Assembly: GCA_028819575.1 (NCBI GenBank)
Contig: JAPPLB010000079.1
Span: 1 to 64,000, forward strand
Direction of reading: 5' to 3'
Source of the DNA: Bryobacterales bacterium
Lineage (GTDB): Bacteria; Acidobacteriota; Terriglobia; Bryobacterales; UBA6623
Length of the DNA: 64,000 nucleotides
How positions within the stretch are numbered: position 1 is the first letter of the stretch; each line of letters opens with the position of its first letter. This document shows positions 1 to 64,000 of the stretch, piece by piece. The position numbers and the translations under genes were made by a program. The notes under the pieces are model-generated. The model was not told the DNA's origin. It searched no databases and worked only from the letters and a program-made list of their open reading frames with translations.

Positions 1-55
1 GAAGCCCTGGCGGTCGTATCGTGTGCTTCGACCGTCGGGTGGTGAGAAATGCAGG
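1..55. mobile_element. MITE family 1, copy A (right end only, cut by window edge)
   Basis: The first 55 bases match the right part of a short repeat found five more times in this window. They end in the terminal inverted repeat GTGGTGAGAAATGCA (39-53) plus GG. The left end lies outside the window. It ends directly upstream of the histidine leader, so its end may contribute promoter bases or the leader start codon. Confidence 0.8.
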
Positions 56-68
56 ATGGTCCTATACT
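40..68 (+). promoter_or_regulatory. Possible promoter for the his operon leader
   Basis: TATACT at 63-68 resembles a sigma-70 -10 box. With 17-bp spacing the -35 position is TGGTGA (40-45), a poor match that lies inside the end of the repeat element. Transcription would start near 75, only a few bases before the ATG at 79. A promoter further upstream, off the window, is equally possible. Confidence 0.3.
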
Positions 69-78
69 GAAACTTCGA

Positions 79-159
79 ATGCGTTTCGAGCGGCATCACC
101 GGCATCATCACTACGCCCATGCAAGGCGCAGCGGCCGGCGGCTGCGCGGAAAACGGTAA
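79..159 (+). CDS. hisL: Histidine operon leader peptide (His-rich, 26 residues)
   Basis: This short reading frame has six histidine codons in nine (residues 6, 7, 9, 10, 11 and 14, HHRHHHYAH) and ends in TAA at 157-159. It lies before a hairpin, a terminator and the first his gene, as expected of an attenuation leader peptide. When charged tRNA-His is scarce, ribosomes should stall over about 94-120 and change the folding of the RNA downstream. An in-frame ATG at 49, inside the end of the repeat element, would make the peptide ten residues longer. Neither start has a strong ribosome-binding site. The function is inferred from codon content and position; no similarity search was possible. Confidence 0.75.
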   Translation: MRFERHHRHHHYAHARRSGRRLRGKR

Positions 160-218
160 ACGCCCAACTTTTCCGAGACCCGAAGCCCGCCGGCATCGCG
201 CCGAGCGGGTTTTTTATT
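126..218 (+). promoter_or_regulatory. Histidine attenuator: hairpin, antiterminator and terminator
   Basis: Three mutually exclusive pairings can be read directly. First, GCGCAGC (126-132) pairs perfectly with GCTGCGC (141-147). Second, GCCGGCGG (134-141) is perfectly complementary to CCGCCGGC (187-194), which gives an antiterminator. Third, CCCGC (186-190) and CGGC (191-194) pair with GCGGG (205-209) and GCCG (200-203). That last stem is followed by TTTTTTATTTATT, a Rho-independent terminator. A ribosome stalled on the His codons would cover the arm at 126-132 and free 134-141 to disrupt the terminator. The terminator is about 20 bases before hisI. Confidence 0.75.
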
Positions 219-237
219 TATTGAAGAAAGGCGCAAC

Positions 238-612
238 ATGGAAGTGAACTTTTCGAAAACGAACGGGCTGGTGCCGGCAGTGATTCAAGACGCGGCTGAC
301 AGCACGGTCCTGATGGTCGGTTTCATGAACCAGGAAGCCCTGGACCTGACGCGCGAAACCGGCCGAGTGACGTTCTACAGCCGATCGCGAGACAAGCTCT
401 GGACGAAGGGCGAGACCTCAGGCCACTACCTGTTGACGAAGGAAATCCTGGTCGATTGCGACGAAGACACGCTGGTCATCAAGGTCGAGGCGCGAGGTCC
501 GGGCGTTTGCCATAATGGCTTTAGAAGTTGCTTCTATCGCCGTTGGGAAGGCGGTGAGTGGAAGCAGGTCGACCAGCCGGCTTACGATCCCGCCTCGGTT
601 TACAAGTCGTAG
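238..612 (+). CDS. hisI: Phosphoribosyl-AMP cyclohydrolase
   Basis: Opens the adenine ring of phosphoribosyl-AMP, the third step of histidine synthesis, in the cytoplasm. The 124-residue protein is the stand-alone cyclohydrolase, with no HisE pyrophosphohydrolase fused. The metal-binding signature is visible as DCDEDT (about residues 79-84) and CHNGFRSCF (about 96-104), whose Cys residues and Asp cluster bind Zn/Mg in this family. GAAAGG precedes the ATG at suitable spacing. It is the first structural gene after the attenuator, an unusual lead gene for a his operon. hisG and hisE are not in the window and must lie elsewhere. Confidence 0.95.
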   Translation: MEVNFSKTNGLVPAVIQDAADSTVLMVGFMNQEALDLTRETGRVTFYSRSRDKLWTKGETSGHYLLTKEILVDCDEDTLVIKVEARGPGVCHNGFRSCFYRRWEGGEWKQVDQPAYDPASVYKS

Positions 613-629
613 TTTCTTCCGGGCATCCC

Positions 630-1892
630 ATGCTGAAGATCATCGGGAGCACTGACGAGCCTGCTCTGGAGCGGTTGTTGAAGCGGCGTCAGACGCGTTG
701 GGACCGCGCCGAGGCAACGGTGACACCGATTCTGGAGGCCGTCCGCAAACGCGGCGACCGGGCTCTTCTGGAGTACGCTCGCAAGTTCGACGGGCTCGAA
801 AGAGCATCACTTCGCATCCCGGCTGCCGAGCTGACCTCTGCAGAAAAGGAACTTCCCAAAGACTTGCGGCGAGCCATCCAGACGGCCTCGCGTCAAATCC
901 GGCGGTTTGCCGAACTACAGAAGCCGCGCAGTTGGACGAAGTCCATCGGCGGAGCGAAGCTTGGCCAGATCGTTCGTCCCTTGTCCTCCGTGGCCGCGTA
1001 CGTTCCCGGCGGGCGCTACCCTCTGCCCTCGACGCTGATGATGACGATCATCCCGGCCCAGGTGGCGGATGTGCCCATCGTGTCCGTCGCATCGCCTGGA
1101 CCCTCGCCCGCGACGCTGGGCGTCGCCGGCCACCTTGGCGTGTCGAACTTCTTCCACATGGGCGGTGCGCAGGCCATCGCCGCATTCGCCTTCGGAACGG
1201 AATCCGTGCCTCGCGCCGAACGCATCGTCGGGCCCGGCAACATCTACGTCGCGGCGGCGAAGAAGCTGCTCGCCGGGAGCGTTGGAATCGACTTTCTTGC
1301 GGGCCCAACGGAGATTCTTTTAATCGCTCCCAAGGAGGCCACAAAGAAAGACGCCCGGGGCCTCGCCGCCGACATGCTTGCACAAGCCGAGCACGATGTA
1401 GACGCGAGCGCCGTGTTACTAACGACTTCGAAGCGTCTTGCCCGATGGGTTGCGGCGGAGGTCTTTCGGCAACTCGAAACACTGACTACGCGTGCCGTCG
1501 CATCCAAATCCATCGCACGTAACAGCGCCGTCATTGTGGTTTCGTCCTCCGACGAGGCGATGGAACTCGCAAATCGCTTCGCCCCGGAGCATCTTTCCGT
1601 TCCCGACGCCTCATGGCTGGACAGTATCAAGAACGCCGGCAGCATCTTCGTCGGGAGCTGGAGTCCTGAGGCGGCCGGTGACTACGCATCCGGCCCGAAT
1701 CACGTTCTGCCGACCGGAGGAGGCGCCACCCTGCGCGGTGGTCTGTCAGTGTTGGACTACGTAAAGATCATCTCCGTTCAGGAGTTGAACGAGAAGAGCC
1801 TGCGCGCCCTTGCACCGGCAATCACGACACTGGCGCGCACCGAGGGTCTGGAAGCCCATGCTCGATCAATTGAGGCGCGTCTCGATGGCTGA
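630..1892 (+). CDS. hisD: Histidinol dehydrogenase
   Basis: Catalyses the last two NAD-dependent oxidations, L-histidinol to L-histidine. The start was set at ATG 630 (MLKIIGS); an earlier in-frame ATG at 558 would overlap hisI deeply and adds residues unlike the family. The 420-residue length is typical. Visible family blocks are the FLAGPTEI segment, AQAEHD, and RFAPEHLSV, which carries the catalytic Glu-His pair. GPNHVLPTGG near the C-terminus is also conserved. Its stop overlaps the hisC start by 8 bases, suggesting translational coupling. Confidence 0.95.
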   Translation: MLKIIGSTDEPALERLLKRRQTRWDRAEATVTPILEAVRKRGDRALLEYARKFDGLERASLRIPAAELTSAEKELPKDLRRAIQTASRQIRRFAELQKPRSWTKSIGGAKLGQIVRPLSSVAAYVPGGRYPLPSTLMMTIIPAQVADVPIVSVASPGPSPATLGVAGHLGVSNFFHMGGAQAIAAFAFGTESVPRAERIVGPGNIYVAAAKKLLAGSVGIDFLAGPTEILLIAPKEATKKDARGLAADMLAQAEHDVDASAVLLTTSKRLARWVAAEVFRQLETLTTRAVASKSIARNSAVIVVSSSDEAMELANRFAPEHLSVPDASWLDSIKNAGSIFVGSWSPEAAGDYASGPNHVLPTGGGATLRGGLSVLDYVKIISVQELNEKSLRALAPAITTLARTEGLEAHARSIEARLDG

Positions 1893-2970
1893 CACAACCC
1901 TGACGGTGCGGCCGCAACCACGCGAAGCCATCGTGCGGATGGCCCCCTACCACCCTCCCACGAGCGGACGGCGCGGCAAGTTGCGTCTCGACTTCAACGA
2001 AAACACTGCCGGCTGCTCGCCGCGTGTGGTGGCGTTGCTGAAGCGGATTGCCGAACCTGACTTTTTTGCGATCTACCCCGAATACACCGAAGCGTCTCCA
2101 AAAATCGCGGAGTGGCTGGGACTCGGCCCCGATCAACTGCTTCTCACGAACGGCACCGACGAGGCGATCCAATGCCTCATCAACACCTACGTCGATTCAG
2201 GCGACGAGGTCCTCATCACGTGGCCGACGTATGCGATGTACCAGTTCTATGCCGAACTCGCCGGAGCGACTCCCCGGCGGGCGCCGTACCTGCTTCCGGA
2301 CCTGACATTCCCTCTCGAGGAGCTTCTGGACAGCATCTCCGAACGCACGAGCGCGATCCTTCTCGCCAATCCGAACAACCCCACCGGAGGAGCGATCGGC
2401 ATCACCGAAATCGAGCAGATCCTCGATCGGGCCGGAGAAGCGGTGGTGCTAATCGATGAAGCGTACTTCGAGTTCTACAATGTCACGGCGCTCGACCTGC
2501 TCGAGAGCCATCCAAACCTTTTTGTGAGCCGCACCTTCTCCAAGGTCTACGGCATGGCCGGATTCCGCATCGGCTGTCTGCTATCACAGGCTGAAAACGT
2601 CGCTACCGTCGCCAAAGGGCAGTCACCCTACAGCGTGAATTCGCTAGCCGCGGCTTGCTCTCTGGAGGCGATTGACGACCAGGAGTACATCAACAACTAC
2701 GTCACCGAGGCGCTCGCAGCGCGGCAAGTTCTCGCAGCCGGCCTCTCCGATCTCGGAATCAAGCACTTTCACAGCGAAGCGAATTTTGTCCTGGCGCGGT
2801 TCGGGGACCGCTCGAAGGCTGTCTGCGACCGGTTGCGCGAGCAGGGCATCCTGATACGCGACCGCAGCCACGAGATTCCCGGAACAGCCCGGATCACCGC
2901 CGGAAGGCGCGACCAAGCTGAGAAACTGCTCGAAGAGCTAAAGCAGATCCTGACCGACATTACAGGTTGA
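1885..2970 (+). CDS. hisC: Histidinol-phosphate aminotransferase
   Basis: A PLP-dependent class I/II aminotransferase that converts imidazole-acetol phosphate to histidinol phosphate with glutamate as donor. The start at ATG 1885 (MADTTLTV) overlaps the end of hisD and gives 361 residues, normal for HisC. The N-terminal LDFNENTAG motif binds substrate in this family, LIDEAYFEF holds the PLP-contacting Asp and Tyr, and [16 protein letters not shown] contains the Schiff-base lysine. Its place between hisD and hisB supports HisC over other aminotransferases of the same fold. Confidence 0.93.
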
Positions 2971-2977
2971 GCGCATC

Positions 2978-3577
2978 ATGAAAAAAGCTTCCATCGTCAG
3001 GAATACCAAGGAAACGCAGATCCGAGGCCAACTGCGCATCACGGGGAAAGGCGAGTACAACGTCTCGACGGGAATCCATTTCTTCGACCACATGCTCGAG
3101 TTGTTCGCCAGGCATGGCGGCTTCGATCTCGATCTCGAGGCTAGCGGCGACCTCAACGTTGACCAGCACCACACCGTCGAAGACACAGGGATCGTGCTCG
3201 GCCAATGCTTCTCAAAAGCTCTCGGAGATCGAGTCGGCATCAACCGCGCCGGCTACTTCGTGATGCCGATGGACGAGTCCCTGGCCGTCGTTGCGGTCGA
3301 TCTCAGCGGGCGCCCGGCGCTGGTCTATCACGCGCCCACGCGTTTCCGTCTCGTCGGCGATTTGCAAACCGAGCTGCTGCATGACTTCTTCGACGGTTTC
3401 GTGAACCACTGCGGCTGCAACCTGCACGCCCGCGTGCTGTACGGACGATCGAACCATCACAAGATCGAAGGACTGTTCAAGTGTTTCGCGCGGGCCATGC
3501 GCTTTGCCTGCTCGACGGACGAACGGCTGAAAGACCAGCTCCCGAGCACCAAGGGATTGCTGGAGGTGAAAGCGTAG
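2978..3577 (+). CDS. hisB: Imidazoleglycerol-phosphate dehydratase
   Basis: Dehydrates imidazole-glycerol phosphate to imidazole-acetol phosphate, using Mn ions. The 199-residue protein is the monofunctional dehydratase without the histidinol-phosphatase domain of enterobacteria. The two pseudo-repeats each carry the metal-binding signature: [10 protein letters not shown] near residue 66 and [10 protein letters not shown] near residue 155. Only seven bases separate it from hisC. The histidinol-phosphate phosphatase must be encoded elsewhere. Confidence 0.95.
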
Positions 3578-3581
3578 CTCC

Positions 3582-4184
3582 ATGATCGCCATCTTTGACT
3601 ACGGTGCCGGCAACCTTCGGTCCGTCGAGAATGCCCTCGACGCGATCGAAGTGAAGTATGAGATCGTCAACGACGCCGAAGGCTTGGCCCGGGCCGAGCG
3701 GATCATCCTGCCCGGGGTCGGCCACTTCGGACAGTTGATCCGGTCGCTCGACTCGCTCGGTGTTCGCGAAGCCTTCAAGGAACGCATCTCCGCCGGCGTG
3801 CCTTTTCTCGGCATCTGCTTGGGACTGCACGCCCTGTTCGAGCGCAGCGAAGAAGCACCGGAACTCGACGGCCTTGGCGTCTATCCCGGTGAAGTCAAGC
3901 GGTTCCCCAAGGACGCACGCGTGCCTCACATGGGTTGGAACGAACTGGAATCGCAGGGCAGTCCGCGGCTGCTCGCCAACCTCCCGTCCCGGCCTTACGT
4001 CTATTTCGCACACAGTTACTACGTGCCCGAAGAGATAGGCAGTGACAATTCAGCCGCCTTATGCGAATACGGCGTTCGCTACACGGCGGCCCTGGAAGCC
4101 GGAAACGTGTTCGGCGTGCAGTTCCACCCCGAAAAGTCCGGCTCGGTCGGCCAGCAGATTGTCCGTAACTTCCTCGCATGCTAG
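3582..4184 (+). CDS. hisH: Imidazole glycerol phosphate synthase, glutaminase subunit
   Basis: A class I glutamine amidotransferase that releases ammonia from glutamine and channels it to HisF. The N-terminal [14 protein letters not shown] is the HisH signature. The nucleophilic Cys lies in GICLGLH (about residue 79), and the catalytic His-Glu pair in QFHPEKSG near the C-terminus. The length is 200 residues. The stop overlaps the hisF start by seven bases, in line with the 1:1 complex the two proteins form. Confidence 0.95.
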
Positions 4185-4942
4185 CGAAGCGCATCATTCC
4201 CTGCCTGGACGTCAAAGCGGGGCGCGTTGTCAAAGGCGTCAACTTCGTCGAGCTGCGCGACGCGGGCGATCCGGTCGAGTTGGCCAACGTCTATAACCGC
4301 GACGGAGCGGACGAGCTGGTCTTCCTCGACATCACCGCCTCCAGCGACCGCCGGGAAATCATGAAAGACGTCGTCGAGCGGACCGCCCGGCAGGTCTTCA
4401 TTCCGCTCACGGTAGGCGGCGGCATCCGCTGCGTCTCAGACGCCCGGGACATCCTGGTCGTCGGCGCGGACAAGGTATCGGTCAACACCGCCGCTGTCGA
4501 GCGCCCAGAGTTGATCACCGAACTCTCCGAGGAGTTCGGCGCGCAGGCGGTCGTTCTCGCCATAGACGCTCGCCGCAACGGTCCCAGCCACTGGAATGTC
4601 TACACCTATGGAGGCCGCAAAGACACGGGTATCGACGCCGTTGAGTGGGCCGCTCGCGGCGAAGGGCTCGGCGCCGGTGAAATACTGCTCACGTCGATGG
4701 ACCGTGACGGCACTCAAGTCGGCTTTGACTGCGACCTTACCCGCGCCATCTCCCGGAACACGCAAATCCCGGTCATCGCGAGCGGCGGGGGCGGCCGGCC
4801 ACAGGATTTCATTAACGTACTCGACGATGGAGAGGCCGACGCCGCATTGGCTGCGTCGATCTTCCATTATGGGACGCACACCGTCATCGGTCTCAAGCAG
4901 ACGCTCAAGCAACATGGCGTCGTGGTGCGTACGACGGGCTAG
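4178..4942 (+). CDS. hisF: Imidazole glycerol phosphate synthase, cyclase subunit
   Basis: A (beta/alpha)8 barrel that uses ammonia from HisH to close the imidazole ring and release [21 protein letters not shown] at the N-terminus holds the first catalytic Asp, and [15 protein letters not shown] holds the second. The phosphate-binding segments VGGGIR and ASGGGG are present in each half-barrel. The 254-residue length is standard. It is separated from hisA by 141 bases, whereas the earlier his genes overlap or nearly touch. Confidence 0.95.
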
Positions 4943-5083
4943 ATCGACCGTGCCACTCTACGGCTACTCTCTTGAAAGGGCAGTCCGCTGGTTCACGATC
5001 GAAGAACTTGACTCCAGAAGCTGGAATATTCCGGAATCATTCCAATTCCATAGCCGGCAAGCGAAGAGCCGTCTCACAACTCC
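4943..5083. other. hisF-hisA spacer with GGAAT/ATTCC half-sites
   Basis: This is the only sizeable gap in the his operon. It contains the palindrome GGAATATTCC (5023-5032), followed at once by GGAATCATTCC (5033-5043) and a further ATTCC. That pattern is unlike the GC-rich surroundings and could be a protein-binding site or a processing hairpin. No promoter with both boxes was found. Confidence 0.3.
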
Positions 5084-5809
5084 ATGATCATTCCCTGCAT
5101 CGATCTGATGGGCGGCAAAGTTGTCCAATTGATCCAAGGACGCGAAAAGGCGCTGGAAGGCGAGTCGCCCGAAGTGATGCTCGAAAAGTTCGCGGCCTTC
5201 CCCGAGATTCAGGTGATTGATCTCGATGCGGCGATGGGCAGGGGGTCGAACAACGACATCGTTCTGAAGTTGGCATGCAGCGCTGTCGTGCGGGTGGGCG
5301 GCGGTGTCCGGTCGGTCGAGCGGGCCCGTGAACTCGTCGAAGCCGGCGCCTCCAAGGTGATCATCGGTACTTCCGCTTTTGATGCAAACGGCGTCCGACA
5401 TGACTTCCTGAGGGAAGTCAGCCGGGAGATCGGGAAGGATCGGCTCCTATCCGCACTTGATTCAAAAAACGGGCATATCGTCGTCAAGGGCTGGCAAGAG
5501 GCCACTTCATGGCGGGCGGAAGAGGTCATTGACCAACTCGAACCCTATAGTGTGGGATTCCTCTGTACCTACGTCGACAAAGAGGGGATGCTGCAGGGGA
5601 CTGACCTCGATTGGTATCGCCGTCTCCGCCTCGCCACGCGGCTGGAGTTGACCGCCGCCGGAGGCATTACCACCATCGAAGAGATCAAATCGCTCGACGA
5701 ACTCTCAATCCACGCAGCACTGGGAATGGCGATCTACACCGGACGTCTGGATCTCGGCGAATTGACAGACCTGCAAAATCAAAGCTCCCGTGGATGCACG
5801 GGAGCCTGA
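5084..5809 (+). CDS. hisA: Phosphoribosylformimino-AICAR-phosphate isomerase
   Basis: An Amadori isomerase of histidine synthesis and a (beta/alpha)8 barrel related to HisF. The N-terminal MIIPCIDLMGGKVVQL carries the first catalytic Asp, and YVDKEGMLQGTDLDW carries the second acidic region. VGGGVRS and AAGGITT are the two phosphate-binding loops. The length is 241 residues. The last eight codons overlap a hairpin that acts as terminator for the convergent dksA gene. HisA follows hisF instead of the common hisH-hisA-hisF order. Confidence 0.93.
   Translation: MIIPCIDLMGGKVVQLIQGREKALEGESPEVMLEKFAAFPEIQVIDLDAAMGRGSNNDIVLKLACSAVVRVGGGVRSVERARELVEAGASKVIIGTSAFDANGVRHDFLREVSREIGKDRLLSALDSKNGHIVVKGWQEATSWRAEEVIDQLEPYSVGFLCTYVDKEGMLQGTDLDWYRRLRLATRLELTAAGGITTIEEIKSLDELSIHAALGMAIYTGRLDLGELTDLQNQSSRGCTGA
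5777..5805 (-). terminator. Rho-independent terminator of dksA inside the 3' end of hisA
   Basis: Perfect 9-bp stem (5784-5792 with 5797-5805) and 4-base loop. Read on the minus strand, it is followed by TTTGATTTT (5783-5775), the expected U-rich tail. On the plus strand there is no T-run, so it mainly serves the minus-strand dksA gene although it lies in hisA coding sequence. Confidence 0.7.
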
Positions 5810-5850
5810 TATCATCCTTCGGCGTCGCCACCACTCGTGAAACGAGTGAT

Positions 5851-6261
5851 CTAGTAGGAGTAAGAGCGTTCCCGGCGACGACGCTCCTGCGGCTCTTCCG
5901 ACAGTTCTTCCTGGCACGTCACGCAATAAAGCGCCCACGGAACCGCCTGGAGCCGCTTGATAGAAATCGGATCGTTGCACTCGGGGCAAATCCCGTATCC
6001 ACCGTCATCGACCCGGACCAGTGCCTCCTCGATCTCGCGAAGCAACATCACATCAATGTTGTTGCGGTTGAGAAAAATCCATTCCTCATGGCTCTGCACG
6101 GGAAGATCCTCCAAGGCGGGAGGGTCCTCACCGCGGTCGAGAGCCTTAGCGGCTTTTGACGAGCCCAAGCTGGTTTGTATTTCCTCCGCTTTGGCTTCCA
6201 ATACGGTACGAAACTGCTTGATCTGAGCCTTTGTCACTCCGTTCGTCGTTCCCTTAGTCAT
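5851..6261 (-). CDS. dksA: DksA/TraR-family zinc-finger regulator
   Basis: Proteins of this family enter the RNA polymerase secondary channel and, usually with ppGpp, adjust promoter activity. The 136-residue protein has a helical N-terminal half (about residues 8-75) that would form the coiled coil. GYGICPECNDPIS follows, and CVTCQEE completes the four-Cys zinc finger (two CxxC pairs). An acidic RVDDGG tip precedes the finger. GGGGAGAG sits just upstream of the ATG. The long leader and its promoter are listed separately. A Rel/Spo protein at 41726 could supply its partner ppGpp. DksA and the shorter TraR-like relatives cannot be fully separated from sequence alone. Confidence 0.85.
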   Translation of the reverse strand: MTKGTTNGVTKAQIKQFRTVLEAKAEEIQTSLGSSKAAKALDRGEDPPALEDLPVQSHEEWIFLNRNNIDVMLLREIEEALVRVDDGGYGICPECNDPISIKRLQAVPWALYCVTCQEELSEEPQERRRRERSYSY

Positions 6262-6556
6262 TTTTCACTCTCCCCGTTCTCAGTTAATCCGGTCCGACGG
6301 GCTAATCAGTCCATGGACGGTTCGATTCAGGTCTTGTTAGACCCCACACGAACCCATTGGGTTTCAGTTTCCTCCACACGAATGACCAAGTCGCTTGCGA
6401 GGCCGCACCCGCGCGGGAAACAACTGAACCTACAACAGGGCCAGTCGTCGGATGACTACCGCCTATTTACGTCGACACCGGAAAACCTGATTCAAAAACC
6501 TACTGAAGCCGCGGGATCACCCGTCTGACCCGGCGACAGTGCGGGAATTTCCTCCG

Positions 6557-6585
6557 ATTATACGTACGAAGCCGCTTTTTGGCAA
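6557..6585 (-). promoter_or_regulatory. Sigma-70-type promoter for dksA
   Basis: On the minus strand TTGCCA (6585-6580) is separated by exactly 17 bases from a perfect TATAAT (6562-6557). Initiation would be near 6550, giving dksA a leader of roughly 290 bases. It is the best promoter match seen in the window. Confidence 0.6.
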
Positions 6586-7067
6586 GGAAAAAATGCACAC
6601 CCAATGCACACTCGTTGCCAAGTGGCCTCGCGGTCAGCAGTACTGACAGACTGCGACACCCACCTCTACCAATACCCAGCAAGATTTTATCACATGCTGT
6701 CAAGTACCTTTTGGCTCAGTTGACGTCAACCCCAGACAATAATGTCCGCTTTTGAGAAGTGGTCAAGGGTGGCAAAGCCCCTCAACCCTTGGAAAAGGCA
6801 GGGACTTTCAGAAAGACTCGGGATGCCGGGTGGGAATTGCGGAACCGTCGCTTCACGCTGTTTCGCAGCGGTGCGCTGTGCTGGCGCTGTGCTGCTGGCA
6901 ACGGGCTTTCATTCATGCTGAAACCTTGCTCGAAGGTACCCACGAATCGGAATAGCTCGTGATGGTAGATGCCAGCGGTTAGCCGATCATCACAGAGTGG
7001 AGATTCGGATACTCGATGCCTCGTGGAGGCAAGACCCCAAAGCCCGGCATCTCGTGACAGATCCATC
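6586..7067. other. Gene-free stretch upstream of the dksA promoter
   Basis: No convincing gene on either strand. It contains the palindrome TTGACGTCAA (6720-6729) and a hairpin with CAAGGGT/ACCCTTG arms near 6764-6795. The longest open frames have no recognisable motif or ribosome-binding site. It may be a decayed mobile element or an unrecognised RNA. Confidence 0.3.
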
Positions 7068-7754
7068 TTAGCGGGTGCCTCTCAGGCGGTAGAGCTTCAT
7101 CTTCAACTCCGTGTAAAACACAGAATCCAGAGGCCGCTTCAAGGAAAACCGGTAAACCGACGGACGGCGCACGAAGGACTCACTCCCGCCCAGGGCATGC
7201 ACCTCAAATCGGTAGGGGTCAGAAGACCACACGGCCGCAACGTCACGGTCCAGCCGCCATTTCCGTGATTCTCCAGGCGCCTCGGTCGAATACATGATCC
7301 ACTGCGGAGTGAAGTAGAGCGTTCCCTGGGATCCTTTGAACAGCCTGACCTGCTTGGCGGGAATCGCCAGCTCGGTCCCGGGGGGTTCACTCACAACCCG
7401 GTCTGTCGCAGGTTTCCCGATACGCGCGACAACCTTTTGGTAGAGCTCGTCGGAAAGCGTACCGTTGAGGAGAACGAAGCGGTACCAGCGGTCCCGCCCA
7501 AGGCGCGCCATCGAATCGCTATAGCTCTGGATCGCCAGCTCGGTCGGACTCACCCGGTCAAGGTGCTGCACGTTCTCAAAGCTCCATTCCAGCACTGGTC
7601 TGGTCTCCTTTTCGGGCTGGAATCTGATGCCCTCTTCATGAAAGCTGAGGGTACCGTCCACATCCGGCCTAACGGCCTTCGTCCACTTGGCCTCGAACGA
7701 GGTCTCCGCCCATGCGAGCGGCAAGGCGAGGAGTAGTAATGTCAGCAGCTTCAC
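7068..7754 (-). CDS. Secreted protein of unknown function linked to Cus efflux
   Basis: I do not recognise this family. The start is placed at GTG 7754, which overlaps the cusA stop as GTGA, a typical coupled junction; longer frames would overlap cusA. This gives 228 residues with a clear signal peptide (VKLLTLLLLALPLAWA, cleavage near residue 16). The mature part has alternating hydrophobic and charged segments rich in Trp, Tyr and Phe and no Cys, suggesting a beta-rich periplasmic domain. Being last in the cusCBA operon it may help metal export or sensing, but that is inference from position only. Confidence 0.7.
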   Translation of the reverse strand: MKLLTLLLLALPLAWAETSFEAKWTKAVRPDVDGTLSFHEEGIRFQPEKETRPVLEWSFENVQHLDRVSPTELAIQSYSDSMARLGRDRWYRFVLLNGTLSDELYQKVVARIGKPATDRVVSEPPGTELAIPAKQVRLFKGSQGTLYFTPQWIMYSTEAPGESRKWRLDRDVAAVWSSDPYRFEVHALGGSESFVRRPSVYRFSLKRPLDSVFYTELKMKLYRLRGTR

Positions 7755-10700
7755 TTCGTGGCCTCCTTGAGGGCGGTTGGTCCGGCCTTTCCGGCAAGGC
7801 CGGTCAGTGACCGTACGTTCCGGTAGTAATAGAGGACGGGGAAGATCACCAAGACGACAAACGCTGCCGTGGCGACGCCTCCGAACAAGGGCGTCGCAAT
7901 GCGCTTCATAACGTCCGCGCCGGCCCCCGTGCTCCACATCACAGGCATCAGGCCGAGCATGTCGGTGGCAACTGTCATCGCGATCGGTCTCAGGCGCGAG
8001 ATCGCGGCTCCCTGGATTGCAGAGATCAAATCCGCGGGTCGCTTGAACAGCCCCTTGCGCATGAATTCATCACGGGAGATATCGAGGTACTGCCAGAAGA
8101 CGATTGCCGTCTCGGCGTACAAACCCGCAAGCGCGATGAGACCGACCCATACCGCAATGCTGAGGTTGTAGTCCAAGACGGCCAGCGTCAGAAACGCGCC
8201 GCTCAGGGCAAGCGGGATCCCCGCCAGCACGATAGCGGACGTGAGGGCGGATCCCGTACTGACCAGAAGCACCAGGAACACGATCACGAGCGCCAGGGGC
8301 ACGAGGAGCCGCAGGCGGTCCTCGACGCGCTGCATGGACTCGAACTGGCCGCTCCATGCGAGCGAATAGCCAGCGGGCATCGTGACACCGCTTTCCAACG
8401 CCGCGCGCGCGGCATCCATGTAGGCGCCGATGTCCATGCTCGGGTCAACATCAACATAGACCCATGCGTTCGGCCTGGCGTTTTCGCTCTTGATCGCGGG
8501 AGGCCCGGAAGAGTATCTGAGGTCCGCCAGTTGGGACAGCGGGAGCTGGTGGCCCATCGGCGTCGTAACCAGGACATCACGCAGCGCCGGCATGTCCGAC
8601 CGCAGATCCCGGCTGTACCGGAGGTTGATCGGAAACCGCTGGAGTCCTTCGATCGTCGTTCCGACTTCAACCCCTCCCAGGGCGGTTTGGATCGCGTCTT
8701 GGACCTGGTCGATGACCAGCCCGTGGCGGGCGATCGTCTCGCGATCAATGTCGATGTCCAGGTAGTTGCCTCCCATCACACGCTCCCCGTACGCGCTGAG
8801 CGTGCCGGGAACGTCGCGAACGACGCGCTCGATCTGCTTGCCCAGCCGTTCAAGGACCTCCAGGTCCGGGCCCGCGACCTTGATGCCGACCGGCGTCTTG
8901 ATGCCTGTGGTCAGCATGTCCAGCCGGGTCTTGATCGGCATGGTCCAGGCATTGGTGAGCCCGGGCACGTCGACTGCTTGCTGCAATTCGGCGACAAGCT
9001 TCTCGGGCGTCATCCCAGGTCGCCACTGATCGCGGGGCTTGAGTTTGATCGTCGATTCCAACATGGAGAGCGGCGAGGGGTCCGTGGCCGTATCGGCACG
9101 GCCGGCTTTCCCGAACACGTGCTCCACCTCGGGAAAGGTCATGATGATCTTGTTGGTCTGCTGCACGAGCTCCCGCGCCTTGGCGATGGAAACGCCCGGC
9201 AGGGTCGTGGGCATGTAGAGGAGGTCGCCCTCCCAAAGAGGAGGCATGAATTCAGATCCCAGCCGGCTGTAGGCGCCGAACGATCCACCCAGAACGGCCA
9301 GCGCGATCAGCAGGGTCATGACGCGGTGACGCATGGCAATTCCCAGCACCGGCCGGTACGTCCAAACCAGCAGCCGTCCAACCGGATTGCGAGCGCCCGA
9401 AGAATGGCGCTTGCGAACAGCAAGGCTGACAAGAACCGGCACGAGGCTGACCGAGAGCAACGCTGCACTGGCCATGACCAGCGTCTTCGTCCAGGCAAGC
9501 GGCCGAAACAGCCGCCCCTCCTGCTCCTGAAGCGCGAATACGGGCAGGAATGAGACCGTGATGATGAGCAGCGAGAAGAAGAGGGTCGGCGCGACCTCAC
9601 AGCACGAGTCACGGATGATCTCCCAGTGGGGCTTGCGGTCACCGTCCCTGGCCATGTGCTGGTGGGCGTTCTCCACCATCACGATCCCGGCGTCCACCAT
9701 CGTTCCCACGGCGACGGCCACGCCGCCGAGCGACATGATGTCGAGATGCACGCCGAGCAGGCCGGCGACGATGCCCGCGGCCAGGACGCCGACCACGATG
9801 GTGACGACTGCGACGATTCCGCTGAGGACATGGAACAGAAACAGCAGGCAGACGATTCCCACGATGACGAACTGCTGCGTCAAGCTGGACCGCAGGCTCT
9901 CGATGACCCGGTCGATGAGCGATGTCCTGTCGTAGGCGACTTCGAGAGAGACTCCCTCCGGAAGCTGGGGCTTCAGTTCCGCCAGCCGAGTGGTCACACG
10001 CCGAATGACTTCCCTGGTGTCGGCCCCTTGGCGCACGATCACGATCGCTCCGACGGTCTCGCCTTGCCCGTCCCACTCCGCCAGCCCCCGGCGTATCTCC
10101 GGCCCGACATCGACACGCGCCACATCGCGCAGCCGCACGGGGGTGCCGGCCCGGTCAGTGCCGAGCGAGATCTTTCGGATGTCGTCTATGGACTCGATGT
10201 ACCCCCTGCCGCGGATCATGAACTCCTTCTCGGCCAATTCGAGGAGTCGTCCGCCCACGTCCCGATTGCTCCCCTGCACGGCCTCTTTGATACGCGAAAT
10301 CGGAATGCCGTAGGCTCTGAGCTTGAGCGGGTCGATTGCGATCTGGTATTGACGAACATAGCCGCCGACGCTGGCGACTTCAGCGACGCCGGGAATCCCG
10401 GTTAGCTCGAATCTCAGGAACCAGTCCTGCAGCGAGCGAAGCTCGCTCAGGTCGTGGCGGTCTGACTTCAACGCGTAGATGAAGGCCCAGCCAACCCCTG
10501 TCGCATCCGGGCCGAGGGATGGTGACACACCTTCCGGAAGCAGTTCAGTCACTTGGCCCAGCGTCTCCAACACCCTCGACCGAGCCCAGTAGAGATCAGT
10601 ACCGTCTTCGAACAGCACGTAGACAAGCGAAAACCCGAAGAATGAATACCCTCGCACGACCTCTGCGTAGGGCACTCCGAGCATTTGGGTTGTCAGGGGG

Positions 10701-10900
10701 TAGGTGATCTGGTCCTCGATGATCCTCGGGGACTGGCCGGGGTACTGGGTGTAGACGACGACTTGGACGTCGGACAGGTCGGGCAAGGCGTCAAGCGGCA
10801 TCTGGCCGATCGAATAGGCACCGGCGATGGCCAGCACCAACGAGACGACCAAGACCAAGAGCTTGTTCTGAAGCGACCACTCGACGATTCCGCTGAGCAT
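7751..10900 (-). CDS. cusA: Cu(I)/Ag(I) efflux RND transporter, CusA-type
   Basis: Proton-driven inner-membrane pump of the heavy-metal RND family, 1049 residues, the expected size. The N-terminal helix (MLSGIVEWSLQNKLLVLVVS) and the central GTMVDAGIVMVENAHQHM block with its membrane Asp are family hallmarks. Three methionines lie in the contexts LLYMPTTLPG, QWRPGMTPEK and LDMLTTGIKTP. These match the regions that carry the substrate-binding Met triad of E. coli CusA, favouring monovalent Cu/Ag over Zn/Co/Cd. It stands third in the operon after the outer-membrane and adaptor genes, 18 bases beyond cusB. Confidence 0.88.
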   Translation of the reverse strand: MLSGIVEWSLQNKLLVLVVSLVLAIAGAYSIGQMPLDALPDLSDVQVVVYTQYPGQSPRIIEDQITYPLTTQMLGVPYAEVVRGYSFFGFSLVYVLFEDGTDLYWARSRVLETLGQVTELLPEGVSPSLGPDATGVGWAFIYALKSDRHDLSELRSLQDWFLRFELTGIPGVAEVASVGGYVRQYQIAIDPLKLRAYGIPISRIKEAVQGSNRDVGGRLLELAEKEFMIRGRGYIESIDDIRKISLGTDRAGTPVRLRDVARVDVGPEIRRGLAEWDGQGETVGAIVIVRQGADTREVIRRVTTRLAELKPQLPEGVSLEVAYDRTSLIDRVIESLRSSLTQQFVIVGIVCLLFLFHVLSGIVAVVTIVVGVLAAGIVAGLLGVHLDIMSLGGVAVAVGTMVDAGIVMVENAHQHMARDGDRKPHWEIIRDSCCEVAPTLFFSLLIITVSFLPVFALQEQEGRLFRPLAWTKTLVMASAALLSVSLVPVLVSLAVRKRHSSGARNPVGRLLVWTYRPVLGIAMRHRVMTLLIALAVLGGSFGAYSRLGSEFMPPLWEGDLLYMPTTLPGVSIAKARELVQQTNKIIMTFPEVEHVFGKAGRADTATDPSPLSMLESTIKLKPRDQWRPGMTPEKLVAELQQAVDVPGLTNAWTMPIKTRLDMLTTGIKTPVGIKVAGPDLEVLERLGKQIERVVRDVPGTLSAYGERVMGGNYLDIDIDRETIARHGLVIDQVQDAIQTALGGVEVGTTIEGLQRFPINLRYSRDLRSDMPALRDVLVTTPMGHQLPLSQLADLRYSSGPPAIKSENARPNAWVYVDVDPSMDIGAYMDAARAALESGVTMPAGYSLAWSGQFESMQRVEDRLRLLVPLALVIVFLVLLVSTGSALTSAIVLAGIPLALSGAFLTLAVLDYNLSIAVWVGLIALAGLYAETAIVFWQYLDISRDEFMRKGLFKRPADLISAIQGAAISRLRPIAMTVATDMLGLMPVMWSTGAGADVMKRIATPLFGGVATAAFVVLVIFPVLYYYRNVRSLTGLAGKAGPTALKEATK

Positions 10901-10918
10901 GAGTGGGAACCAACCTCT

Positions 10919-12232
10919 CTAGTGAGCGTGCTGACTCGCGCGATCGGAACTTCCCGCGAGCTTGTCGACCGCCACCTGCAAGTTGCTCTCCGAGTCCAGA
11001 AGGAACTGGGACGACGTCACGACCCGCTCTCCCTCGGCCAGCCCGTCCACGACCTGGATCCGACCTTCGCTCTCTACCCCGAGATCGACCTCGCGAGGGA
11101 CGAAGACCCCGTCCCCCACATCGACGATCACAACGTTTCGGTCGTTCCCGGAACGCAGGACGGATTGAGCAGGTACGATCAGAGCGTCCTGAGCACCAGG
11201 AAGCTCAATCTCGATCGTTGCGTACATCTTGGGGCGGAGGCGGCCGTCCGAATTCTCGACCTCGATGTAGCCCGTCAACGTCTGGGTCTGGGGGTTCATG
11301 GCGGGCTGAAAGAAGAGCACTTCCCCTCTCCACCTGCGCCCGGGAAAGGCGTCAAGCGTGATCTCGGCCGGAAGGCCGGATCGAAGGTCCCGAAGGTAAT
11401 GTTCGTAAAACTCCACCTCGGCCCATAGAGTGGAGTGGTCGGCAATCTTGAGAAGGGTTAGTCCCGGGACGGCCCTCAAGCCCTCCAGGGAGTCTCCCAA
11501 CTTCTCGACCACGTATCCCGATGCAGGCGAGTAGATCTCCAGTGTTCGGCTTGCACGCTTAACAGCCGCCAACTGCTCGATCTGATGACTGGTCAGGTCC
11601 CAATGCCGCAGACGTTCCGCGGCAGACGCAAGGAGCGACTCGGCGCGGTCGACAGCCTCGGAATACGCTCCGCCCGCCCGAAGCCGGCTTGCGTACGCCA
11701 TGGCCTCCAAATACTCTTCCTGCGCAGTGACAAGTTCCGGGCTGTAGATCTCGAACAGGACATCGCCTTCCTCGACCCGTTCGCCAATCGTGTTGACCCT
11801 GGACTTCTCAATCCATCCGCCGAACTTGATATTGACGGAGACGAGCTTCTCCTCGTTCTGGTCGAGGTATCCAATCGTCCGAATCCGCGCAGGCAGGTCA
11901 GCACGCTCGACTTCCGCGGTGCGCACGGCGAAATTCTGCAAGAAGTTCCTGCTTACGCGCACTCCTCCGGGCTCGGCCCTTTCGGAATGCGCAGCACCGG
12001 TTTCGATGGGCGTCAGGCGCATGCCGCAGATCGGACAATTGCCGGGACCCTGCTGAACTACCTGCGGGTGCATGCCGCAGGTATAGAGCCCCACGGATTC
12101 CTGCGTGACGGCAGCAGGTTCCGAAGAAAACTGCTTGACTCCAATGACATCGAAGTTCCAGATCGCGATTCCCCCAGCGATCCCCGTTGCGAATGCCGCA
12201 AGCACTGCTGCCACGAGTCTTACTTTCGTCAT
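10919..12232 (-). CDS. cusB: Efflux periplasmic adaptor with heavy-metal-binding domain, CusB-type
   Basis: Membrane-fusion protein bridging the CusA pump and the outer-membrane channel, 437 residues. One N-terminal membrane anchor (about residues 5-28) is followed by the heavy-metal-binding motif YTCGMHPQVVQQGPGNCPIC plus GM (about 50-71), common in Cu/Ag and related adaptors. Barrel-sandwich, hairpin and beta-barrel segments follow. PRIRTIGYLDQNEEKLVSV and IYSPASGYV are typical lipoyl-type halves. The C-terminus is His-rich (SQHAH). Its ATG overlaps the cusC stop by four bases. Confidence 0.88.
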   Translation of the reverse strand: MTKVRLVAAVLAAFATGIAGGIAIWNFDVIGVKQFSSEPAAVTQESVGLYTCGMHPQVVQQGPGNCPICGMRLTPIETGAAHSERAEPGGVRVSRNFLQNFAVRTAEVERADLPARIRTIGYLDQNEEKLVSVNIKFGGWIEKSRVNTIGERVEEGDVLFEIYSPELVTAQEEYLEAMAYASRLRAGGAYSEAVDRAESLLASAAERLRHWDLTSHQIEQLAAVKRASRTLEIYSPASGYVVEKLGDSLEGLRAVPGLTLLKIADHSTLWAEVEFYEHYLRDLRSGLPAEITLDAFPGRRWRGEVLFFQPAMNPQTQTLTGYIEVENSDGRLRPKMYATIEIELPGAQDALIVPAQSVLRSGNDRNVVIVDVGDGVFVPREVDLGVESEGRIQVVDGLAEGERVVTSSQFLLDSESNLQVAVDKLAGSSDRASQHAH

Positions 12233-13515
12233 GACGACACCTCTTCGGGCACGGCCGCTCCAATCGCTCGCTCCAAGTCGGCCACGGCCTTCAGATAGTC
12301 GGATTGAAGCCGAGCCAAGCCGAGTTGCACGTCAAGCAGCATGCGCTGGATGTCGAGCAGTCCTGTCACCTCGACAGTTCCGTTGGAGTAGGCCGCTTCT
12401 GTTGAGCGGAGCGCCTGCTCCGCCTGAGGAACCAAAGCTCGCCGGTACAGGTCAATCTGGTCCGCGATCGTTTCAATTCGGAACGAGATCGAGCGGACTT
12501 CGGCTTCCATTTTCTTCGCAGAGTCCCGATATGCGAAGCGAGCTGCCGAAAACTGTTCGGAAGCCTCCCTGACGGCGGCGGCGTACTTGCCTCGGAAAAG
12601 GGGCAGAGTGAGGCCAACTGAGATGCCGTACGAGTCCTTGCCATTGCCAAGGATTGGGATTGCGGCCGTATCGATCCCGCGAGCACGTATATTCCCCCAC
12701 GTCAGACCAAGAGTGAAATCGGGACGGTGCCGGATTCTCGCCAAGTGCACGGATTTTTCCCGTTCCTCGATCCGCAGCAGAGAGGCCCTGATTTCCGGCC
12801 GCGAGAGGCGGCCGGTCTCGAAGAGCGACTCCCATTCCAAGTCGAGATCGGGCAGTTCGGCCAAGCGAACCTCGGGGACCGGCGTGTCTGCCGGAACGTC
12901 CCGCAGGGCGTTCAACGACGCTTCCAAATCAATCCGCTGGCCCATCAACTGCCGACGCCTCTGAATGGCCTGAGTAATCTGCGCCTGGAGCCTGATGGCA
13001 TCGCCCTGTAGCCCGAATCCCTGGGCGTAGCGGCGTCGTGCGAGCTCCTCGAAGTGCCCCAGCAGGGCTTCGTCCTCTCGGCTTGCCTCCAGGGCGCGAT
13101 CCAAAAAGCCGAGATCGTAATACACATGCTTCATGCGAAGCACGATCTCTGCTTTCGCGGCCTTGTAGATCTCATCGCCGACAGAGGCCGACTTGATTGC
13201 AAGTTGACCCTTGGCGGCCCGTTTTCCCAAACCTGGGATGCGCTGGGACACGGCCAACATCCTCTGCTGGGAACCGACCCTGGTTTCGACACTGCGGGCA
13301 AACTGGGTGAGGGATAAAGTGGGATCTGGCAAAGCGGTAGCCTGCGGCACGCGATGGAGCGCGGCCTGGTAATCGGCAAACGCCTGCAAAATCGCCGGAT
13401 TGTTCTGAAGAGCCTCCTCAATCAACGCCTCGAGGCGGTCGTCGCCATGAGTGGAGTACGCAGGCGTGGTGGGTACCGCTGCCAGAACCAGCCCGGCGAC
13501 CAAGTGAACGAACAT
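12229..13515 (-). CDS. cusC: TolC-family outer-membrane efflux protein, CusC-type
   Basis: Outer-membrane channel of the tripartite metal pump, 428 residues. Translation is set at ATG 13515 because AGGAGG stands eight bases before it. A signal peptide (MFVHLVAGLVLAAVP) precedes two TolC-type coiled repeats rich in Ala, Glu, Arg and Leu. PDPTLSLTQFARS and FTLGLTWGNIRA are typical strand segments of this family. No lipobox is evident, unlike E. coli CusC. It overlaps cusB by four bases. Confidence 0.85.
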   Translation of the reverse strand: MFVHLVAGLVLAAVPTTPAYSTHGDDRLEALIEEALQNNPAILQAFADYQAALHRVPQATALPDPTLSLTQFARSVETRVGSQQRMLAVSQRIPGLGKRAAKGQLAIKSASVGDEIYKAAKAEIVLRMKHVYYDLGFLDRALEASREDEALLGHFEELARRRYAQGFGLQGDAIRLQAQITQAIQRRRQLMGQRIDLEASLNALRDVPADTPVPEVRLAELPDLDLEWESLFETGRLSRPEIRASLLRIEEREKSVHLARIRHRPDFTLGLTWGNIRARGIDTAAIPILGNGKDSYGISVGLTLPLFRGKYAAAVREASEQFSAARFAYRDSAKKMEAEVRSISFRIETIADQIDLYRRALVPQAEQALRSTEAAYSNGTVEVTGLLDIQRMLLDVQLGLARLQSDYLKAVADLERAIGAAVPEEVSS

Positions 13516-13698
13516 TCCCAATTCCTCCTATCGTGTTCAGCGGACTTCGTGGGACGCAGAGTCTTGCGCGCCACGGATCCAAGACCTGTTTCGCAACCGG
13601 TCGACCTTCGGACGGTCGGGACTCGTGAAGGAGTCTCCCGGAAGAGAGAAGCGGGGATAAGCTAGATGCTGTTCCCGGCTGCGGAAGGAGAGGAAATG

Positions 13699-14073
13699 CT
13701 ATACGAGCAAGACTGAGAGCACGATGTACCGCGGACCAGGCGGCAACGGAGGCTCTGATGAGAGAACGAACTGCAGGCGGGTTGACTCTCCGGCAGGTTC
13801 GGTCAGCGTTTCCGATGGGGCAGGATCCATCGCATGGATGAATCCACCTGCGACTTGCGCCTCAGTTCGCGCAAGCGTTGCATCCTCGGCTGCACAGCCG
13901 GACGCACAAATCTCGTCCTGATTGTCACTCGGAGCCAGTGGCTCCGTACTGCAATCGGGAGCATGCGAGGTCGCCGCATCCGGAATAGATCCCGGACACA
14001 GGCAGATTCCTGATCCAACCAGGAGCCACACGATTAGCAAGGCTGTCGCCGAATTGGATTGCACTGGCCTCAT
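13699..14073 (-). CDS. Small Cys-rich secreted protein upstream of cusCBA, unknown function
   Basis: No family recognised. The start at ATG 14073 gives 124 residues. A longer frame begins inside the transposable element at 14127 and is not credible. An N-terminal signal peptide (about residues 8-27) ends in a CLC motif. The mature part has six further Cys/His-type potential ligands, including CASGCAAED, and ends with a short hydrophobic stretch (PRYIVLSVLLV). Small secreted proteins of this look often accompany copper or mercury systems, and this one precedes cusC by 183 bases. A 15-bp palindrome sits 12 bases before its start. Confidence 0.6.
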   Translation of the reverse strand: MRPVQSNSATALLIVWLLVGSGICLCPGSIPDAATSHAPDCSTEPLAPSDNQDEICASGCAAEDATLARTEAQVAGGFIHAMDPAPSETLTEPAGESTRLQFVLSSEPPLPPGPRYIVLSVLLV

Positions 14074-14085
14074 CTTGTATCTACA

Positions 14086-14100
14086 TTGACAGAATGTCAA
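14086..14100. promoter_or_regulatory. Palindromic candidate operator of the metal-efflux operon
   Basis: The sequence TTGACAgaaTGTCAA is a perfect inverted repeat with a 3-base centre. On the minus strand it also provides a consensus-like TTGACA -35 box. It lies just before the small Cys-rich gene heading the Cus operon, so a metal-responsive repressor could bind there. No regulator gene is present in the vicinity. Confidence 0.4.
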
Positions 14101-14126
14101 GGGGAAAGCGGAGCCAGAGAGGCTAG

Positions 14127-14303
14127 TGTGCATTTCTCACCACGTGGCGAGACGAAGTGCGTGAGAAGGCCGTCAGGACGAGGCGCGCGCCGCTTGGCGC
14201 GCGCAGGCGTACTTGAACAGTACGTTGAGCACGGCCAGCAAGCGCAACGAAGTCATGGCGGCCGTATAGCGTGCTTCGACCGTCGGGTGGTGAGAAATGC
14301 AGG
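14127..14303. mobile_element. MITE family 1, copy B (complete, CTAG target duplication)
   Basis: A 177-bp element without coding capacity. Its ends are TGCATTTCTCACCAC (14129-14143) and the exact inverted copy GTGGTGAGAAATGCA (14287-14301); weaker inverted similarity continues to about 32 bp. CTAG flanks it on both sides (14123-14126 and 14304-14307), a 4-bp target duplication. YTAR targets with 4-bp duplications are known for the IS5 subgroup of transposases, so such an enzyme may mobilise it in trans. Confidence 0.85.
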
Positions 14304-14307
14304 CTAG

Positions 14308-14415
14308 GAGCCTGTCTCACAGAACGAAAATCGCCATTTTTTTGTCAACATCTTGTGTCAGTGTTCAAGTCTGACCACAACTGATTGGGGCCAATATTTT
14401 CTGTGGGACAGGCTC
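14308..14415. mobile_element. MITE family 2 (108 bp, AT-rich)
   Basis: A different miniature element. Its ends are GAGCCTGTCTCACAGAA (14308-14324) and TTCTGTGGGACAGGCTC, an inverted repeat with one mismatch. It is AT-rich compared with its surroundings and has no gene. CTAG precedes (14304-14307) and follows (14416-14419) it, so it shares one CTAG with copy B of family 1. Only one copy was seen in this window. Confidence 0.75.
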
Positions 14416-14528
14416 CTAGGGATTGTCCCCTGGGCCGGTTTATGGTTGCAATGAGCTATCATCTTCTCGCGCGCATGCCTCCTGGCCTCCGGTCGCCCTG
14501 TCCTACATCATCTGCATTCTAGGGAAGC

Positions 14529-15074
14529 CTACTGGGCGTCATGACAGAGGTTGCACTCATTTGACGCTTTGCGGCGGTCGTGGCAGGCCATGCAAGCCAT
14601 CATGTTGGTGGGCTTTTCCTGGAAGATGACTTCGCGCTCGGCGACAGGTCCATGACATTCCTGGCAGGAAATCTTGGCCTCCTTGTGATGCCACTCATGT
14701 GAAAAATAGACGTAGTCGGGCACTTTGTAGACTTTGACCCAGGGGATTTCTTTGCCTTCCTCTTCAAAGCCGGCAAGTCTTTGGATATGTGGGCTGTCGG
14801 TCCTGACGGCTGCATGGCAGGCCATACAGGTAGAGGCGGACGGATAGCCCGCAAGGAAGCCGGGGTCTTCGATCTTGTGACAGTCGAGGCATTCCAAGCC
14901 AAGCCCGACATGGACTTTGTGGCTGAAGGGGAGCGGCTGTTCGGGCGGTGGGAGCGGTTCGAAAGGCTTGGGTTTGCCAACAGGAGCGCTGGTTTGGGCG
15001 CCAAGGAACGAGAGCGGAACGAGGACGGCAGCAACGAGGATGGCGCAGAGGCGCATACGGCGGGGCAGGCGCAC
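14529..15074 (-). CDS. Pentahaem c-type cytochrome (cytochrome c3/c7-like)
   Basis: A secreted electron carrier of 181 residues with a signal peptide (hydrophobic core about residues 9-25). It has five CxxCH haem sites: CLDCH, CMACH, CQECH, CMACH and CNLCH. Extra His residues in FSHKVHVG and YFSHEWHHKE are placed to act as distal ligands. The FSHKVH...CLDCH arrangement is typical of class III-type multihaem proteins in membrane oxidoreductase complexes. The start could be GTG 15074 or ATG 15056; neither has a clear ribosome-binding site. No partner iron-sulfur or molybdopterin gene is adjacent, so its redox partner is unknown. Confidence 0.85.
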   Translation of the reverse strand: MRLPRRMRLCAILVAAVLVPLSFLGAQTSAPVGKPKPFEPLPPPEQPLPFSHKVHVGLGLECLDCHKIEDPGFLAGYPSASTCMACHAAVRTDSPHIQRLAGFEEEGKEIPWVKVYKVPDYVYFSHEWHHKEAKISCQECHGPVAEREVIFQEKPTNMMACMACHDRRKASNECNLCHDAQ

Positions 15075-15310
15075 TTCATCGCGCCACTACGTCTAGAGTA
15101 ATGCGAAAACAACCAATCCGTCATTGCAGGGGGTGAGGTTGTTGCCGCTACCGCCGGCGGCGCCCTGGGGAAATGACCGCAGCGAAGACGGGAAGACACA
15201 GCACTCGTGAGACGGATATGGGATCGACCCGGCGTCGGAGAAACGCACCGCTCCTGGTTCGTACGGAAACGGATGCTTTGCAGGAAAGAAGTCAGTGGCG
15301 CCAACGAAAG
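15075..15310. other. Spacer before the cytochrome gene, no feature assigned
   Basis: 236 bases between the FAH-family gene and the cytochrome gene on the minus strand. It contains GGCGCC-type inverted repeats but no open frame with gene-like properties and no riboswitch that I can support. Confidence 0.3.
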
Positions 15311-16186
15311 CTAACGATGACTCCCGGCCCACTGTTGTCGCTCGCGGCGGGTCACGCTTGCGGTGATGCTTCCAACGCCGCGAACGAAACCTTCGACTCG
15401 GTCGCCCGGGCGGATGCGCGCGCCCTTCGGACAGCCGGTGGAAAGAATGGCGCCGGCCTCGAATGTAATCACCTCGGTGTGCAGAGCGACGAGCGCGTCC
15501 GGCCGATGGGCCATGTTTCGAACGTAGTCACGCGAGAACTGACGCCCATTGTGGATCGTTACGACCTCCAGCCCGTTCACGTCGGGCACTTCGTCCTTCG
15601 TGACGATCACGGGGCCGAAGCTGAAGAATGTGTCGAAGCTCTTCGATCGCTGCAGGTAGCGAGCGTTGCGTCGGAGCACGTCGAGCGCCGTCATATCGAG
15701 CGTCACGGTATAGCCGAGCAGGACATCCTCGAACGCCTCGATCGGCACTTCTCGGCAGTTCTTACCGAACACGAGACCCAACTCCCCCTCGGCATCGACG
15801 TCGTCAGAAAGATCGGCCGGAGGCAACTCGATCGCACCACCGGGTTCGAAGAGCGACGAGGCCGGCTTCATGAAGCTGCCCGGCTCCTCGGGTTGCGCTT
15901 CGTTCAAGTCCTCGGCGTGCGATTTGTAGTTCAGGCCGATGCACCAGATCTTCGGCGGTGATGGATATGGCAAGCGCAGCCGTACTTCACTCAGCCGCAA
16001 CACAGACACGACGCCGGCCGAAGCCTCACGTAATTCCTCGATCACATCGGCTTCGATCAGCGAGAGAAGTTCGGTCGGCAGCCGCGTCCCTGAACGGGCG
16101 TTGACTTCCTCCACCGGCAGTACCTTGTCACCTTGCAGGATCCCGGCCTGCAAGCGGTTTTCGTATTCGAATGTGCAGAGTTTCAT
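15311..16186 (-). CDS. Fumarylacetoacetate hydrolase family protein
   Basis: Proteins of this fold hydrolyse or isomerise beta-keto acids, often in aromatic or sugar-acid breakdown. The 291-residue protein has the short N-terminal domain followed by the FAH core that starts at about residue 80 (IWCIGLNYKSHAEDLN). DAEGELGLVFGKN contains the acidic metal ligands, and GYTVTLDMTALDV resembles the conserved GYT.xND region, here with Asp-Met in place of the usual Asn-Asp. RPGDRVEGFVRGVGSI is the conserved C-terminal block. The precise substrate cannot be read from sequence. It lies 37 bases downstream of recJ and may be cotranscribed. Confidence 0.85.
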   Translation of the reverse strand: MKLCTFEYENRLQAGILQGDKVLPVEEVNARSGTRLPTELLSLIEADVIEELREASAGVVSVLRLSEVRLRLPYPSPPKIWCIGLNYKSHAEDLNEAQPEEPGSFMKPASSLFEPGGAIELPPADLSDDVDAEGELGLVFGKNCREVPIEAFEDVLLGYTVTLDMTALDVLRRNARYLQRSKSFDTFFSFGPVIVTKDEVPDVNGLEVVTIHNGRQFSRDYVRNMAHRPDALVALHTEVITFEAGAILSTGCPKGARIRPGDRVEGFVRGVGSITASVTRRERQQWAGSHR

Positions 16187-16223
16187 CTTGGATCAGGGCG
16201 GTCCCACAAGCCGCTTGAGGGCA

Positions 16224-17948
16224 TCACGCCGTACCCGCTTCAGCCACCCGAAAGTCCTCCAGTTTCAGCCGCAAACCGCCACGGAACTCGTCGCGCTCAA
16301 TCGAGAAAGCCACATCGACTCTCGAACCGGCACGCAGTCCCTTCACCTGCTCGGCCATGCGCCACCCAATCGCAGACAGCACAGCATCCCTCGTCTGGAG
16401 ACGCATCTTGACGTGCTTCATCTTCAGGATTTCCGGCGCGTCCAGCAGAACCACCGGGCCAGCAGAGAACTTCGGTGTGGGGTTCCCCAGCCCATGCGGG
16501 GCAAGGTGGCTCAACTCTGCAAGGGTGTCTTCGTTGACGGCGCTGAAGGTGATCTCGGAGTCCAACGAAAGGATAGGAGTGAAGTCTTCGATCTTGAGCG
16601 CCCCGCGAGCATGCTCGTTCAGACGCCGTCGCAGTTCGGGAATGCGATCGATCGGCAGCGTACATCCCGCCGCTTGCTTGTGACCACCGAATCGTGTGAA
16701 CAAGTCAGCGGTCGACTCCAACCCCCCAAGCAGGTGATATCGCGGAATGCTGCGCCCCGAGCCCGTCGCGAGCCCCGTCGCCGTATCGCAGCTCATCACC
16801 AATGCCGGACGGTGGTAACGTTCCACAATCCGGTTCGCCACGATGCCGATCACCCCCACGTGCCATCCATCGCCGGCGGCCACGATGAAAGGAGTGTCCG
16901 CGGGGCCCGGCAGATCTTCAAGTTTCTCGATGATCTCGTTGAAGATCGAATCTTCGGTCCTCTGCCGCTGACGGTTCAACTGATCGAGATGCCCGGCGAT
17001 GCGCGACACCTCGGCTTCGCTGCGGGCATCGAACAGATCGATGACGGTCCGAGCGTCGTCAAGCCGTCCCGCGGCGTTGAGGCGCGGACCGATCCGAAAG
17101 CCCAAGTCGCCCGCGCTGAGTCTCTTGTCGAGATCGAGGCCCGAGACGCCGATGAGCGCACGCAGTCCCAGGTTCTTGGGCTTCCTCAGACCTTCGAGTC
17201 CCAGCTTCGTAAAGACACGGTTTTCGCCGATGAGCGGCACCATATCGGCCACCGTTGCGATGGCGACCATCTTGAGAAGCGAAGTCAGCACGCGATCAAG
17301 CTTCTCAGCAGGCCACCCCAGATCGCTCAGCAGTGCCTGCGCCAACTTGAAAACGACGCCCGCTCCGCACAGGTTCTTGTCAGGGTAGGTGCACTCTGGC
17401 TGATTGGGATTCAGCACCGCGAACGCGGGCGGCATGGAGGCGGTGGGAAGGTGGTGGTCCGTGATAATGACATCGACGCCGAGTTCGTTGGCGCACTGGA
17501 TCACTTCTGTTTCTCGGATGCCGTTGTCTACCGTGATGATCAGGCGAACGCTCATACTTGCAGCGCGTTCGATGACTGCGGCGCGCATGCCGTAGCCTTC
17601 GCGAATGCGGTGAGGCACATGAAATTCCGCCGAGCCGCCCGCCAGTTCGATCACCGCCCGCAGCAGGACAACCGATGTGGCGCCGTCGACGTCGTAGTCG
17701 CCGTAGACGAGGATTTTTTCCTGTTGCGCAATAGCCCTGCGGATTCGGCTGACGGCCTTGCTCATCCCCGCCATGCGATAGGGGTCGCGCAGTTGGGATA
17801 GATCCGGCCGCAGGAAGCGCAACGCCTCGGCGGGGTCGGTGATGCCTCGTTGCGCCAGAAGCACACTCGTCAACGAAGACACCTGCGCCTCTCTCTGAAG
17901 CCGCTCGGCTTCGGCCGAGTCGTAACTCCGATAGATCCACCGCTTCAT
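16224..17948 (-). CDS. recJ: Single-stranded-DNA-specific exonuclease RecJ
   Basis: A 5'-3' ssDNA exonuclease for recombination, mismatch and base-excision repair, in the cytoplasm. The 574 residues show the DHH phosphoesterase motifs ILVYGDYDVDGATS (about residues 77-90) and ITDHHLP (about 160-166). The DHHA1 RNA/DNA-binding block follows as GRSIPRYHLLGG and GGHKQAAG (near residue 425). An OB-type C-terminal domain follows. It sits directly downstream of the microcompartment-type dehydrogenase gene (54-base gap), a neighbour with no obvious functional link. Confidence 0.93.
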   Translation of the reverse strand: MKRWIYRSYDSAEAERLQREAQVSSLTSVLLAQRGITDPAEALRFLRPDLSQLRDPYRMAGMSKAVSRIRRAIAQQEKILVYGDYDVDGATSVVLLRAVIELAGGSAEFHVPHRIREGYGMRAAVIERAASMSVRLIITVDNGIRETEVIQCANELGVDVIITDHHLPTASMPPAFAVLNPNQPECTYPDKNLCGAGVVFKLAQALLSDLGWPAEKLDRVLTSLLKMVAIATVADMVPLIGENRVFTKLGLEGLRKPKNLGLRALIGVSGLDLDKRLSAGDLGFRIGPRLNAAGRLDDARTVIDLFDARSEAEVSRIAGHLDQLNRQRQRTEDSIFNEIIEKLEDLPGPADTPFIVAAGDGWHVGVIGIVANRIVERYHRPALVMSCDTATGLATGSGRSIPRYHLLGGLESTADLFTRFGGHKQAAGCTLPIDRIPELRRRLNEHARGALKIEDFTPILSLDSEITFSAVNEDTLAELSHLAPHGLGNPTPKFSAGPVVLLDAPEILKMKHVKMRLQTRDAVLSAIGWRMAEQVKGLRAGSRVDVAFSIERDEFRGGLRLKLEDFRVAEAGTA

Positions 17949-18002
17949 GTTTCCCGGAGTCTCGTAGGGGCTGCCCTGTAAGTGACTGTGCCGATGACCG
18001 GG

Positions 18003-19802
18003 CTACTCCGTGCGTACCATCACCTGCCCGTCGTTGTCGAGATCCCTCGCGGCCGGGGTGACGATGGTCTTTCTGTTGATATAGATCTTTGTCTGCAGGA
18101 CCTTCGCCCGCCGTACGTCGTCTTCGCTTACGAACGGCACGATGTCTACTTCCGAAGCGACCGGTTTCCGTACAGGACGGTTAGCGGGGTTGGGTTGCGC
18201 TGAGGCCGGGACCGGACTCGGCGACGCGACTCTTTGCCCGTTCAGGAAGCGGTCGACGACCTCCGCGGCAGGTCCCGTATTGACGCTCGCTGTCGCTGTG
18301 GCAGCTCCAGACGAGGCTGCGACACCCCGTTGCTGCAAGTACTGATCTACCGCCGCCGCGACTTTCGGGCGGTCCGGTGAAGTGGCTGCACTTGCGACAG
18401 TCTTACCGGCAAAGAAACTTTTGGCCTCATCGCTCTCGAATGCTTCCTCCACCTCCCGCACCTTGTAAGCAACGCGCTTGATGTTGATCAAATGCATGGG
18501 CCCTATGTTGTCGCCCGTGATGTTTCCCGCGATCGCGCCGCATCCGAGCGTCATCGATGGCAGCACGTTCGTCGTGATGCCCGTCGAGCCTTGCGGCGCC
18601 GCCGTGTTCACGAGGATACGAAAGGCCGGCATCGCCAAACCAAACTCACGAATCCGCTCGTCGCTCTTCGAGTAGATCACGCAAGTGTGCCCGCGCCCGC
18701 CGAAGTTCACGATCTCCGCCGAGGCCTTCAGCGCTCCGGCGAAGTTCTCCGCGAAGTGTACGCTCAACACGGGAGAGAGTTTCTCGGCGGAAAGCGGATG
18801 CTCGCGACCGATGCCCCTGAGCTCCACGACCAGCGCCCGGACATCCTCCCCGACTCTGAAGCCCGCCATCTCGGCAATGCGCTGAGGCGACTGTCCCACG
18901 CAGTCGGAGTTCACCCGAAAGTCCTTGGTGATCAACAATGCAGCCAATGTGGCTGTCTGCCGCTCATCGCAGACATAGGCGCCGTGCTGCTTCAGCGCCG
19001 ACCAAACCGCTTCACGGTTCTTCTCCTCGGCGATGACGCACTGTTCGCTGGAGCAGACCGTCCCGTAATCAAACGACTTGCCGTCGATGACGGAGCCGAT
19101 CGCTTCATCGATGTCGGCAGTGTCATCGACCAGCACAGCCACATTGCCCGGACCAACGCCGAGGGCGGGCTTTCCGCTTGAATACGCCGCGTGCACAATC
19201 CCCGGACCACCGGTGGAAAGGATGAGGCTCGTGTGACGGTGCTTGAGTAACTCGTTCGTTCCTTGGATCGTCGCTTTCGTCAGGCACTGGACAACACCCT
19301 TGGGGGCGCCCGCGGCTTCAGCGGCTTCGGCGAGCAACCTCGCGGATTCGCACGTACAATTAACCGCCCGTGGATGCGGGCTCAAGACGATGGCGTTCTT
19401 ACTCTTGAGCGCGATGAGAATCTTGAAGAAAGCCGTGGATGTCGGATTCGTCGTCGGCAGAATGGCGGCCACGACTCCCGCAGGCTCGGCGATTTCGAGA
19501 ATCCCCTTGTCGGGGTCCTCGACAATCACGCCAACGGTTTTCATCGGACGGATAGCCCGATGCAGGAGATCCGAGTTCAGCAGGTTCTTGATGGTCTTAT
19601 CACGGGCATTGCCGTAGCCGGTTTCTTCAACTGCGAGCTCAGCCAGCGACTCGGCATTGGCGCGCGCAACGGCCGCCGCCTGATCGACGATGCGGTCGAC
19701 CTCCTTTTGCGTGTGCTTGCGAAACTGAAGGAAGGCTTCGTGCGCCGCCGAAACCTTAGTGCGGACTTCTTGAATCGACTGCAGATCCTTATCCGCCACC
19801 AT
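18003..19802 (-). CDS. Microcompartment-type acylating aldehyde dehydrogenase with encapsulation-like helices
   Basis: Converts an aldehyde and CoA to acyl-CoA with NAD, like EutE/PduP. The catalytic domain covers about residues 1-470: the catalytic Cys is in YGTVCSSEQ (Cys250), and [20 protein letters not shown] and [13 protein letters not shown] are family blocks. At 599 residues it is over 100 longer than EutE/PduP. The tail holds two short amphipathic helices, [13 protein letters not shown] (about 482-494) and [13 protein letters not shown] (about 513-525), each flanked by Ala/Pro/Ser-rich linker, a hallmark of encapsulation peptides. A last 50-residue piece contains [11 protein letters not shown], reminiscent of motifs in other microcompartment proteins. 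It starts nine bases after the shell-protein gene. Confidence 0.88.
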
Positions 19803-19811
19803 CGCGGATCG

Positions 19812-20108
19812 TTATCCCTTGCCGCCTTGCGCGGCCCTGTTCTTCGGCACGATCTTGGTGTCGGCTTCTTCGTGAGGATTGGGGATGACGTGAACGCTGA
19901 CCAATTCGCCCACCCGCCGGGCGGCCGCCGCGCCCGCGTCCGTCGCCGCTTTGACCGCGCCGACATCGCCACGGCACGTCACGGTGACGAACCCGGCGCC
20001 GATGTACTCCTTGCCTTCGAGCACGACCTTCGCGGACTTGACCATCGCGTCAGCGGCCTCGACAGCTCCCACAAGGCCCTTTGTCTCAATCATTCCCAGA
20101 GCTTCCAC
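19812..20108 (-). CDS. Bacterial microcompartment hexameric shell protein (BMC-H, PduA/EutM-like)
   Basis: A single BMC domain of 98 residues that should form hexameric tiles of a protein shell with a central pore. The N-terminus [19 protein letters not shown] is nearly canonical, and [13 protein letters not shown] and HVIPNPHEE are the other hallmark blocks. The start is a GTG (20108) preceded by GGGAG; this keeps the conserved EALG sequence, which an internal ATG would remove. It is followed at once by the aldehyde dehydrogenase. No pentameric vertex protein, second shell paralogue, PduL or signature lyase is encoded nearby. Confidence 0.95.
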
Positions 20109-20391
20109 AGATTGGCTCCCTGCCTCTCAGCGTAACCGTGAAAGTACCACAACCACTCGAATACCCACAAGCCGAAAAAATTGACGTCTCTCCGCATGTG
20201 TTTCAAGCGTGAATTCTCTGTTCGGCGCCCAAGGTGCGATATGAGAACACATCTTTGAAGCATCGATCACTGGCGGTATCCTTCCGATTGGAGCACGGCC
20301 ATTTCAAATAGCGGTGTCACTCGTTATATGCACGGCTGTTGGTATCCTTTGGCTTGTTATCAACTACGACCGGTGAAGAGAGGTGATGCCC
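20109..20391. other. Divergent intergenic region between BMC operon and sialidase-like gene
   Basis: 283 bases holding the start regions of two divergent genes. No promoter with both boxes at proper spacing was found, and no gene is apparent. Confidence 0.3.
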
Positions 20392-21516
20392 ATGAACTCG
20401 ATGAAGGTTTCCAAACACGATCACGTGCTCGTCGTGGCATCTGCCCTGGCGCTGCATCTCGCTCTTACTCATCCAGCCTCCGCCAACGAAGATATCCGCC
20501 TCGAACCGCGCGTTCAGGCCATGCTGCAGATCAAAGCCGCGCCTTACACAAAGCTGGCCAACGGTAGCGCTCTCACCGTCGAAGACAAGTTCGCATACAT
20601 CACTCCCGACAACGGCCAAAGCTGGCTCGATCCCATTCCCCTGTTTCCGGACGGACCTGATCTCAAAGTCAGCAATGAGCGCGTGCTTACCCGTACCCGC
20701 GACGGGGCGATCATTCTGGCCTTTATGAATCTCAACTCGCGGGACTGGGGTTGGGACGACGAGAAGAACGCACCCGACCGCGACGTACGCCTCGACGTGT
20801 GGACCATCCGCAGCCTGGACGAAGGCCGCACTTGGCAGGATGCACAGCGCATTCAAGGCGGTTGGTGCGGCGCCGTACGAGACATCATTCAGACCGGTTC
20901 CGGCCGAGTGGTTCTCACTGCGCAGGTCTTGACCGACAACCCGCCTCGCCACGTCACACGAACCTATTCCTCCGACGATGACGGCAAGACCTGGAAGCCG
21001 AGCAACATCCTCGACCTCGGCGGCCACGGCCATCACGACGGCGCGATAGAAGCCACGATCGTCGAGCGCCGTGATCACAGGATCTGGATGCTACTCCGTA
21101 CGAATCTCGATTACTTCTGGGAAGCATTCTCAGACAACCAGGGTCGCTACTGGAGAGAGATGCGGCCCACCAAGATCGACGCCAGCAGCTCTCCGGCTTA
21201 CCTGACACGGCTCCAAAGCGGCCGACTCGTGATGACCTGGAACCGGCTTTATCTCGAAGGCAAGAACACCACCGTACGACGCGGCGGTTCCCGCTCGGAA
21301 ACGCTTGCCAGTTGGGAACGATCAGAACTCTCCATCGCTTTTTCCGACGACGATGGGCAGAACTGGACGGACTCGGTTGTGATCGCCCGCCACAGAGACA
21401 AGTCCAAACGCGTGTCCTATCCCTGGATCTTCGAGCGGCGGCCCGGTGAGATGTGGATCACTACGATGCAAGGCGGCCTCAAGTGCCGGCTCTTTGAAAA
21501 GGACTTCGTGAAGTAG
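20392..21516 (+). CDS. Secreted sialidase-like (BNR/Asp-box) six-bladed propeller protein
   Basis: The sialidase superfamily includes glycan-cleaving enzymes and non-catalytic binding propellers. The start was placed at ATG 20392 because GAAGAGAGG lies eight bases before it. A signal peptide ending near HPASA follows. At least three good Asp-boxes (S/T-x-D-x-G-x-T/N-W) are visible, as SSDDDGKTW, SFSDDDGQNW-like and RSLDEGRTW, with further weaker ones. There is an Arg-rich N-terminal region, but I cannot confirm the complete Arg triad and Tyr-Glu pair of true sialidases. It is 374 residues long. Its stop is four bases from the convergent tonB stop. Confidence 0.8.
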   Translation: MNSMKVSKHDHVLVVASALALHLALTHPASANEDIRLEPRVQAMLQIKAAPYTKLANGSALTVEDKFAYITPDNGQSWLDPIPLFPDGPDLKVSNERVLTRTRDGAIILAFMNLNSRDWGWDDEKNAPDRDVRLDVWTIRSLDEGRTWQDAQRIQGGWCGAVRDIIQTGSGRVVLTAQVLTDNPPRHVTRTYSSDDDGKTWKPSNILDLGGHGHHDGAIEATIVERRDHRIWMLLRTNLDYFWEAFSDNQGRYWREMRPTKIDASSSPAYLTRLQSGRLVMTWNRLYLEGKNTTVRRGGSRSETLASWERSELSIAFSDDDGQNWTDSVVIARHRDKSKRVSYPWIFERRPGEMWITTMQGGLKCRLFEKDFVK

Positions 21517-21520
21517 CGAC

Positions 21521-22273
21521 CTACTTTCTCTTCCTTCGCTGAGGCGGTTGCGGCTCTTGCACAGGAGGAGGACTCTGTTTGAAGTTGATCACGATGTAGG
21601 TGATCACTTCGACCGGCAATCCGTTTAGGTATGTAGGCCGGTAGCGCCACTGAAGGACAGCAGCCGTAGCCACCTCCACCAACAGCGGATGCCCCTCCAG
21701 CACCTTCAATCCCCGAATGGTTCCCTCTTTGGTGACGGTTGCCTCAAGGCGCACCGTGCCGCTGATGTCTTCCTCCACCGCCTCGACCGGATACACGGGT
21801 AGCACGCGGTTGACCAGCTTCGCTGATTGCACGTTGCCGCCAACTCGGATGGGGGCGGGCGGTGGGACGTTCTTTGTATGCGCGCGCGAAAGATCCAGGA
21901 TTCCCCCGATCACCCCATCCGGATCCGGGATTCCCGTTGAGATTCCTCTCAAGGTCGGTCCTGGGACAGCCGCGTCTCCATACACAATCGCATTTGCTCT
22001 GGGGATCTCACTTGGCGTTTGCACGATTGCCTCGAACCTGCGCGGCAGCCTGGGGGTTGGTTTCAGGGAGCGTCGCTCCGGTGAGGGTGCCGGAGGTGGT
22101 GGAGCCACCAGCAGAATGGAGTTCGTCAAATCGTGCAACGGGATCTCGTAGGTGTAAATCAGCGGCAGCAGGAGTGCAGCGCCAATCAGGAACGATTGTC
22201 CAAGCAGAGAAACCAACAGCGTCCACGGCTTGACGCCGCTGCCCTCTCGATGCACGAAGGTTTGACCAAACAC
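21521..22273 (-). CDS. TonB-family energy transducer (first copy)
   Basis: Couples the inner-membrane proton motive force to TonB-dependent outer-membrane transport. 250 residues: one N-terminal membrane helix (about 20-42), a Pro-rich periplasmic segment (APPPPAPSPE), and the C-terminal TonB domain with RVLPVYPVEAVEEDISGTVRLEATV and VLQWRYRPTYLNG. The start is a GTG. Its N-terminus is built like the TonB at 38231 (GQT/EQS, then KPWT/TPWT), so the two are paralogues. This copy lacks ExbB/ExbD neighbours and lies downstream of greA and the phosphatidyltransferase. Confidence 0.88.
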   Translation of the reverse strand: MFGQTFVHREGSGVKPWTLLVSLLGQSFLIGAALLLPLIYTYEIPLHDLTNSILLVAPPPPAPSPERRSLKPTPRLPRRFEAIVQTPSEIPRANAIVYGDAAVPGPTLRGISTGIPDPDGVIGGILDLSRAHTKNVPPPAPIRVGGNVQSAKLVNRVLPVYPVEAVEEDISGTVRLEATVTKEGTIRGLKVLEGHPLLVEVATAAVLQWRYRPTYLNGLPVEVITYIVINFKQSPPPVQEPQPPQRRKRK

Positions 22274-22386
22274 GGCAGGAACAACCGAAGGTTACTCCAT
22301 GTAGTCGCTCCCTAGTGCTTCTTTGTTACGGAGAAGGCTCAGGAAATCGCTCGAAGATGTCGGTTTGCACGGCTGCAAGGCTCGAT

Positions 22387-23073
22387 CTAGACGACCGATC
22401 CTTCCTGGATCTCCTCGGAGTTCGTGCCCCGCTCGGTTTCTTTCGGAACGCGATTCTGATCAGCTGCGTCCGCCGTATGTTCCTCTTCATCAAGCTGACG
22501 CGTTTCGCGCCAAGTGTGGGCGATGCGGTGCGCCACCGTGATGTTCGACAGCACGGCGATCACCCATAGGACAGGCGCCATGCGGTCAAAAAGCGCGCCG
22601 ATGATGATCAGCACAATGCGCTCCGGCCTCTCCAGAAACCCCACCTTGCAACTCGGGATACAATTCTCGGCACGGGCGCGCGCGTAACTCGTGAGTATCG
22701 AGCCCGTCATTACAACGGCTGTCAGAACAACATAGAAATAGCGGTTCACACTCGCGTAGTAAACCAGCAACCCCATCAGCAGGATCAGATCGGAATATCG
22801 ATCGAGCACCGAATCGAGGAATCCACCGAAACGCGTCACCTTGTTGCTCTGGCGCGCGACGGGACCGTCTATCAAGTCGAATACTGCCCCGATCACCACC
22901 ACGATGCCGGCCGAGAAGAACTCGCCGCGACCGAACAGCCAAGCGGCGATCCCGTTGATGCCAAGTCCCATGCAGGTCAGCAGATTGGGATGGACTCGGG
23001 CCCCGATCAACAGCTTGACGATCAGTCCCACGAGGTAACCTGCCGCGCTTCCGATTTTTTGGGTAACACCCAT
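22387..23073 (-). CDS. CDP-alcohol phosphatidyltransferase
   Basis: An integral membrane enzyme that transfers a phosphatidyl group from CDP-diacylglycerol to an alcohol acceptor in phospholipid synthesis. The diagnostic motif D-G-x2-A-R-x8-G-x3-D-x3-D is complete as DGPVARQSNKVTRFGGF plus LDSVLDRYSD (about residues 68-94). About six hydrophobic helices follow over 228 residues. The acceptor (glycerol-phosphate, inositol or another) cannot be told from the motif. It lies 35 bases downstream of greA. The C-terminal 35 residues are polar and may be disordered. Confidence 0.88.
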   Translation of the reverse strand: MGVTQKIGSAAGYLVGLIVKLLIGARVHPNLLTCMGLGINGIAAWLFGRGEFFSAGIVVVIGAVFDLIDGPVARQSNKVTRFGGFLDSVLDRYSDLILLMGLLVYYASVNRYFYVVLTAVVMTGSILTSYARARAENCIPSCKVGFLERPERIVLIIIGALFDRMAPVLWVIAVLSNITVAHRIAHTWRETRQLDEEEHTADAADQNRVPKETERGTNSEEIQEGSVV

Positions 23074-23108
23074 TGTGGTTTCCAGTTCAGACCAGCGCGG
23101 TCAGTGCA

Positions 23109-23582
23109 TCAGCCATCTTGCTCGTGGATCGTCTTCAGCCTCAAAATCTCCATCTCCCGCACCCCGCCCGGCGTGCGGACCTCGGTCACATCGCCCGGTT
23201 CCTTGCCCATCAGGGCGCGTCCAATTGGTGACGTCGTTGAGATTTTTCCGTTCGGAGCATCAACGTCCTCCGACGTCACCAGGTAGTATTGCGTTTCCTT
23301 ATCATTGTCGATGTCGTAAACGACAACCGTAGAGCCGAGCCCGACCACACCCGGACGAATCTTGGTCAGATCGACCATCCTCATGTCGGCCAAGCGCTTT
23401 TTTTTCTTTGCCAGCAGCGCACCGACATAGTCCTGGCGCTCTTTCGCCGCGGCGTATTCGGCGTTCTCACTCAAATCACCCAGTTCGCGCGCTCGCTGGA
23501 TTTCTTTCGGTAGCTCGTTCTTCAGCTCGTACTCGAGCTTCCTGATCTCGTCTTCGAGCTTCTGAATAAAGTCAAGGGCCAT
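23109..23582 (-). CDS. greA: Transcription elongation factor GreA
   Basis: Rescues backtracked RNA polymerase by stimulating cleavage of the transcript 3' end. The start was set at ATG 23582 (MALDFIQKLEDEI); a GTG four codons earlier is possible. The protein is 157 residues. The N-terminal coiled coil carries the tip region LGDLSENAEYAAAKERQ, with the conserved Asp-Leu-Ser-Glu-Asn that acts in the polymerase channel. The C-terminal FKBP-like domain includes TSPIGRALMGKEPGD. The leader contains a terminator-like hairpin (see separate entry). Confidence 0.95.
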   Translation of the reverse strand: MALDFIQKLEDEIRKLEYELKNELPKEIQRARELGDLSENAEYAAAKERQDYVGALLAKKKKRLADMRMVDLTKIRPGVVGLGSTVVVYDIDNDKETQYYLVTSEDVDAPNGKISTTSPIGRALMGKEPGDVTEVRTPGGVREMEILRLKTIHEQDG

Positions 23583-23621
23583 ACTGTCTTTCACTCACGA
23601 TGGTTCACAGGCGGCGGAACG

Positions 23622-23654
23622 AAAAATACCGGTTCCGCAGGCCGCGAACCGGTA
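23622..23654 (-). terminator. Terminator-like hairpin in the greA leader
   Basis: On the minus strand TACCGGTTC (23654-23646) pairs perfectly with GAACCGGTA (23635-23627) across a 10-base loop. It is followed by TTTTTC (23626-23621), the anatomy of an intrinsic terminator. It lies about 40 bases before the greA start codon and downstream of a TATAAT box, so it may attenuate greA. It cannot terminate an upstream minus-strand gene, because the next gene runs the other way. Confidence 0.65.
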
Positions 23655-23730
23655 CCGAAGAGCACTCAATGAGAAACTCCGCACCCAACTTTTCCAGGCA
23701 CTCGCGGGCGCTTCCCTATTATCCGGCTCC

Positions 23731-23736
23731 ATTATA
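23731..23736 (-). promoter_or_regulatory. -10 box of the probable greA promoter
   Basis: Perfect TATAAT on the minus strand. The -35 region (about 23754-23759, CCCGAA) is a poor match. The expected start near 23725 gives a leader of about 140 bases that includes the terminator-like hairpin. Confidence 0.45.
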
Positions 23737-23906
23737 GGATATGCCCCTGGACGTTCGGGTTGAGCGTTGGGGGTGCGGTACAGAAGCAGGCATGATGAAC
23801 AGGAGCCTTTTCCAACCCAAGGATGATACTGAAACGGGTTGGGAGGGCTGGGCCACTGCCGATCAGCTACAATAGCGCCAGTTTCCGATTGGTTCCAACA
23901 GACGCC

Positions 23907-24686
23907 ATGTTGACTCGACGAGCCTTACTCGCAGGTATCGCCGCGGCCGCCTACGCCCAGCAGCACAACTACCCCATCCGCAAGCGCAAGAAGGTCGAGC
24001 GGCTGTTCAAGTCGCCCGACGGCAATCCCAACGGTCTGGAAGCAACCGCCGCGGGTCTGTGGTGCGGCGAGCAGGTGACGGACCGGGCGCATCTGCTCGA
24101 TTGGGAAACGGGCCAGCCTCTCGCCTCCTACGAAACGCAGTCGTCGAACACCAGCGGCATTGCGGCCGGCGGCGGGTTTGTGTGGATGGCCGCGAACGGG
24201 CCGGCGGGGGTGCGTCCTGCGCGGCCTCATGATGTGAAGAAGGGGGGCCGGATCGTCAAGCTGGAAATCGAGACGGGCCGCCATGTGAAAAACTATCGGA
24301 CCCCCAACGGGGGAGGCGTGCACGGCGTGCTGTGGTCGCAGGATTCACTGTGGGTCACGCAATTCGGTCCGAACAAGAACGTCACGCAGACCGACGCCGA
24401 TCTGCGGGTTCAGCATTCCTTTCCGGTGCCGCTGGGGCGAGCCCACGGGCTGGGCTGGGACGGAACGCATATCTGGTGCATGTTCTCGAACGATTTCCGC
24501 ATATTGAAGTTCGACATCGAGAGCGGGCAGGTGCTGGAAGCGATTCAGCTCAACCGGGATGATCCGGATCCGCACGGCATGACCTGGTGGCAGGGCAGCC
24601 TGTACTACTGCGACGCAGGGATTGCGCCGGGGCATCGACAGAATACCAGCCCCTACGCCGGTTACATCTGTAAAATCCATGCCTAG
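23907..24686 (+). CDS. Secreted beta-propeller protein of unknown function
   Basis: 259 residues from ATG 23907 (MLTRRALLAGIAAAAYAQQ), an N-terminus that combines a paired Arg with a short hydrophobic signal segment and may use the Tat or Sec route. The rest consists of repeated short beta-rich segments, each with Trp or Tyr near a turn: AAGLWCGEQ, GGFVWMAANG, SQDSLWVTQFG, GTHIWCMFSN and GSLYYCDAGI. This resembles streptogramin-lyase/Vgb or glutamine-cyclotransferase-type propellers. No catalytic signature could be assigned. A TACAAT -10-like box at 23868-23873 precedes it. Confidence 0.65.
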   Translation: MLTRRALLAGIAAAAYAQQHNYPIRKRKKVERLFKSPDGNPNGLEATAAGLWCGEQVTDRAHLLDWETGQPLASYETQSSNTSGIAAGGGFVWMAANGPAGVRPARPHDVKKGGRIVKLEIETGRHVKNYRTPNGGGVHGVLWSQDSLWVTQFGPNKNVTQTDADLRVQHSFPVPLGRAHGLGWDGTHIWCMFSNDFRILKFDIESGQVLEAIQLNRDDPDPHGMTWWQGSLYYCDAGIAPGHRQNTSPYAGYICKIHA

Positions 24687-24817
24687 TGTCCAGACGATAA
24701 AGTTCTTGTAACATCAAGATGCGTGCGGGTCACGTACCAGCCCCTCAGCGGCAAGGGGGAAAGCCGATCCATGCCCGTTTCAGGAGCACCACACTAACAG
24801 CCGGAGGTCGGAAAGTC

Positions 24818-25477
24818 ATGCGAGCGGTCTGCATTTGTTTGGCCATGGTTCTGGGGGCACTGCCGGGCCTGCTGCAAGCCGATGAGATTCCCGAAGGCTT
24901 CACGCCGATTTTCAATGGCGCCAATCTCGCCGGCTGGCACATCAGCATGACGAATCATCATGGCAACACTTCGGAATGGCGCATCGACGAGCGGGTATTG
25001 ACTGCCCGTCAGCGACCCGACGGCAATGGCGGCGTGCTGCTCACAGATGACCGCTACCAGGACTTCGGGGTTTATCTCGAGATCAAGCCTGACTTCGGAT
25101 GCGACGGAGGCTTGTTCCTTCGCTCCAACGCCAACGGACAGGCATATCAGGTGATGATCGACTATCGCGAGGGTGGAAGCATCGGCGGAATCTATGGTGA
25201 GCGGCTCAAAGGAGTCAAGGTGACGGACTCTCAGGACTGGCAGGCTGTCTGGCGCAAGGACGATTGGAACGCACTGCTCGCGCGCATCGAGGGCGAGGCA
25301 CCGCGGATAACCGTCTGGCTCAACGGCACAAAGATCACGGAATTTCAAGACACGGCGAACCATGCCGCTGGTGGTGCGCCCGACGGAATGATCGGTCTTC
25401 AAGTGCACGGCGGAAGCGGCTGGGTCGAAGGTGGGTTTCACCGCTTCCGCAATATCGCCGTAAAGCGGCTGAACTGA
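24818..25477 (+). CDS. Secreted DUF1080 protein (3-keto-disaccharide hydrolase family)
   Basis: A lectin-like jelly-roll protein of a family in which some members hydrolyse 3-keto-disaccharides and keto-glucosides. The start at ATG 24818 follows GGAGG; the protein is 219 residues with a signal peptide ending at LLQA. The family opening GFTPIFNGANLAGWHI is clear, and the core FGVYLEIKP, GGLFLRSNANGQAYQVMIDY and WVEGGFHRFRNIAVKRL complete the fold. In this lineage such proteins work with Gfo/Idh oxidoreductases that oxidise sugars at C3; one lies at 31060. The two are not in one operon. Confidence 0.85.
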   Translation: MRAVCICLAMVLGALPGLLQADEIPEGFTPIFNGANLAGWHISMTNHHGNTSEWRIDERVLTARQRPDGNGGVLLTDDRYQDFGVYLEIKPDFGCDGGLFLRSNANGQAYQVMIDYREGGSIGGIYGERLKGVKVTDSQDWQAVWRKDDWNALLARIEGEAPRITVWLNGTKITEFQDTANHAAGGAPDGMIGLQVHGGSGWVEGGFHRFRNIAVKRLN

Positions 25478-25489
25478 GTCAGAGGAGGC

Positions 25490-27001
25490 ATGCCTCCGAG
25501 GCATCGCAAACCGAACAGTCTCCGCCGGCGGGCCGGCCGGTTGTTTGGTGACCTGCGCATCCGGCCGAAACTGATCGTCCTCCATAACCTTTTCTTCCTT
25601 GTCCTTACCTGTGCTGCGTACTTCTCACTGATACCTCTGATCGAAGAGCAGATCACGACGGCTCGCAAGCGTGAGACCACTCTGCTCCATGAGATGTTCG
25701 TGGAGCGCGGCAGCGTCCCGACGCAGCCGCGGATGGAAATCTATGAGCACGTTGAAGGGACGGCTGAGGAACTGGAAATCGCCGCCGATGTCCAGGAGTG
25801 GCTCGACCGATATCCGGGTGAAGTGCGGCAGGAACCGGGAACGCCGGATCGCTTGTACCGCAAAGACCCGGCGGCGGACACATATGCCCGTCTGACGATC
25901 TCGTCGGAGTTCTACGAAAACACGATCTACCGCGCCAAGATCGTGCTGTTGACCGTTCTCGCGAGCCTCTATGTTCTCGCCGTTCTGCTCCTGGAAACAG
26001 TGATTATGCCGAGGTACGTCTACCGGCCGATCCGCGTCACGTTGGAGGCCGACTCAGCCGTGCTTGAAAACCAAAGAGCCCAAGAAATCATCGACCAGAC
26101 GGAGATCCTCGGCGATGAGATCGGCGACATCATGCGTTCGCGTAACGCCACCGTGATGAACCTCCGGGAAAAGGAGGCGAGCCTCGAGCGCACCCTGGCA
26201 AGGCTCGAAGAGTTGGCGGCGGATCTACGCAAAAAGAACCGGATGCTCGAGGAAGCCAAGACGAGAATGGCTGCCCAGGACCGGCTCGCGAGCATAGGCC
26301 TGCTGAGCACAAGCGTTGCCCACGAGTTGAACACGCCGCTCAGCGTGCTGGGTGGTTCTATCGAGAAGATGCTCGAAACCGTTGATGACCCCACAGCGCG
26401 GCGGCGGCTGGTTCGCATGCAGCGCGTCGCCGCCAGGCTCCGGCAGATCAGCAACGGACTGTTGAATTTTTCCCGACCTTCAGACGAAGCGATGGAGGCG
26501 GTGGAACTCGCGCCAGTCATCGCGGAGTCCTGGAACCTGGTAGCCATTGACGAAAGAGCTTCTGGAGTCACATTCGAAAGCGATGCGGACGGACGACATG
26601 TCGTTAAGGGAAGCCGGGACCGGCTGATCCAACTTTTTGTAAATCTACTGAAGAACGCCTTGTACGCAATCGACGGGAGCGGCACCATTGTCGTGCGAGT
26701 GTGGCAGGAGGCACTGCACCATCGTTTAGACATCGTAATCATGGTGGAGGATGACGGTGTGGGCATTCCGGAAGAAGTTCTGCCCAACATCTTCGACGCA
26801 TTCGTAACCAGCCGGCTCGATGCGCGCGGGACCGGATTGGGGCTCACCGTCGCAGAAGGAATCGTCCACCAACACGGTGGAGGGATTCGCGCTGCGAACC
26901 GTCCTGAGGGTGGAGCCGTGATGGAAGTGCGACTGCCAGCGATGCCGACGAGTACCCAGCACATTAAGGACGCGGCTTTACGACGGACCCGAGAAGTGTA
27001 G
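25490..27001 (+). CDS. Membrane sensor histidine kinase
   Basis: A two-component sensor of 503 residues. Two membrane helices (about 29-50 and 150-172) enclose a periplasmic sensor region of about 100 residues without recognisable fold. A cytoplasmic coiled coil (about 222-262) leads to the H-box SVAHELNTPLSV (His278). The N-box VNLLKNALYAI, G1 box EDDGVGIP and G2 box GTGLGLTVAEG form a complete HATPase. It is followed after 14 bases by its likely partner response regulator. The signal is unknown. Confidence 0.93.
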   Translation: MPPRHRKPNSLRRRAGRLFGDLRIRPKLIVLHNLFFLVLTCAAYFSLIPLIEEQITTARKRETTLLHEMFVERGSVPTQPRMEIYEHVEGTAEELEIAADVQEWLDRYPGEVRQEPGTPDRLYRKDPAADTYARLTISSEFYENTIYRAKIVLLTVLASLYVLAVLLLETVIMPRYVYRPIRVTLEADSAVLENQRAQEIIDQTEILGDEIGDIMRSRNATVMNLREKEASLERTLARLEELAADLRKKNRMLEEAKTRMAAQDRLASIGLLSTSVAHELNTPLSVLGGSIEKMLETVDDPTARRRLVRMQRVAARLRQISNGLLNFSRPSDEAMEAVELAPVIAESWNLVAIDERASGVTFESDADGRHVVKGSRDRLIQLFVNLLKNALYAIDGSGTIVVRVWQEALHHRLDIVIMVEDDGVGIPEEVLPNIFDAFVTSRLDARGTGLGLTVAEGIVHQHGGGIRAANRPEGGAVMEVRLPAMPTSTQHIKDAALRRTREV

Positions 27002-27015
27002 ACTGCCTACTCACC

Positions 27016-27660
27016 ATGAGAATTGCCTCTCACACGAGCACAAACCGGAACAAGCAAGCGAGCGTTGATATTGCCGTCCTTGACGACGATTCCGATTTCA
27101 TCCAGTACATCGAGGACTTCCTCAACGATGAGGGCCTCTACTCCGTTCGCACATTTACGCACCCGGACAAGCTTTTTTCGAGTTGCCGTGAACGAGTGCC
27201 CGAGATCATCCTTCTCGATATGAAGATGGGGCCTTTTCAGGGTCAGGAAGTACTTGAGAGACTACAGCAGAGCCACCCCGGCGTCTGTGTGATCATCGTC
27301 ACCGGCTACCCGTCTCTCGAAGACATGCGGGCGACCTTCAAGCGTCAGGTTTTCGACTACCTGGCAAAGCCGTTTTCGCTCGGGCAGCTTCGCCAGACTC
27401 TCAAGAACGCTATCGCGGCCCGAGGCCTCGGGCGTACTCCCCAGGATCTGGTGCGGGACCGCCTTGGGCACCGACTGAAACTGTTGAGGACGGCGCGCAA
27501 CTGGTCATTGAAGGACACCACAGCCCAGACGGGCATCAGCATTTCCCAGCTCAGCTCGATCGAACGCGGCGCACATATGCCGAGCATCGAGAGTCTGCTG
27601 GCACTGTGTGCGGCCTATGAAGTAAAGCCCTCGGAGTTGCTGGCATCGATCGATTTCTAG
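27016..27660 (+). CDS. Response regulator with XRE-type helix-turn-helix output
   Basis: 214 residues. The receiver domain (about 17-135) has the acidic pocket LDDDSD, phosphoacceptor Asp68 in ILLDMKMG, TGYPS and Lys118 in YLAKPF. The C-terminal domain (about 148-214) is a Cro/CI (XRE) helix-turn-helix: LKLLRTARNWSLKDTTAQ, TGISISQLSSIERG and PSIESLLALCAAYEV. Most DNA-binding response regulators end in OmpR, NarL, Fis or LytTR folds, so REC-XRE is uncommon. It is probably phosphorylated by the kinase encoded just upstream. Confidence 0.92.
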   Translation: MRIASHTSTNRNKQASVDIAVLDDDSDFIQYIEDFLNDEGLYSVRTFTHPDKLFSSCRERVPEIILLDMKMGPFQGQEVLERLQQSHPGVCVIIVTGYPSLEDMRATFKRQVFDYLAKPFSLGQLRQTLKNAIAARGLGRTPQDLVRDRLGHRLKLLRTARNWSLKDTTAQTGISISQLSSIERGAHMPSIESLLALCAAYEVKPSELLASIDF

Positions 27661-27771
27661 CTTGCATCTTCCTCGACTCACGGCGAAGCAAACTCAGCAA
27701 GAGAGTCGCCAAGTAGCGAGATCATTAGGTCAGATGTTGCTGCCGTTCAAAACCAGCTTGCCCGGCCGGCC

Positions 27772-28497
27772 TCAGGCTCGCTGCGATAGACCACCGTCCA
27801 CGGCAAGGAGTTGTCCGGTGACGAACTTCGAGCCGGCCAGAAAGTGGACGACCGCCTCGGCGACCTCTTCCGCGCTGCCCGGACGGCGCATCGGCGTCAC
27901 CGAGATGAGCCGCTGCACCTTGGGCGGTATCTCCGGGTCGAATTGGATCACGCCGGGCGCGACCGTATTCACTGAGATCTTCGGCGCCAGAGCTTTAGCC
28001 AGCGTACGCGTCATGTGGATCACGCCCGCCTTCGAGGCGCAGTAGGGAACATGCCGCGTCCACGGGCGGATGCCGCCGAGCGAGCTGATATTGACGATCC
28101 GCCCGCCTGTCCCTTTGAGCATCAGCTTGGCGGCCGATTGGCAGGAGAAGAACACGGCTTTCAAGTTGATGTCGTGAATCTCGTCCCAATCGTCTTCAGT
28201 CAGATCAAGAACGTCCATTTCCCGGTAGCGGGCCGCATTATTGACCAGACAGTCGAGCTTGCCGTAAGTGTCTTCAATCTGGCCGTAAAGTCGCTGGAGC
28301 TCCGACACCTGCGTCAGATCGGCTTGAAAAATCTTCGCGCCGCACTCTTCGGCGGTCCGTCGCGCCTCGGTTTCAAAGCTGCGGTAGTGAACTGCAACCT
28401 GTGCGCCCTCCGAAGCCAGCCGCAGGGCAATCGCGCGCCCGATTCGCCGCGCGGCCCCGGTGACAAGTGCGACCTGGTTGCTCAGTAGCTGCGGCAT
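27772..28497 (-). CDS. Short-chain dehydrogenase/reductase (pteridine-reductase-like)
   Basis: A Rossmann-fold NAD(P)H oxidoreductase of 241 residues, starting at ATG 28497 (MPQLLSNQVALV). The cofactor motif TGAARRIG has the Arg variant seen in pteridine reductases and FolM rather than TGxxxGxG. NNAARY, catalytic Ser in ISSLGG and YCASK (Tyr-x3-Lys) complete the active site. It ends with VTGQLLAVDGG, as in most SDR reductases. It lies 31 bases after the gluconate-dehydrogenase subunit gene and could be in the same transcript. Substrate is uncertain. Confidence 0.85.
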   Translation of the reverse strand: MPQLLSNQVALVTGAARRIGRAIALRLASEGAQVAVHYRSFETEARRTAEECGAKIFQADLTQVSELQRLYGQIEDTYGKLDCLVNNAARYREMDVLDLTEDDWDEIHDINLKAVFFSCQSAAKLMLKGTGGRIVNISSLGGIRPWTRHVPYCASKAGVIHMTRTLAKALAPKISVNTVAPGVIQFDPEIPPKVQRLISVTPMRRPGSAEEVAEAVVHFLAGSKFVTGQLLAVDGGLSQRA

Positions 28498-28528
28498 GGG
28501 GGAACTCCGGGCACGGCATGCCGTGCCC

Positions 28529-29161
28529 CTACAAGAGCGGTTTGATGAAATCGAGGGCTTCCTTGGGCACGGTGTACTCCGAGTAGGCCCCGTTGCCCTG
28601 GTAACGCAAGTCTTTGATACCGATCTCGCTGGAGTAATAGGCATCGACCGTCATCTTGCGAATCCAGTCAAAGAACCGGAGGCCCGGGCCAAGCTCGGCG
28701 CTAACCTCCGATTCCCGTCCTGCTTCTTCGGCGGTGACGATCGCATCGAGCAGCGCGGCTTGCTGCAGGTCGGTCGCATCGACGAAGTTCGTGTCGTGTT
28801 GCTGCCGCATCCAAGCGTCGAACCAGGCCAGTCCGCCGCTATAAATACGGCCGAGTTGCTCGTTCTCACTGCAAAGCAAGTCGATGAACTGCGGCGCGCC
28901 GGCATCCACGGCGCTGCCGCCTCGCTCGTCGGCGGGAACGATCAGTTCCGCCAGCCGCGCCACAGTCCGGTATTCATGCGGGTTGAGGAACTTCGCTTTG
29001 TAGACCCCACTCGGCGACGCGCTCCGAGCAGCGTGATGAACCTGCTGAGCCGAAGCCAAGTCGAGTGATCGTGCCCCGGCCGCTGTCAGAGCCAGCGCGA
29101 TCCGGCGCAGAGCGTCGCGCCGCGAAACATCACCGACTTGGAGCAGGCTTGAATCAGACAT
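28529..29161 (-). CDS. Gluconate 2-dehydrogenase subunit 3 family protein
   Basis: The small subunit partner of membrane-associated GMC dehydrogenases, often needed for export of the flavin subunit. 210 residues with a Tat-like N-terminus: SRRDALRRIALALTAAG (about residues 13-29) followed by LASAQ. FLNPHEYRTVARLAELIVP is the family block, and the C-terminal region YYSSEIGIKDLRYQGNGAYSEY is also typical. It overlaps the GMC gene by eight bases. A cytochrome subunit, third component in the classical enzyme, is absent here. Confidence 0.88.
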   Translation of the reverse strand: MSDSSLLQVGDVSRRDALRRIALALTAAGARSLDLASAQQVHHAARSASPSGVYKAKFLNPHEYRTVARLAELIVPADERGGSAVDAGAPQFIDLLCSENEQLGRIYSGGLAWFDAWMRQQHDTNFVDATDLQQAALLDAIVTAEEAGRESEVSAELGPGLRFFDWIRKMTVDAYYSSEIGIKDLRYQGNGAYSEYTVPKEALDFIKPLL

Positions 29162-30881
29162 CGCCCTTTCTCATTGCCTCAGCCAGATAGTCCGCCGCGC
29201 GCCAGGAGAGAGCGTTGATCGTAAGTGTGGGATTCTTGTCTGGGTTGGTGACGAAGCACGAGCCGTCGGTCACGAACAGGTTCTTTACTTCGTGCGCCTG
29301 ACAGTAAGGGTTCAGAACCGACGAGCGCGGGTCCGTCCCCATGCGGGCCGTTCCGACCTCGTGGATGATGCTTCCGCCTGTCGAGATCCCCGACTTTTCC
29401 CAGGCGTTCCCCACTCCCGTGACCCGCCCGCCGAGCGATTCAATAATGCCCTTGAAAGTTTCCTCCATGTGGCGCGCCTGCTTCCACTCGTAGTCGCTAA
29501 ACTTGAAGTGGAAGCGAAGAACCGGAATACCCCAGTCATCGACGATGGCCGGGTCGATTTCGCAATAGGAGAAGCGGTTCGGAATCATCTCGCCGCGCCC
29601 GGCGAACCCGACACGCGCCCCGTACTCCTGCCGCATCCATTCCTTGATCCTCTTGCCGTAGCCAGCCCGCCGCGCCGCGTTATGACCGGAATGAACACCG
29701 GGCATACGGAAGCCGCCGCCGAACTCGATGTGATAGCCACGCGGAAAGCCGAGCTTGGCATGATCGTTGTATCCCCACCAGGGCGCGTAGAGGTGCGAGC
29801 CGCCGAAGCCGTCGGTGTTGTAGACCGGCATGCCTTCGAGCGCAGGGACATAGCCGGATACGCTCAAGCCGACGGTATCCATCAGATTGCGTCCGACCAT
29901 GCCCGAACCGTTGGCGAGGCCGTTGGGGAATAGCTTGGATTTGGAATTGAGCAGGATGCGGGCCGATTCGCAGGTGCTCGCGGCGAGTACTACTGCTTTG
30001 CCAAGCACCCGCTTCACTTGGCGTGTATTACGGTCGATGTACAGCACGCCCTCCGCCTTGCCGCTCGCATTGGTGAGAACTTCGCGCGCCATCGCATCGG
30101 TCAGCAAAGTGAGATTACCGGTCTTGAGCGCCGGGAAAATGTCGACCTGACTGGCGGAATAAGCGGACGCCGTCAGGCAACCGCGTCCGCATTGGCCACA
30201 GTAGTGGCAGGCAGCGCGTCCATTGATGGAGCGCGTGATGACCGCACGGCGGTTGGCGATAAAGGGGATGCCGAGCTTCTTTCCGGTAGCCTGGACCAGG
30301 AGTTCGTGAGCCTTGGGCGGCGGTGGTTCGTGAAAGACACCGTCCGGTGCTGATGGGATGCCTTCGTGCGTCCCGGTGACACCGATGAACTTCTCCGCTT
30401 TGTCGTAATACGGCGCAAGGTCCGCATAGCCGATCGGCCAGTTCGGCCCGACTCCGTCACGGTCTCGTGCCTTGAGATCCCATTCCGACAACCGGAACGA
30501 CATGCGGCCGTAGTGATTGGTCCGCCCGCCAACGATGCGGGAACGGAACCAAACGAACTCGCTGCCTGCGCCGACGGTGTAGGGTTCGTCAGGAAGCTCC
30601 CAGCCGCCGCTGGTTGTGCGCATGAATCCAAAGGGCTTGCCCCTCCCGAAGTAGCCTGCTCCCCCGGGACCAGCTCCGCGGTGATCGTAATGGTACGGCC
30701 AGTCGTGCTCTTTGAACTCCTCCTCGGGAACGAGCTTGGGGCCGGCTTCAAGAAGCGCCACCTTGGCGCCCTTGCCGGCCATAACACGGCTCATCGTGCC
30801 GCCGCCAGCCCCGGCTCCGACAACGACCACGTCGAACACATCAGGCTTCGAAGACCCTTGAGTCATCAGTGCGTTCAGCAT
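29154..30881 (-). CDS. GMC-family FAD oxidoreductase (gluconate/sugar dehydrogenase large subunit)
   Basis: Flavoprotein oxidising a sugar, sugar acid or polyol, probably periplasmic with its subunit 3 partner. Start at ATG 30881 or 30866; no clear ribosome-binding site decides, and 575 or 570 residues fit the family. The FAD motif VVVVGAGAGGGTMSRVMAGK and the Glu-ending LLEAG are at the N-terminus. HYCGQCGRGCLTASAYS is a Cys-rich block typical of the gluconate-dehydrogenase type, and DGSCFVTNPDKNPTLTINAL is the C-terminal FAD block. It has no own signal peptide, so it would be carried by the Tat signal of subunit 3. Confidence 0.9.
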   Translation of the reverse strand: MLNALMTQGSSKPDVFDVVVVGAGAGGGTMSRVMAGKGAKVALLEAGPKLVPEEEFKEHDWPYHYDHRGAGPGGAGYFGRGKPFGFMRTTSGGWELPDEPYTVGAGSEFVWFRSRIVGGRTNHYGRMSFRLSEWDLKARDRDGVGPNWPIGYADLAPYYDKAEKFIGVTGTHEGIPSAPDGVFHEPPPPKAHELLVQATGKKLGIPFIANRRAVITRSINGRAACHYCGQCGRGCLTASAYSASQVDIFPALKTGNLTLLTDAMAREVLTNASGKAEGVLYIDRNTRQVKRVLGKAVVLAASTCESARILLNSKSKLFPNGLANGSGMVGRNLMDTVGLSVSGYVPALEGMPVYNTDGFGGSHLYAPWWGYNDHAKLGFPRGYHIEFGGGFRMPGVHSGHNAARRAGYGKRIKEWMRQEYGARVGFAGRGEMIPNRFSYCEIDPAIVDDWGIPVLRFHFKFSDYEWKQARHMEETFKGIIESLGGRVTGVGNAWEKSGISTGGSIIHEVGTARMGTDPRSSVLNPYCQAHEVKNLFVTDGSCFVTNPDKNPTLTINALSWRAADYLAEAMRKGDV

Positions 30882-31059
30882 ATCGCAGGAGGCATCGGCA
30901 AATGAATGAACGACTTCAATCAGCGTCGCCAGACAGTCGCAGTACGCTGTTCCACAGACTCGTCCAGCAGGCGGTCTGGAGTCGACCCGCCGCAGTGCCG
31001 CTCTATCGCCTGCAACCGGGAACCCGAGAAACCATGGTGTTCGAAACGGTCCGCCTGTC

Positions 31060-32280
31060 TCAACCCGGGCGGATCTTTCGGGTTTTGGGGTCGTGGAGCA
31101 TCCGCCGGCCTCGGATGAGGCTTTCGTCGGACATGATGACGGCGACGGAGTGATCATAGCCGGCCTGGATAGGGGCGTTGGGAGTCTCGCGCGTACGCAG
31201 GCATTGGAGCCAGTCGAGCATATGCGGAGTACTTTCGCCTTCCGGGATGAAGGCGTCGGGTAGGATGCGGTCGTCCTCTTGCGACTTCTCGCCGCTGATG
31301 AGGAAGGGCCTGGACCAGCGTGAGCCGTCCATGACGCCGCGCGTGCCGAAGAACTTCAGATAGTTGTTGTCAGGGATGCCGTACATGGTGCAGTAGCGCA
31401 CCAGGAAACCCTGTTCCGGGTATTCAAGGACGGTCTCGACCGAGTCGGGCGCCGTGCGGTCGTCTTTCCAGCGGTAGGTTCCTCCCATGGTCATGACGCG
31501 CGCGGGTGCGGGCGCGCCGGTGATGTAGTGGACCAGGTCGATGAAGTGCACCATCAGATTGCTGTGAGGGCCGCGTGAGAATTCGCGGTAGCCGAACCAG
31601 GCGGCGTACTGATCGGCGTCCCAGGGCCTGTATTTGCGGTGCATGAGGAATTCACGCCAGTTCGTATCGGACTCGGCGATGGAGCGCTCGCCGTAGCGGT
31701 GCCAGTAAGGTCGGTAGCTATTGCGCGACTGCTCGATCTTGAATACCTTGCCAAGGCCGCCGGACTGCACGAAATCGCGGGCGCCTTTGGCGCTGGCATA
31801 GCTGCGCACCTGCGTTCCCATCTGGACGACGCAGCCGGATTTGTTGACGGCGTCGACGGCGCGGTTGAGTTCCTTCATGTCCATGGCGAGGGGCTTTTCC
31901 ACATAGGCGTCTTTGCCGGCCTCGACGGCGTCAATGAGTTGAGTGCAGTGCTGATGGTCGGGCGTACCGATCAGGACGGCGTCGATGTCGGGCGAGGCGA
32001 GCAGCTCGTGGTAGAACTCGACTTGTTTCGGCTCCGGTCCGCCGGCAGCGGTGACCGCGTCCGCAGCTTTCTCGCGCTGTTGCCGCCAGATGTCGCAGAC
32101 GGCGCGGACTTCGACGTTGGTCCGGCCGGCAAATTCGAGAGCCCCGCGCAGCAGGTTCCTGCGGCCGCAGCCGATCACGCCAATGCCGATGCGATCATTG
32201 GCTCCGATAACGCGATTGGCTTTGAGGCGTCCGGCGGTGGAAAGAGCCATGGACGTGGTGACGAAGGAGCGTCGGGTCAT
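31060..32280 (-). CDS. Gfo/Idh/MocA-family oxidoreductase, Tat-exported
   Basis: An NAD(P)-dependent sugar oxidoreductase of 406 residues. The N-terminus MTRRSFVTTSMALSTAG has the twin-arginine pattern, so it may act in the periplasm with a tightly bound cofactor. The nucleotide-binding motif is IGIGVIGCGRRN, and the catalytic Lys is in YVEKPLAMDMKEL. It is followed by the C-terminal alpha/beta domain with YWHRYGERSIAESDTNWREF typical of acidobacterial and planctomycete members. It precedes the GMC module on the same strand. Members of this subgroup are proposed to form 3-keto-glycosides cleaved by DUF1080 proteins. Confidence 0.9.
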   Translation of the reverse strand: MTRRSFVTTSMALSTAGRLKANRVIGANDRIGIGVIGCGRRNLLRGALEFAGRTNVEVRAVCDIWRQQREKAADAVTAAGGPEPKQVEFYHELLASPDIDAVLIGTPDHQHCTQLIDAVEAGKDAYVEKPLAMDMKELNRAVDAVNKSGCVVQMGTQVRSYASAKGARDFVQSGGLGKVFKIEQSRNSYRPYWHRYGERSIAESDTNWREFLMHRKYRPWDADQYAAWFGYREFSRGPHSNLMVHFIDLVHYITGAPAPARVMTMGGTYRWKDDRTAPDSVETVLEYPEQGFLVRYCTMYGIPDNNYLKFFGTRGVMDGSRWSRPFLISGEKSQEDDRILPDAFIPEGESTPHMLDWLQCLRTRETPNAPIQAGYDHSVAVIMSDESLIRGRRMLHDPKTRKIRPG

Positions 32281-32466
32281 AATGGCGACATGGTAACACC
32301 GCTACGCCACGGGCCGCGGTGTTCTACCCGTTCCGGCACGCCGTGTCTGAGCACCCGGACATCCGCGACTTGGAGAAGGCAGTACAGTTCGCACACTTCC
32401 TCGCCGAAAAACATGTGGCGGGCTCCTGGCGACTCTCGATGCAACGCGGCTTTACAATGGGACGCG
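32281..32466. other. Divergent promoter region with inverted repeat
   Basis: Lies between divergent Gfo/Idh and P1-peptidase genes. AACACCGC (32295-32302) and GCGGTGTT (32316-32323) form an 8-bp inverted repeat just upstream of the Gfo/Idh start. No gene or clear promoter was seen. Confidence 0.3.
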
Positions 32467-33582
32467 ATGAGCGTAATGGTGATGCGTTGGGTTAATGTTT
32501 GCGTGGTTCTGGCGATGTGTGCTTTTGCCCAAGAAGAACGGCCGCGGGCGAGGGATCTGGGGATTGCTCCTGGTGTGATGTCCCCGGGGCCGCTGAATGC
32601 GATTACGGATGTGGCGGGGGTCAAGGTCGGACACCGCACGGTAGTCCGCGGAGATAGCGTTCGGACCGGGGCGACGGCGATCTTGCCTCACGACGGAAAC
32701 CTGTTCCAGGAGAAAGTCCGGACCGCAACGTTTGTCTTCAACGCCTTTGGGAAATTGATCGGCTCAACGCAGATCGAAGAGCTGGGTGTGATCGAGACGC
32801 CGATCATGCTCACAAATACCCTTGCTGTTTGGGAAGCAGCGGACGCTTTGAAGCACTATACGCTTCATCTGCCGGGCAACGAGGATGTTCGCTCGATCAA
32901 CCCGGTTGTCGGAGAGACCAACGACGGCCGGCTCAATGATATTCGGGGAGAGCATCTCAGACGCGAGGATTTCCTGGCGGCGATTCAAGAGGCCAAGAGC
33001 GGGCCGGTCGAGGAGGGATCGGTGGGAGCGGGCACCGGGACGCGCGCGTTCGGGTTCAAGGGCGGCATCGGGTCGAGTTCGCGGCTGTTGTCTGAGCGGC
33101 AGGGCGGCTATACCGTCGGGGTTCTAGTGCAATCGAATTTCGGCGGGCTGCTGACCGTCGATGGAGTCCCCGTAGGCAAAGAGCTGGCGGCGGAGCGCAG
33201 CCACGCGCGGGCCGAACCCGAAGAAGACCTTGATTTGGCCGACGGTTCGATCATGATGATCGTCGCGACAGACGCACCTGCGGATGCGAGACAACTCAAA
33301 CGCATCGCGCGCCGGGCGAGTTTCGGGCTGGCCCGGACCGGTTCTTCGGGCGGGCACGGAAGCGGCGATTTCGTGATTGCGTTCTCCACAGAGCGAGACC
33401 CGTCAAAGTACCTGGAGGATGGACGGCTCGGGCCACTGTTTCAGGCGACGATCGAAGCAACCGAAGAAGCGATCCTGAATTCGATGCTGCGGGCGACGAC
33501 GGTAGAGGGGCATCGCGGAAACCGAGCGGAAGCGATACCGATCGGGCGGTTGCGGGAAATCCTTGCAAAACATGGCCGCTAA
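32467..33582 (+). CDS. P1-family (DmpA-like) N-terminal-nucleophile aminopeptidase
   Basis: A self-cleaving serine aminopeptidase related to DmpA and beta-peptidyl aminopeptidases. It starts at ATG 32467 (two further ATGs follow in frame) with a signal peptide ending near AMCAFAQ; 371 residues. The family block ITDVAGVKVGHRTVV is close to the mature N-terminus, and GAGTGTRAFGFKGGIGSSSR is the oxyanion-loop region. Autocleavage is predicted before the Ser in ADGSIMMIVATDAP, which would become the nucleophile of the beta chain. Its stop overlaps the tgt start by 11 bases. Confidence 0.9.
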   Translation: MSVMVMRWVNVCVVLAMCAFAQEERPRARDLGIAPGVMSPGPLNAITDVAGVKVGHRTVVRGDSVRTGATAILPHDGNLFQEKVRTATFVFNAFGKLIGSTQIEELGVIETPIMLTNTLAVWEAADALKHYTLHLPGNEDVRSINPVVGETNDGRLNDIRGEHLRREDFLAAIQEAKSGPVEEGSVGAGTGTRAFGFKGGIGSSSRLLSERQGGYTVGVLVQSNFGGLLTVDGVPVGKELAAERSHARAEPEEDLDLADGSIMMIVATDAPADARQLKRIARRASFGLARTGSSGGHGSGDFVIAFSTERDPSKYLEDGRLGPLFQATIEATEEAILNSMLRATTVEGHRGNRAEAIPIGRLREILAKHGR

Positions 33583-34744
33583 GAAGGCGGAAGAGACGGA
33601 GTGGCAGGGGCTGCCTGGACCATTCCGTTTTGAGGTAGTAGCTGAATGTTCGCACACACGGGCGCGCGCCGGACTGCTGCACACGGCTCATGGGACGGTC
33701 GAGACGCCGGTGTTCATGCCGGTGGGGACGCAGGCGACTGTCAAAGGTTTGACACAACGGATGTTGGCCGAGGAGTTGCAGGCGCCCCTGATCCTGGCGA
33801 ACACCTACCACCTCTATCTCAGACCCGGACACAAGGCAATCGAAGAACTGGGCGGGCTGCACCGGTTCATGGGATGGCCGCGCGCCCTACTCACTGACTC
33901 GGGAGGGTTCCAGATTTTCAGTTTGGCGGGTCTGCGGAAGGTCACTGCAAGCGGGGTTGTCTTTCGGTCTCACCTGGACGGCTCGGAGCATCTGTTTACG
34001 CCGGAGTCGACCGTCGATGCCCAACATTCGCTCGGCAGCGACATCATGATGGTGCTGGACGAGTGCACCGAATACCCGGTGAGCCATGAGCGTGCGCGGG
34101 CGTCGATGGAAACGACGCTGCAGTGGGCGGAGCGGGCGTTTGAGCACTGGAGGAAAAGCCACGACGAAAGCCGGGCCCTGTTTCCGATCGTTCAAGGGTC
34201 GATGTTCGAGCATTTGCGGCGGGAGTGCGCGGAGCGGTTGGCCATGCTGAATGCGCCGGGATATGCGATCGGAGGGTTGTCGGTGGGCGAGCCCCGAGCG
34301 ATGAGCTACGAAATGGTCGAGGCTACGGAGCCCATGCTGCCGAAGGACCGGCCGCGCTATGTCATGGGCGTGGGGATGCTCCACGAGCTCGGGGAATACG
34401 TGGCGCGGGGTGTCGATATGATGGATTGCGTTCTGCCGACGCGGAATGCGCGCAACGGCTACCTGTTCACGAGCTCCGGTCCGGTGGTGATTAAAAACGC
34501 CGCGTGGTCTCGTGACACTCGTCCGGTGGACGAGAAGTGCTCGTGTTACACCTGCCGGAACTTCTCTCGGGCATACTTGCGGCACCTGTTCCTGGCGCGA
34601 GAGATGCTGTTCGGCACATTGGCGACGTTACACAACGTATCTGTCTACCTTGACAGGATGAGGAGGATTCGCGAAGCTATACTGTTTGGGGATCTTCCCG
34701 AGTATTTGGCCCTGATTCGCGCTGAGGAAGAGAAGCGCTCCTAG
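33572..34744 (+). CDS. tgt: tRNA-guanine transglycosylase
   Basis: Exchanges guanine-34 for the queuosine precursor preQ1 in tRNAs with GUN anticodons. The ATG at 33572 gives 390 residues; a TTG three codons earlier is less likely. The barrel carries DSGGFQIFSL with the general acid/base Asp. GVDMMDCVLPTRNARNGYLFT holds the nucleophile Asp and the tRNA-contacting Arg/Asn. The zinc site is CSCYTCRNFSRAYLRHLF plus a downstream His. It opens the widespread tgt-yajC-secD-secF gene order. Confidence 0.95.
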   Translation: MAAKKAEETEWQGLPGPFRFEVVAECSHTRARAGLLHTAHGTVETPVFMPVGTQATVKGLTQRMLAEELQAPLILANTYHLYLRPGHKAIEELGGLHRFMGWPRALLTDSGGFQIFSLAGLRKVTASGVVFRSHLDGSEHLFTPESTVDAQHSLGSDIMMVLDECTEYPVSHERARASMETTLQWAERAFEHWRKSHDESRALFPIVQGSMFEHLRRECAERLAMLNAPGYAIGGLSVGEPRAMSYEMVEATEPMLPKDRPRYVMGVGMLHELGEYVARGVDMMDCVLPTRNARNGYLFTSSGPVVIKNAAWSRDTRPVDEKCSCYTCRNFSRAYLRHLFLAREMLFGTLATLHNVSVYLDRMRRIREAILFGDLPEYLALIRAEEEKRS

Positions 34745-34849
34745 CCCGAGTTTGCGAGGCGTTCGTTTCGATCCCGGTTTCCCTGTTGCAAAGCTGAAGT
34801 GGAAGAACTATGGCCGCTCTTGACGGGCCTGCCGGGGATCAGTTTGGAC

Positions 34850-35206
34850 ATGCGTTCGTTGTTGGAAGTGACATTTTCGGCCGGGCCGAACCCGGCTCCG
34901 GCGTTGTTCCTATTGCAAGCGAGCCCGCTGTCGACCCCTTTCGTTCCCATCATCTTGATGGTGGTGATTTTTTACCTTGTGCTGTTTCTGCCGATGCGTC
35001 GGCGGCAGAAGAAGACAGACGAGATGCTGCGAAACTTGCAGAACGGCGATCGCGTGGTGACGAATGGCGGCGTCATTGGTACGATCGTGTCACTGGGTGA
35101 GAAAGACAACACGGTCACGCTACGTGTAAGGCCGGACAACGTCAAGATCCAGTTCTCACGGGGTGCTGTGACGGCATTGCTTTCGCAGAACGAGGAAAAG
35201 AAGTAA
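34850..35206 (+). CDS. yajC: Sec translocase accessory subunit YajC
   Basis: Small inner-membrane protein of the SecDF-YajC complex. The start is uncertain: ATG 34850 gives 118 residues; a GTG at 34799 would add 17. A single membrane helix (FVPIILMVVIFYLVLFLPMRRR) is followed by the conserved cytoplasmic block RRRQKKTDEMLRNLQNGDRV and VTNGGVIGTIVSLG. The segment before the helix is longer and more Pro-rich than in E. coli. It lies 40 bases before secD. Confidence 0.9.
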   Translation: MRSLLEVTFSAGPNPAPALFLLQASPLSTPFVPIILMVVIFYLVLFLPMRRRQKKTDEMLRNLQNGDRVVTNGGVIGTIVSLGEKDNTVTLRVRPDNVKIQFSRGAVTALLSQNEEKK

Positions 35207-35246
35207 GACACAATCAGGGCTCGCCGCGGAGCGGTATTTCGACCTT

Positions 35247-36881
35247 ATGAAAGGCAGTCTGCGAAACCGGTTGTTGGTCGCCCTGGCGGTGGCCCTGACC
35301 GCCCTTTACGGCGTCATCGGGCTGCCTACCTCCCTACAAGATATCTACGACCATCTGGAAGAGAAGGTCACCCTGGGTCTCGATCTGAAGGGCGGCGTAC
35401 ATCTGATTCTTCAGGTGCAGGTACAGGAAGCGCTGCGTGCAGAGGCGGATCGTACGATCCGGCGGCTGCAGGACGAACTCGGCGACTTGCCTGTGCCGCT
35501 GACTCCGGATTCCATCACGAGAAACAACCCCGAAACGATCGAACAAGCTGACGACATCATGATCACGGTGGAAGGGGTGCCGGCCGAACGGGCTTCGGAC
35601 TTCCGGAACACCGTCGAGCAATACTTCCCCAATTGGTTGCCGTCAAGCCGATCATCTGCCGTCTGGGAATTGCGCATGCGGCCTTCCTCACTGGCGCTTC
35701 TCAAAAACGACACGGTGACTCAGACGATCGCAACCGTCGAGAATCGCGTCAACAGCCTGGGTTTGACCGAACCGACCATCCAGCAACACGGGCGGGCAGA
35801 CGCGGAATACGAAGTCCTGGTGCAGTTGCCGGGACTCAGCGATCCGGCCCGCGTGATGCAGATACTGTCGATGACAGCGCAGCTCGAAATCCAGGAAGTG
35901 CTTGATGCGACTCCGTATCCTGACATCGATTCGGCGCGCGCGGCCCACAACGGCGTGATGCCGCCGAACAGCGAGTTGAGGTTGCACCAGAGGCCGGCCG
36001 TAGGCGGTGCGGAGAACGAATGGTACGTCTTGAACGCGGTACCCGTGATTACCGGCTCGGACTTGCGGAATGCCGTTCCCGGGCGCAACCCTGAGGACCA
36101 GACCTGGGAAGCAAGGTTTGTTCTTTCACCCGAGGCAGGGAGCCGTTTCGGGGACTATACGGGGGCGAATGTCGGCAACCTCCTGGCGGTGGTTCTGGAC
36201 GATCGCATCAAGAGCGTGGCCGAGATTCGGTCCCGGATCACAGACCAAGGCAGCATCAGTGGGTTGAGCGGTCAGCAGGAGGCGCAGGACTTGGCTCTGG
36301 TGCTGCGGGCGGGTTCTTTGCCGGCTTCGGTCGAGTACCTGGAGGAGCGGACAGTCGGCGCCTCGCTCGGAGCGGATTCCATCCGGCAAGGCGTCAGGAG
36401 CGCATTGCTGGGATTGGCGCTCGTCGTTTTCTCGATGCTGGTCTACTATCGCCGAGCCGGCATCAATGCCGTACTGGCCCTGATGTTGAACCTGCTCATT
36501 CTGTTGGCGATGCTGAGCTACTTCAGCTTCACGCTGACACTGCCGGGCATAGCGGGAATCATCTTGACGATCGGCATGGCCGTGGATGCCAACGTGCTGA
36601 TTTTTGAGCGCATTCGCGAGGAGTTGCGGGCTGGCAAGGGGGTCGTCGGCGCCCTGAATGCGGGATTCGCGAAGGCCTTCCTGACGTTGATTGACACCAA
36701 CCTGACTACAATCATCGCCGCCGCATTCCTTTTCCTGTTCGGCCGCGGCCCCGTGCAGGGCTTCGCTGTGACCCTGGCAATCGGCTTGGTCGCAAATCTG
36801 TTCACGTCCGTGTTCGTATCACGGCTGATCTTTGATTTTGCCTTGGCAGGCAAGAAGCAAGTCAAGGAGTTGAGTATCTGA
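35247..36881 (+). CDS. secD: Protein translocase subunit SecD
   Basis: Uses the proton motive force to help pull exported proteins through SecYEG. 544 residues: the first membrane helix (about 8-24) is followed by the D1 motif LGLDLKGGVHLILQV and a large periplasmic domain (about 50-370). Helices 2-6 make up the C-terminal third, with VYYRRAGINAVLALMLNLLI and GMAVDANVLIFERIREELRAG (the D5 motif). IDTNLTTIIAAAFLFLFGRG contains the conserved helix-6 region. It is 68 bases upstream of secF. Confidence 0.95.
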   Translation: MKGSLRNRLLVALAVALTALYGVIGLPTSLQDIYDHLEEKVTLGLDLKGGVHLILQVQVQEALRAEADRTIRRLQDELGDLPVPLTPDSITRNNPETIEQADDIMITVEGVPAERASDFRNTVEQYFPNWLPSSRSSAVWELRMRPSSLALLKNDTVTQTIATVENRVNSLGLTEPTIQQHGRADAEYEVLVQLPGLSDPARVMQILSMTAQLEIQEVLDATPYPDIDSARAAHNGVMPPNSELRLHQRPAVGGAENEWYVLNAVPVITGSDLRNAVPGRNPEDQTWEARFVLSPEAGSRFGDYTGANVGNLLAVVLDDRIKSVAEIRSRITDQGSISGLSGQQEAQDLALVLRAGSLPASVEYLEERTVGASLGADSIRQGVRSALLGLALVVFSMLVYYRRAGINAVLALMLNLLILLAMLSYFSFTLTLPGIAGIILTIGMAVDANVLIFERIREELRAGKGVVGALNAGFAKAFLTLIDTNLTTIIAAAFLFLFGRGPVQGFAVTLAIGLVANLFTSVFVSRLIFDFALAGKKQVKELSI

Positions 36882-36949
36882 ACCTTCACCGGGAACTTTG
36901 CGACGCACGCCGGTGTCTAGAGATATCGTAATCCGTTCCACGCTGAATC

Positions 36950-38122
36950 ATGCAGCTTCTGAAAGAGACGAACATCGACTTCATCGGCCGGCGGAAATAC
37001 TTCCTCGGACTTTCACTGCTTCTCATCGTGGCGGGTGGCGTGAGCCTTTTTCTCAAGGGCGGGCCAAAGTTCGGCATTGATTTCAAGGGCGGCACGCTCG
37101 TTTACGTGAAATTCAAGGATGAGCCTCGATTGGATGAAATCCGAGAGGCGCTGACCGGCGAGGGGCTCAACGTTGCTACGCTCCAGCCTTTCGAGGAGGG
37201 ACCCGACAACCACGAGTTGAAAATCGACCTCGACCTGACCGAAGAGGAGGCCCTCGAATCGGGGCAGGACAAGATTGTGGCGACTCTGCGCCGGCTCTAC
37301 GGAAGCGAGGAATCGAAACTGGATTTCAACAACGTCGGCTTGGAAACCCTCTCTGACCGGGTGGTCTCGAATCCCAAGATCGCCGAGTCGGCGTTGACGA
37401 CGGAGGAGATCACGGAAGAGGTCCGAGCGCTATTGGCGTTTCGCGATCAGGCTCCGCAATCGGGCCTGGTAAGAGATTTTTCATTATTGACTTCCATTGA
37501 GGGGGTCAATCCTGATATCATATCGGCGCTTGAGGAGGAGACTTACCTCGGAGCGTTTGCGATCCGAGGGGGAGGGTACGTCGGACCGAAAATCGGTAAA
37601 GAGCTCCAGTGGCAGGCGATCAAAGCAACTCTGTTCGCGCTGGGCGGAATGCTGGTCTACATCGCATTTCGTTTTGAGTGGATTTATGGGGTCGCGGCGG
37701 TCGCGGCGGTCTTCCACGACGTTTTGATCACGCTCGGATTCTTCTCGCTCTTTAACCGGGAGATTGAGCTGACGGTCGTCGCAGCTTTTCTCACCCTGGT
37801 AGGTTATTCGATGAACGATACGATCGTGATCTTCGACCGCGTGAGAGAGAACCGAAAGTTGACTCGTCGTCAGCCTTTGGCGAGCTTGCTGAACCTGAGT
37901 GTGAATCAGACTCTGGCGCGAACGGTTTTGACTTCCGGTCTGACCCTCATGGCTGTTCTGTGTCTGTTCGTTTTCGGTGGCGAGGTGCTGAGAAGCTTTT
38001 CGTTCGCCTTGGTGGTCGGCGTGTTGATCGGGACTTACTCTTCAGTGTTCGTTGCCAGTCCGATCCTGTTATGGTGGCAGGGTAGGGCCGTAGCGGTTGG
38101 AGGGCAGTCGCGCCGAAAATGA
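36950..38122 (+). CDS. secF: Protein translocase subunit SecF
   Basis: Partner of SecD with six membrane helices; 390 residues, about 65 longer than the E. coli protein. The N-terminus NIDFIGRRKYFLGLSLLLIV and the following FGIDFKGGTLVYVKF are standard. The extra length lies in the first periplasmic domain (about residues 95-205), which is acidic and unusually long. VGYSMNDTIVIFDRVRENRK is the SecF D-motif. GLTLMAVLCLFVFGGEVLRS is helix 5. It ends the tgt-yajC-secDF cluster. Confidence 0.95.
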   Translation: MQLLKETNIDFIGRRKYFLGLSLLLIVAGGVSLFLKGGPKFGIDFKGGTLVYVKFKDEPRLDEIREALTGEGLNVATLQPFEEGPDNHELKIDLDLTEEEALESGQDKIVATLRRLYGSEESKLDFNNVGLETLSDRVVSNPKIAESALTTEEITEEVRALLAFRDQAPQSGLVRDFSLLTSIEGVNPDIISALEEETYLGAFAIRGGGYVGPKIGKELQWQAIKATLFALGGMLVYIAFRFEWIYGVAAVAAVFHDVLITLGFFSLFNREIELTVVAAFLTLVGYSMNDTIVIFDRVRENRKLTRRQPLASLLNLSVNQTLARTVLTSGLTLMAVLCLFVFGGEVLRSFSFALVVGVLIGTYSSVFVASPILLWWQGRAVAVGGQSRRK

Positions 38123-38230
38123 GGTAAAGGCATTGCGTACGAACCTTGAATGGAGCTAGCATAGATCGGGTCGAGCCCGGACGCGCATGGAAAGGTTTCG
38201 GGAATCGACATAAGAGAGAGGGCTTAAACC

Positions 38231-38983
38231 ATGTTTGAACAAAGCATGCTTAATACGGGGAAGACGAAAACACCTTGGACGGTGGCAGTCTCGTTCATCG
38301 TCCAGGCCTTCGCGCTCGGCGTGATGGTTCTCATCCCGCTGCTCAACTATTACGAACTCCCGGCGACGGAGTTGATGACGTTCCTGGTAGCGCCGCCTCC
38401 GCCCCCGCCCCCGCCGCCTCCTCCGACGGAGATGGTGGTCAAAAAGGTGATTCCGCGTGAATTCGACGCCGGCAAGTTGGTGCAACCAACCGCCATTCCC
38501 GACGAGATCGCGATCATCAAGGAAGAAGACATGCCTCCGCCGGCTGCGACCATCGCCGGTGTTGTCGGAGGTGTTCCGGGCGGTTCAGTCGGTGGCTCCC
38601 TCGGTGGTGTGATCGGTGGCATCGTTTCGAATCAACCGATCGTCGCGCCGCCTCCGCCCCCGCCGCCCGTGAAGAAAAAGAAAGCGACCCCGAAGCGCAT
38701 TCGCGTGGGCGGAAGCGTCCAGAAAGCCCGCTTGGCGAAACGGGTCGCCCCGAGATATCCACCCCTCGCGCGACAGGCGCGCATTCAGGGTGTCGTGAAG
38801 CTTTCTGCGATCATTGCCCGAAACGGATCGATCCAGAAACTGGAAGTAAACAGCGGCCATCCGCTGCTGGTTCCGGCCGCGCTGGAAGCGGTGAAACAGT
38901 GGCAATACAAGCCGACCTTACTCAACGGCGAGGCGGTGGAAGTTGTAACTCAGATTGACGTGATCTTCAAATTGACCGGGTGA
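38231..38983 (+). CDS. tonB: TonB-family energy transducer (second copy, with ExbB/ExbD)
   Basis: 250 residues, preceded by AGAGAGAGGG. An N-terminal membrane helix (about 17-38) leads to a Pro-run (residues about 57-66), then a Gly/Val-rich stretch with GGVPGGSVGGSLGGVIGG, a second Pro/Lys segment and the TonB C-terminal domain (RVAPRYPPLARQARIQGVV, VKQWQYKPTLLNG). It heads a five-gene operon with ExbB, two ExbD proteins and a TPR lipoprotein, so it should power TonB-dependent uptake or a related trans-envelope process. Confidence 0.92.
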   Translation: MFEQSMLNTGKTKTPWTVAVSFIVQAFALGVMVLIPLLNYYELPATELMTFLVAPPPPPPPPPPPTEMVVKKVIPREFDAGKLVQPTAIPDEIAIIKEEDMPPPAATIAGVVGGVPGGSVGGSLGGVIGGIVSNQPIVAPPPPPPPVKKKKATPKRIRVGGSVQKARLAKRVAPRYPPLARQARIQGVVKLSAIIARNGSIQKLEVNSGHPLLVPAALEAVKQWQYKPTLLNGEAVEVVTQIDVIFKLTG

Positions 38984-39075
38984 TCGGTGATCGCGTGATC
39001 CACAGCGAATAAGATTCCGATCGAAGCAACGGCGGAGCGTTCGCGCACATACGATTCAGAGGAGGAGAACTTTTT

Positions 39076-39807
39076 ATGTTTGCTCAGTTGTCGGTTTGGA
39101 GCATGATGCTGCTCCAGCAACAAGAAGTCGGTTTCGATATGGTTTCCATGTGGAACCAGATGGGGTTCGCGGCGCGAGCGGTTGTCATCGTGATGTTTGT
39201 GATGTCCGCTTGGTCGATCGGCGTGATGATTGATCGCTACTTGGCCTACAACTCGGCTCGGAAACAGTCGCGGCAGTATGCTCCGGCCGTCGCGGGCGCT
39301 TTGCGCGAAGGCAAGTTGGACGAAGCCGTGAAAGTGTCCGAGCGCTATAAGAAGAGCCACTTGGCAAAGGTTGTGGTGGCGGGCCTGCAAGAATTCCAAG
39401 CACACGAAATGAGCTCGGAAATCCCGGGTGAGACGATTGAGTCGTCGAAGCGTGCTCTCGATCGGGCTCAAGCCATCACACATGCCGAGTTGAATCGCGG
39501 CCTTAGCGGTCTGGCCACGATTGGTTCCACGGCGCCCTTCGTGGGGTTGTTCGGAACGGTAGTCGGCATTATCAACGCGTTCGAGGGCATTTCGTCCGAA
39601 AAGTCAACAGGTCTCGGCGCTGTCGCAGGCGGCATTTCTGAGGCTCTGGTAGCGACCGCGATCGGTTTGTTCGTAGCGATCCCGGCGGTGTGGATGTTCA
39701 ACTACTTCAACACCAAAGTGGAAGCGTTCGACGTCGAGATGGACAACTCCAGCTCGGAACTGCTTGACTACTTCCTGAAGAAGACCCAAAAAGCTGCCGC
39801 CAGCTAA
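39076..39807 (+). CDS. exbB: MotA/TolQ/ExbB proton-channel protein
   Basis: Pentameric inner-membrane proton channel that, with ExbD, energises TonB. 243 residues, preceded by GAGGAGGAG. Three membrane helices: about 34-53, 148-172 and 188-212. The block STAPFVGLFGTVVGIINAF contains the pore-lining Thr, and GGISEALVATAIGLFVAIPAVWMFNYF is the third helix. The cytoplasmic loop carries many Lys/Glu as in ExbB. A short C-terminal tail follows. Confidence 0.92.
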   Translation: MFAQLSVWSMMLLQQQEVGFDMVSMWNQMGFAARAVVIVMFVMSAWSIGVMIDRYLAYNSARKQSRQYAPAVAGALREGKLDEAVKVSERYKKSHLAKVVVAGLQEFQAHEMSSEIPGETIESSKRALDRAQAITHAELNRGLSGLATIGSTAPFVGLFGTVVGIINAFEGISSEKSTGLGAVAGGISEALVATAIGLFVAIPAVWMFNYFNTKVEAFDVEMDNSSSELLDYFLKKTQKAAAS

Positions 39808-39862
39808 ACCGGATCAAACCGAAGCGACGGCGGGGCTGTGAGCCCGCCGCCTTCAGTGCCGA

Positions 39863-40318
39863 ATGGAGTTCGGAATGGAAGAAGAGAAGAAAAGCAAATC
39901 AATGGGCGCCATTGTGGATATCAATGTGACGCCGATGGTAGACGTGATGCTCGTGTTGCTGATCATCTTCATGGTCATCACCCCGATGTTGAGCAAGGGC
40001 GTCAGCGTTGACTTGGTGCGCACACGCAACCACATCGCGATGGACGAGGCGGATCAGGAGGATGCCATCCTGATCGCCGTGACGCGTGAGGGAAGCGTGT
40101 TCCTGGGTCGTTCTCGTATTGAGGCAAACCTGCTCAAGAACGAAGTTGAGGACATCCTGACTACTCGCATCGACAAGACCGTGTACGTCAAGAGCGACGC
40201 TCGGTCTCGTTACGAGCGGGTCGTCGAAGTTGTCAACATTCTTCGCTCCGCGGGCTGTGATCAAGTGGGACTTCTGACGGAAAAGCTGGAAGAAACACGT
40301 AGCCGCGCGGCTCGCTAA
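39863..40318 (+). CDS. exbD: ExbD/TolR-family protein (first)
   Basis: The Asp-bearing stator partner of ExbB. 151 residues with one helix: DINVTPMVDVMLVLLIIFMV, in which the Asp after MV is the conserved proton-carrying residue. The periplasmic domain (about 60-151) ends with VEVVNILRSAGCDQVGLLTE, typical of ExbD. It starts 56 bases after exbB. A second ExbD follows, so the complex may be heterodimeric. Confidence 0.92.
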   Translation: MEFGMEEEKKSKSMGAIVDINVTPMVDVMLVLLIIFMVITPMLSKGVSVDLVRTRNHIAMDEADQEDAILIAVTREGSVFLGRSRIEANLLKNEVEDILTTRIDKTVYVKSDARSRYERVVEVVNILRSAGCDQVGLLTEKLEETRSRAAR

Positions 40319-40361
40319 ACGGCGTGTAAGAGTCCTATCAGACTAAAGGAGAAAAAACACC

Positions 40362-40793
40362 ATGGCTATGGATGTAGGTGGAAGTGGCGGTGGTCCGATG
40401 GTCAACATCAACATGACCCCGCTGATCGACGTCTTGTTGGTCTTGTTGATCATCTTCATGGTGATTACGCCGCTGACCCCAAAGGGTTTGGAGGCGCTGG
40501 TCCCGCAGCCCAACCCCGACGCGCAGCAGCAGCAGCAGGAATCCAACACCCGAACGATTGTCGTTTCGATCAACGCGAACCGCGGCATCATGATCAACCG
40601 CGATCCCACCGCGAAAGACCTGTTGGGAGACCGGCTCCAGGACATCTTCAAGACCCGGGCCGAGCGAGTGATGTTCGTTCGCGGCGCGCCGGCTCTGGAA
40701 TTCATTGAGATCGCCGAGGTCATTGACATTGCCAAAGGTGCAGGGGTCGACAAGATCGGGTTGCTGACCGAGGACCTCGAATCGGGCGGCTAG
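40362..40793 (+). CDS. exbD: ExbD/TolR-family protein (second)
   Basis: 143 residues, preceded by AAAGGAG. The helix block NINMTPLIDVLLVLLIIFMV has the same critical Asp as the first ExbD. The linker is Gln/Pro-rich (residues about 45-60, PQPNPDAQQQQQES), and the periplasmic domain includes VSINANRGIMINRD and ELVDIAKGAGVDKIGLLTED-like sequence. Tandem, divergent ExbD genes are common where ExbB drives both transport and other envelope tasks. Confidence 0.92.
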   Translation: MAMDVGGSGGGPMVNINMTPLIDVLLVLLIIFMVITPLTPKGLEALVPQPNPDAQQQQQESNTRTIVVSINANRGIMINRDPTAKDLLGDRLQDIFKTRAERVMFVRGAPALEFIEIAEVIDIAKGAGVDKIGLLTEDLESGG

Positions 40794-40827
40794 GAACCGC
40801 CCAGCCGGAGAGACGGAGCGGAAAACC

Positions 40828-41634
40828 ATGAGACGGTTTCTACAAGTTCTTCTATTGCTTGCCCTGGTTGGAGGCGTTCTACTCACCACCAGTTGCATGG
40901 ACAAGCTCAACTACCTCAGGGCGCGGAATGAATTAAACCACGGCGTGCGGGCGTTCAGCCAGTCCAACTATCAAGCCGCTGTTCAGCGCTTCGACCAGGC
41001 CATCGAATATGATCCGGAGCTGTTGGCGGCCCGATCCTATCGGGCGTCGTCATTCATGATGCAATACATCCCGGGTGGCGAATCCGAAGAAAACATGCAG
41101 ATCGCCCGGCAGGCGCTGGATGGCTTCCAGGGGGTTCTCGAACGTGATGAGAAGAATGAAATCGCCCTCGCCAGCATTGCGTCTCTGTACTTCAGCATGA
41201 GGGAGTTCGAGTTGTCCAAAGAGACGTACCGTGCTCTGATTGGCGTCAATCCGGAGAACAAGGAAGCGCATTACACGATAGGCGTCATCAACTGGTCGAT
41301 CACGTTCCCGCGAGACATGCAGGTTCGGGCTGAGATCGGCATGCAACTCGACGAGCCGGGTCCGATCAAAGATCAGGATGCTCGCCAGGAACTGGCCGAG
41401 GAGAACCTTCCGTTGATCGAAGAGGGACTCGAGGCCCTCAATGCGGCCATCGAGATCGATCCCCAATACGACGATGCGATGGCTTACGTAAACCTGCTCT
41501 ACCGCCGCTGGGCCGACATCGCGGAATCCCCAGAAGAGTACGAGAAATACACGACGACGGCCGACGAGTGGGTCCAGAAAAGCCTGGAAACAAAAAAGAT
41601 CAAGGCGGAAGCGGCGATCCAGGAGTTCCAGTAA
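40828..41634 (+). CDS. TPR-repeat lipoprotein
   Basis: 268 residues beginning with a lipoprotein signal (MRRFLQVLLLLALVGG, then LTTSC with the lipid-attachment Cys at about residue 23). The mature protein is made of tetratricopeptide repeats: NHGVRAFSQSNYQAAVQRFD, FDQAIEYDPELLAARSYRAS, YRALIGVNPENKEAHYTIG and LNAAIEIDPQYDDAMAYVN. It resembles the TPR proteins that accompany TolQR/ExbBD modules in Acidobacteria and Myxococcota. It probably binds proteins at the inner leaflet of the outer membrane. Last gene of the tonB operon. Confidence 0.88.
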   Translation: MRRFLQVLLLLALVGGVLLTTSCMDKLNYLRARNELNHGVRAFSQSNYQAAVQRFDQAIEYDPELLAARSYRASSFMMQYIPGGESEENMQIARQALDGFQGVLERDEKNEIALASIASLYFSMREFELSKETYRALIGVNPENKEAHYTIGVINWSITFPRDMQVRAEIGMQLDEPGPIKDQDARQELAEENLPLIEEGLEALNAAIEIDPQYDDAMAYVNLLYRRWADIAESPEEYEKYTTTADEWVQKSLETKKIKAEAAIQEFQ

Positions 41635-41656
41635 AACAGCGACGGTTTTATAATAG

Positions 41657-41690
41657 AGCCCTGAGGAGCATGTGCTTCTCGGGGCTTCTT
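41657..41690 (+). terminator. Terminator after the tonB-exbBD operon
   Basis: A 13-bp stem with two G-T pairs (41657-41669 with 41674-41686) and ATGT loop is followed by TCTTGTATCT, a modest U-rich tail. It lies between the TPR gene and the Rel/Spo gene. TATAAT at 41649-41654 just before it could be a -10 box for the next gene, but no good -35 is seen. Confidence 0.5.
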
Positions 41691-41725
41691 GTATCTGTCA
41701 TGGCGGATTGCCCGGCAGGTTTGCG

Positions 41726-43930
41726 ATGTCAACGTCTCCCGTTGCCGCTAACCGACCCCTCCTCCCCGACTCTCTCCTTCGGCGTTTCGCTGCGTTGGAA
41801 GCGAAGCTTCGCAAAGCTCGCCCCCACGACGACCTGAAGCCGCTGCGAGAGGCCTTCGAGTTCGCAGCTTGGCGTCACGAGTCCCAGAAGCGCGCTTCCG
41901 GCGAACCTTACATCGCGCACCCTCTGGAAGTGGCCCACATCCTTGCTGACCGGCGATTGGACAGAGTCTGCCTGATCACCGCCCTGCTCCATGACGTCGT
42001 CGAGGATACCGCCGTAGGGTTAGGCGAGATCGAGCGCCGCTTCGGACCTGAAGTCGCAGGGTGCGTAGACGGCGTCACCAAACTCGGCCTCCTCGATTAC
42101 AACTCGACCCATGCCCAGCAGGCTGAGAACTACCGCAAGATGATGCTGGCGATGGTCCGCGACATTCGTGTGATCCTCGTTAAGCTCGCCGATCGTCTGC
42201 ATAACATGCGGACCTTGGAGTATCTTTCCGAAGAAAAACAACGACGAATCTCCCGGGAAACGTGGGAGATCTATGCACCGATCGCCCTGCGTCTCGGGAT
42301 GGGCCGAATATGGAGCGAGCTAAGAGACCTGGCCTTCGCCTACCTCGAGCCGGAGGCCCATCGAGAGATTACTGCGTACATCGAGTCCCGGCGAGAGGTC
42401 GATGACAATTTCCTGCATCAAGTAAAGGAAATCATCTCCAAGCTGCTTGACGAAGCGGGTGTGCCCTGTACGGTCGAGGGAAGAATCAAGAGACCTTCTT
42501 CGGTTTATGAAAAAACCAAGCGTGGCGTGCCGCTGCCTCAGATGTACGACCTGTTGGCCCTTCGGGTGATCACTGACACCGAGAAAAATTGCTACGCCGC
42601 CCTGGGACTCATCAACAACCGCTGGACACCAGTTACGGGTACGATCAATGACTACATTTCCCGACCGCGGCCGAATCTCTACCAGTCGCTGCATACTTCC
42701 ATGATCAACGACAAGGGCCAAAAGTTCGAAGTCCAGATCCGTACCTGGAATATGCACAAAATGGCGGAGGAAGGAATCTGCGCCCACTGGAAATACAAAG
42801 AAGGACGGATCGGAGCCGATGCCGATGATCAGCGGATGGCTTGGCTGCGGCAGCTTGTCGAGTGGCAACAGGACATGCCTGATCCGACCGACTTCATGTC
42901 AACTCTGAAAGTCGACTTGTATCCGGAAGAGGTTTATGTCTTCACCCCGAAGGGCAAGTTGCTGGTCTTGCCGCAGGGAGCCACACCGGTCGACTTTGCT
43001 TATTTGATCCACACGGAAGTCGGCCATAACTGCGTCGGCGCCAAGGTGAATGGAAGAATCGTTCCCCTCAAGTACAACCTCTCGAACGGAGACACCGTCG
43101 AGATCATCACGCAAGCCGGCCACGCTCCGAGCCGTGACTGGCTGAGCTTCGTCAGGACCTCGCGGGCGCGAAACAAGATCAAGCATTGGCTCAACACGCA
43201 CCGTCGCAAGCGGGCCGAAGAGATTGGCCTCAAGCTTCTCGACAAAGAAGCGAAACGCATGCGCATCTCGCTGAAGAAGATTGATGACGGGACCTGGGAA
43301 AGGGTCTGTCGGGACTATGGTTTCTCCAAGCCGGCGGATCTGTACGCCGCGCTGGGGTATGGACGCTACTCGGCCAAACAGATTCTGCCGAAGTTCCTGC
43401 CGGAAGACGATCGGCAATCTGCTCGCACGACCCCGACCCAGCCCAAACCGGCGGTTTCCAGGCGTCCCGACGCCTCGCCAGGTGAGTCATTGATCGTCAG
43501 CGGTATCGACGACATGCTCGTTTACAGGGCCGGCTGTTGTAAACCGATTCGAGGAGAGCCGATCGTCGGCTATGTTACTCGCGGCAAGGGGGTTGCTGTC
43601 CACGCAACCAGTTGCGCGAATGTCGAAAACCTGATGTACGATGCCGAGCGCCGGATCGATGTCCAGTGGGCGAATGCCGAAGCAGAAGAATTGAACTACG
43701 AGGCGAAGTTGGAGATCCGGGTCGACGATCGGCCCGGACTACTGAACGAGATTACCTCCATCCTTTCGGACGAAGGCATCAATATTTCACAGCTCTCGAG
43801 TCGAGCGCCGACGCGCGGGGGGCCTGCACTGATCGATACCACGATCTCAGTACGTGATCTGGCTCAACTCACTCGCGTTATTGCATCAATCCAACGCGTG
43901 CCGCACGTGAGTGAAGTCAGACGTAGCTGA
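41726..43930 (+). CDS. Bifunctional (p)ppGpp synthetase/hydrolase, Rel/SpoT family
   Basis: Makes and degrades the stringent-response alarmone. The start at ATG 41726 (MSTSPVAAN) gives 734 residues. The HD hydrolase domain (about 45-200) has the intact pair in ITALLHDVVEDTAVG. The synthetase domain (about 235-370) has GRIKRPSSVYEKTKRG and PNLYQSLHTSMI. A TGS domain (about 400-470, VYVFTPKGKLLVLPQGATPV) and a C-terminal ACT domain (DDRPGLLNEITSILSDEGINI) follow. Having both HD and synthetase motifs it is likely bifunctional. ppGpp made here could act with the DksA homologue at 5851. Confidence 0.93.
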   Translation: MSTSPVAANRPLLPDSLLRRFAALEAKLRKARPHDDLKPLREAFEFAAWRHESQKRASGEPYIAHPLEVAHILADRRLDRVCLITALLHDVVEDTAVGLGEIERRFGPEVAGCVDGVTKLGLLDYNSTHAQQAENYRKMMLAMVRDIRVILVKLADRLHNMRTLEYLSEEKQRRISRETWEIYAPIALRLGMGRIWSELRDLAFAYLEPEAHREITAYIESRREVDDNFLHQVKEIISKLLDEAGVPCTVEGRIKRPSSVYEKTKRGVPLPQMYDLLALRVITDTEKNCYAALGLINNRWTPVTGTINDYISRPRPNLYQSLHTSMINDKGQKFEVQIRTWNMHKMAEEGICAHWKYKEGRIGADADDQRMAWLRQLVEWQQDMPDPTDFMSTLKVDLYPEEVYVFTPKGKLLVLPQGATPVDFAYLIHTEVGHNCVGAKVNGRIVPLKYNLSNGDTVEIITQAGHAPSRDWLSFVRTSRARNKIKHWLNTHRRKRAEEIGLKLLDKEAKRMRISLKKIDDGTWERVCRDYGFSKPADLYAALGYGRYSAKQILPKFLPEDDRQSARTTPTQPKPAVSRRPDASPGESLIVSGIDDMLVYRAGCCKPIRGEPIVGYVTRGKGVAVHATSCANVENLMYDAERRIDVQWANAEAEELNYEAKLEIRVDDRPGLLNEITSILSDEGINISQLSSRAPTRGGPALIDTTISVRDLAQLTRVIASIQRVPHVSEVRRS

Positions 43931-43933
43931 CCT

Positions 43934-43980
43934 GAAACATCCTCCTGATCAAGCGGCGTTGACCCCCATCCGGATGTTTC
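43934..43980. repeat. Inverted repeat between convergent rel/spo and ridA-like genes
   Basis: GAAACATCC (43934-43942) and GGATGTTTC (43972-43980) are perfectly complementary with a 29-base loop. Located three bases after the stop of the Rel/Spo gene; it may act as a transcript-end hairpin, but no strong T-run follows. The rest of the gap to 44166 has no recognised gene. Confidence 0.4.
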
Positions 43981-44166
43981 CAGTTTGGATGATCAACGTG
44001 GGCGGTGGAAAACCAGCCGACAGAAGGAGTACGTTTCTTGCCGCGCGTCGGCTTCTGCGGTTCAGCCTGGTCGCTCCACGTTCTTAGACTGCATATTCGC
44101 GAACGGCGGAGTGAGTCCACGGAATCACATCCACGGCTGTTCGGTGGGTGAGCGCGGCAGGCGCCA

Positions 44167-44619
44167 TCAATCGACGTAGGCGATGCAGTCGATTTGGAGC
44201 AGTTGGCCTGGGCGCCGGAAACCGGTCGCGCCGAAGTAGTTTCGCGCTGGCCTCGGATCAGGGAAAAAGGTGTTGTAGGTCTCCGTCATCGGCCCCCAGT
44301 TGTTCACGGGATCGACAAGCGAGACCTGCACCTTGAGCACGTTGGCCATTGAGGAACCGGCACGCTCCAGCGATTCCTTCATGAGCGTCAGGCAATCGGC
44401 GGTTTGTTGCTGGACGTCACCGGGACCGTCCGGGCGCCGTCTCGGATACCAACCGCCGATGCCGCCGAGGAACAGCAGGTGACCGGAGCGCAGTGGACCG
44501 CCGGTGCGCTCCTTCTTCGGTGTCCAGTTATCGGCGGCCTGTGCGGAAGAAGCTCCTGCAAGGCCGAGCGCCACGGCCATCATGGCTTCACGGCGTGAGT
44601 TGGATTTCCCATCGGGCAT
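44167..44619 (-). CDS. Secreted RidA/YjgF-family protein
   Basis: RidA relatives hydrolyse reactive enamines/imines; many paralogues have other roles. ATG 44619 is preceded by GAGGAGG at 8-base spacing and gives 150 residues. The N-terminus SRREAMMAVALGLAGASSAQA looks like a Tat or Sec signal, unusual for RidA, which is normally cytoplasmic. The core includes FLGGIGGWYP, QTADCLTLMKESLERAGSSM, VLKVQVSLVD and RNYFGATGFRRPGQLLQIDC. The segment where canonical RidA has RxxV-x-V is RRPGQLLQIDC, so the active-site arginine cannot be confirmed. Confidence 0.82.
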   Translation of the reverse strand: MPDGKSNSRREAMMAVALGLAGASSAQAADNWTPKKERTGGPLRSGHLLFLGGIGGWYPRRRPDGPGDVQQQTADCLTLMKESLERAGSSMANVLKVQVSLVDPVNNWGPMTETYNTFFPDPRPARNYFGATGFRRPGQLLQIDCIAYVD

Positions 44620-44755
44620 GGCTAGATCTTCCTCCTCTGTACTGCTCGGTTGTAAGGTCCTCACAAAATAGCACAGGAACGGAGATCGCCCGCGCAAGCT
44701 CCGGCGCGTTGCTACAATCGGCGTCTGTCCGCGCTCCGAGCTGGGCTGGGTTCGC

Positions 44756-46255
44756 ATGTTCCGAAAGATCCTGATTGCCAATCGCGGAGAAATTGCAGTC
44801 CGGGTGATCCGCACCTGCAGAGCGATGGGAATCACGGCGGCGGTGGTGTACTCTGACGCGGACCGCGCGTCACTCCATGTGCGGCTCGCCGACGAGGCTG
44901 TGCGAATCGGACCTTCTCCAGCCCACGAGAGCTACCTGCATATCGAACGGATTCTCAAGGCCGCGCGTGATTCCGGCGCCGATGCGATCCATCCGGGTTA
45001 TGGGTTTCTCAGCGAGAACGCCGAGTTCGTCGAGGCCTGCGACCGGGCAGGGTTGACGTTCATCGGGCCGACAGCGGCCGCAATGCGGCTGATGGGTTCG
45101 AAGACGCGCGCACGGGAGGCGATGATGGCCGCCGGAGTCCCCGTCGTACCCGGCACGACCGAGCCGGCAGCGAGTTTCGATGAAGCTCTGGAGGCGGCCA
45201 GAGCGATTGGCTTTCCCGTCATGCTCAAAGCTGCCGGTGGCGGCGGCGGCAAGGGCATGCGGTTGGTTGCGTCGGCGGCCGAGATGGCGCCGGAGTACGA
45301 ACAGGCTCGAGGCGAGGCCCGACAGGCTTTCGGGAACCCGGAAATCTATATCGAGAAGGCGATTGTCAAACCGCGTCATATCGAAGTCCAGATCCTGGCG
45401 GATGCATACGGCAACGTGATCCATCTTTGGGAAAGAGAATGCTCATTGCAGCGGCGCCATCAAAAAGCCCTGGAGGAAGCGCCGGCTCCCCTCGTCGATG
45501 AGCACCCGTCATTGCGAGAGCGGATTACGAAGGCCGGCGTTGAGGCGGCCTCGGCAGCGGGTTATGTGAACGCCGGGACCGTGGAGTTTCTCGCTGACGC
45601 GGAAGGACGGTTCTACTTCCTCGAAATGAACACCCGCCTACAGGTCGAGCACCCGGTGACAGAGATGATCACCCGGCTTGATCTGGTGCGTGAACAGATT
45701 CGCATTGCGGCGGGCGCGAAGCTTCCACTGCTACAAGAGGATGTCGGGTTGCACGGTCACGCGATTGAATGTCGAGTCTACGCGGAGGATCCAGACAATC
45801 AGTTCTTTCCCTCACCAGGCGAAATCACTTCGCTGACTGAACCGGGAGGGCCGGGAGTACGTGTCGATTCGGGAGCTTACGAGGGCTGGTCGGTGCCTAT
45901 GGAATACGACCCGCTCATTGCGAAGTTGGTCGTTTGGGACAAGGATAGGGATTCCGCAGTAGCACGCCTGCGCACCGCTCTTCGGGAATACAATGTGACG
46001 GGAATCAGGACGACACTCGGCTTCTTCCGGGACATCGTTGAAGATGAGGAATTCCGTGCGGGACGGATCGACACCGGTTTTATCGGCCGCTGGATGGAGC
46101 GTAGAGCGTTGCCACGGTCGGACGAAGCAGCGCGGCGGATCGCTGTCGTCGGCGCCGGCGTGCAATTTCTTCGGACCGCCGCTCAGAGCACGAGAAAGTC
46201 TGGGCTGCCCGCCAGCGCCTGGAAGCGGGCCGGCCGGGACGCGTTGCTGCGGTGA
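44756..46255 (+). CDS. Biotin carboxylase subunit of an acyl-CoA carboxylase
   Basis: ATP-dependent carboxylation of biotin for acetyl-, propionyl- or similar acyl-CoA carboxylation. 499 residues: N-terminal domain ILIANRGEIAVRVIRTCR, ATP-grasp loop KAAGGGGGKGMRLV, ECSLQRRHQK and the metal/bicarbonate region EMNTRLQVEHPVTE, then a biotin-carboxylase C domain. It is about 50 residues longer than AccC and resembles the alpha chain of propionyl/methylcrotonyl-CoA carboxylase with its carrier domain split off. The carrier follows 18 bases later; no carboxyltransferase gene is in the window. A TACAAT box lies at 44713-44718. Confidence 0.9.
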   Translation: MFRKILIANRGEIAVRVIRTCRAMGITAAVVYSDADRASLHVRLADEAVRIGPSPAHESYLHIERILKAARDSGADAIHPGYGFLSENAEFVEACDRAGLTFIGPTAAAMRLMGSKTRAREAMMAAGVPVVPGTTEPAASFDEALEAARAIGFPVMLKAAGGGGGKGMRLVASAAEMAPEYEQARGEARQAFGNPEIYIEKAIVKPRHIEVQILADAYGNVIHLWERECSLQRRHQKALEEAPAPLVDEHPSLRERITKAGVEAASAAGYVNAGTVEFLADAEGRFYFLEMNTRLQVEHPVTEMITRLDLVREQIRIAAGAKLPLLQEDVGLHGHAIECRVYAEDPDNQFFPSPGEITSLTEPGGPGVRVDSGAYEGWSVPMEYDPLIAKLVVWDKDRDSAVARLRTALREYNVTGIRTTLGFFRDIVEDEEFRAGRIDTGFIGRWMERRALPRSDEAARRIAVVGAGVQFLRTAAQSTRKSGLPASAWKRAGRDALLR

Positions 46256-46273
46256 GCAGATGAGCCCCGCTGC

Positions 46274-46783
46274 GTGACCGCGATGAAGCTGCTTTCGACA
46301 ATCGGTGACACGCAAGTGACCTTGGAGCTACAGCGCGATTCCTCGTCTTCGGTCAGCTTTCGCATCGACGATGATTCCGGCAAAGCCGACATTCGAGAGA
46401 TCGCGCCTCTCACTTACTCTGTTATCGAGGCCGGCCGCCATTACGATGTGCGCATCTACGAACGCGGCAGCGGTATGTTTGACGTTGCTGTCAACGGAGA
46501 GGCGTATCCGGTTACCGTGACCGATCCGAGGCGCTGGACTCAGGCCGGGGGCGCATCGGACGCCTCCGGGCCTCGGAAAATAAAAGCGTCCATGCCCGGA
46601 AAGGTCGTCAAATTGCTGGTTCAGGAAGGCGACGAAGTCGACGCAGCGCAAGGACTCGTCATCGTGGAGGCGATGAAGATGCAGAATGCGATGAAGTCGC
46701 CGAAGGCGGGCAGGGTTGCCGTCATCGAAGTGTCGGAGGGCGGTTCAGTAGCCGCTGGCGAGACGCTTGTCGTCATCGAATGA
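46274..46783 (+). CDS. Biotin carboxyl carrier protein
   Basis: Carries the carboxyl group on biotin for the preceding carboxylase. A GTG at 46274 or ATG at 46283 starts a 166-169-residue protein. The N-terminal 90 residues form a beta-rich domain like the BT linker domain of acyl-CoA carboxylase alpha chains. The C-terminal biotinyl domain (about 100-169) has SMPGKVVKLLVQEGDEV and the biotinylation site EAMKMQNAM. Together with the upstream gene it makes a split alpha chain. Confidence 0.92.
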   Translation: MTAMKLLSTIGDTQVTLELQRDSSSSVSFRIDDDSGKADIREIAPLTYSVIEAGRHYDVRIYERGSGMFDVAVNGEAYPVTVTDPRRWTQAGGASDASGPRKIKASMPGKVVKLLVQEGDEVDAAQGLVIVEAMKMQNAMKSPKAGRVAVIEVSEGGSVAAGETLVVIE

Positions 46784-46795
46784 AGGTTGGAACCA

Positions 46796-47560
46796 ATGCC
46801 TGCAAGACCGGATTGTCCTTCATGCAGCGGAACCGGATGGAAGGAAGTGGACAAGGGGGGTGTGCCCGCGGTTGTCCGTTGCGGCTGTGCTGAGGTGCAA
46901 CGTCAGGGGACCTTGTTGAAACAAGCGGGCATCCCTGAGCGGTTCGAGCAGGCAAGCTTTGACAACTTCAGTCTGCCCCGTGATAACCCGATCGCCAACC
47001 GTGCCCTGGCGCACGCGATGATCGAAGCCAAGGGATACGCGCGTGAGTTCCCTACGGCCCCAAAACCAGGATTGATGTTGCAGGGACCTCCAGGCGTCGG
47101 CAAGACACACCTCGCCTGCGCCGTACTCAAGGGTCTCGTCGAACGGGGCTTCGAGGGGTTGTTCTTTGACTACCAGAACCTGCTGGACCGGATTCGCGCG
47201 GGGTACAACCCGGCGGCCGGCACGAGCGAGCGCGAAGCCTATCGCTCGGCGCTCGAGGGCGAGGTCCTGCTGCTCGACGACTTGGGCTCGCACCGCGCGA
47301 GTGATTGGGTGAAGGACGTGGTAACGAGCATCATCAACAACCGCTACAACGCCAGGAAAGCCCTCATCGTCACCACCAATCTTCCCGACGAGGACTTGGG
47401 AGACCGCAAGAGCGACAAGAACCCTGAGGCCGGCCATTATCACATCAAAGACATGCTGGCCGACCGGATCGGCCCGCAGGCGCGTTCGCGGCTGTTCGAG
47501 ATGTGCAAAGTCGTGCGGATCGAGGCCAGCGACTACCGGCTCAAGGACGTGCGGCGGTAG
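46796..47560 (+). CDS. DnaC/IstB-like AAA+ ATPase with N-terminal zinc finger
   Basis: Resembles helicase loaders of the DnaC/DnaI type. ATG 46796 was preferred over an in-frame TTG nine bases earlier; 254 residues. The N-terminus has Cys pairs CPSCSGTG and RCGC that may bind zinc. The AAA domain shows Walker A GPPGVGKTHLACAV, Walker B VLLLDDLGSH and sensor VTTNLP. It follows the biotin carrier gene by 12 bases with no functional link apparent. No transposase is next to it, so IstB of an IS21 element is unlikely. Confidence 0.85.
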   Translation: MPARPDCPSCSGTGWKEVDKGGVPAVVRCGCAEVQRQGTLLKQAGIPERFEQASFDNFSLPRDNPIANRALAHAMIEAKGYAREFPTAPKPGLMLQGPPGVGKTHLACAVLKGLVERGFEGLFFDYQNLLDRIRAGYNPAAGTSEREAYRSALEGEVLLLDDLGSHRASDWVKDVVTSIINNRYNARKALIVTTNLPDEDLGDRKSDKNPEAGHYHIKDMLADRIGPQARSRLFEMCKVVRIEASDYRLKDVRR

Positions 47561-47614
47561 ACATCTTCACATCTTCCACCGCATCCGTCCGAGTGAGCTC
47601 CTCATCAAGGCCAG

Positions 47615-48898
47615 TCATTTCAGACTCCCTTCGAAGCCCCTCTCGATGGCGTTCAGACCGGCGGTGACCTCTTCAGCCCCGCTCATGTCGAACGCCGGCA
47701 GTTTCTCCCTGCGTTTGCGCCCCAGGTCGGAGGCGACGTTCCCGGCCAGGGCGATCCGCACGCAGCGGCCCTTGGTGCGGACGGCTTCCTCGATCAGCCC
47801 GGTAAACAGGTTGCCGGTAATGGCGATGTCGGTCGTGCCTTCGAGCTCGATCCCTGAGGCATAGACTTTCTGCGGCCACTTGGCTGCGTAGTCTTCCTCG
47901 CGGCGCGTGCCGGGACCGTTGTGACTGTTTGAAAATGCGTTCCCGGTGATGCTGATACGGCCGCTTTTCGGTCCGACTCGTACCGCCGGATTCGGCATGA
48001 TCGTGAACGTGTTGGCCGACACCGAGCTGCCCCAGGCGTCGCGCAGGTCCACGCCGCCGCCCTGGTTGTGCGCAATCACGTTCGACCCGATGGTCACGCC
48101 GTAAACATCACGATCAAGGACGATCGCCGTTCCCTGGCACTCTTCGATCATGTTTCCCGAAAGAACCGAGCCGTAGGTGTTCTCGATGACCACGCCATGG
48201 CGTAGGTGGTCGTCGATGTTGTTGGCGTTCATGCAGAGGTTGAAGCCGTCGATACAGCGAAGCGCGTCCTGGTTCTCTTCGAACTGGTTGCCGTTGACGA
48301 CGATGTCGTGTCCACCCTCGAGATTGACGCCGGCCTTCGCGTTGTAGGTGAAGATCGAATCGTTAATGCGCGGGTCTTCGTAGCAGTCGATGCAGTTGAG
48401 GCCGTGACCGCCGTTGCGGTCGATCGACAGGCCGTGGACGTAGATCTCGTTGATGCCCTCGGCATGGATGCCGTGACCGCTCTTGGGATTGCCGCTGATG
48501 CGGAAGTCGGCGAGCTGAACCCGCCACAGGAACGATTCGCGGCGATCTTCACGGCTCTCGGCAGACTCGCGCTTCGGGTGGCGGACGATCAGAGCCGGCT
48601 CTCCCTCTTCGTTTCGATTGCGGATGTGGGTCGCCGCGCCAGAGCCTTCCACGCGCGTCTCGGGCTTCGACAGGACAAGTGGCTCGGTGATGTCGTAGTT
48701 CCCTGGCGGAATGCGCACCACGCCGCCTTCCTCGGGCAGCGCGTCGAATGCCGCTTGAAGATCGGCATGATCGGCCGCGTTGATCGTCGCGGGTGAGCCG
48801 GGCGCCTGAGCCCCGGCGGGATGGGGCTGGCCGAACCAAAGCGCCCCTCCAAGTCCTGCGGCGAGGCACAACAAAACCACGATACGAGAGCTGATCAT
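47615..48898 (-). CDS. Secreted right-handed beta-helix protein
   Basis: 427 residues from ATG 48898, preceded by GGGAGG. A signal peptide ends near GAQA. Repeated short segments such as NGHGLNCIDC, NSIFTYN-like, KAGVNLEGGHDIVVNGNQF, ENTYGSVLSGNMIEE, DVYGVTIGSNVIAHN and DAWGSSVSANTF build parallel beta-helix coils of the pectate-lyase/PbH1 type. The opening HADLQAAFDALPEEGGVVRI and PPGNYDIT is typical of polysaccharide lyase-like or epimerase-like proteins. No definite catalytic residues can be named. It probably binds or cleaves a polysaccharide outside the cell. Confidence 0.85.
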   Translation of the reverse strand: MISSRIVVLLCLAAGLGGALWFGQPHPAGAQAPGSPATINAADHADLQAAFDALPEEGGVVRIPPGNYDITEPLVLSKPETRVEGSGAATHIRNRNEEGEPALIVRHPKRESAESREDRRESFLWRVQLADFRISGNPKSGHGIHAEGINEIYVHGLSIDRNGGHGLNCIDCYEDPRINDSIFTYNAKAGVNLEGGHDIVVNGNQFEENQDALRCIDGFNLCMNANNIDDHLRHGVVIENTYGSVLSGNMIEECQGTAIVLDRDVYGVTIGSNVIAHNQGGGVDLRDAWGSSVSANTFTIMPNPAVRVGPKSGRISITGNAFSNSHNGPGTRREEDYAAKWPQKVYASGIELEGTTDIAITGNLFTGLIEEAVRTKGRCVRIALAGNVASDLGRKRREKLPAFDMSGAEEVTAGLNAIERGFEGSLK

Positions 48899-49419
48899 TA
48901 CATCCTCCCTGAACGGTGAACTGCGATCACAAGGCGGGACTGTCATACGGCTTGAAAGTCCGTGGTGAAACCCAGCGTAGCACCGGGAGCGGCGAGGCGC
49001 CCGCCTGACAAGGCGCGACGAGGGAACATATTGGACATATGTGACCGCGGAGCAACGCAGTTCAGTCGGGATGCATCGCCGCTTGAATGCAGTGGGGCTT
49101 TTGCCACGGGCTGCTTGGCCTCGACGATGACAAATGCCAAGTCGCTTGCAATACGTCACACTGACGATTGCAGTAAGGTCGGATTTCCTCTCGGCGCTCC
49201 GATGCGGGCGTTTACTGCACTTTTGCGCACGTAATGCATATCCTTGCCGTCAACAACGGAGTGCAGGCTCCGGCTGGCCGTGTATCTCGACAAGCAGCTC
49301 TCGAAGGCCGTGCATGGTGACGGTATCGGCCAAGGTCGCTCGGGCGATTTGAAAGCACTTCCGAACCCGACAGGTCGCCCCCCTTTTCCGCCGTAGCGAT
49401 TCTGTATCATGAGCTATTC
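48899..49419. other. Gene-free stretch between divergent genes
   Basis: 521 bases with no gene that I can support on either strand. A minus-strand stretch around 49270-49390 has a protein-like composition in one frame (ATLADTVTMHGLRELLVEI) but lacks a proper start and is closed by stops. It could be a remnant of a decayed gene. Confidence 0.35.
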
Positions 49420-50226
49420 ATGAGGACGTTTTGCTGTTTCCTGCTGTTGGCCGTCCCGCTTGCGGCCCAGCACGGACGCTACGACAAGGAGTCGAACCAT
49501 CCGGCCATCGGCGACCCCGTGCAGATTGCGGCCGGTGAAAAACTCTACCAGCGGTCTTGCGCCGGCTGCCACGGCCCGGACGGCAGCGGCGGACGCGGTC
49601 CCAACCTCGTGGTGCGGCCGATGTGGCACCCGCTCAGTGACGAGAAGATCTTCTCGATGATCCGCGACGGTATTCCGGGCACGGTCATGCCGCCTACGAA
49701 CCTGTCCGATGATGAGAGCTGGCAGCTCGTCGCTTTCATTCACGCCTTGATCGGACCGGCCGCCGAAAATCCGCCGCCCGGCGACGCAAGCGCCGGCGAG
49801 AAGATCTTCTGGGGCAAGAAAGCCAATTGCTCGAGTTGCCACACGATCCGTGGCAAGGGCGGACACCTCGGCCCGGACTTGACCAACATCGGCGGCATGC
49901 GCCCCTTGGCCGTCATTCGCGAATCCGTCCTTGATCCCTCGGAGGAACTCTATCTGCTCGAGAAGGAAGCGGTGACGGTAAAGCTGAAGAACGGCGAGAC
50001 CATCCACGGCGTCGCGCGCAACCGCAACAACTACTCGCTGCAGATCATCGAGCGGGATGGCGGTCTCCATCTCCTCTCGATGCGCGACGTCGCCGAGCTT
50101 GAAATCCTCGAACGCTCCGCCATGCCCGGCGACTACGGCGAGAAACTTTCGGCCGAAGAACTCGAAAACCTGTTTGCTTTCCTGTCCCGGCAGACTCTTC
50201 GCGGCACTGCGGAGGCGAGCCACTAA
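49420..50226 (+). CDS. Secreted dihaem cytochrome c with planctomycete-type haem-binding domain
   Basis: 268 residues with a signal peptide (MRTFCCFLLLAVPLAAQ). The first cytochrome c domain (about 35-110) has CAGCHGPDG and a distal Met in GTVMPP. The second domain (about 125-165) has CSSCHTIRGKGGHLGPDLT. The C-terminal region LKNGETIHGVARNRNNYSLQ and ENLFAFLSRQ is the haem-binding module common in Planctomycetes, Verrucomicrobia and Acidobacteria. It sits 87 bases upstream of a PQQ dehydrogenase and probably accepts its electrons. Confidence 0.9.
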   Translation: MRTFCCFLLLAVPLAAQHGRYDKESNHPAIGDPVQIAAGEKLYQRSCAGCHGPDGSGGRGPNLVVRPMWHPLSDEKIFSMIRDGIPGTVMPPTNLSDDESWQLVAFIHALIGPAAENPPPGDASAGEKIFWGKKANCSSCHTIRGKGGHLGPDLTNIGGMRPLAVIRESVLDPSEELYLLEKEAVTVKLKNGETIHGVARNRNNYSLQIIERDGGLHLLSMRDVAELEILERSAMPGDYGEKLSAEELENLFAFLSRQTLRGTAEASH

Positions 50227-50313
50227 CGAAGAAGCCCTCAGATCGACAGGCCGGACAATGAACCGCCGCGTGGACTTGACTAGAACGTGAACATTAGCGA
50301 GCAAAGAAAACTG

Positions 50314-51909
50314 ATGCGTGTGCTGGCGTTGCTTCTCACAATCTGTGGCCTTGCGGCCGGCCAGGTTCGTTACGAGGATATCCTGAACAGCCCCGGCAAG
50401 AACTGGCTGACGTACGCCGGAAGCTACAACGGTTGGCGCCACAGCCCGCTGGACCAGATCACGCCTCGGAATGCCGGCTCGTTGGTCCCCAAGTGGGTCT
50501 ACCGCGTTCCCAACTCGGTCCGGTTGCAGACTTCGCCTGTCGTTTACGACGGCGTCATGTACGTGACCGACACGAACGCCGTGTATGCTCTCGACGCGCG
50601 CAGCGGCCGGCTGATCTGGAGCTACGTCGACGGCCGCGCCGAAGAGTCCGGACCCAACCGCGGGCCGGCGATTCTCGGCGATCGCATCTACTTTACAACC
50701 AGTGACAACTATCTCACCGCTCTTGACCGGCGCTCGGGCGGCGTCCTCTTCAGCAAGAAATTCGCCCGCGTCGAGGACGGCGTCACTTCGACTTCCGCTC
50801 CTTTCGCCGTCAAGGACATGGTGATCGTCGGCAGCGCCGGCGGTGACTACGGTGTTCGTGGTTTTTTGGCCGCGATGTCGGCTGAAACGGGCGAAGAGAT
50901 CTGGCGCACCTACACTGTCCCGGCGAGGGGCGAGCCCGGTTCGGAAACCTGGGGCGACCTCATCGAGTGGGGCGGCGCCGCGACTTGGCTCTCCGGCACT
51001 TTCGATCCCGACCTCGATACCCTCTATTGGACGACCGGCAACCCCTGGCCCGATTTCAACGCCTCCGTGAGGCCGGGCGACAACCTCTACAGTTGCTCGC
51101 TGCTGGCGCTCGATCCCGAGACCGGAAAGATGAAATGGTACTTCCAGTTCACGCCGCACGATACCCATGACTGGGACGCCCAGAGTTGGCCGATGCTGGT
51201 CGACCTGGAGTGGGAAGGCAAGCCGCGCAAGCTCGTCCTGCACGCCAACCGCAACGGGTTCTTTTACATCCTCGACCGCGAAACCGGAGAGTTTCTGCGG
51301 GCTACCAAGCTTACTGACAGCGTCGATTGGGCAACCGGCATCGACAAGAACGGCCGTCCCATCCTTGTTCCCGGCAAGGACCCGACAATCGATGGCAACT
51401 GGGTTTGCCCCAGTGTCAAAGGCGCGACGAACTGGATGGGCCAAACATTCCATCCCGATACCGGGCTGCTCTACGTCCTCACGTTGGAGCAGTGCGGCTG
51501 GTTCACTACCTCCGAGCAGGAGCCCCTCCCGATGAACAACTTCCCCGGCGGCGGCGCCACCGAAGAGGGCGGTCAGGTCATCCTGCGGGCCATCGACCCG
51601 AAGACCGGCGAGCGCGCTTGGGAATATCCCATGACCGGCTTCGGCCGCATGTGGACCGGCACGGTCTCGACAAAAACGGGGGTTCTGTTCTCGGGCGATG
51701 ACGCCGGGCAGTTGATCGCGCTCGAAGCCCGGACTGGCCGCCACCTGTGGAACTTCAACATGGGCGAGCTTTCGACCGCTTCGCCCGTCATCTACGAAGT
51801 CGACGGCAAGCAGCACGTCGCCATCGCCTCCGCCACCGCTATCTTCGCTTTCGGTCTCTTCGAACCCGTCGAGCCCATGGACTTGCCCAACATCAAGACA
51901 CGGAAATAG
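50314..51909 (+). CDS. Secreted PQQ-dependent (quinoprotein) dehydrogenase
   Basis: An eight-bladed propeller alcohol/sugar dehydrogenase using pyrroloquinoline quinone. ATG 50314 (MRVLALLLTICGLAAGQ) gives 531 residues with signal peptide; a GTG at 50287 is less likely. The blade motifs YALDARSGRLIWSY, LTALDRRSGGVLF and LLALDPETGKMKW are visible. The active-site segment TTGNPWPDFNASVRPGDNLY contains the expected Asn and Asp, and TPHDTHDWDA is a family hallmark. The vicinal disulfide Cys-Cys of methanol dehydrogenase is absent. The upstream cytochrome is the likely electron acceptor. Confidence 0.9.
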   Translation: MRVLALLLTICGLAAGQVRYEDILNSPGKNWLTYAGSYNGWRHSPLDQITPRNAGSLVPKWVYRVPNSVRLQTSPVVYDGVMYVTDTNAVYALDARSGRLIWSYVDGRAEESGPNRGPAILGDRIYFTTSDNYLTALDRRSGGVLFSKKFARVEDGVTSTSAPFAVKDMVIVGSAGGDYGVRGFLAAMSAETGEEIWRTYTVPARGEPGSETWGDLIEWGGAATWLSGTFDPDLDTLYWTTGNPWPDFNASVRPGDNLYSCSLLALDPETGKMKWYFQFTPHDTHDWDAQSWPMLVDLEWEGKPRKLVLHANRNGFFYILDRETGEFLRATKLTDSVDWATGIDKNGRPILVPGKDPTIDGNWVCPSVKGATNWMGQTFHPDTGLLYVLTLEQCGWFTTSEQEPLPMNNFPGGGATEEGGQVILRAIDPKTGERAWEYPMTGFGRMWTGTVSTKTGVLFSGDDAGQLIALEARTGRHLWNFNMGELSTASPVIYEVDGKQHVAIASATAIFAFGLFEPVEPMDLPNIKTRK

Positions 51910-51931
51910 AAACCGGCTTGGCCTCCCTGTT

Positions 51932-53017
51932 TTAGTGCACCGCAACGTCGCGTACTTTCGTCCGGCGTGAGCTTCCGGCCGGGCCTTCGACCCGCAGGGT
52001 GACGACGTACTCACCCGCCTGCCCATAGGCGTGCAGGGGATGCTGCTCGTCGGAGCTCGAGCCGTCGCCGAAGTCCCACTTCCACGATGTGACATCTCCC
52101 TCGGACATGTCCTGAAACGCCACCAGGCGGCGCTGCATGTCGAGCACCCGGAAGGCCCACCTGGCATCGATCGGCTTGCGGAATCGCTCGTCCAAAGGCA
52201 TAAGCCGAAAGGCGACCAAGTCAGATGCGTTGCCGTACATCGTCGTCTTGTGGGAAAGGTTCCAGAATCCCTCGTAGTCCTCCTTGTTCACGTCGTCGTA
52301 GTCGAGGATCGACCACGACATCCCGATGACCTCGTTCTCAACCAGTTTCGAGACGACGGCCCGGGCCGCCTCGGGCGGGGCGTAATCGAACGGTGTGATC
52401 CAGAACTCCAATATCAGCTTGCCGCTCTCGCCGGGCTTGAAATCGTAGGCGTACGCCGCATTCGCCCAAGGCAGTTCTTTGACCCAAGGCTGGCTGCCCC
52501 ACACGAACGCCCAGTCCTGGCCTTCGTGCGGCGTCATGATGTGGTAGTTCTGTGCATGGAGGCCGTGAAAGAGGAAGTGCGCCTTCATCTTGTCGAGCTT
52601 CTTGTAGGGGTGCTCGGTTTTGATGAATGGTCCTCCCGACAAGTCGGCATCGACAACCAGCTCGAAAATGTCGTTGTACCGGCCGGCTCGGGCAAAATCC
52701 CAATAGTTGTCGAACGCCTCGTACAGGAAGTACAAGTGAGGCATTCCCTTCACCCAGCCGACCGTAACCTTCACATCCAGGCTTGACGGATCGATGTTCC
52801 TGCCGTGGCCCTTGACCGTGTCGGAGAGTTGATCCGTGCCGATCATGAACGAGTCGGGCACCATCGCCCAGTCGTCGGTCTTGGCGTCGATGCGCGGAAT
52901 CTTGTCCGGCGGAAACTGGAAGATCTTGAACTCGACATCGGGGCGCTCCAGCGCCAACAGCCCCCCTGCATGGCCGAGGGCTGCAAGTGTCAAAACGAGG
53001 AGAAGCTTTTTTCTCAT
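51932..53017 (-). CDS. Secreted protein with C-terminal PKD domain
   Basis: 361 residues with a signal peptide (MRKKLLLVLTLAALGHAGG). The N-terminal 270 residues are rich in Trp, Tyr and Phe and contain IDAKTDDWAMVPDSF and FELVVDADLSGGPF. This pattern resembles DOMON/carbohydrate-binding family 9-like domains used to bind sugars or haem. The C-terminal domain (about 285-361) is a clear PKD fold: WKWDFGDGSSSDEQHPLHAY, GEYVVTLRVEG. It probably binds extracellular polymers; no catalytic site is apparent. It is convergent with the PQQ dehydrogenase. Confidence 0.8.
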   Translation of the reverse strand: MRKKLLLVLTLAALGHAGGLLALERPDVEFKIFQFPPDKIPRIDAKTDDWAMVPDSFMIGTDQLSDTVKGHGRNIDPSSLDVKVTVGWVKGMPHLYFLYEAFDNYWDFARAGRYNDIFELVVDADLSGGPFIKTEHPYKKLDKMKAHFLFHGLHAQNYHIMTPHEGQDWAFVWGSQPWVKELPWANAAYAYDFKPGESGKLILEFWITPFDYAPPEAARAVVSKLVENEVIGMSWSILDYDDVNKEDYEGFWNLSHKTTMYGNASDLVAFRLMPLDERFRKPIDARWAFRVLDMQRRLVAFQDMSEGDVTSWKWDFGDGSSSDEQHPLHAYGQAGEYVVTLRVEGPAGSSRRTKVRDVAVH

Positions 53018-53063
53018 GGATTCCTCCAGGAAGCGAGCGGTACGCTTTCAGGATGTTGGTTAG

Positions 53064-53172
53064 ACTGCATTTCTTACCACGTCTGGAGACGAAGTGCGTA
53101 AGAGGGCCGTCAGGACGAGACGGGCGCCGGGCGGAGGAAAAAGGCGCGCGCAGGTGTAGCGGCCATATCACC
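53064..53172. mobile_element. MITE family 1, copy C (internally deleted, right end lost)
   Basis: The left end TGCATTTCTTACCAC (53066-53080, one mismatch) and about 80 bases of interior match the complete copies. The sequence then jumps from the CAGGTGTA block to GCGGCCATAT, which in full copies is about 60 bases further on, and the right end is missing. TTAG precedes it at 53060-53063. Confidence 0.75.
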
Positions 53173-53190
53173 TCCTTCTGCCCCTCGCGT

Positions 53191-53245
53191 CACGAATCAC
53201 GAATCAAGGGGTTGTTGAATCACGAAACACGAGACACGAACCACG
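53191..53245. repeat. Degenerate CACGAATCA-type short repeat
   Basis: CACGAATCACGAATC (53191-53205) and a second run of CACGAA/CACGAG/CACGAA units (53221-53245) are imperfect repeats next to the damaged element copy. They are too short and too irregular for a CRISPR array. Confidence 0.5.
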
Positions 53246-53253
53246 GCCTTGCT

Positions 53254-53964
53254 TTACGGGATTGCGCGCATGCGCAGGCTGCGATACCAGACGGGGTCAT
53301 CGTGGTCCTGCAGATGCAGATAGCGGCCGCGGTCCGTCACCTCCCCGCCCCTCTTCCGCAGCCGTTCGACCAGGTCTTGCAATGAAGGGTCGGTGTAGTC
53401 GATGTCAACGACCTTCTCGCCGTTGAGCCAGTGCTCGATGCGCGTGCCCTGCCCCACGATGCGGCCCGTGTTCCACTCGCCGGGCGGCTTGGTGGTGTCT
53501 TTCGAAGGCGCGAACGCGTAATAGAGCGCCGCGGCGTTGGTGCGCGGGTCTCTGCCGTCGCCGTGCAGCTCGTTGTCGAGGATCTGGTACTCGTATTGTC
53601 CCGGCCGGTAGTAGACGCCGCTGTTGCCGCCTGGTGTAATCTTCCATTCGAACCGCAATTCGAAATCATCGGGCACTTTCTCGACGGTGTAGTCGATGCC
53701 GCCGCCAATGCCGGTTCGTTCGATGGCGCCGTCCTCCGCCTTCCAATTGCCGCCCGGCGCCTCCCAGCCGCTGAGGTCCTGGCCGTTGAAGAGGAGCTTG
53801 AAACCGGCGGCTTTCTCCTCGGCCGTGATCGAATTGGGCTCGCCGGCGGCAGGCCCCTGCGAAACCTGCTCCCCTTCCGCTTCGCTCGGAACCGTGTTGT
53901 CCGGCCCGCAAGCCGGACCTGCCAACAGGCCAATGACCATAAGAAAAAGAAGCGAATGTTTCAT
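53254..53964 (-). CDS. Secreted DUF1080 lipoprotein (3-keto-disaccharide hydrolase family)
   Basis: ATG 53964 gives 236 residues with a lipoprotein-type signal: LLFLMVIGLLAGPAC, Cys at about residue 19. A Glu/Ser/Pro linker follows. The DUF1080 domain begins with GFKLLFNGQDLSGWEAPGG. It continues through FELRFEWKITPGGNSGVYYR, YQILDNELHGDGRDP, GEWNTGRIVGQGTRIEHWLN and GRYLHLQDHDDPVWYRSLRM. The family includes enzymes that split 3-keto-disaccharides and glycosides. It is a paralogue of the protein at 24818, but more canonical in the HLQDHDDPVWYRSLRM block. Confidence 0.9.
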   Translation of the reverse strand: MKHSLLFLMVIGLLAGPACGPDNTVPSEAEGEQVSQGPAAGEPNSITAEEKAAGFKLLFNGQDLSGWEAPGGNWKAEDGAIERTGIGGGIDYTVEKVPDDFELRFEWKITPGGNSGVYYRPGQYEYQILDNELHGDGRDPRTNAAALYYAFAPSKDTTKPPGEWNTGRIVGQGTRIEHWLNGEKVVDIDYTDPSLQDLVERLRKRGGEVTDRGRYLHLQDHDDPVWYRSLRMRAIP

Positions 53965-54011
53965 GGGTTCTCCCGAGGTGCTGTACTGGTTTTTATCCCT
54001 TGTGTGCAAGG

Positions 54012-55055
54012 TCACTCCGCAGTTTTGCCGGGCGGTTCCGTCCTTGTAGGCTCTTCGGTCAGCACCAGCGCTATCGTGGCCCAGCTCGTGGCGCAGATCG
54101 AGATCCACTGGTCTTTCCCGTGAGGAAAGCCGCTCTCGAAGTACGGCTGAAACGTCCTGGCGCGCGACTTCACATGCCAGGAACCGTCCTCTCGCTGGGT
54201 GTCGAGCAGGTACTGCAGCCCGCGTTGATAGGCGCGGGTTGCGGGCGCCAGCCCGCCGCCCAGACGAAGCGCCGCCAGAACCTGCCCCGTCGCGTAGGCA
54301 TCGCTTTCGAGAGTCGGAAACTGCGCCCAGCCCCCGTCCGCGCGTTGCCGCTTCAGCAGGTCTCTCATCGGCTCCATCGTCCTCGAGATCTGCGCGCCCG
54401 CCCAGCCCAGCCCCAGCAGCCGGAAGGCGGCCTCTTCGGTCGCGGCGGGCGATCCCGCCGTGGTGAACCAGTTCATGGCGCGCCTGACCCGCTCCTCGAA
54501 CTCCTCGCGCCGCCCCTCCGGCGCATACTTGCGCAGGCTCCACACGCCCAGGGCGGTGGTTGTGTAGTCGCTGTACTGAACCGGCGGGCGGTCCGGCGCC
54601 GTGCTCCAGTAGCCGTCCGGCATCTGCCCCTCCGCCATGTGGATGGTCATCGCGTCGGTGAGCGCATCGGCGGGCAGGTCCTGCGCGGCCATTCCCGCCA
54701 GGGTGTACGCGATGGAGTGGTGGCCGGCACCGTCCGTCATCGCCTGCAGCATCGTCTCGCGCCGGGCGCGCATCATTGTGGCGACCGTCTGGTTCAGTTC
54801 CCGCGCTTTCTTGTCATCCACCGCAAATCCCCGCTCGCGGGCAAACCCGACGGCCATTGCCGGAAGCGATTGATGATGGCACGACACGCAACCGGCCTTC
54901 TTGAAAAATATCAGCGGGCTTTGCTGAATCAGAACCATGCTCTTGCCGACGGCGGCCCGCACTCGCTCGGCGCCGGTCTCGGCGGCCCGCAACGAGCTCG
55001 GCATCACGGCGCACGACAAGACGCCCGTCAGTAACAGCCGGCTCAAAGGCTTCAT
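54012..55055 (-). CDS. Secreted haem-c-binding alpha-toroid (squalene-cyclase/prenyltransferase-like) protein
   Basis: 347 residues with a signal peptide ending near LRAAE. A single haem site, AGCVSCHHQSLPAMAV, is at about residue 55. The remainder is made of helical repeats of the squalene-hopene-cyclase/prenyltransferase toroid with QW-like motifs (EGQMPDGYWSTAP, KRQRADGGWAQF, DTQREDGSWHVKS). The DxDD catalytic motif of cyclases is not visible, so it is unlikely to be a terpene cyclase. It overlaps the upstream ankyrin-cytochrome gene by four bases, suggesting the two act together. Function unknown. Confidence 0.82.
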   Translation of the reverse strand: MKPLSRLLLTGVLSCAVMPSSLRAAETGAERVRAAVGKSMVLIQQSPLIFFKKAGCVSCHHQSLPAMAVGFARERGFAVDDKKARELNQTVATMMRARRETMLQAMTDGAGHHSIAYTLAGMAAQDLPADALTDAMTIHMAEGQMPDGYWSTAPDRPPVQYSDYTTTALGVWSLRKYAPEGRREEFEERVRRAMNWFTTAGSPAATEEAAFRLLGLGWAGAQISRTMEPMRDLLKRQRADGGWAQFPTLESDAYATGQVLAALRLGGGLAPATRAYQRGLQYLLDTQREDGSWHVKSRARTFQPYFESGFPHGKDQWISICATSWATIALVLTEEPTRTEPPGKTAE

Positions 55056-56383
55056 TCCTTGCCTCTCTCCGCCTCCAGTAGAAGCCGGACGACCTCAGTG
55101 TTACCACGCTTGCGGGCCAGGCGCAAAGCGGTTTCGCCGTCCAGGCCCTTGGGTGTGATGTCGGCGCGGGCCGCCAGCAGGGCCTTGACGGTTTCGGCAT
55201 CGACGTAATCCGAGCAGGCCGCCTGCATCAGCGCCGTATAGCCCATGGCGTTGCGCGCCTCGATGTCCGCGCCTTGATCGATGAGCGCTCGCACGATGCC
55301 GGGCACGCCCCGGGCTGCCGCCATGGTCAACGCGCTGTCCTTGCTGTTCGAGCTGACGCTTTCCCCGGCTTGCAGGTTCACGTCGGCGCCGTGCTCCAGC
55401 AGAAACCGGACGGCCTCCTGCTTGCGCGACCGGACCGCGGCCATCAGCGCGGTGCGGCCATTCTTGCGCCTCTCGTTGACCTCGGCGCCCGCCCCGATCA
55501 GGACACGTATCGAGTCGAGGTCGCCCGCCCGCGCCGCTTCCATCAGCGGAGTCACTCCGCGCACGTCCTTGACATGGGGATCGGCGCCCGCCGCGAGCAG
55601 GTCCCCGACGGCATCCCCCGCTCCGGGACGCCGGGCGGCGATCAGCAATGCGGTTCGGCCCAGTTGAGAGCGCTGGTCCACTTGTGCTCCGGCCCCCAGC
55701 AGCAACCGCATCTTGTCACGATCGGCCGTCGCCCGCATGAGCGGCGTGGCTCCTGCATGATTGGCCTGGTCGGGGTCGGCGCCCTGCTTCAGGAGACTTT
55801 CCAGGACCTCGGGGCCGGCATGAAGCGCGGCGTGCATCAGCGGCGTCTCTCCGAACGGGTCCGTTGCATTGACATCGATACCGGACTCGAGCAGGCGGCT
55901 GACCTCGGTCAGGTCGTTTCGCCGGATGGCCGAGAACAGTTTTTCCAGGGCTTCGCTCAGCCCGCTGCTCTCGCCGCCAGAGGGCTCCTCGGCCGGCGCA
56001 TCGTCGGGCCAGTCGGCGCCCTGGTCGATCCAGGTTCGCAGCAGTTCGATCTCCCGGGAAGGCAGCACTCCGGTCGGCGGCATGCGCAGTCCCGGTTCCG
56101 ACCCCGTGATACGCCGGATCAGAAGGCTCTCGCCAGCGTTGCCGGGCAGGATCACCGCTCCCGAGTCGCCTCCCCTGAAGGCGGCTTCCTTCTGGTCAAG
56201 ACGCAGGTTCGCCGTCTGGAACGACGCGTTGTGGCAGCTCACGCAGCGCTCGTCGAGCAGCGACCGGGCCTGGCGGCTCAAGTCGGCTCGGGGCGTGCCA
56301 CGGTCAGCGGCGATGGCGGGAAACCCGGCCGCGCAGCAGACCAGCAGCAGCCCGTTGAAAAGGCGATTCGTGGCGACGAGCAT
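55052..56383 (-). CDS. Secreted cytochrome c-ankyrin repeat fusion protein
   Basis: 443 residues with signal peptide ending near GFPAIA. The N-terminal planctomycete-type cytochrome domain has ERCVSCHNASF (about residue 47), LRLDQKEAAFRGGDSG and RMPPTGVLPSREIELLRTWI. From about residue 145 there are eight or so ankyrin repeats, e.g. DPFGETPLMHAALHAGPEVL, GATPLMRATADRDKMRLLL, KNGRTALMAAVRSRKQEAV and MGYTALMQAACSDYVDAE. A redox haem linked to a protein-binding scaffold is unusual. The next gene, overlapping by four bases, encodes a second single-haem scaffold protein. Confidence 0.87.
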   Translation of the reverse strand: MLVATNRLFNGLLLVCCAAGFPAIAADRGTPRADLSRQARSLLDERCVSCHNASFQTANLRLDQKEAAFRGGDSGAVILPGNAGESLLIRRITGSEPGLRMPPTGVLPSREIELLRTWIDQGADWPDDAPAEEPSGGESSGLSEALEKLFSAIRRNDLTEVSRLLESGIDVNATDPFGETPLMHAALHAGPEVLESLLKQGADPDQANHAGATPLMRATADRDKMRLLLGAGAQVDQRSQLGRTALLIAARRPGAGDAVGDLLAAGADPHVKDVRGVTPLMEAARAGDLDSIRVLIGAGAEVNERRKNGRTALMAAVRSRKQEAVRFLLEHGADVNLQAGESVSSNSKDSALTMAAARGVPGIVRALIDQGADIEARNAMGYTALMQAACSDYVDAETVKALLAARADITPKGLDGETALRLARKRGNTEVVRLLLEAERGKE

Positions 56384-56415
56384 CGGACAGGCTCACATTC
56401 CCGCAGACCCATTAT

Positions 56416-56613
56416 CCTGCATTCCTCACCACGCGGCGAGGCGAAGTGCCTGAAAGGACCTTTAGAACGAGGCGAAAGACGGACGGAGGAAAAAGGCGCG
56501 CGCAGGCGTACTTGAACAGTACGTTGAGCACGACAAGCAAGCGTTGCGAAGGAAAAGCGAAGTCCTGGCGGTCGTATTGTGTACTTCGACCGTCGGGTGG
56601 TGAGACATGCAGG
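56416..56613. mobile_element. MITE family 1, copy D (complete)
   Basis: 198 bp from CC-TGCATTCCTCACCAC (56418-56432) to GTGGTGAGACATGCA (56597-56611) plus GG, with the full interior including GTACTTGAACAGTACG. Flanks are TTAT on the left and CTAG on the right, so no intact target duplication remains. It lies directly downstream of the VapB-like gene. Confidence 0.85.
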
Positions 56614-56647
56614 CTAGGTTCGCCCGAACCGCACCGGCGGCAACACA

Positions 56648-56896
56648 TCACTCGAAGGCGGCATCGAGGGCAGGCCGGGCCTGATGCGCCTGCTGTTTGC
56701 GCCCTTCAGCGAAGAAATCTCCTGAGAACTTCCCTTCGATGGCATCGAGCCACGCCCAATCGCTGACAACAGGTTCGAGAACGACGGACGCCCCCTGCTT
56801 GCGGATGCGTACTTCCTTGCCGTCCATGCGGAATTCCTTGGGCAGACGAACCGCCTGCGAACGCCCGCTCCAAAACAGTTTTGCCGTCTTTGCCAT
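56648..56896 (-). CDS. Orphan VapB/AbrB-type antitoxin-like protein
   Basis: 82 residues from ATG 56896, preceded by AGGGGG. The N-terminal half (MAKTAKLFWSGRSQAVRLPK, then EFRMDGKEVRIRKQG) is a swapped-hairpin AbrB/VapB DNA-binding domain. The C-terminal half (WAWLDAIEGKFSGDFF) resembles the toxin-binding tail of VapB. A VapC PIN-domain toxin would normally overlap or follow; here only 34 bases separate the stop from element copy D, and no PIN gene is near. Element copy E starts 13 bases upstream of its ATG. Confidence 0.85.
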   Translation of the reverse strand: MAKTAKLFWSGRSQAVRLPKEFRMDGKEVRIRKQGASVVLEPVVSDWAWLDAIEGKFSGDFFAEGRKQQAHQARPALDAAFE

Positions 56897-56909
56897 GGAA
56901 ACCCCCTGG

Positions 56910-57060
56910 CCTGCATTTCTCACCACGCGGAGAGGCGAAGCGCGTGAGAAGGCCGTCAGATTTTTCTTCTGGAGCGAACCAAAACCCACCAGAGCTTTTC
57001 ACTAAAAACTAACAACTAACCACTTTTCTCTCGCTTCGGCCGTCAAGTGCTGAGACATGC
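56910..57060. mobile_element. MITE family 1, copy E (rearranged interior)
   Basis: Left end CC-TGCATTTCTCACCAC (56912-56926) followed by about 35 matching bases, then an unrelated AT-rich stretch containing CTAAAAACTAACAACTAACC, then a degraded right end (GCTTCGGCCGTCAAGTGCTGAGACATGC to 57060 in shifted agreement with complete copies). It lies upstream of the VapB-like gene. Confidence 0.65.
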
Positions 57061-57063
57061 CGC

Positions 57064-58482
57064 TCAGGCAAGGATTTCATTCACAACCCGTCCATAGACG
57101 TCGGTCAGCCGGAAGTCTCGCCCGCTGTACCGATAGGTCAGGCGCTTGTGATCGAGTCCGAGCAGATGCAGGATCGTGGCGTGCAGGTCATGCACGTGGA
57201 CCTTGTCCTTGACCGCTTGGAACCCGAACTCGTCCAGCTCGCCGAATGCTGTTCCGCCCCGGACGCCGCCGCCGGCCATCCAGGCGCAGAACCCGTACGG
57301 ATTGTGACCGCGCCCGAACGTATCGGGCTTCCCCGCGCCATCTTGCAAATCCTGGTAGTGCGGCGTGCGCCCGAACTCTCCCGACCAGACAAGCAGCGTT
57401 TCGTCGAACAGGCCGCGCGCCTTGAGGTCCTGTATCAGCGCGGCGATCGGCTTGTCCACCGACCGGCATCGATCGGGATGCGCCTTCCGAATGTTCGCGT
57501 GGCTGTCCCAGCCGTTCGAAGTGATCTGAATGAACCGCACGCCGGCTTCCGCAAAACGCCTTGCCAGAAGACATTGCCGGCCGAAATCGTCTGTCGGTTT
57601 CGTGCCGATTCCATACAGGTCCAGCGTGGCTTGGGATTCGCCCTTGATGTCGACCAGTTCCGGGACTTCCGCCTGCATCCGAAAGGCGAGCTCGAACGAC
57701 TCGATAACGCCCTCGATCTGCCGGTCGGAGTGGAGCCGGCCCAGGTGCGCGCGGTTTATCTCCTGGATCAGGTCGAGTTGGCGCCGCTGGATTTCGGGCT
57801 GTGTTGACGGGTCCTTCAGATAACCGATCGTGGCTTGGCCCGCTCCGGTCTTGGAACTGCCCAGGGCCGTGCCCTGGAAGACTGCCGGCAGGAACGCGCT
57901 GCCGTACAGTTGTACGCTGCCGCCGTCACCCGTGACATTGGGGGCAATGGTCACGAACGCCGGGAGGTTGCGGTTCTCCGTGCCCAGGCCGTAGGCGACC
58001 CACGATCCGATCGAGGGCCGCACGAGCTGCGTCGCTCCCGTGTGCAACTGGCGGACGGCCGGTGCGTGCGCCTCGCTGTCAGCTTCCATCGCCTTGAGCA
58101 GGCATATGTCGTCAATGTGACGGCTCAGGTGGGGCAGGAGATCGGTAACGGGAAGCCCCGATTGGCCCGCCGGAGCAAACTCCGCGATCGGGCCCATCAA
58201 CCTCGAATACGCTACGCCGGGCATCGAGCGGTTCGATGGCAGCGCGTACGGGATCTCCTCGCCGTCACGCCGGGTCAGCAACGGCTTGTGGTCGAACAAG
58301 TCGACCTGGGAAGGGCCGCCTTGCATCCACAGGAAGATCACTCGCTTCGCTCGCGCGGCGTGATGCGGAGGCTTGGGTTCGAGAGGGTCGGGTTTCGCTG
58401 CCGCCGGCTCCGCCAGTAGCGACCGCAAGGCGAGCATCCCGAATCCGCATCCCCAATTCCCGAGCCACTCTCTCCGATTCAT
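57064..58482 (-). CDS. DUF1501 domain protein, Tat-exported
   Basis: A member of the sulfatase-superfamily-like DUF1501 family, almost always encoded next to DUF1549/DUF1553 proteins; its reaction is unknown. ATG 58482 (MNRREWLGNWGCGFGMLA) follows GGGGG and gives 472 residues with a twin-arginine start. Blocks include AKRVIFLWMQGGPSQVDLFD, GIGTKPTDDFGRQCLLARRF, RFIQITSNGWDSHANI, VWSGEFGRTPHYQD and GRGHNPYGFCAWMAGGGVRG. Its partner DUF1553 gene is the next gene upstream, now separated from it by element copy F. Confidence 0.92.
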   Translation of the reverse strand: MNRREWLGNWGCGFGMLALRSLLAEPAAAKPDPLEPKPPHHAARAKRVIFLWMQGGPSQVDLFDHKPLLTRRDGEEIPYALPSNRSMPGVAYSRLMGPIAEFAPAGQSGLPVTDLLPHLSRHIDDICLLKAMEADSEAHAPAVRQLHTGATQLVRPSIGSWVAYGLGTENRNLPAFVTIAPNVTGDGGSVQLYGSAFLPAVFQGTALGSSKTGAGQATIGYLKDPSTQPEIQRRQLDLIQEINRAHLGRLHSDRQIEGVIESFELAFRMQAEVPELVDIKGESQATLDLYGIGTKPTDDFGRQCLLARRFAEAGVRFIQITSNGWDSHANIRKAHPDRCRSVDKPIAALIQDLKARGLFDETLLVWSGEFGRTPHYQDLQDGAGKPDTFGRGHNPYGFCAWMAGGGVRGGTAFGELDEFGFQAVKDKVHVHDLHATILHLLGLDHKRLTYRYSGRDFRLTDVYGRVVNEILA

Positions 58483-58503
58483 TGCTGCCCCCATGAAGCT
58501 TAG

Positions 58504-58704
58504 TCTGCCTTTCTCACCACGCGGCGAGGTGTAGTGCGTGAGAGGGCCGCCAGGACCAGGCGCAAGCCGGGCGGAGGAAAAAGGCGCGAGCCGCTTGGCG
58601 CGCGCAGGCGTACTTGAACCGTACGTCGAGCACGGCAAGCAAGCGCAACGAAGTCATGGCGGTCATATCGCGTGCTTCGACTGTCGGGTGGTGAGAAAGG
58701 CAGG
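58504..58704. mobile_element. MITE family 1, copy F (complete, TTAG target duplication)
   Basis: 201 bp from TGCCTTTCTCACCAC (58506-58520) to GTGGTGAGAAAGGCA (58688-58702); the left and right ends carry the matching change A to C / T to G, so the inverted repeat is kept. Flanked by TTAG on both sides (58500-58503, 58705-58708). The right TTAG contains the TAA stop codon of the DUF1553 gene. Confidence 0.88.
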
Positions 58705-61206
58705 TTAGCTCCGAAACATGAATTCGCTCGAGGCGAACACCGCGTGACAGTACCGCGCCCACGCCTCGGCTCGCCCGAAACCCGCTTCAGTATCGCGCAG
58801 GAACGAGGTCGCGCGCTGCAGGTCGGTGTCCGACGCAGGTCGGCCCAAAGCTCGTAGCAGGAAAGTCCGCACACGTTGCTCCTCCGTGAGACCGTTGTCG
58901 GCGAGCAGAGCCTGGGCCACGGCCCGGGACTGTGCGATCAGAAAAGGAGAGTTCATCAGGTACAGGGCCTGCGTGGGCACGGTCGTGACGTCCCGATTGC
59001 CCTTGACGGTGTTCGGGTCCGGGAAATCGAACAGATTCAGTACATCGACCTCCGCAAGCTGAGACTTGCGTAGAGTGGGCAGGTAGACGGTGCGGCGGAA
59101 GCGCACCGAGTCGTCCAGATCCAGCTTGGGCTCCAGCAGCGGTGGCTGTCCCATGCGCACGGTGCCCGGCGAATGCAGCGGCAGGCTGGGACCTCCGCCG
59201 CGGAAATCCAGAGATCCGCTGACGAACAGGACGGCGTCCCGAATCGTCTCCGCTTCCAGCCTCCGCCGGCGCGAACGCCACAGAAAGCGGTTCTCGGGGT
59301 CGGCGGCGGAGGCTCGCTCGTCATGAGACGCCGCCAGTCCGTAGGTGCGGGACAGCACGATTTCACGAATCAACGACTTGACGGACCAGTCGAGCTCCTG
59401 GAGCCGGAGCGCAAGGTGATCGAGCAATTCCGGATGGCTGGGGCGATCCCCGAGCAAGCCGAAATTGTCAACACTGGCCACGATCCCGGCGCCGAAGAGG
59501 TGATGCCAGATTCTGTTGGCCATGACCCGCGCGGTCAGCGGATTGTCGGTTTCTGTCAGCCAGCGGGCCAGTTCGTGGCGTCCGCTGCTCTTCTGGAAAC
59601 CGATGCCGATCAAGCGTCGATTCGCGATCTTGGGATTCGGATCGAGTGGGACCAGGGAGAGGAAACCCCTGGGTATTTCGTCACCGAGGCTGCGCGGGTT
59701 GCCGCCGAGCCGGACCCGGGCGTTCTCGGGTTCCGGTTCGTCGGCCAGCGCCAGGGCCATTGGCGGCAAGGGCTTGACGTAGTGCAGTATCCGCGCGGCT
59801 TCGGTCTTCGCTGTGGTCGCGTCCTTGCGCGCGCCGTCCAATTGATCGTTCAGGTCCTTGATCGAAGCTGGGGCCGGCTCCGTGCCTTCCAAGGCCTTCG
59901 CCTTGGCCTGCAACTCCTTGACGAGGCTCTCGGCCTTGGCCTGCTCGTCCAGTGCCCGCCGGTACTCCCGCTGCCAGGCATCCAACGCCGCGGCGCGCTC
60001 CCGGAGTTCTGCGGAGCTCTCGGGGAGCTGCGTGCGATGGACGTCGCTGAAGACGCCTGACATCCTTGCCTCGAGGGTTCTCGTGCTACGGAAGATCCCG
60101 GCCAGCGCATAGTAGTCTCGCTGCGGGATCGGGTCGAACTTGTGGTCGTGGCAGCGGGCGCAGCCGACTGTCAGCCCGAGGAAGGCTCTGCCCAGGGTGT
60201 CGAGCTGATTGTCCACAATGTCCATCTGGAGTTGCACTTTGTCCTGGTCCACGAGTGCCCATGGACCAATCGCCAGGAAGCCCGTCGCGACGATCTGCTC
60301 GCGCCGCTGGGCGTCATCCCGGAATGCAAGCACGTCCCCGGCGACCTGTTCGCGCACGAAGCGGTCGTACGGCTTGTCGCGGTTGAACGCGTCGATGACG
60401 TAGTCGCGGTAACGCCATGCGTGCGGCGACGGAATTCGCCGCCCGATGCCCAGGTTGTCCGCATATCCCGCCAGGTCCAGCCAGTGACGGCCCCATCGCT
60501 CACCGAAAGCCGGCGATGCCAGGAATCGGTCAACGGCTGTTTCAATCGCATTCGGCCAAGGCGCCGTCTCGAATTCCTGGATCTGGGCCGGCGTTGGGGG
60601 CAAGCCGGTCAGGTCGAGTGCCAATCGCCGCAGCAGGGTGTATCGATCGGCCTGTTCGACGGGAGCCAGGCCCTTGCTCTCCAGCTTGGCGAGTACGAAG
60701 CGGTCAATATTTCCAAGGGGCCAATCGGTTCGGGTGACCTTCGCAGGCGCCGTCCTGGTGAGCGGCTGCCATGCCCAATGGCCGTCCTCGACCTTCGCCG
60801 CGTCGGCGGAGGCGTTCGCGGATGCGTCGGGGCCGGCCTCCGGCCAGGGCGCGCCGAGACGCACCCATTCCGTCAGCGCTTCAATGTCCCGGTTGCCGAG
60901 TTTCCCTGTCGGCGGCATGGCGATTCCTTCGGAGTCGTAGCGCACGGCCCGAATCAAGCGGCTTGCGTCCGGATCGCCGGGGACTACGGCGGGCCCGGAT
61001 CGGCCCCCTTCCAACAGCGCCTCGGCGCTGTCAAGCCGGAACTCCCCGAACACGGTGGCTGCCCGGGAACTGTGGCACGGATAGCAATGCGCCGCCAGCA
61101 GCGGGCGGATGCGCTTCTCGAAGAACTCGATATGCTCCAGGTCCTCCGCATCGGCCTGCGCGCCGGCGGTAGCGCAGATCAGCAATGCGAGAAACCATCG
61201 AGGCAT
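58705..61206 (-). CDS. Secreted cytochrome c-DUF1549-DUF1553 protein
   Basis: 833 residues from ATG 61206 (MPRWFLALLICATAGAQA). Planctomycete-type cytochrome domain with AAHCYPCHSS (about residue 41) and FRLDSAEALLEGG, MPPTGKLGNRD. DUF1549 follows (IDRFVLAKLESKGLAP, WGRHWLDLAGYADN). Then comes a middle haem-like block, LTVGCARCHDHKFDPI, with a second CxxCH. DUF1553 closes the protein: HELARWLTETDNPLTARVMA, GDRPSHPELLDHLA and TVPTQALYLMN. The family is abundant in Planctomycetes and Acidobacteria and of unknown reaction. The DUF1501 partner gene lies downstream, beyond element copy F. Confidence 0.92.
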   Translation of the reverse strand: MPRWFLALLICATAGAQADAEDLEHIEFFEKRIRPLLAAHCYPCHSSRAATVFGEFRLDSAEALLEGGRSGPAVVPGDPDASRLIRAVRYDSEGIAMPPTGKLGNRDIEALTEWVRLGAPWPEAGPDASANASADAAKVEDGHWAWQPLTRTAPAKVTRTDWPLGNIDRFVLAKLESKGLAPVEQADRYTLLRRLALDLTGLPPTPAQIQEFETAPWPNAIETAVDRFLASPAFGERWGRHWLDLAGYADNLGIGRRIPSPHAWRYRDYVIDAFNRDKPYDRFVREQVAGDVLAFRDDAQRREQIVATGFLAIGPWALVDQDKVQLQMDIVDNQLDTLGRAFLGLTVGCARCHDHKFDPIPQRDYYALAGIFRSTRTLEARMSGVFSDVHRTQLPESSAELRERAAALDAWQREYRRALDEQAKAESLVKELQAKAKALEGTEPAPASIKDLNDQLDGARKDATTAKTEAARILHYVKPLPPMALALADEPEPENARVRLGGNPRSLGDEIPRGFLSLVPLDPNPKIANRRLIGIGFQKSSGRHELARWLTETDNPLTARVMANRIWHHLFGAGIVASVDNFGLLGDRPSHPELLDHLALRLQELDWSVKSLIREIVLSRTYGLAASHDERASAADPENRFLWRSRRRRLEAETIRDAVLFVSGSLDFRGGGPSLPLHSPGTVRMGQPPLLEPKLDLDDSVRFRRTVYLPTLRKSQLAEVDVLNLFDFPDPNTVKGNRDVTTVPTQALYLMNSPFLIAQSRAVAQALLADNGLTEEQRVRTFLLRALGRPASDTDLQRATSFLRDTEAGFGRAEAWARYCHAVFASSEFMFRS

Positions 61207-61382
61207 GAACTTCACGGCATTCTCGTTGATGACCATAGTTTAGGAAATCGAAGTGGCAGACGGATCGCGGCGGCCAGGCGAACGGCGACGGAACACCGCC
61301 ACGTGGTTCCCTAACAGCTCACCGTCACTCTGCATCGGGAATGGTTCGCTAGTAGAATGGGAACCGGTTGAGCGGTTTCGCC
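61207..61382. other. Divergent start region of two DUF1549/DUF1553 genes
   Basis: 176 bases between two paralogous genes transcribed away from each other. No promoter with both boxes was found and no gene is apparent. Confidence 0.3.
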
Positions 61383-63959
61383 ATGTTTCGGTGCCCGGTG
61401 CGTTGGTTCCTTCTAGCCTGCCTTGTAGTGTCAGCCGGTTCTGCGGCGGATTCGCCGCCGGCGTCATCCGCCAGGGTCGACTTTGCACAGGACGTAGAGC
61501 CGATCTTTCATCGCAATTGCTACGCCTGCCATGGGCCGTCGATGCAGATGAATGGGCTGAGGCTTGACCAGCGGGCTGCTGCCTTCGAGGGGGGGCACTC
61601 GGGCAAGGCGATCGTCCCTTCGGACAGCGAAGCGAGCTTGCTGATGCGCCGTGTTTCGAGCGCTGACGCGAAGCTCAACATGCCCCCGGGGGATGTGCGG
61701 CTTTCCGATGGCGAGATCGGCGTGCTTCGGGCTTGGATCGATCAGGGCGCGGAATGGCCGGAAAAGGCGGAGCCCGTCGAGACGAAGCCCTCGAATGCGG
61801 CGAAGCATTGGTCGTTTCAGCCGGTGCGCCGCCCGGAGCCCCCGGAAGTTTCGCAGCGGACCTGGGTTCGCAATCCGATCGACCGCTTTGTCCTGGCAAA
61901 GTTGGAGGCCGAGGGGATCCGTCCTTCGGTCGAGGCCGGCAAGGTCACGCTGCTGCGGCGTCTGCATTTCGACCTGACCGGGCTGCCTCCCGGTCCCGGC
62001 GGGATCGACGAGTTTCTGTTGGACAACGCGCCGGGCGCGTATGAGCGGCTCGTCGACCGGCTGCTCGACTCGCCCCATTACGGCGAGAAGTGGGCCCGGC
62101 GCTGGCTCGATTTGGCGCGTTACGCCGATAGTGACGGCTTCGAGAAAGACCTCGACCGGCCCCATTCCTGGCGCTGGCGGCATTGGGTGATCGAGGCCTT
62201 GAACCGCGACATGCCGTTCGACCGGTTCACGGTGGAGCAGATCGCCGGTGATTTGCTGCCGAACGCCACCACGGCGCAGCGCGTGGCGACCGGGTTCCAT
62301 CGCAACACCTTGAAGAACCGCGAGGCGGGCGTGAAGCGTGGCGAGGCCCGGTTCGAGGAGTTGGTCGACCGGACACACACGGTGGGAACGGTTTGGCTGG
62401 GCCTGACGGTGGGTTGCGCGCAATGCCACGACCACAAGTTCGATCCGATCAGCCAACGGGAGTTCTATCAGCTCTACTCGTTCTTTGACGCTGCCCGTGA
62501 AACGGAGATCATGGCGCCGCTGCCGGGTGAGTTGGGTCCGTATCTGCAAGCCCTGCCGGACTACCAGCGCAAGCGGCGGGCGCTGCTCGAGGAGTTCGAG
62601 ATCGCGCGCTTGCAGCCGCAGTGGGAAGCCAACATCGTGCGCGCCATGGACTATCCCGGCGAGAGCACCGAATGGGATTTCCAGGTCACTTCCATGCGGG
62701 CCATGCTTGACCACGCGGACCGGCGGCTGCACACGCCTCCCGCGAAGCGTTCGCCTCGCGAGCGTCAACGGGTCACGGACTACTTCATCCAACGCTATGG
62801 GCCGGATCTGGCGAAGGATGACTGCGCCGTCGAGGCCTTCAAGGAGTTGCGCCAAAAGCTGAGCGGGCTGGAAAACTCATTGCCGCGTCCGAGTCAGGCA
62901 TACGTGCTAGAAGAGGTCCCGCAGGCGGTGACGACGCATATCGCTGTGCGCGGCGACTGGCGGCGTCCGGGTGTGGCCGTGCAGCCGGATGTTCCGGGCG
63001 TGCTGCCGCCGTTGTCGGAGGGCGGCGAGGCGGCTCGATTGCGATGGGCGCGCTGGCTGGTGGATGAGCGGAATCCGCTCACGCCGCGCGTGACGGTCAA
63101 CCGCATGTGGCAGGAGTTCTTCGGGACGGGCTTGGTGGCGACACCCGGTGATTTCGGCGTGCAGGGCGAGGCGCCCTCTCATCCGGAGTTGCTGGACTGG
63201 CTGGCCTCGGAGTTCCGGCGGGTCGGCTGGAGCATGAAGCGGATGCACAAACGGATCGTGATGTCGGCGGCCTATCGCCAGTCGTCGCATGCACGTAGCG
63301 ATTTGGAGTCCCGGGACCCGAACAATCGGCTGTTGGCGCGGCAATCGCGGCTGCGGCTGACCGCGGAGCAGATTCGCGACGCGGCGCTGACGGCGAGCGG
63401 CTTGCTCTATGACGAAGTGGGCGGACGCAGTGTGCGGCCGGTGCAGCCGAAGGGGATCGCCGAAGTGACCTACGGGAGTTCGAAGTGGGTCGAGGACGAT
63501 GACAGGAATCGCTATCGGCGGGGCCTATACATTCAGTACAAGCGGACCGCCCCGTATCCGATGCTGGCGAATTTTGACGCGCCGAACTCGACCCTGAGCG
63601 CTCCCCGCCGAAGGCGGTCGAATACGCCGCTGCAGGCTCTCAACCTGTTGAATGATCCGGTGTTTTTCGAGGCGGCGCAGGCGTTGGCGGTGCGTGTGCT
63701 CCAGGAGCGCCCGGCGTCCGGCGGCGATCGATTCTCCTATGCGTTCCGGCTTTGCCTGGCGCGCGATCCCGACAGTCGCGAGAAGGACATGCTGCAGACG
63801 TTCTGGCAGCGCCAAAAGGAGCTTTTCGAGCGGGAGCCGAAGGCGGTCGAGGCCGTGATTCCCTATAAGCTGGCGGGCGAGGAACCGGCGGAACTGGCTG
63901 CGTGGGTGACCGTGGGGCGGGGTTTGATGAATCTGGATGAGTTCATCACCAGGGAGTAG
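61383..63959 (+). CDS. Secreted cytochrome c-DUF1549-DUF1553 protein (second)
   Basis: 858 residues from ATG 61383 (MFRCPVRWFLLACLVVSAGS). The N-terminal cytochrome domain has FHRNCYACHGPSMQMNGLRL and NMPPGDVRLSDGE. DUF1549 follows (NPIDRFVLAKLEAEGIRPS, WARRWLDLARYADSDGFE) with the second CxxCH in LTVGCAQCHDHKFDPIS. DUF1553 closes it: LTPRVTVNRMWQEFFGTGLV, GEAPSHPELLDWLA and SNTPLQALNLLND. It is a diverged paralogue of the neighbouring minus-strand gene and is followed by the start of a DUF1501 gene, the usual pair order. Confidence 0.92.
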   Translation: MFRCPVRWFLLACLVVSAGSAADSPPASSARVDFAQDVEPIFHRNCYACHGPSMQMNGLRLDQRAAAFEGGHSGKAIVPSDSEASLLMRRVSSADAKLNMPPGDVRLSDGEIGVLRAWIDQGAEWPEKAEPVETKPSNAAKHWSFQPVRRPEPPEVSQRTWVRNPIDRFVLAKLEAEGIRPSVEAGKVTLLRRLHFDLTGLPPGPGGIDEFLLDNAPGAYERLVDRLLDSPHYGEKWARRWLDLARYADSDGFEKDLDRPHSWRWRHWVIEALNRDMPFDRFTVEQIAGDLLPNATTAQRVATGFHRNTLKNREAGVKRGEARFEELVDRTHTVGTVWLGLTVGCAQCHDHKFDPISQREFYQLYSFFDAARETEIMAPLPGELGPYLQALPDYQRKRRALLEEFEIARLQPQWEANIVRAMDYPGESTEWDFQVTSMRAMLDHADRRLHTPPAKRSPRERQRVTDYFIQRYGPDLAKDDCAVEAFKELRQKLSGLENSLPRPSQAYVLEEVPQAVTTHIAVRGDWRRPGVAVQPDVPGVLPPLSEGGEAARLRWARWLVDERNPLTPRVTVNRMWQEFFGTGLVATPGDFGVQGEAPSHPELLDWLASEFRRVGWSMKRMHKRIVMSAAYRQSSHARSDLESRDPNNRLLARQSRLRLTAEQIRDAALTASGLLYDEVGGRSVRPVQPKGIAEVTYGSSKWVEDDDRNRYRRGLYIQYKRTAPYPMLANFDAPNSTLSAPRRRRSNTPLQALNLLNDPVFFEAAQALAVRVLQERPASGGDRFSYAFRLCLARDPDSREKDMLQTFWQRQKELFEREPKAVEAVIPYKLAGEEPAELAAWVTVGRGLMNLDEFITRE

Positions 63960-63969
63960 AGGCAGCGAT

Positions 63970-64000
63970 ATGGACCGGCGGAAATTTCTGTACACGCAGA
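63970..64000 (+). CDS. Start of a DUF1501-type gene (cut by window end)
   Basis: Ten codons from ATG 63970 read MDRRKFLYTQ, a twin-arginine start like that of DUF1501 proteins. It begins ten bases after the DUF1549/DUF1553 stop, the usual place for its DUF1501 partner. The assignment rests on position and the Tat-like start only. Confidence 0.6.
   Translation, partial: MDRRKFLYTQ

Follow-up and report, generated by a model that had tools for sequence, protein, structure and literature searches.

The region preceding the his operon of a Bryobacterales bacterium very likely contains a ribosome-mediated transcription attenuator, as judged from its sequence and from comparison with relatives. 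By the same comparison the element belongs to the classical type of attenuators and is widely conserved in Acidobacteriota, and the mRNA of its leader peptide appears to lack a 5' untranslated region. The analyzed stretch of DNA, referred to as the window, comprises 64,000 nucleotides, with which contig C133 begins; the genome has a size of 5.4 Mb and a completeness of 98.7%. From the bases alone, an initial sequence-only reading had guessed an acidobacterial host, which is borne out by the assignment to Bryobacterales and by the closest named HisI records originating from the MAGs 'Bryobacterales bacterium APA_bin_29' (97% identity) and 'Acidobacteria bacterium casp150-mb.136' (89%). The operon is transcribed from the forward strand, as are all features described below, with the order hisI-D-C-B-H-F-A. 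Its first gene hisI, coding for phosphoribosyl-AMP cyclohydrolase (238–612; NF000768, 147.9 bits over cut-off), is followed by hisD, hisC, hisB, hisH, hisF and hisA (630–5809, identified by NCBIfam matches), and the attenuator is located upstream, between promoter elements that are seen in relatives and hisI. In many genomes of the order's other families, such as G196, G194 and G161, hisG directly follows hisI; in the family of the window hisG is found elsewhere and is matched by its family model only as two pieces. No His leader was detected among 13 examined hisG upstream regions.

The leader peptide is encoded at positions 79–159 (MRFERHHRHHHYAHARRSGRRLRGKR, with its stop codon at 157–159) and is probably translated from a leaderless mRNA. 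Six of nine consecutive codons (94–120) specify histidine (94–99, 103–111 and 118–120), as had been recognized in the sequence-only reading, and this run of regulatory codons is kept in relatives. The start of the leader, in contrast, had been wrongly assigned to position 49. The in-frame ATG at this position resides in the end of a repeat (1–55) and is itself missing in relatives that lack the repeat, and the leader instead begins with the ATG at 79–81, whose location relative to the –10 box is fixed in relatives; all other base-level statements of the earlier reading are correct. Upstream of hisI in G002 (L155 / L031), the equivalent position holds ACG in place of ATG. The terminator is retained there together with a portion of the His run (H-A-H-H), and the change would be explained either by decay or by leaderless initiation at a near-cognate codon.

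Three segments define the mutually exclusive pairings of the leader RNA. Segment 1 (CCGGC, 99–103) is located within the His codons and pairs with GCCGG at 134–138 if the RNA is free of ribosomes, as suggested by folding and by the comparative analysis described below. Segment 2 (GCCGGCGG, 134–141) forms the 5' strand of the antiterminator and segment 3 (CCGCCGGC, 187–194) both its 3' strand and the 5' arm of the terminator, with the assignment of either segment resting on duplex complementarity, folding and covariation. The intrinsic terminator (186–218) consists of a stem (186–194/200–209) with one bulged base, in which the arms CCCGC CGGC and GCCG A GCGGG enclose the loop ATCGC (186–209), and a subsequent T-run (TTTTTTATTT), and it is conserved in the family. 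This terminator, the perfect complementarity over 8 bp between 134–141 and 187–194 and a 7-bp hairpin at 126–147 (arms GCGCAGC/GCTGCGC at 126–132/141–147) had all been noticed before and are found in the sequence as described. The hairpin holds segment 2 in its loop and offers an alternative protector (P 0.87 for RNA free from 124). As a conserved stem between segments 1 and 2 it is unsupported in the role of the main protector, for which the pairing of leader codons with segment 2 is favored.

To describe the consequences of ribosome position, we used an equilibrium model, which serves as a crude guide, to fold the RNA of the window after masking the 5' portion that a ribosome would cover. 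With the RNA free from 100–118, the antiterminator (134–141:187–194) is predicted to form with P 0.86–0.88 and the terminator with P ≤0.01, and for a stall at the first His codon, which is the situation to be expected, the terminator is predicted at P = 0.00. With the RNA free from 138 or beyond, which includes a ribosome at the stop codon, the terminator reaches P 0.99–1.00. If no ribosome is present (RNA free from 74 or 90), both the protecting pairing 99–103:134–138 and the terminator are obtained with P 0.42–0.57. The model again favors termination for RNA free from 124 or 130, and stalls late in the His run are less clear-cut.

These predictions suggest the following mechanism. RNA polymerase would initiate at the ATG at 79 or only a few bases away from it, as judged from its spacing to the –10 box, which would leave no room for a Shine-Dalgarno sequence and result in leaderless translation. 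When charging of His-tRNA is low, the ribosome would stall at 94–120 and cover segment 1, thereby allowing segment 2 to pair with the emerging segment 3, so that the terminator would be blocked and the his genes transcribed. When histidine is plentiful, the ribosome would instead reach the stop codon at 157–159 with segment 2 being either covered or re-paired, and the terminator at 186–209 would form and end transcription before hisI. In RNA not engaged by a ribosome, segment 1 may pair with segment 2, with the terminator favored about half the time. The earlier proposal that stalling at the His codons would favor antitermination is thus supported by the folding of the window RNA and by covariation across the phylum.

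The conservation of the His run was investigated in 121 acidobacterial regions upstream of hisI, consisting of the window and 80 regions in a first set and 40 in a second, where a leader was defined by at least three His in nine codons. By this measure 86 of the 121 regions contain a His-run leader (62/81 in the first and 24/40 in the second set), numbers that do not represent unbiased frequencies as the regions were retrieved by HisI similarity. The conservation before hisI of relatives that the sequence-only reading had proposed to look for is thus observed, and a terminator, as identified by the criterion of our script, is present in 80 of the 86 leader-bearing regions. Of the 18 genomes belonging to the same family as the window, 6 have the leader, and it recurs in almost every genome sampled from the order's other families, in all 21 sampled genomes of f4, a family of the same class and another order, and in several further families of the phylum. 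Within the family of the window, genus g6 (L160-L170, 11 genomes) lacks both leader and terminator before hisI, and control of the his operon must therefore differ in this genus. Many distantly related families yielded no leader; in these, the operon may begin with a gene other than hisI. A his leader of acidobacterial type (MLITHVAHHHVHHVTQRANL) is also contained in L048 (JAURJB010000009), a contig labelled Acidimicrobiales whose HisI is 55% identical, which would be accounted for by either a mislabelled MAG contig or a transfer.

The promoter of the leader has a peculiar organization in the window. A –10 box with the sequence TATACT is located at 63–68, as defined by its sequence, by comparison to L028 and by its position relative to the leader, and the preceding bases 1–55 are the right end of a MITE-like repeat, inside which the contig starts (49 own-genome matches). 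The repeat is about 177 bp long, carries the terminal inverted repeats CCTGCATTTCTCACCAC / GTGGTGAGAAATGCAGG and exists in dozens of copies in the genome, with bases 1–55 matching 48 other sites. Full copies are found at L002 and L005 (two of 177 bp were read) and a left end also at G000 C30:1-91, and contigs of the genome break at copies of the element. In L028, a relative without the insertion, the promoter reads TTGACC-17 nt-TATACT-GAAACTTCGA-ATG. The matching upstream flank in the genome of the window is found at the end of C30, where TTGACCGTTTGTCGCCTGA with TTGACC is followed by the left end of the MITE, and the right end in the window stops 8 bases short of TATACT. The MITE thus most likely separates the native –35 element on C30 from the –10 box at 63–68 and probably alters the strength of the promoter in this genome. 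We found no consensus sigma-70 promoter in the window, and the best –35-like hexamers within the repeat match at 3/6 positions with a spacing of 17 nt or at 4/6 with 15 nt. A generic promoter and terminator scanner gave zero matches in 1–400, which is uninformative as negative evidence because its rules on loop and tail, together with the bulge, miss the terminator and the –35 element is displaced.

The interrupted promoter raises the question of whether the attenuator, while real in the lineage, is decaying in the window, with the MITE having disabled the promoter and the operon being transcribed by read-through or from a new promoter provided by the repeat end. Such decay would be in line with the TTGACC flank on C30 running into the left end of the MITE, the window opening within its right end and the poor –35-like hexamers offered by the repeat. 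However, the leader ORF, the pairing segments and the terminator are intact and near-identical to the relative without the insertion, and we infer that C30 and C133 are neighbors from a MAG assembly whose contigs end at repeats. We therefore consider a decaying copy as conceivable but rather doubtful, and a working attenuator as the preferred interpretation.

Across the leaders, the distance between –10 box and start codon is constrained. A TANNNT box ending 8–10 nt upstream of an in-frame ATG is found in 82 of 86 leaders, compared to 3.9 expected from shuffled upstream sequence, and 42 of the 86 show at least 4/6 bases of TTGACA at a spacing of 16–18 nt. As the distance from a –10 box to the transcription start site usually amounts to 5–8 nt, the 5' untranslated region would be confined to 0–5 nt. 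In S. lividans, the equivalent distance averages 6.3 nt (PMC8079986). In alignments on the start codon, pyrimidines are conserved at –3 to –1, and a Shine-Dalgarno-like motif was detected in 7 of 62 leaders checked. Together, the position of the promoter indicates that the his leader mRNA is very probably leaderless, a mode of initiation that has been predicted for 9.7–19.4% of genes in three Acidobacteria genomes (mean 13%, PMC3160421). The element had initially been called a 'textbook' attenuator, a description that holds for its classical architecture and that has to be qualified with respect to this presumed leaderless translation. It could be argued that the TANNNT box is coincidental and that a short 5' untranslated region extends from a start site further upstream, in light of the purine-rich stretch near the ATG in the 7 of 62 leaders and of a transcription start that is placed by the spacing to the –10 box and not by mapped ends. 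We regard this as unlikely, since it would leave unexplained the large excess of boxes at 8–10 nt, the pyrimidines before the ATG, the TTGACA-like –35 elements in 42 leaders and the general scarcity of Shine-Dalgarno motifs in a phylum with a predicted share of leaderless genes.

A different concern relates to the pairing itself. For the window taken by itself, a duplex of equal strength arises in 4% of dinucleotide-shuffled versions of the sequence between the segments, and at the stall position the terminator is sequestered to the same degree in 2%. Because such p-values of individual sequences are too weak on their own, we turned to a self-versus-cross test, in which the stretch from behind the last His codon to the terminator was paired with its own and with all other terminator 5' arms in 80 leaders, after removal of row and column means. 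Pairing within the same genome (–18.6 kcal/mol) is stronger than pairing across genomes (–15.9 kcal/mol) and by 2.67 kcal/mol better than expected, corresponding to a permutation z of –10.1. Taken separately, f4 and the order's other families each show the effect (p = 1e-4 in both), but it is not seen in the window's family alone (p = 0.29), whose six leaders are too few and too alike. In f4, the duplex extends up to 11 bp and for the majority of members starts 8 nt downstream of the final His codon; a single position of it is occupied by alternatives such as T-A, T-G and C-G. A similar preference is seen for the leader codons, which form their strongest pairing with segment 2 of the same leader (z = –6.4). 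The alternative pairings, whose behavior in relatives had been put forward as a check, thus covary on both sides of the switch. The relatedness of the sequences inflates these z-scores and renders nominal p-values too small, but five control targets of equal relatedness (the reversed arm, two stretches of hisI, a promoter stretch and the 3' arm of the terminator) show no effect in the same direction.

Folding of 56 leaders points in the same direction, with a mean terminator P of 0.60 for a stall at the His codons compared to 0.95 at the stop codon and to 0.90 at the stall after shuffling of the intervening sequence. The reduction relative to shuffled sequences is significant (Wilcoxon p = 0.0004) and includes 19 strong switches. 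For the remaining 37 of the 56 leaders a strong switch is not predicted at equilibrium, and kinetic arguments are consequently needed. The covariation largely refutes the notion of an ordinary terminator of an upstream unit that by chance follows a His-rich ORF, with hisI being expressed from an undetected promoter further downstream. Although GC-rich sequence eases an 8-bp complementarity, as reflected in the 4% of shuffles, and the window is devoid of a consensus promoter, a coincidence would neither account for the preference for the own-genome arm nor for a His-run leader with fixed distance from the –10 box across the phylum, and the TTGACA-TANNNT promoter of relatives is located upstream of the leader. 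We thus consider a chance arrangement very improbable and ascribe the pattern to a ribosome-mediated attenuator. Finally, sensing of histidine by a T-box or by some other element that binds a ligand or a protein, as described for his genes in Firmicutes (PMC9413887), can virtually be dismissed, as we found nothing in its support, no Rfam family exceeds its threshold in the window, a scan of 400 bases returned only a sub-threshold Trp_leader (16.3 of 41 bits) besides chance matches, and conserved His codons would be expected only if translation were the sensor.

The relationship to known attenuators was assessed with covariance models. At gathering thresholds, an Rfam scan of the whole window identified nothing, and a lax scan of 1–400 contained no match to the His_leader RF00514 at E up to 10 (cut-off 49 bits). 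Scoring with this model, as envisaged in the sequence-only reading, also gave no match in any of 41 Bryobacterales genomes, whereas the controls E. coli and C. glutamicum did match, which places the acidobacterial element outside of this covariance family despite the same inferred working mode. The enterobacterial his attenuator described by RF00514 similarly combines a His-run leader with mutually exclusive antiterminator and terminator and the same inferred logic. It differs by preceding hisG instead of hisI, and the acidobacterial leader is in turn distinguished by its apparently leaderless mRNA and by a segment 2 that is located inside the C-terminal codons of the leader. The Trp_leader RF00513 shows a weak likeness in layout (16.3 bits at E = 1.1, with a cut-off of 41), but contains Trp codons, and the acidobacterial element with its His codons and his operon is not a member.

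A leader ORF at the 5' end of the mRNA, with regulatory codons followed by hairpins as in the acidobacterial case, has been described for LeuL, ThrL and MetL of S. lividans (PMC8079986) and trpL of S. meliloti (PMC7298713), which respond to other amino acids and belong to other phyla. Several of the leaderless Streptomyces leaders are without a clear terminator, in contrast to the acidobacterial leaders, where it is nearly always present. Further counterparts for histidine are attenuators of the B. cereus group, Peptostreptococcaceae and Erysipelotrichales, which also contain a leader with His codons and a terminator/antiterminator and were predicted by comparison in another phylum, with no leaderless start being mentioned in the accessible part of the study (PMC9413887). 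A survey from 2010 had previously found leader-peptide systems to be known only from Proteobacteria and Actinobacteria, had added a case from Firmicutes and had listed almost no predicted acidobacterial attenuator with an associated function (PMC2965389), and his operons of Firmicutes were added in 2022 (PMC9413887). In a study from 2005, no conserved RNA structures were found before actinobacterial histidine operons (PMC1262725). Among the open-access papers searched, none combines Acidobacteria, the his operon and attenuation, which may differ for the subscription literature.

Other amino acid operons of Bryobacterales were inspected for comparable elements. The regions upstream of trpE and leuA contain no convincing leaderless leader with a terminator. 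About 100–300 nt upstream of ilvB, a short ORF rich in Ile, Leu and Val, such as SILVIVGIIRIGVAVPAPA, is found in about a third of 30 loci (L298, L301, L309, L315 and others), with a terminator of the type GGGCCACC...GGTGGCCCTTTTT located downstream in the loci that were read and a –10 box 9–10 nt before the ATG in some. These features make a branched-chain attenuator a probable assignment.

The described element represents a known kind of switch in a new phylum, and leaderless attenuators are known elsewhere for other amino acids. We consider it fairly likely that attenuation of his operons in Acidobacteriota is old and widely shared, that it proceeds from a leaderless leader mRNA and that it constitutes a separate RNA family with a probably independent origin. 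If so, the first ribosome would load onto the 5'-terminal bases of the nascent transcript and thereby couple the sensing of histidine to the start of transcription. Leaderless attenuators have so far been scattered cases, whereas the presumed leaderless start described here looks fixed over much of a phylum, and whether this mode of initiation, with a single ribosome at the nascent 5' end, is suited for attenuation can now be directly tested. The acidobacterial his leaders could found a new Rfam family, and for Acidobacteriota, abundant soil bacteria whose gene regulation has hardly been studied, they would provide a defined and testable amino acid switch.

Follow-up and report, generated by a model that had tools for sequence, protein, structure and literature searches.

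The closest described counterpart of the element reported here is GraL, from the E. coli greA leader studied by Potrykus, Dylewski and colleagues. According to the available excerpts of PMC6829880, only about a third of transcripts pass the terminator in that leader, and it is through this terminator that GreA represses greA. The repression is seen in vivo and not in vitro, so that an accessory factor is suspected, and the mechanism of GraL is described there as still unexplained. Attenuation upstream of greA/rnk is also recurrent, being the seventh family in a survey of 302 genomes (Naville and Gautheret 2010, PMC2965389, in the part available), in which the predicted attenuators of Acidobacteria have almost no associated functions. 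Our literature search found no report of a terminator in the greA leader of an acidobacterium, and the available excerpts of PMC7815308 held no passage on greA.

The locus lies in a 5.37 Mb draft genome of the Bryobacterales (Acidobacteriota), within the 64,000-nucleotide stretch of DNA that was analysed as a whole (the window). Here greA (23112..23582, minus strand, stop codon excluded; 157 aa) encodes a product matching Pfam GreA_GreB (5e-23) and GreA_GreB_N (1e-11); the NCBIfam GreA models are its best matches in that collection (1.8e-40), yet they fall below the curated cut-offs. Many relatives carry a second GreA/GreB-like protein of about 30% identity, and the search of the window's own genome gave no second match. 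The genome also codes for Rho-like proteins, as judged from Rho_N matches. Downstream of greA, and possibly co-transcribed with it, is a CDP-alcohol phosphatidyltransferase gene (22387..23073, minus strand; Pfam CDP-OH_P_transf, 5.8e-19). The next gene upstream is divergent (23907..24686, plus strand, with an ORF that could begin at 23823) and has no Pfam or NCBIfam match; either start is at least 168 nt from the hairpin described below. An earlier note on this DNA, made from its letters, had stated that no upstream gene on the greA strand needs a terminator, and the orientation of ORF 23823-24686 bears this out.

The same note had pointed to a perfect 9-bp stem and five Ts between a TATAAT box and the greA start codon, and the sequence confirms them. 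On the minus strand, TATAAT (23731-23736) is followed by 148 nt and then by the greA ATG (A at 23582). The box is the predicted -10 element of the greA promoter and is kept in most genomes of the family; no recognisable -35 box accompanies it, the best upstream match to TTGACA reaching only 2/6 positions. Within the leader, TACCGGTTC-GCGGCCTGCG-GAACCGGTA (23654-23627) forms a hairpin with a perfect stem (TACCGGTTC / GAACCGGTA) and a 10-nt loop. The next five nucleotides are TTTTT (23626-23622). Hairpin and tail together fold with -17.4 kcal/mol (z = -3.12 against shuffles), RNAfold adding two inner pairs and one outer G-U to the 9-bp stem, while the 141-nt leader as a whole has no unusual stability (z = -1.63). 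A known riboswitch was rejected, as Rfam covariance models gave no gathering-level match in the 64-kb window and only sub-threshold ones in the leader (E = 0.67 and 2.1). A repeated element or shared operator was likewise rejected, since the palindrome has no second copy in the genome with up to two mismatches allowed.

Terminators were scored with a d'Aubenton-Carafa-type value, d, which combines stem energy and T-tail. The greA-leader hairpin reaches d = 26.3, and the E. coli greA leader (GraL) terminator, taken as a positive control in the same scan, scores 23.7. Only 2 of 5000 dinucleotide shuffles of the window leader reach 26.3. Across 191,723 bases of the genome (the window included, both strands) five real sites have d of at least 26, against 0.5 per shuffled set, and the greA-leader hairpin ranks fifth. 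Strong intrinsic terminators are thus rare in this genome, whereas weak scores are meaningless, since real and shuffled sequence are equal at d of at least 0 (47 versus 47.5 sites). At d of at least 20 there are nine real sites, three of which lie between ORFs. The hairpin with its T run is unlikely to be there by chance. A simple terminator scan restricted to loops of 3-8 nt does not report the site, the loop of which is 10 nt.

Two other observations came from the same sampling. Of all terminator-like sites in the 192 kb sampled, the strongest (window 186-209, plus strand, d = 56.1) lies 28 nt before ORF 238-612, which we take by eye to be hisI, followed by an ORF that we likewise take to be hisD-like; the site may be a leader attenuator of a his operon, or may mark the 3′ end of an upstream gene. 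Moreover, an identical 22-nt palindrome with a T-rich tail occurs at window 58584-58605 and at 4546-4567 of L193 (both minus strand). The translations of the minus-strand ORFs over both copies have SPRGEKGRL in common, which suggests an interspersed repeat.

The earlier note had proposed looking for the stem and T run in related genomes. Each of the three genomes of the genus has TATAAT, a long leader, the hairpin and T5, and one sister genus has a strong version. In G002, of the same genus (GreA 97% identical), the element is kept with d = 26.3. The third genome, G001 (GreA 76%), keeps TATAAT, hairpin and T5 with a C-A mismatch in the stem that takes d below 0. In G005, from the sister genus, CCGGTCC/GGGCCGG and a T run longer than T5, directly after the stem, give d = 36.2 in the same interval. 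The gene upstream of greA in G005 looks different and co-directional. The element thus appears to travel with greA and not with the neighbouring gene, since G005 keeps a strong version despite the change of neighbour. A 3′ terminator of the upstream gene was rejected for the window: the neighbour is divergent here, and in G005, where the upstream ORF seems to be co-directional, the element still follows the greA promoter. Elsewhere among the relatives, the 11-bp stem of G004 (z = -3.41) shares the CCGGTCC core and lacks a T run, G008 (L035) and G006 (L033) have weak candidates (d = 9.1 and 4.3), and the remaining eight family leaders have none.

A closer comparison with G002 suggests that the whole leader is conserved and the hairpin a little more so. 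Hairpin and T5 differ at 1/34 positions, the outermost pair changing from G-U to A-U, against 4/75 in the leader before the hairpin, 2/39 after it and 2/42 in the promoter. The upstream spacer has 16/133 changes and the 4-fold sites of greA 12/69. With G005 the pre-hairpin leader is hardly alignable. Covariation was assessed on five hairpins (window, G002, G001, G005 and G004), of which those of the window and G002 come from close relatives and are not independent; the homology of the G005 and G004 hairpins to that of the window depends on the alignment. Over 10 pairs, 91.8% of cells pair, against 22-53% in slid registers, and three of the ten pairs have changed on both sides. These hairpins have a covariation score of 0.36; slid registers give no more than 0.16, and 27/500 shuffles reach 0.36. 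With five sequences the covariation is modest, and is to be read as support for the stem, not proof.

The distribution of the element was followed in 100 related genomes. Two of these (G003 and G080) have no greA match, and a third (G053), in which greA is apparently split with a piece at a contig end, was left out. In the family of the window, the window included, a perfect TATAAT lies 63-148 nt before the ATG in 15 of the 17 genomes with greA; the shuffle test was run without the other two (L038 and L043). Of 78 genomes in the neighbouring family f3 (a total that includes L163 of G066, at a contig edge with no upstream sequence), 57 have a perfect TATAAT, and in 51 of these 57 it lies 8-35 nt before the assigned start codon. 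The greA leader therefore seems to have been lengthened in the window's family, given 63-148 nt there and mostly 8-35 nt in f3. In 15 of the 57 f3 leaders the box is 8-15 nt before the assigned start, and the greA mRNA would be nearly leaderless.

Three of the 15 family leaders with TATAAT have d of at least 20, two of the three being close relatives; the shuffled mean is 0.06 and none of 200 shuffled sets reaches 3. However, 10 of the 15 have no scored T-tailed hairpin, so that in part of the family a leader hairpin must, where it is used at all, have another function. In six genomes of the genus g6 (L037, L039, L040, L041, L042 and L044) a long greA-leader hairpin with no T run is conserved, and no double compensatory change was found in it. 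A strong terminator (d = 34.1) is present in a single one of the 57 f3 leaders, that of G041 (L144), where it lies within the 49 nt that separate TATAAT from the greA ATG; it is apparently of separate origin. In the rest of the phylum greA was matched in 101 of 149 genomes, and the upstream regions of the best-matching 60 were taken. A perfect TATAAT is present in 17 of these 60. Five of the 60 have d above 0 within 200 nt, and in none of the five does the scored site lie between such a box and the start codon. Across phyla, 23 of 80 named greA loci have d above 0 within 250 nt upstream, a number that is inseparable from the 3′ terminators of upstream genes and was not counted as evidence. Since most of the family lacks it, neighbouring families have short leaders and the phylum sample holds no strict instance (0/60), the element appears young and lineage-specific, neither ancient nor homologous to GraL.

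The promoter-like box, its position, the hairpin, the T run and their conservation in the genus can be read directly from the genomes. With a probability of roughly 0.7, we take hairpin and T run to be an intrinsic terminator within the greA 5′ leader, where premature termination would lower and tune greA output. Of the attenuation proposed in the earlier note, what stands is that the greA leader has an intrinsic-terminator-like hairpin and that the promoter-like box preceding it is conserved in relatives; that termination takes place in the cell is what we infer from this. RNA polymerase would start about 7 nt after TATAAT, near 23723, and transcribe some 100 nt. The hairpin (23627..23654) would then fold and the polymerase would be released, in a fraction of rounds, at the T tract (23622..23626), the predicted 3′ end of the short transcript. 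The remaining rounds would read through into greA, the read-through fraction setting its level.

In prefix folding of the leaders of the window, G002 and G005, an upstream stem-loop forms first and the terminator once the T run has been made; G001 forms a 6-bp version. In the window this stem-loop is predicted at 23671..23716 (minus strand) by the minimum free energy fold of the leader up to the T run, and G001 and G005 also fold one upstream of the terminator, of different sequence. Prefix folding yielded no stable upstream competitor that could act as an antiterminator. When the leader of the window or of G002 is folded in full, the arms of the hairpin find new partners 3′ of the T run, a form with no equivalent in G001, and this re-pairing is relevant only to transcripts already past the terminator. 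On the simplest reading of the folding, the terminator would be partly efficient and always available, because no stable upstream antiterminator was found and re-pairing can come only after read-through. The likeliest controller would be the state of the elongating RNA polymerase, GreA itself included, and by analogy GreA probably feeds back on termination in its own leader.

Four other accounts of the hairpin were weighed against premature termination. It is rather unlikely that the leader is simply a structured 5′ UTR, whose hairpin protects the mRNA or controls translation and whose T run is incidental. Strong leader hairpins with no T run do exist in the family (the 11-bp stem of G004, z = -3.41, and the six g6 genomes), and in the full leaders of the window and G002 the arms find a partner 3′ of the T run. 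However, the re-paired form is missing in G001, the g6 fold has no double compensatory change, and an incidental T run would hardly be kept as T5 in 3/3 genomes of the genus, with a longer one right after the G005 stem. We consider it improbable that the terminator serves a trans-acting small RNA of about 100 nt that shares the greA promoter by chance. An RNA of that length with a folded 5′ part is predicted, but its pre-hairpin part is as variable as the other parts of the leader (4/75 relative to G002) and can hardly be aligned with G005. There is very little to be said for a palindrome that arose by chance or for a regulator-binding DNA site, although the stem is a perfect palindrome; 2/5000 shuffles, the conservation of the stem with its compensatory changes and the presence of a T run on just one of its sides argue against both, and a shared operator would not be expected to have its palindrome nowhere else in the genome at up to two mismatches. 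Leader-peptide attenuation, in which translation of a possible 11-codon upstream ORF (VPGKVGCGVSH; GTG start, 23701-23666, minus strand) decides whether the hairpin forms, is scarcely credible, for although the ORF is open in G002 in the same frame with one residue changed, it has no run of diagnostic codons and no evident antiterminator partner, and in G001 a GTG in a comparable position opens an ORF of 27 codons that runs through the terminator; the 11-codon ORF is probably non-functional.

Premature termination in the greA leader, if correctly read, adds an apparently unrelated lineage to the bacteria with a terminator between the greA promoter and greA. Should such leaders keep arising with no shared sequence, this would favour the terminator itself, read by a GreA-modulated polymerase, as the sensor. 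We put forward only tentatively, as somewhat doubtful, the wider idea that premature-termination feedback on greA arose independently in Acidobacteriota, perhaps several times (in the genus and G005, and separately in G041), because, through the effect of GreA on the polymerase, a terminator in the leader could serve directly as a GreA sensor; the released RNA of about 100 nt may also act in trans. An independent instance would be a useful second test case, because the mechanism of GraL is still unexplained (PMC6829880, in the excerpts available).

With GraL the locus shares an intrinsic terminator between the greA promoter and greA, of similar computed strength (d = 23.7 for GraL and 26.3 here), and a divergent upstream gene, dacB in E. 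coli. However, GraL RNAs are 37-59 nt long (PMC6829880, available excerpts) against about 100 nt predicted in the window, the hairpin lies 103 nt from the ATG in E. coli and 44 nt here, and a two-sequence comparison found no homology beyond a 10-nt exact match (E = 0.026). These ten identical bases (window 23622-23631, minus strand, and the E. coli greA leader L207) cover the end of the stem and the T run, and are probably a coincidence. Ancient homology with GraL is not supported by this match and the sparse distribution. Where the earlier note had left the likeness to GraL as independent or ancient, an independent origin is favoured; an ancient one is not, given the 10-nt match and the absence of the element from most of the family, order and phylum sample. 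Like the attenuators of Naville and Gautheret (PMC2965389, in the part available), the terminator has the orientation of greA, is less than 300 nt from its start codon and is closer to greA than to the upstream gene. Theirs belong to Proteobacteria, bacilli and Clostridia and have a clear antiterminator, whereas the window is acidobacterial and no clear upstream one was found in it. Taken together, these comparisons place a premature terminator before greA within a known, recurrent theme, of which the acidobacterial instance is apparently new and of no demonstrable shared ancestry with those already described.
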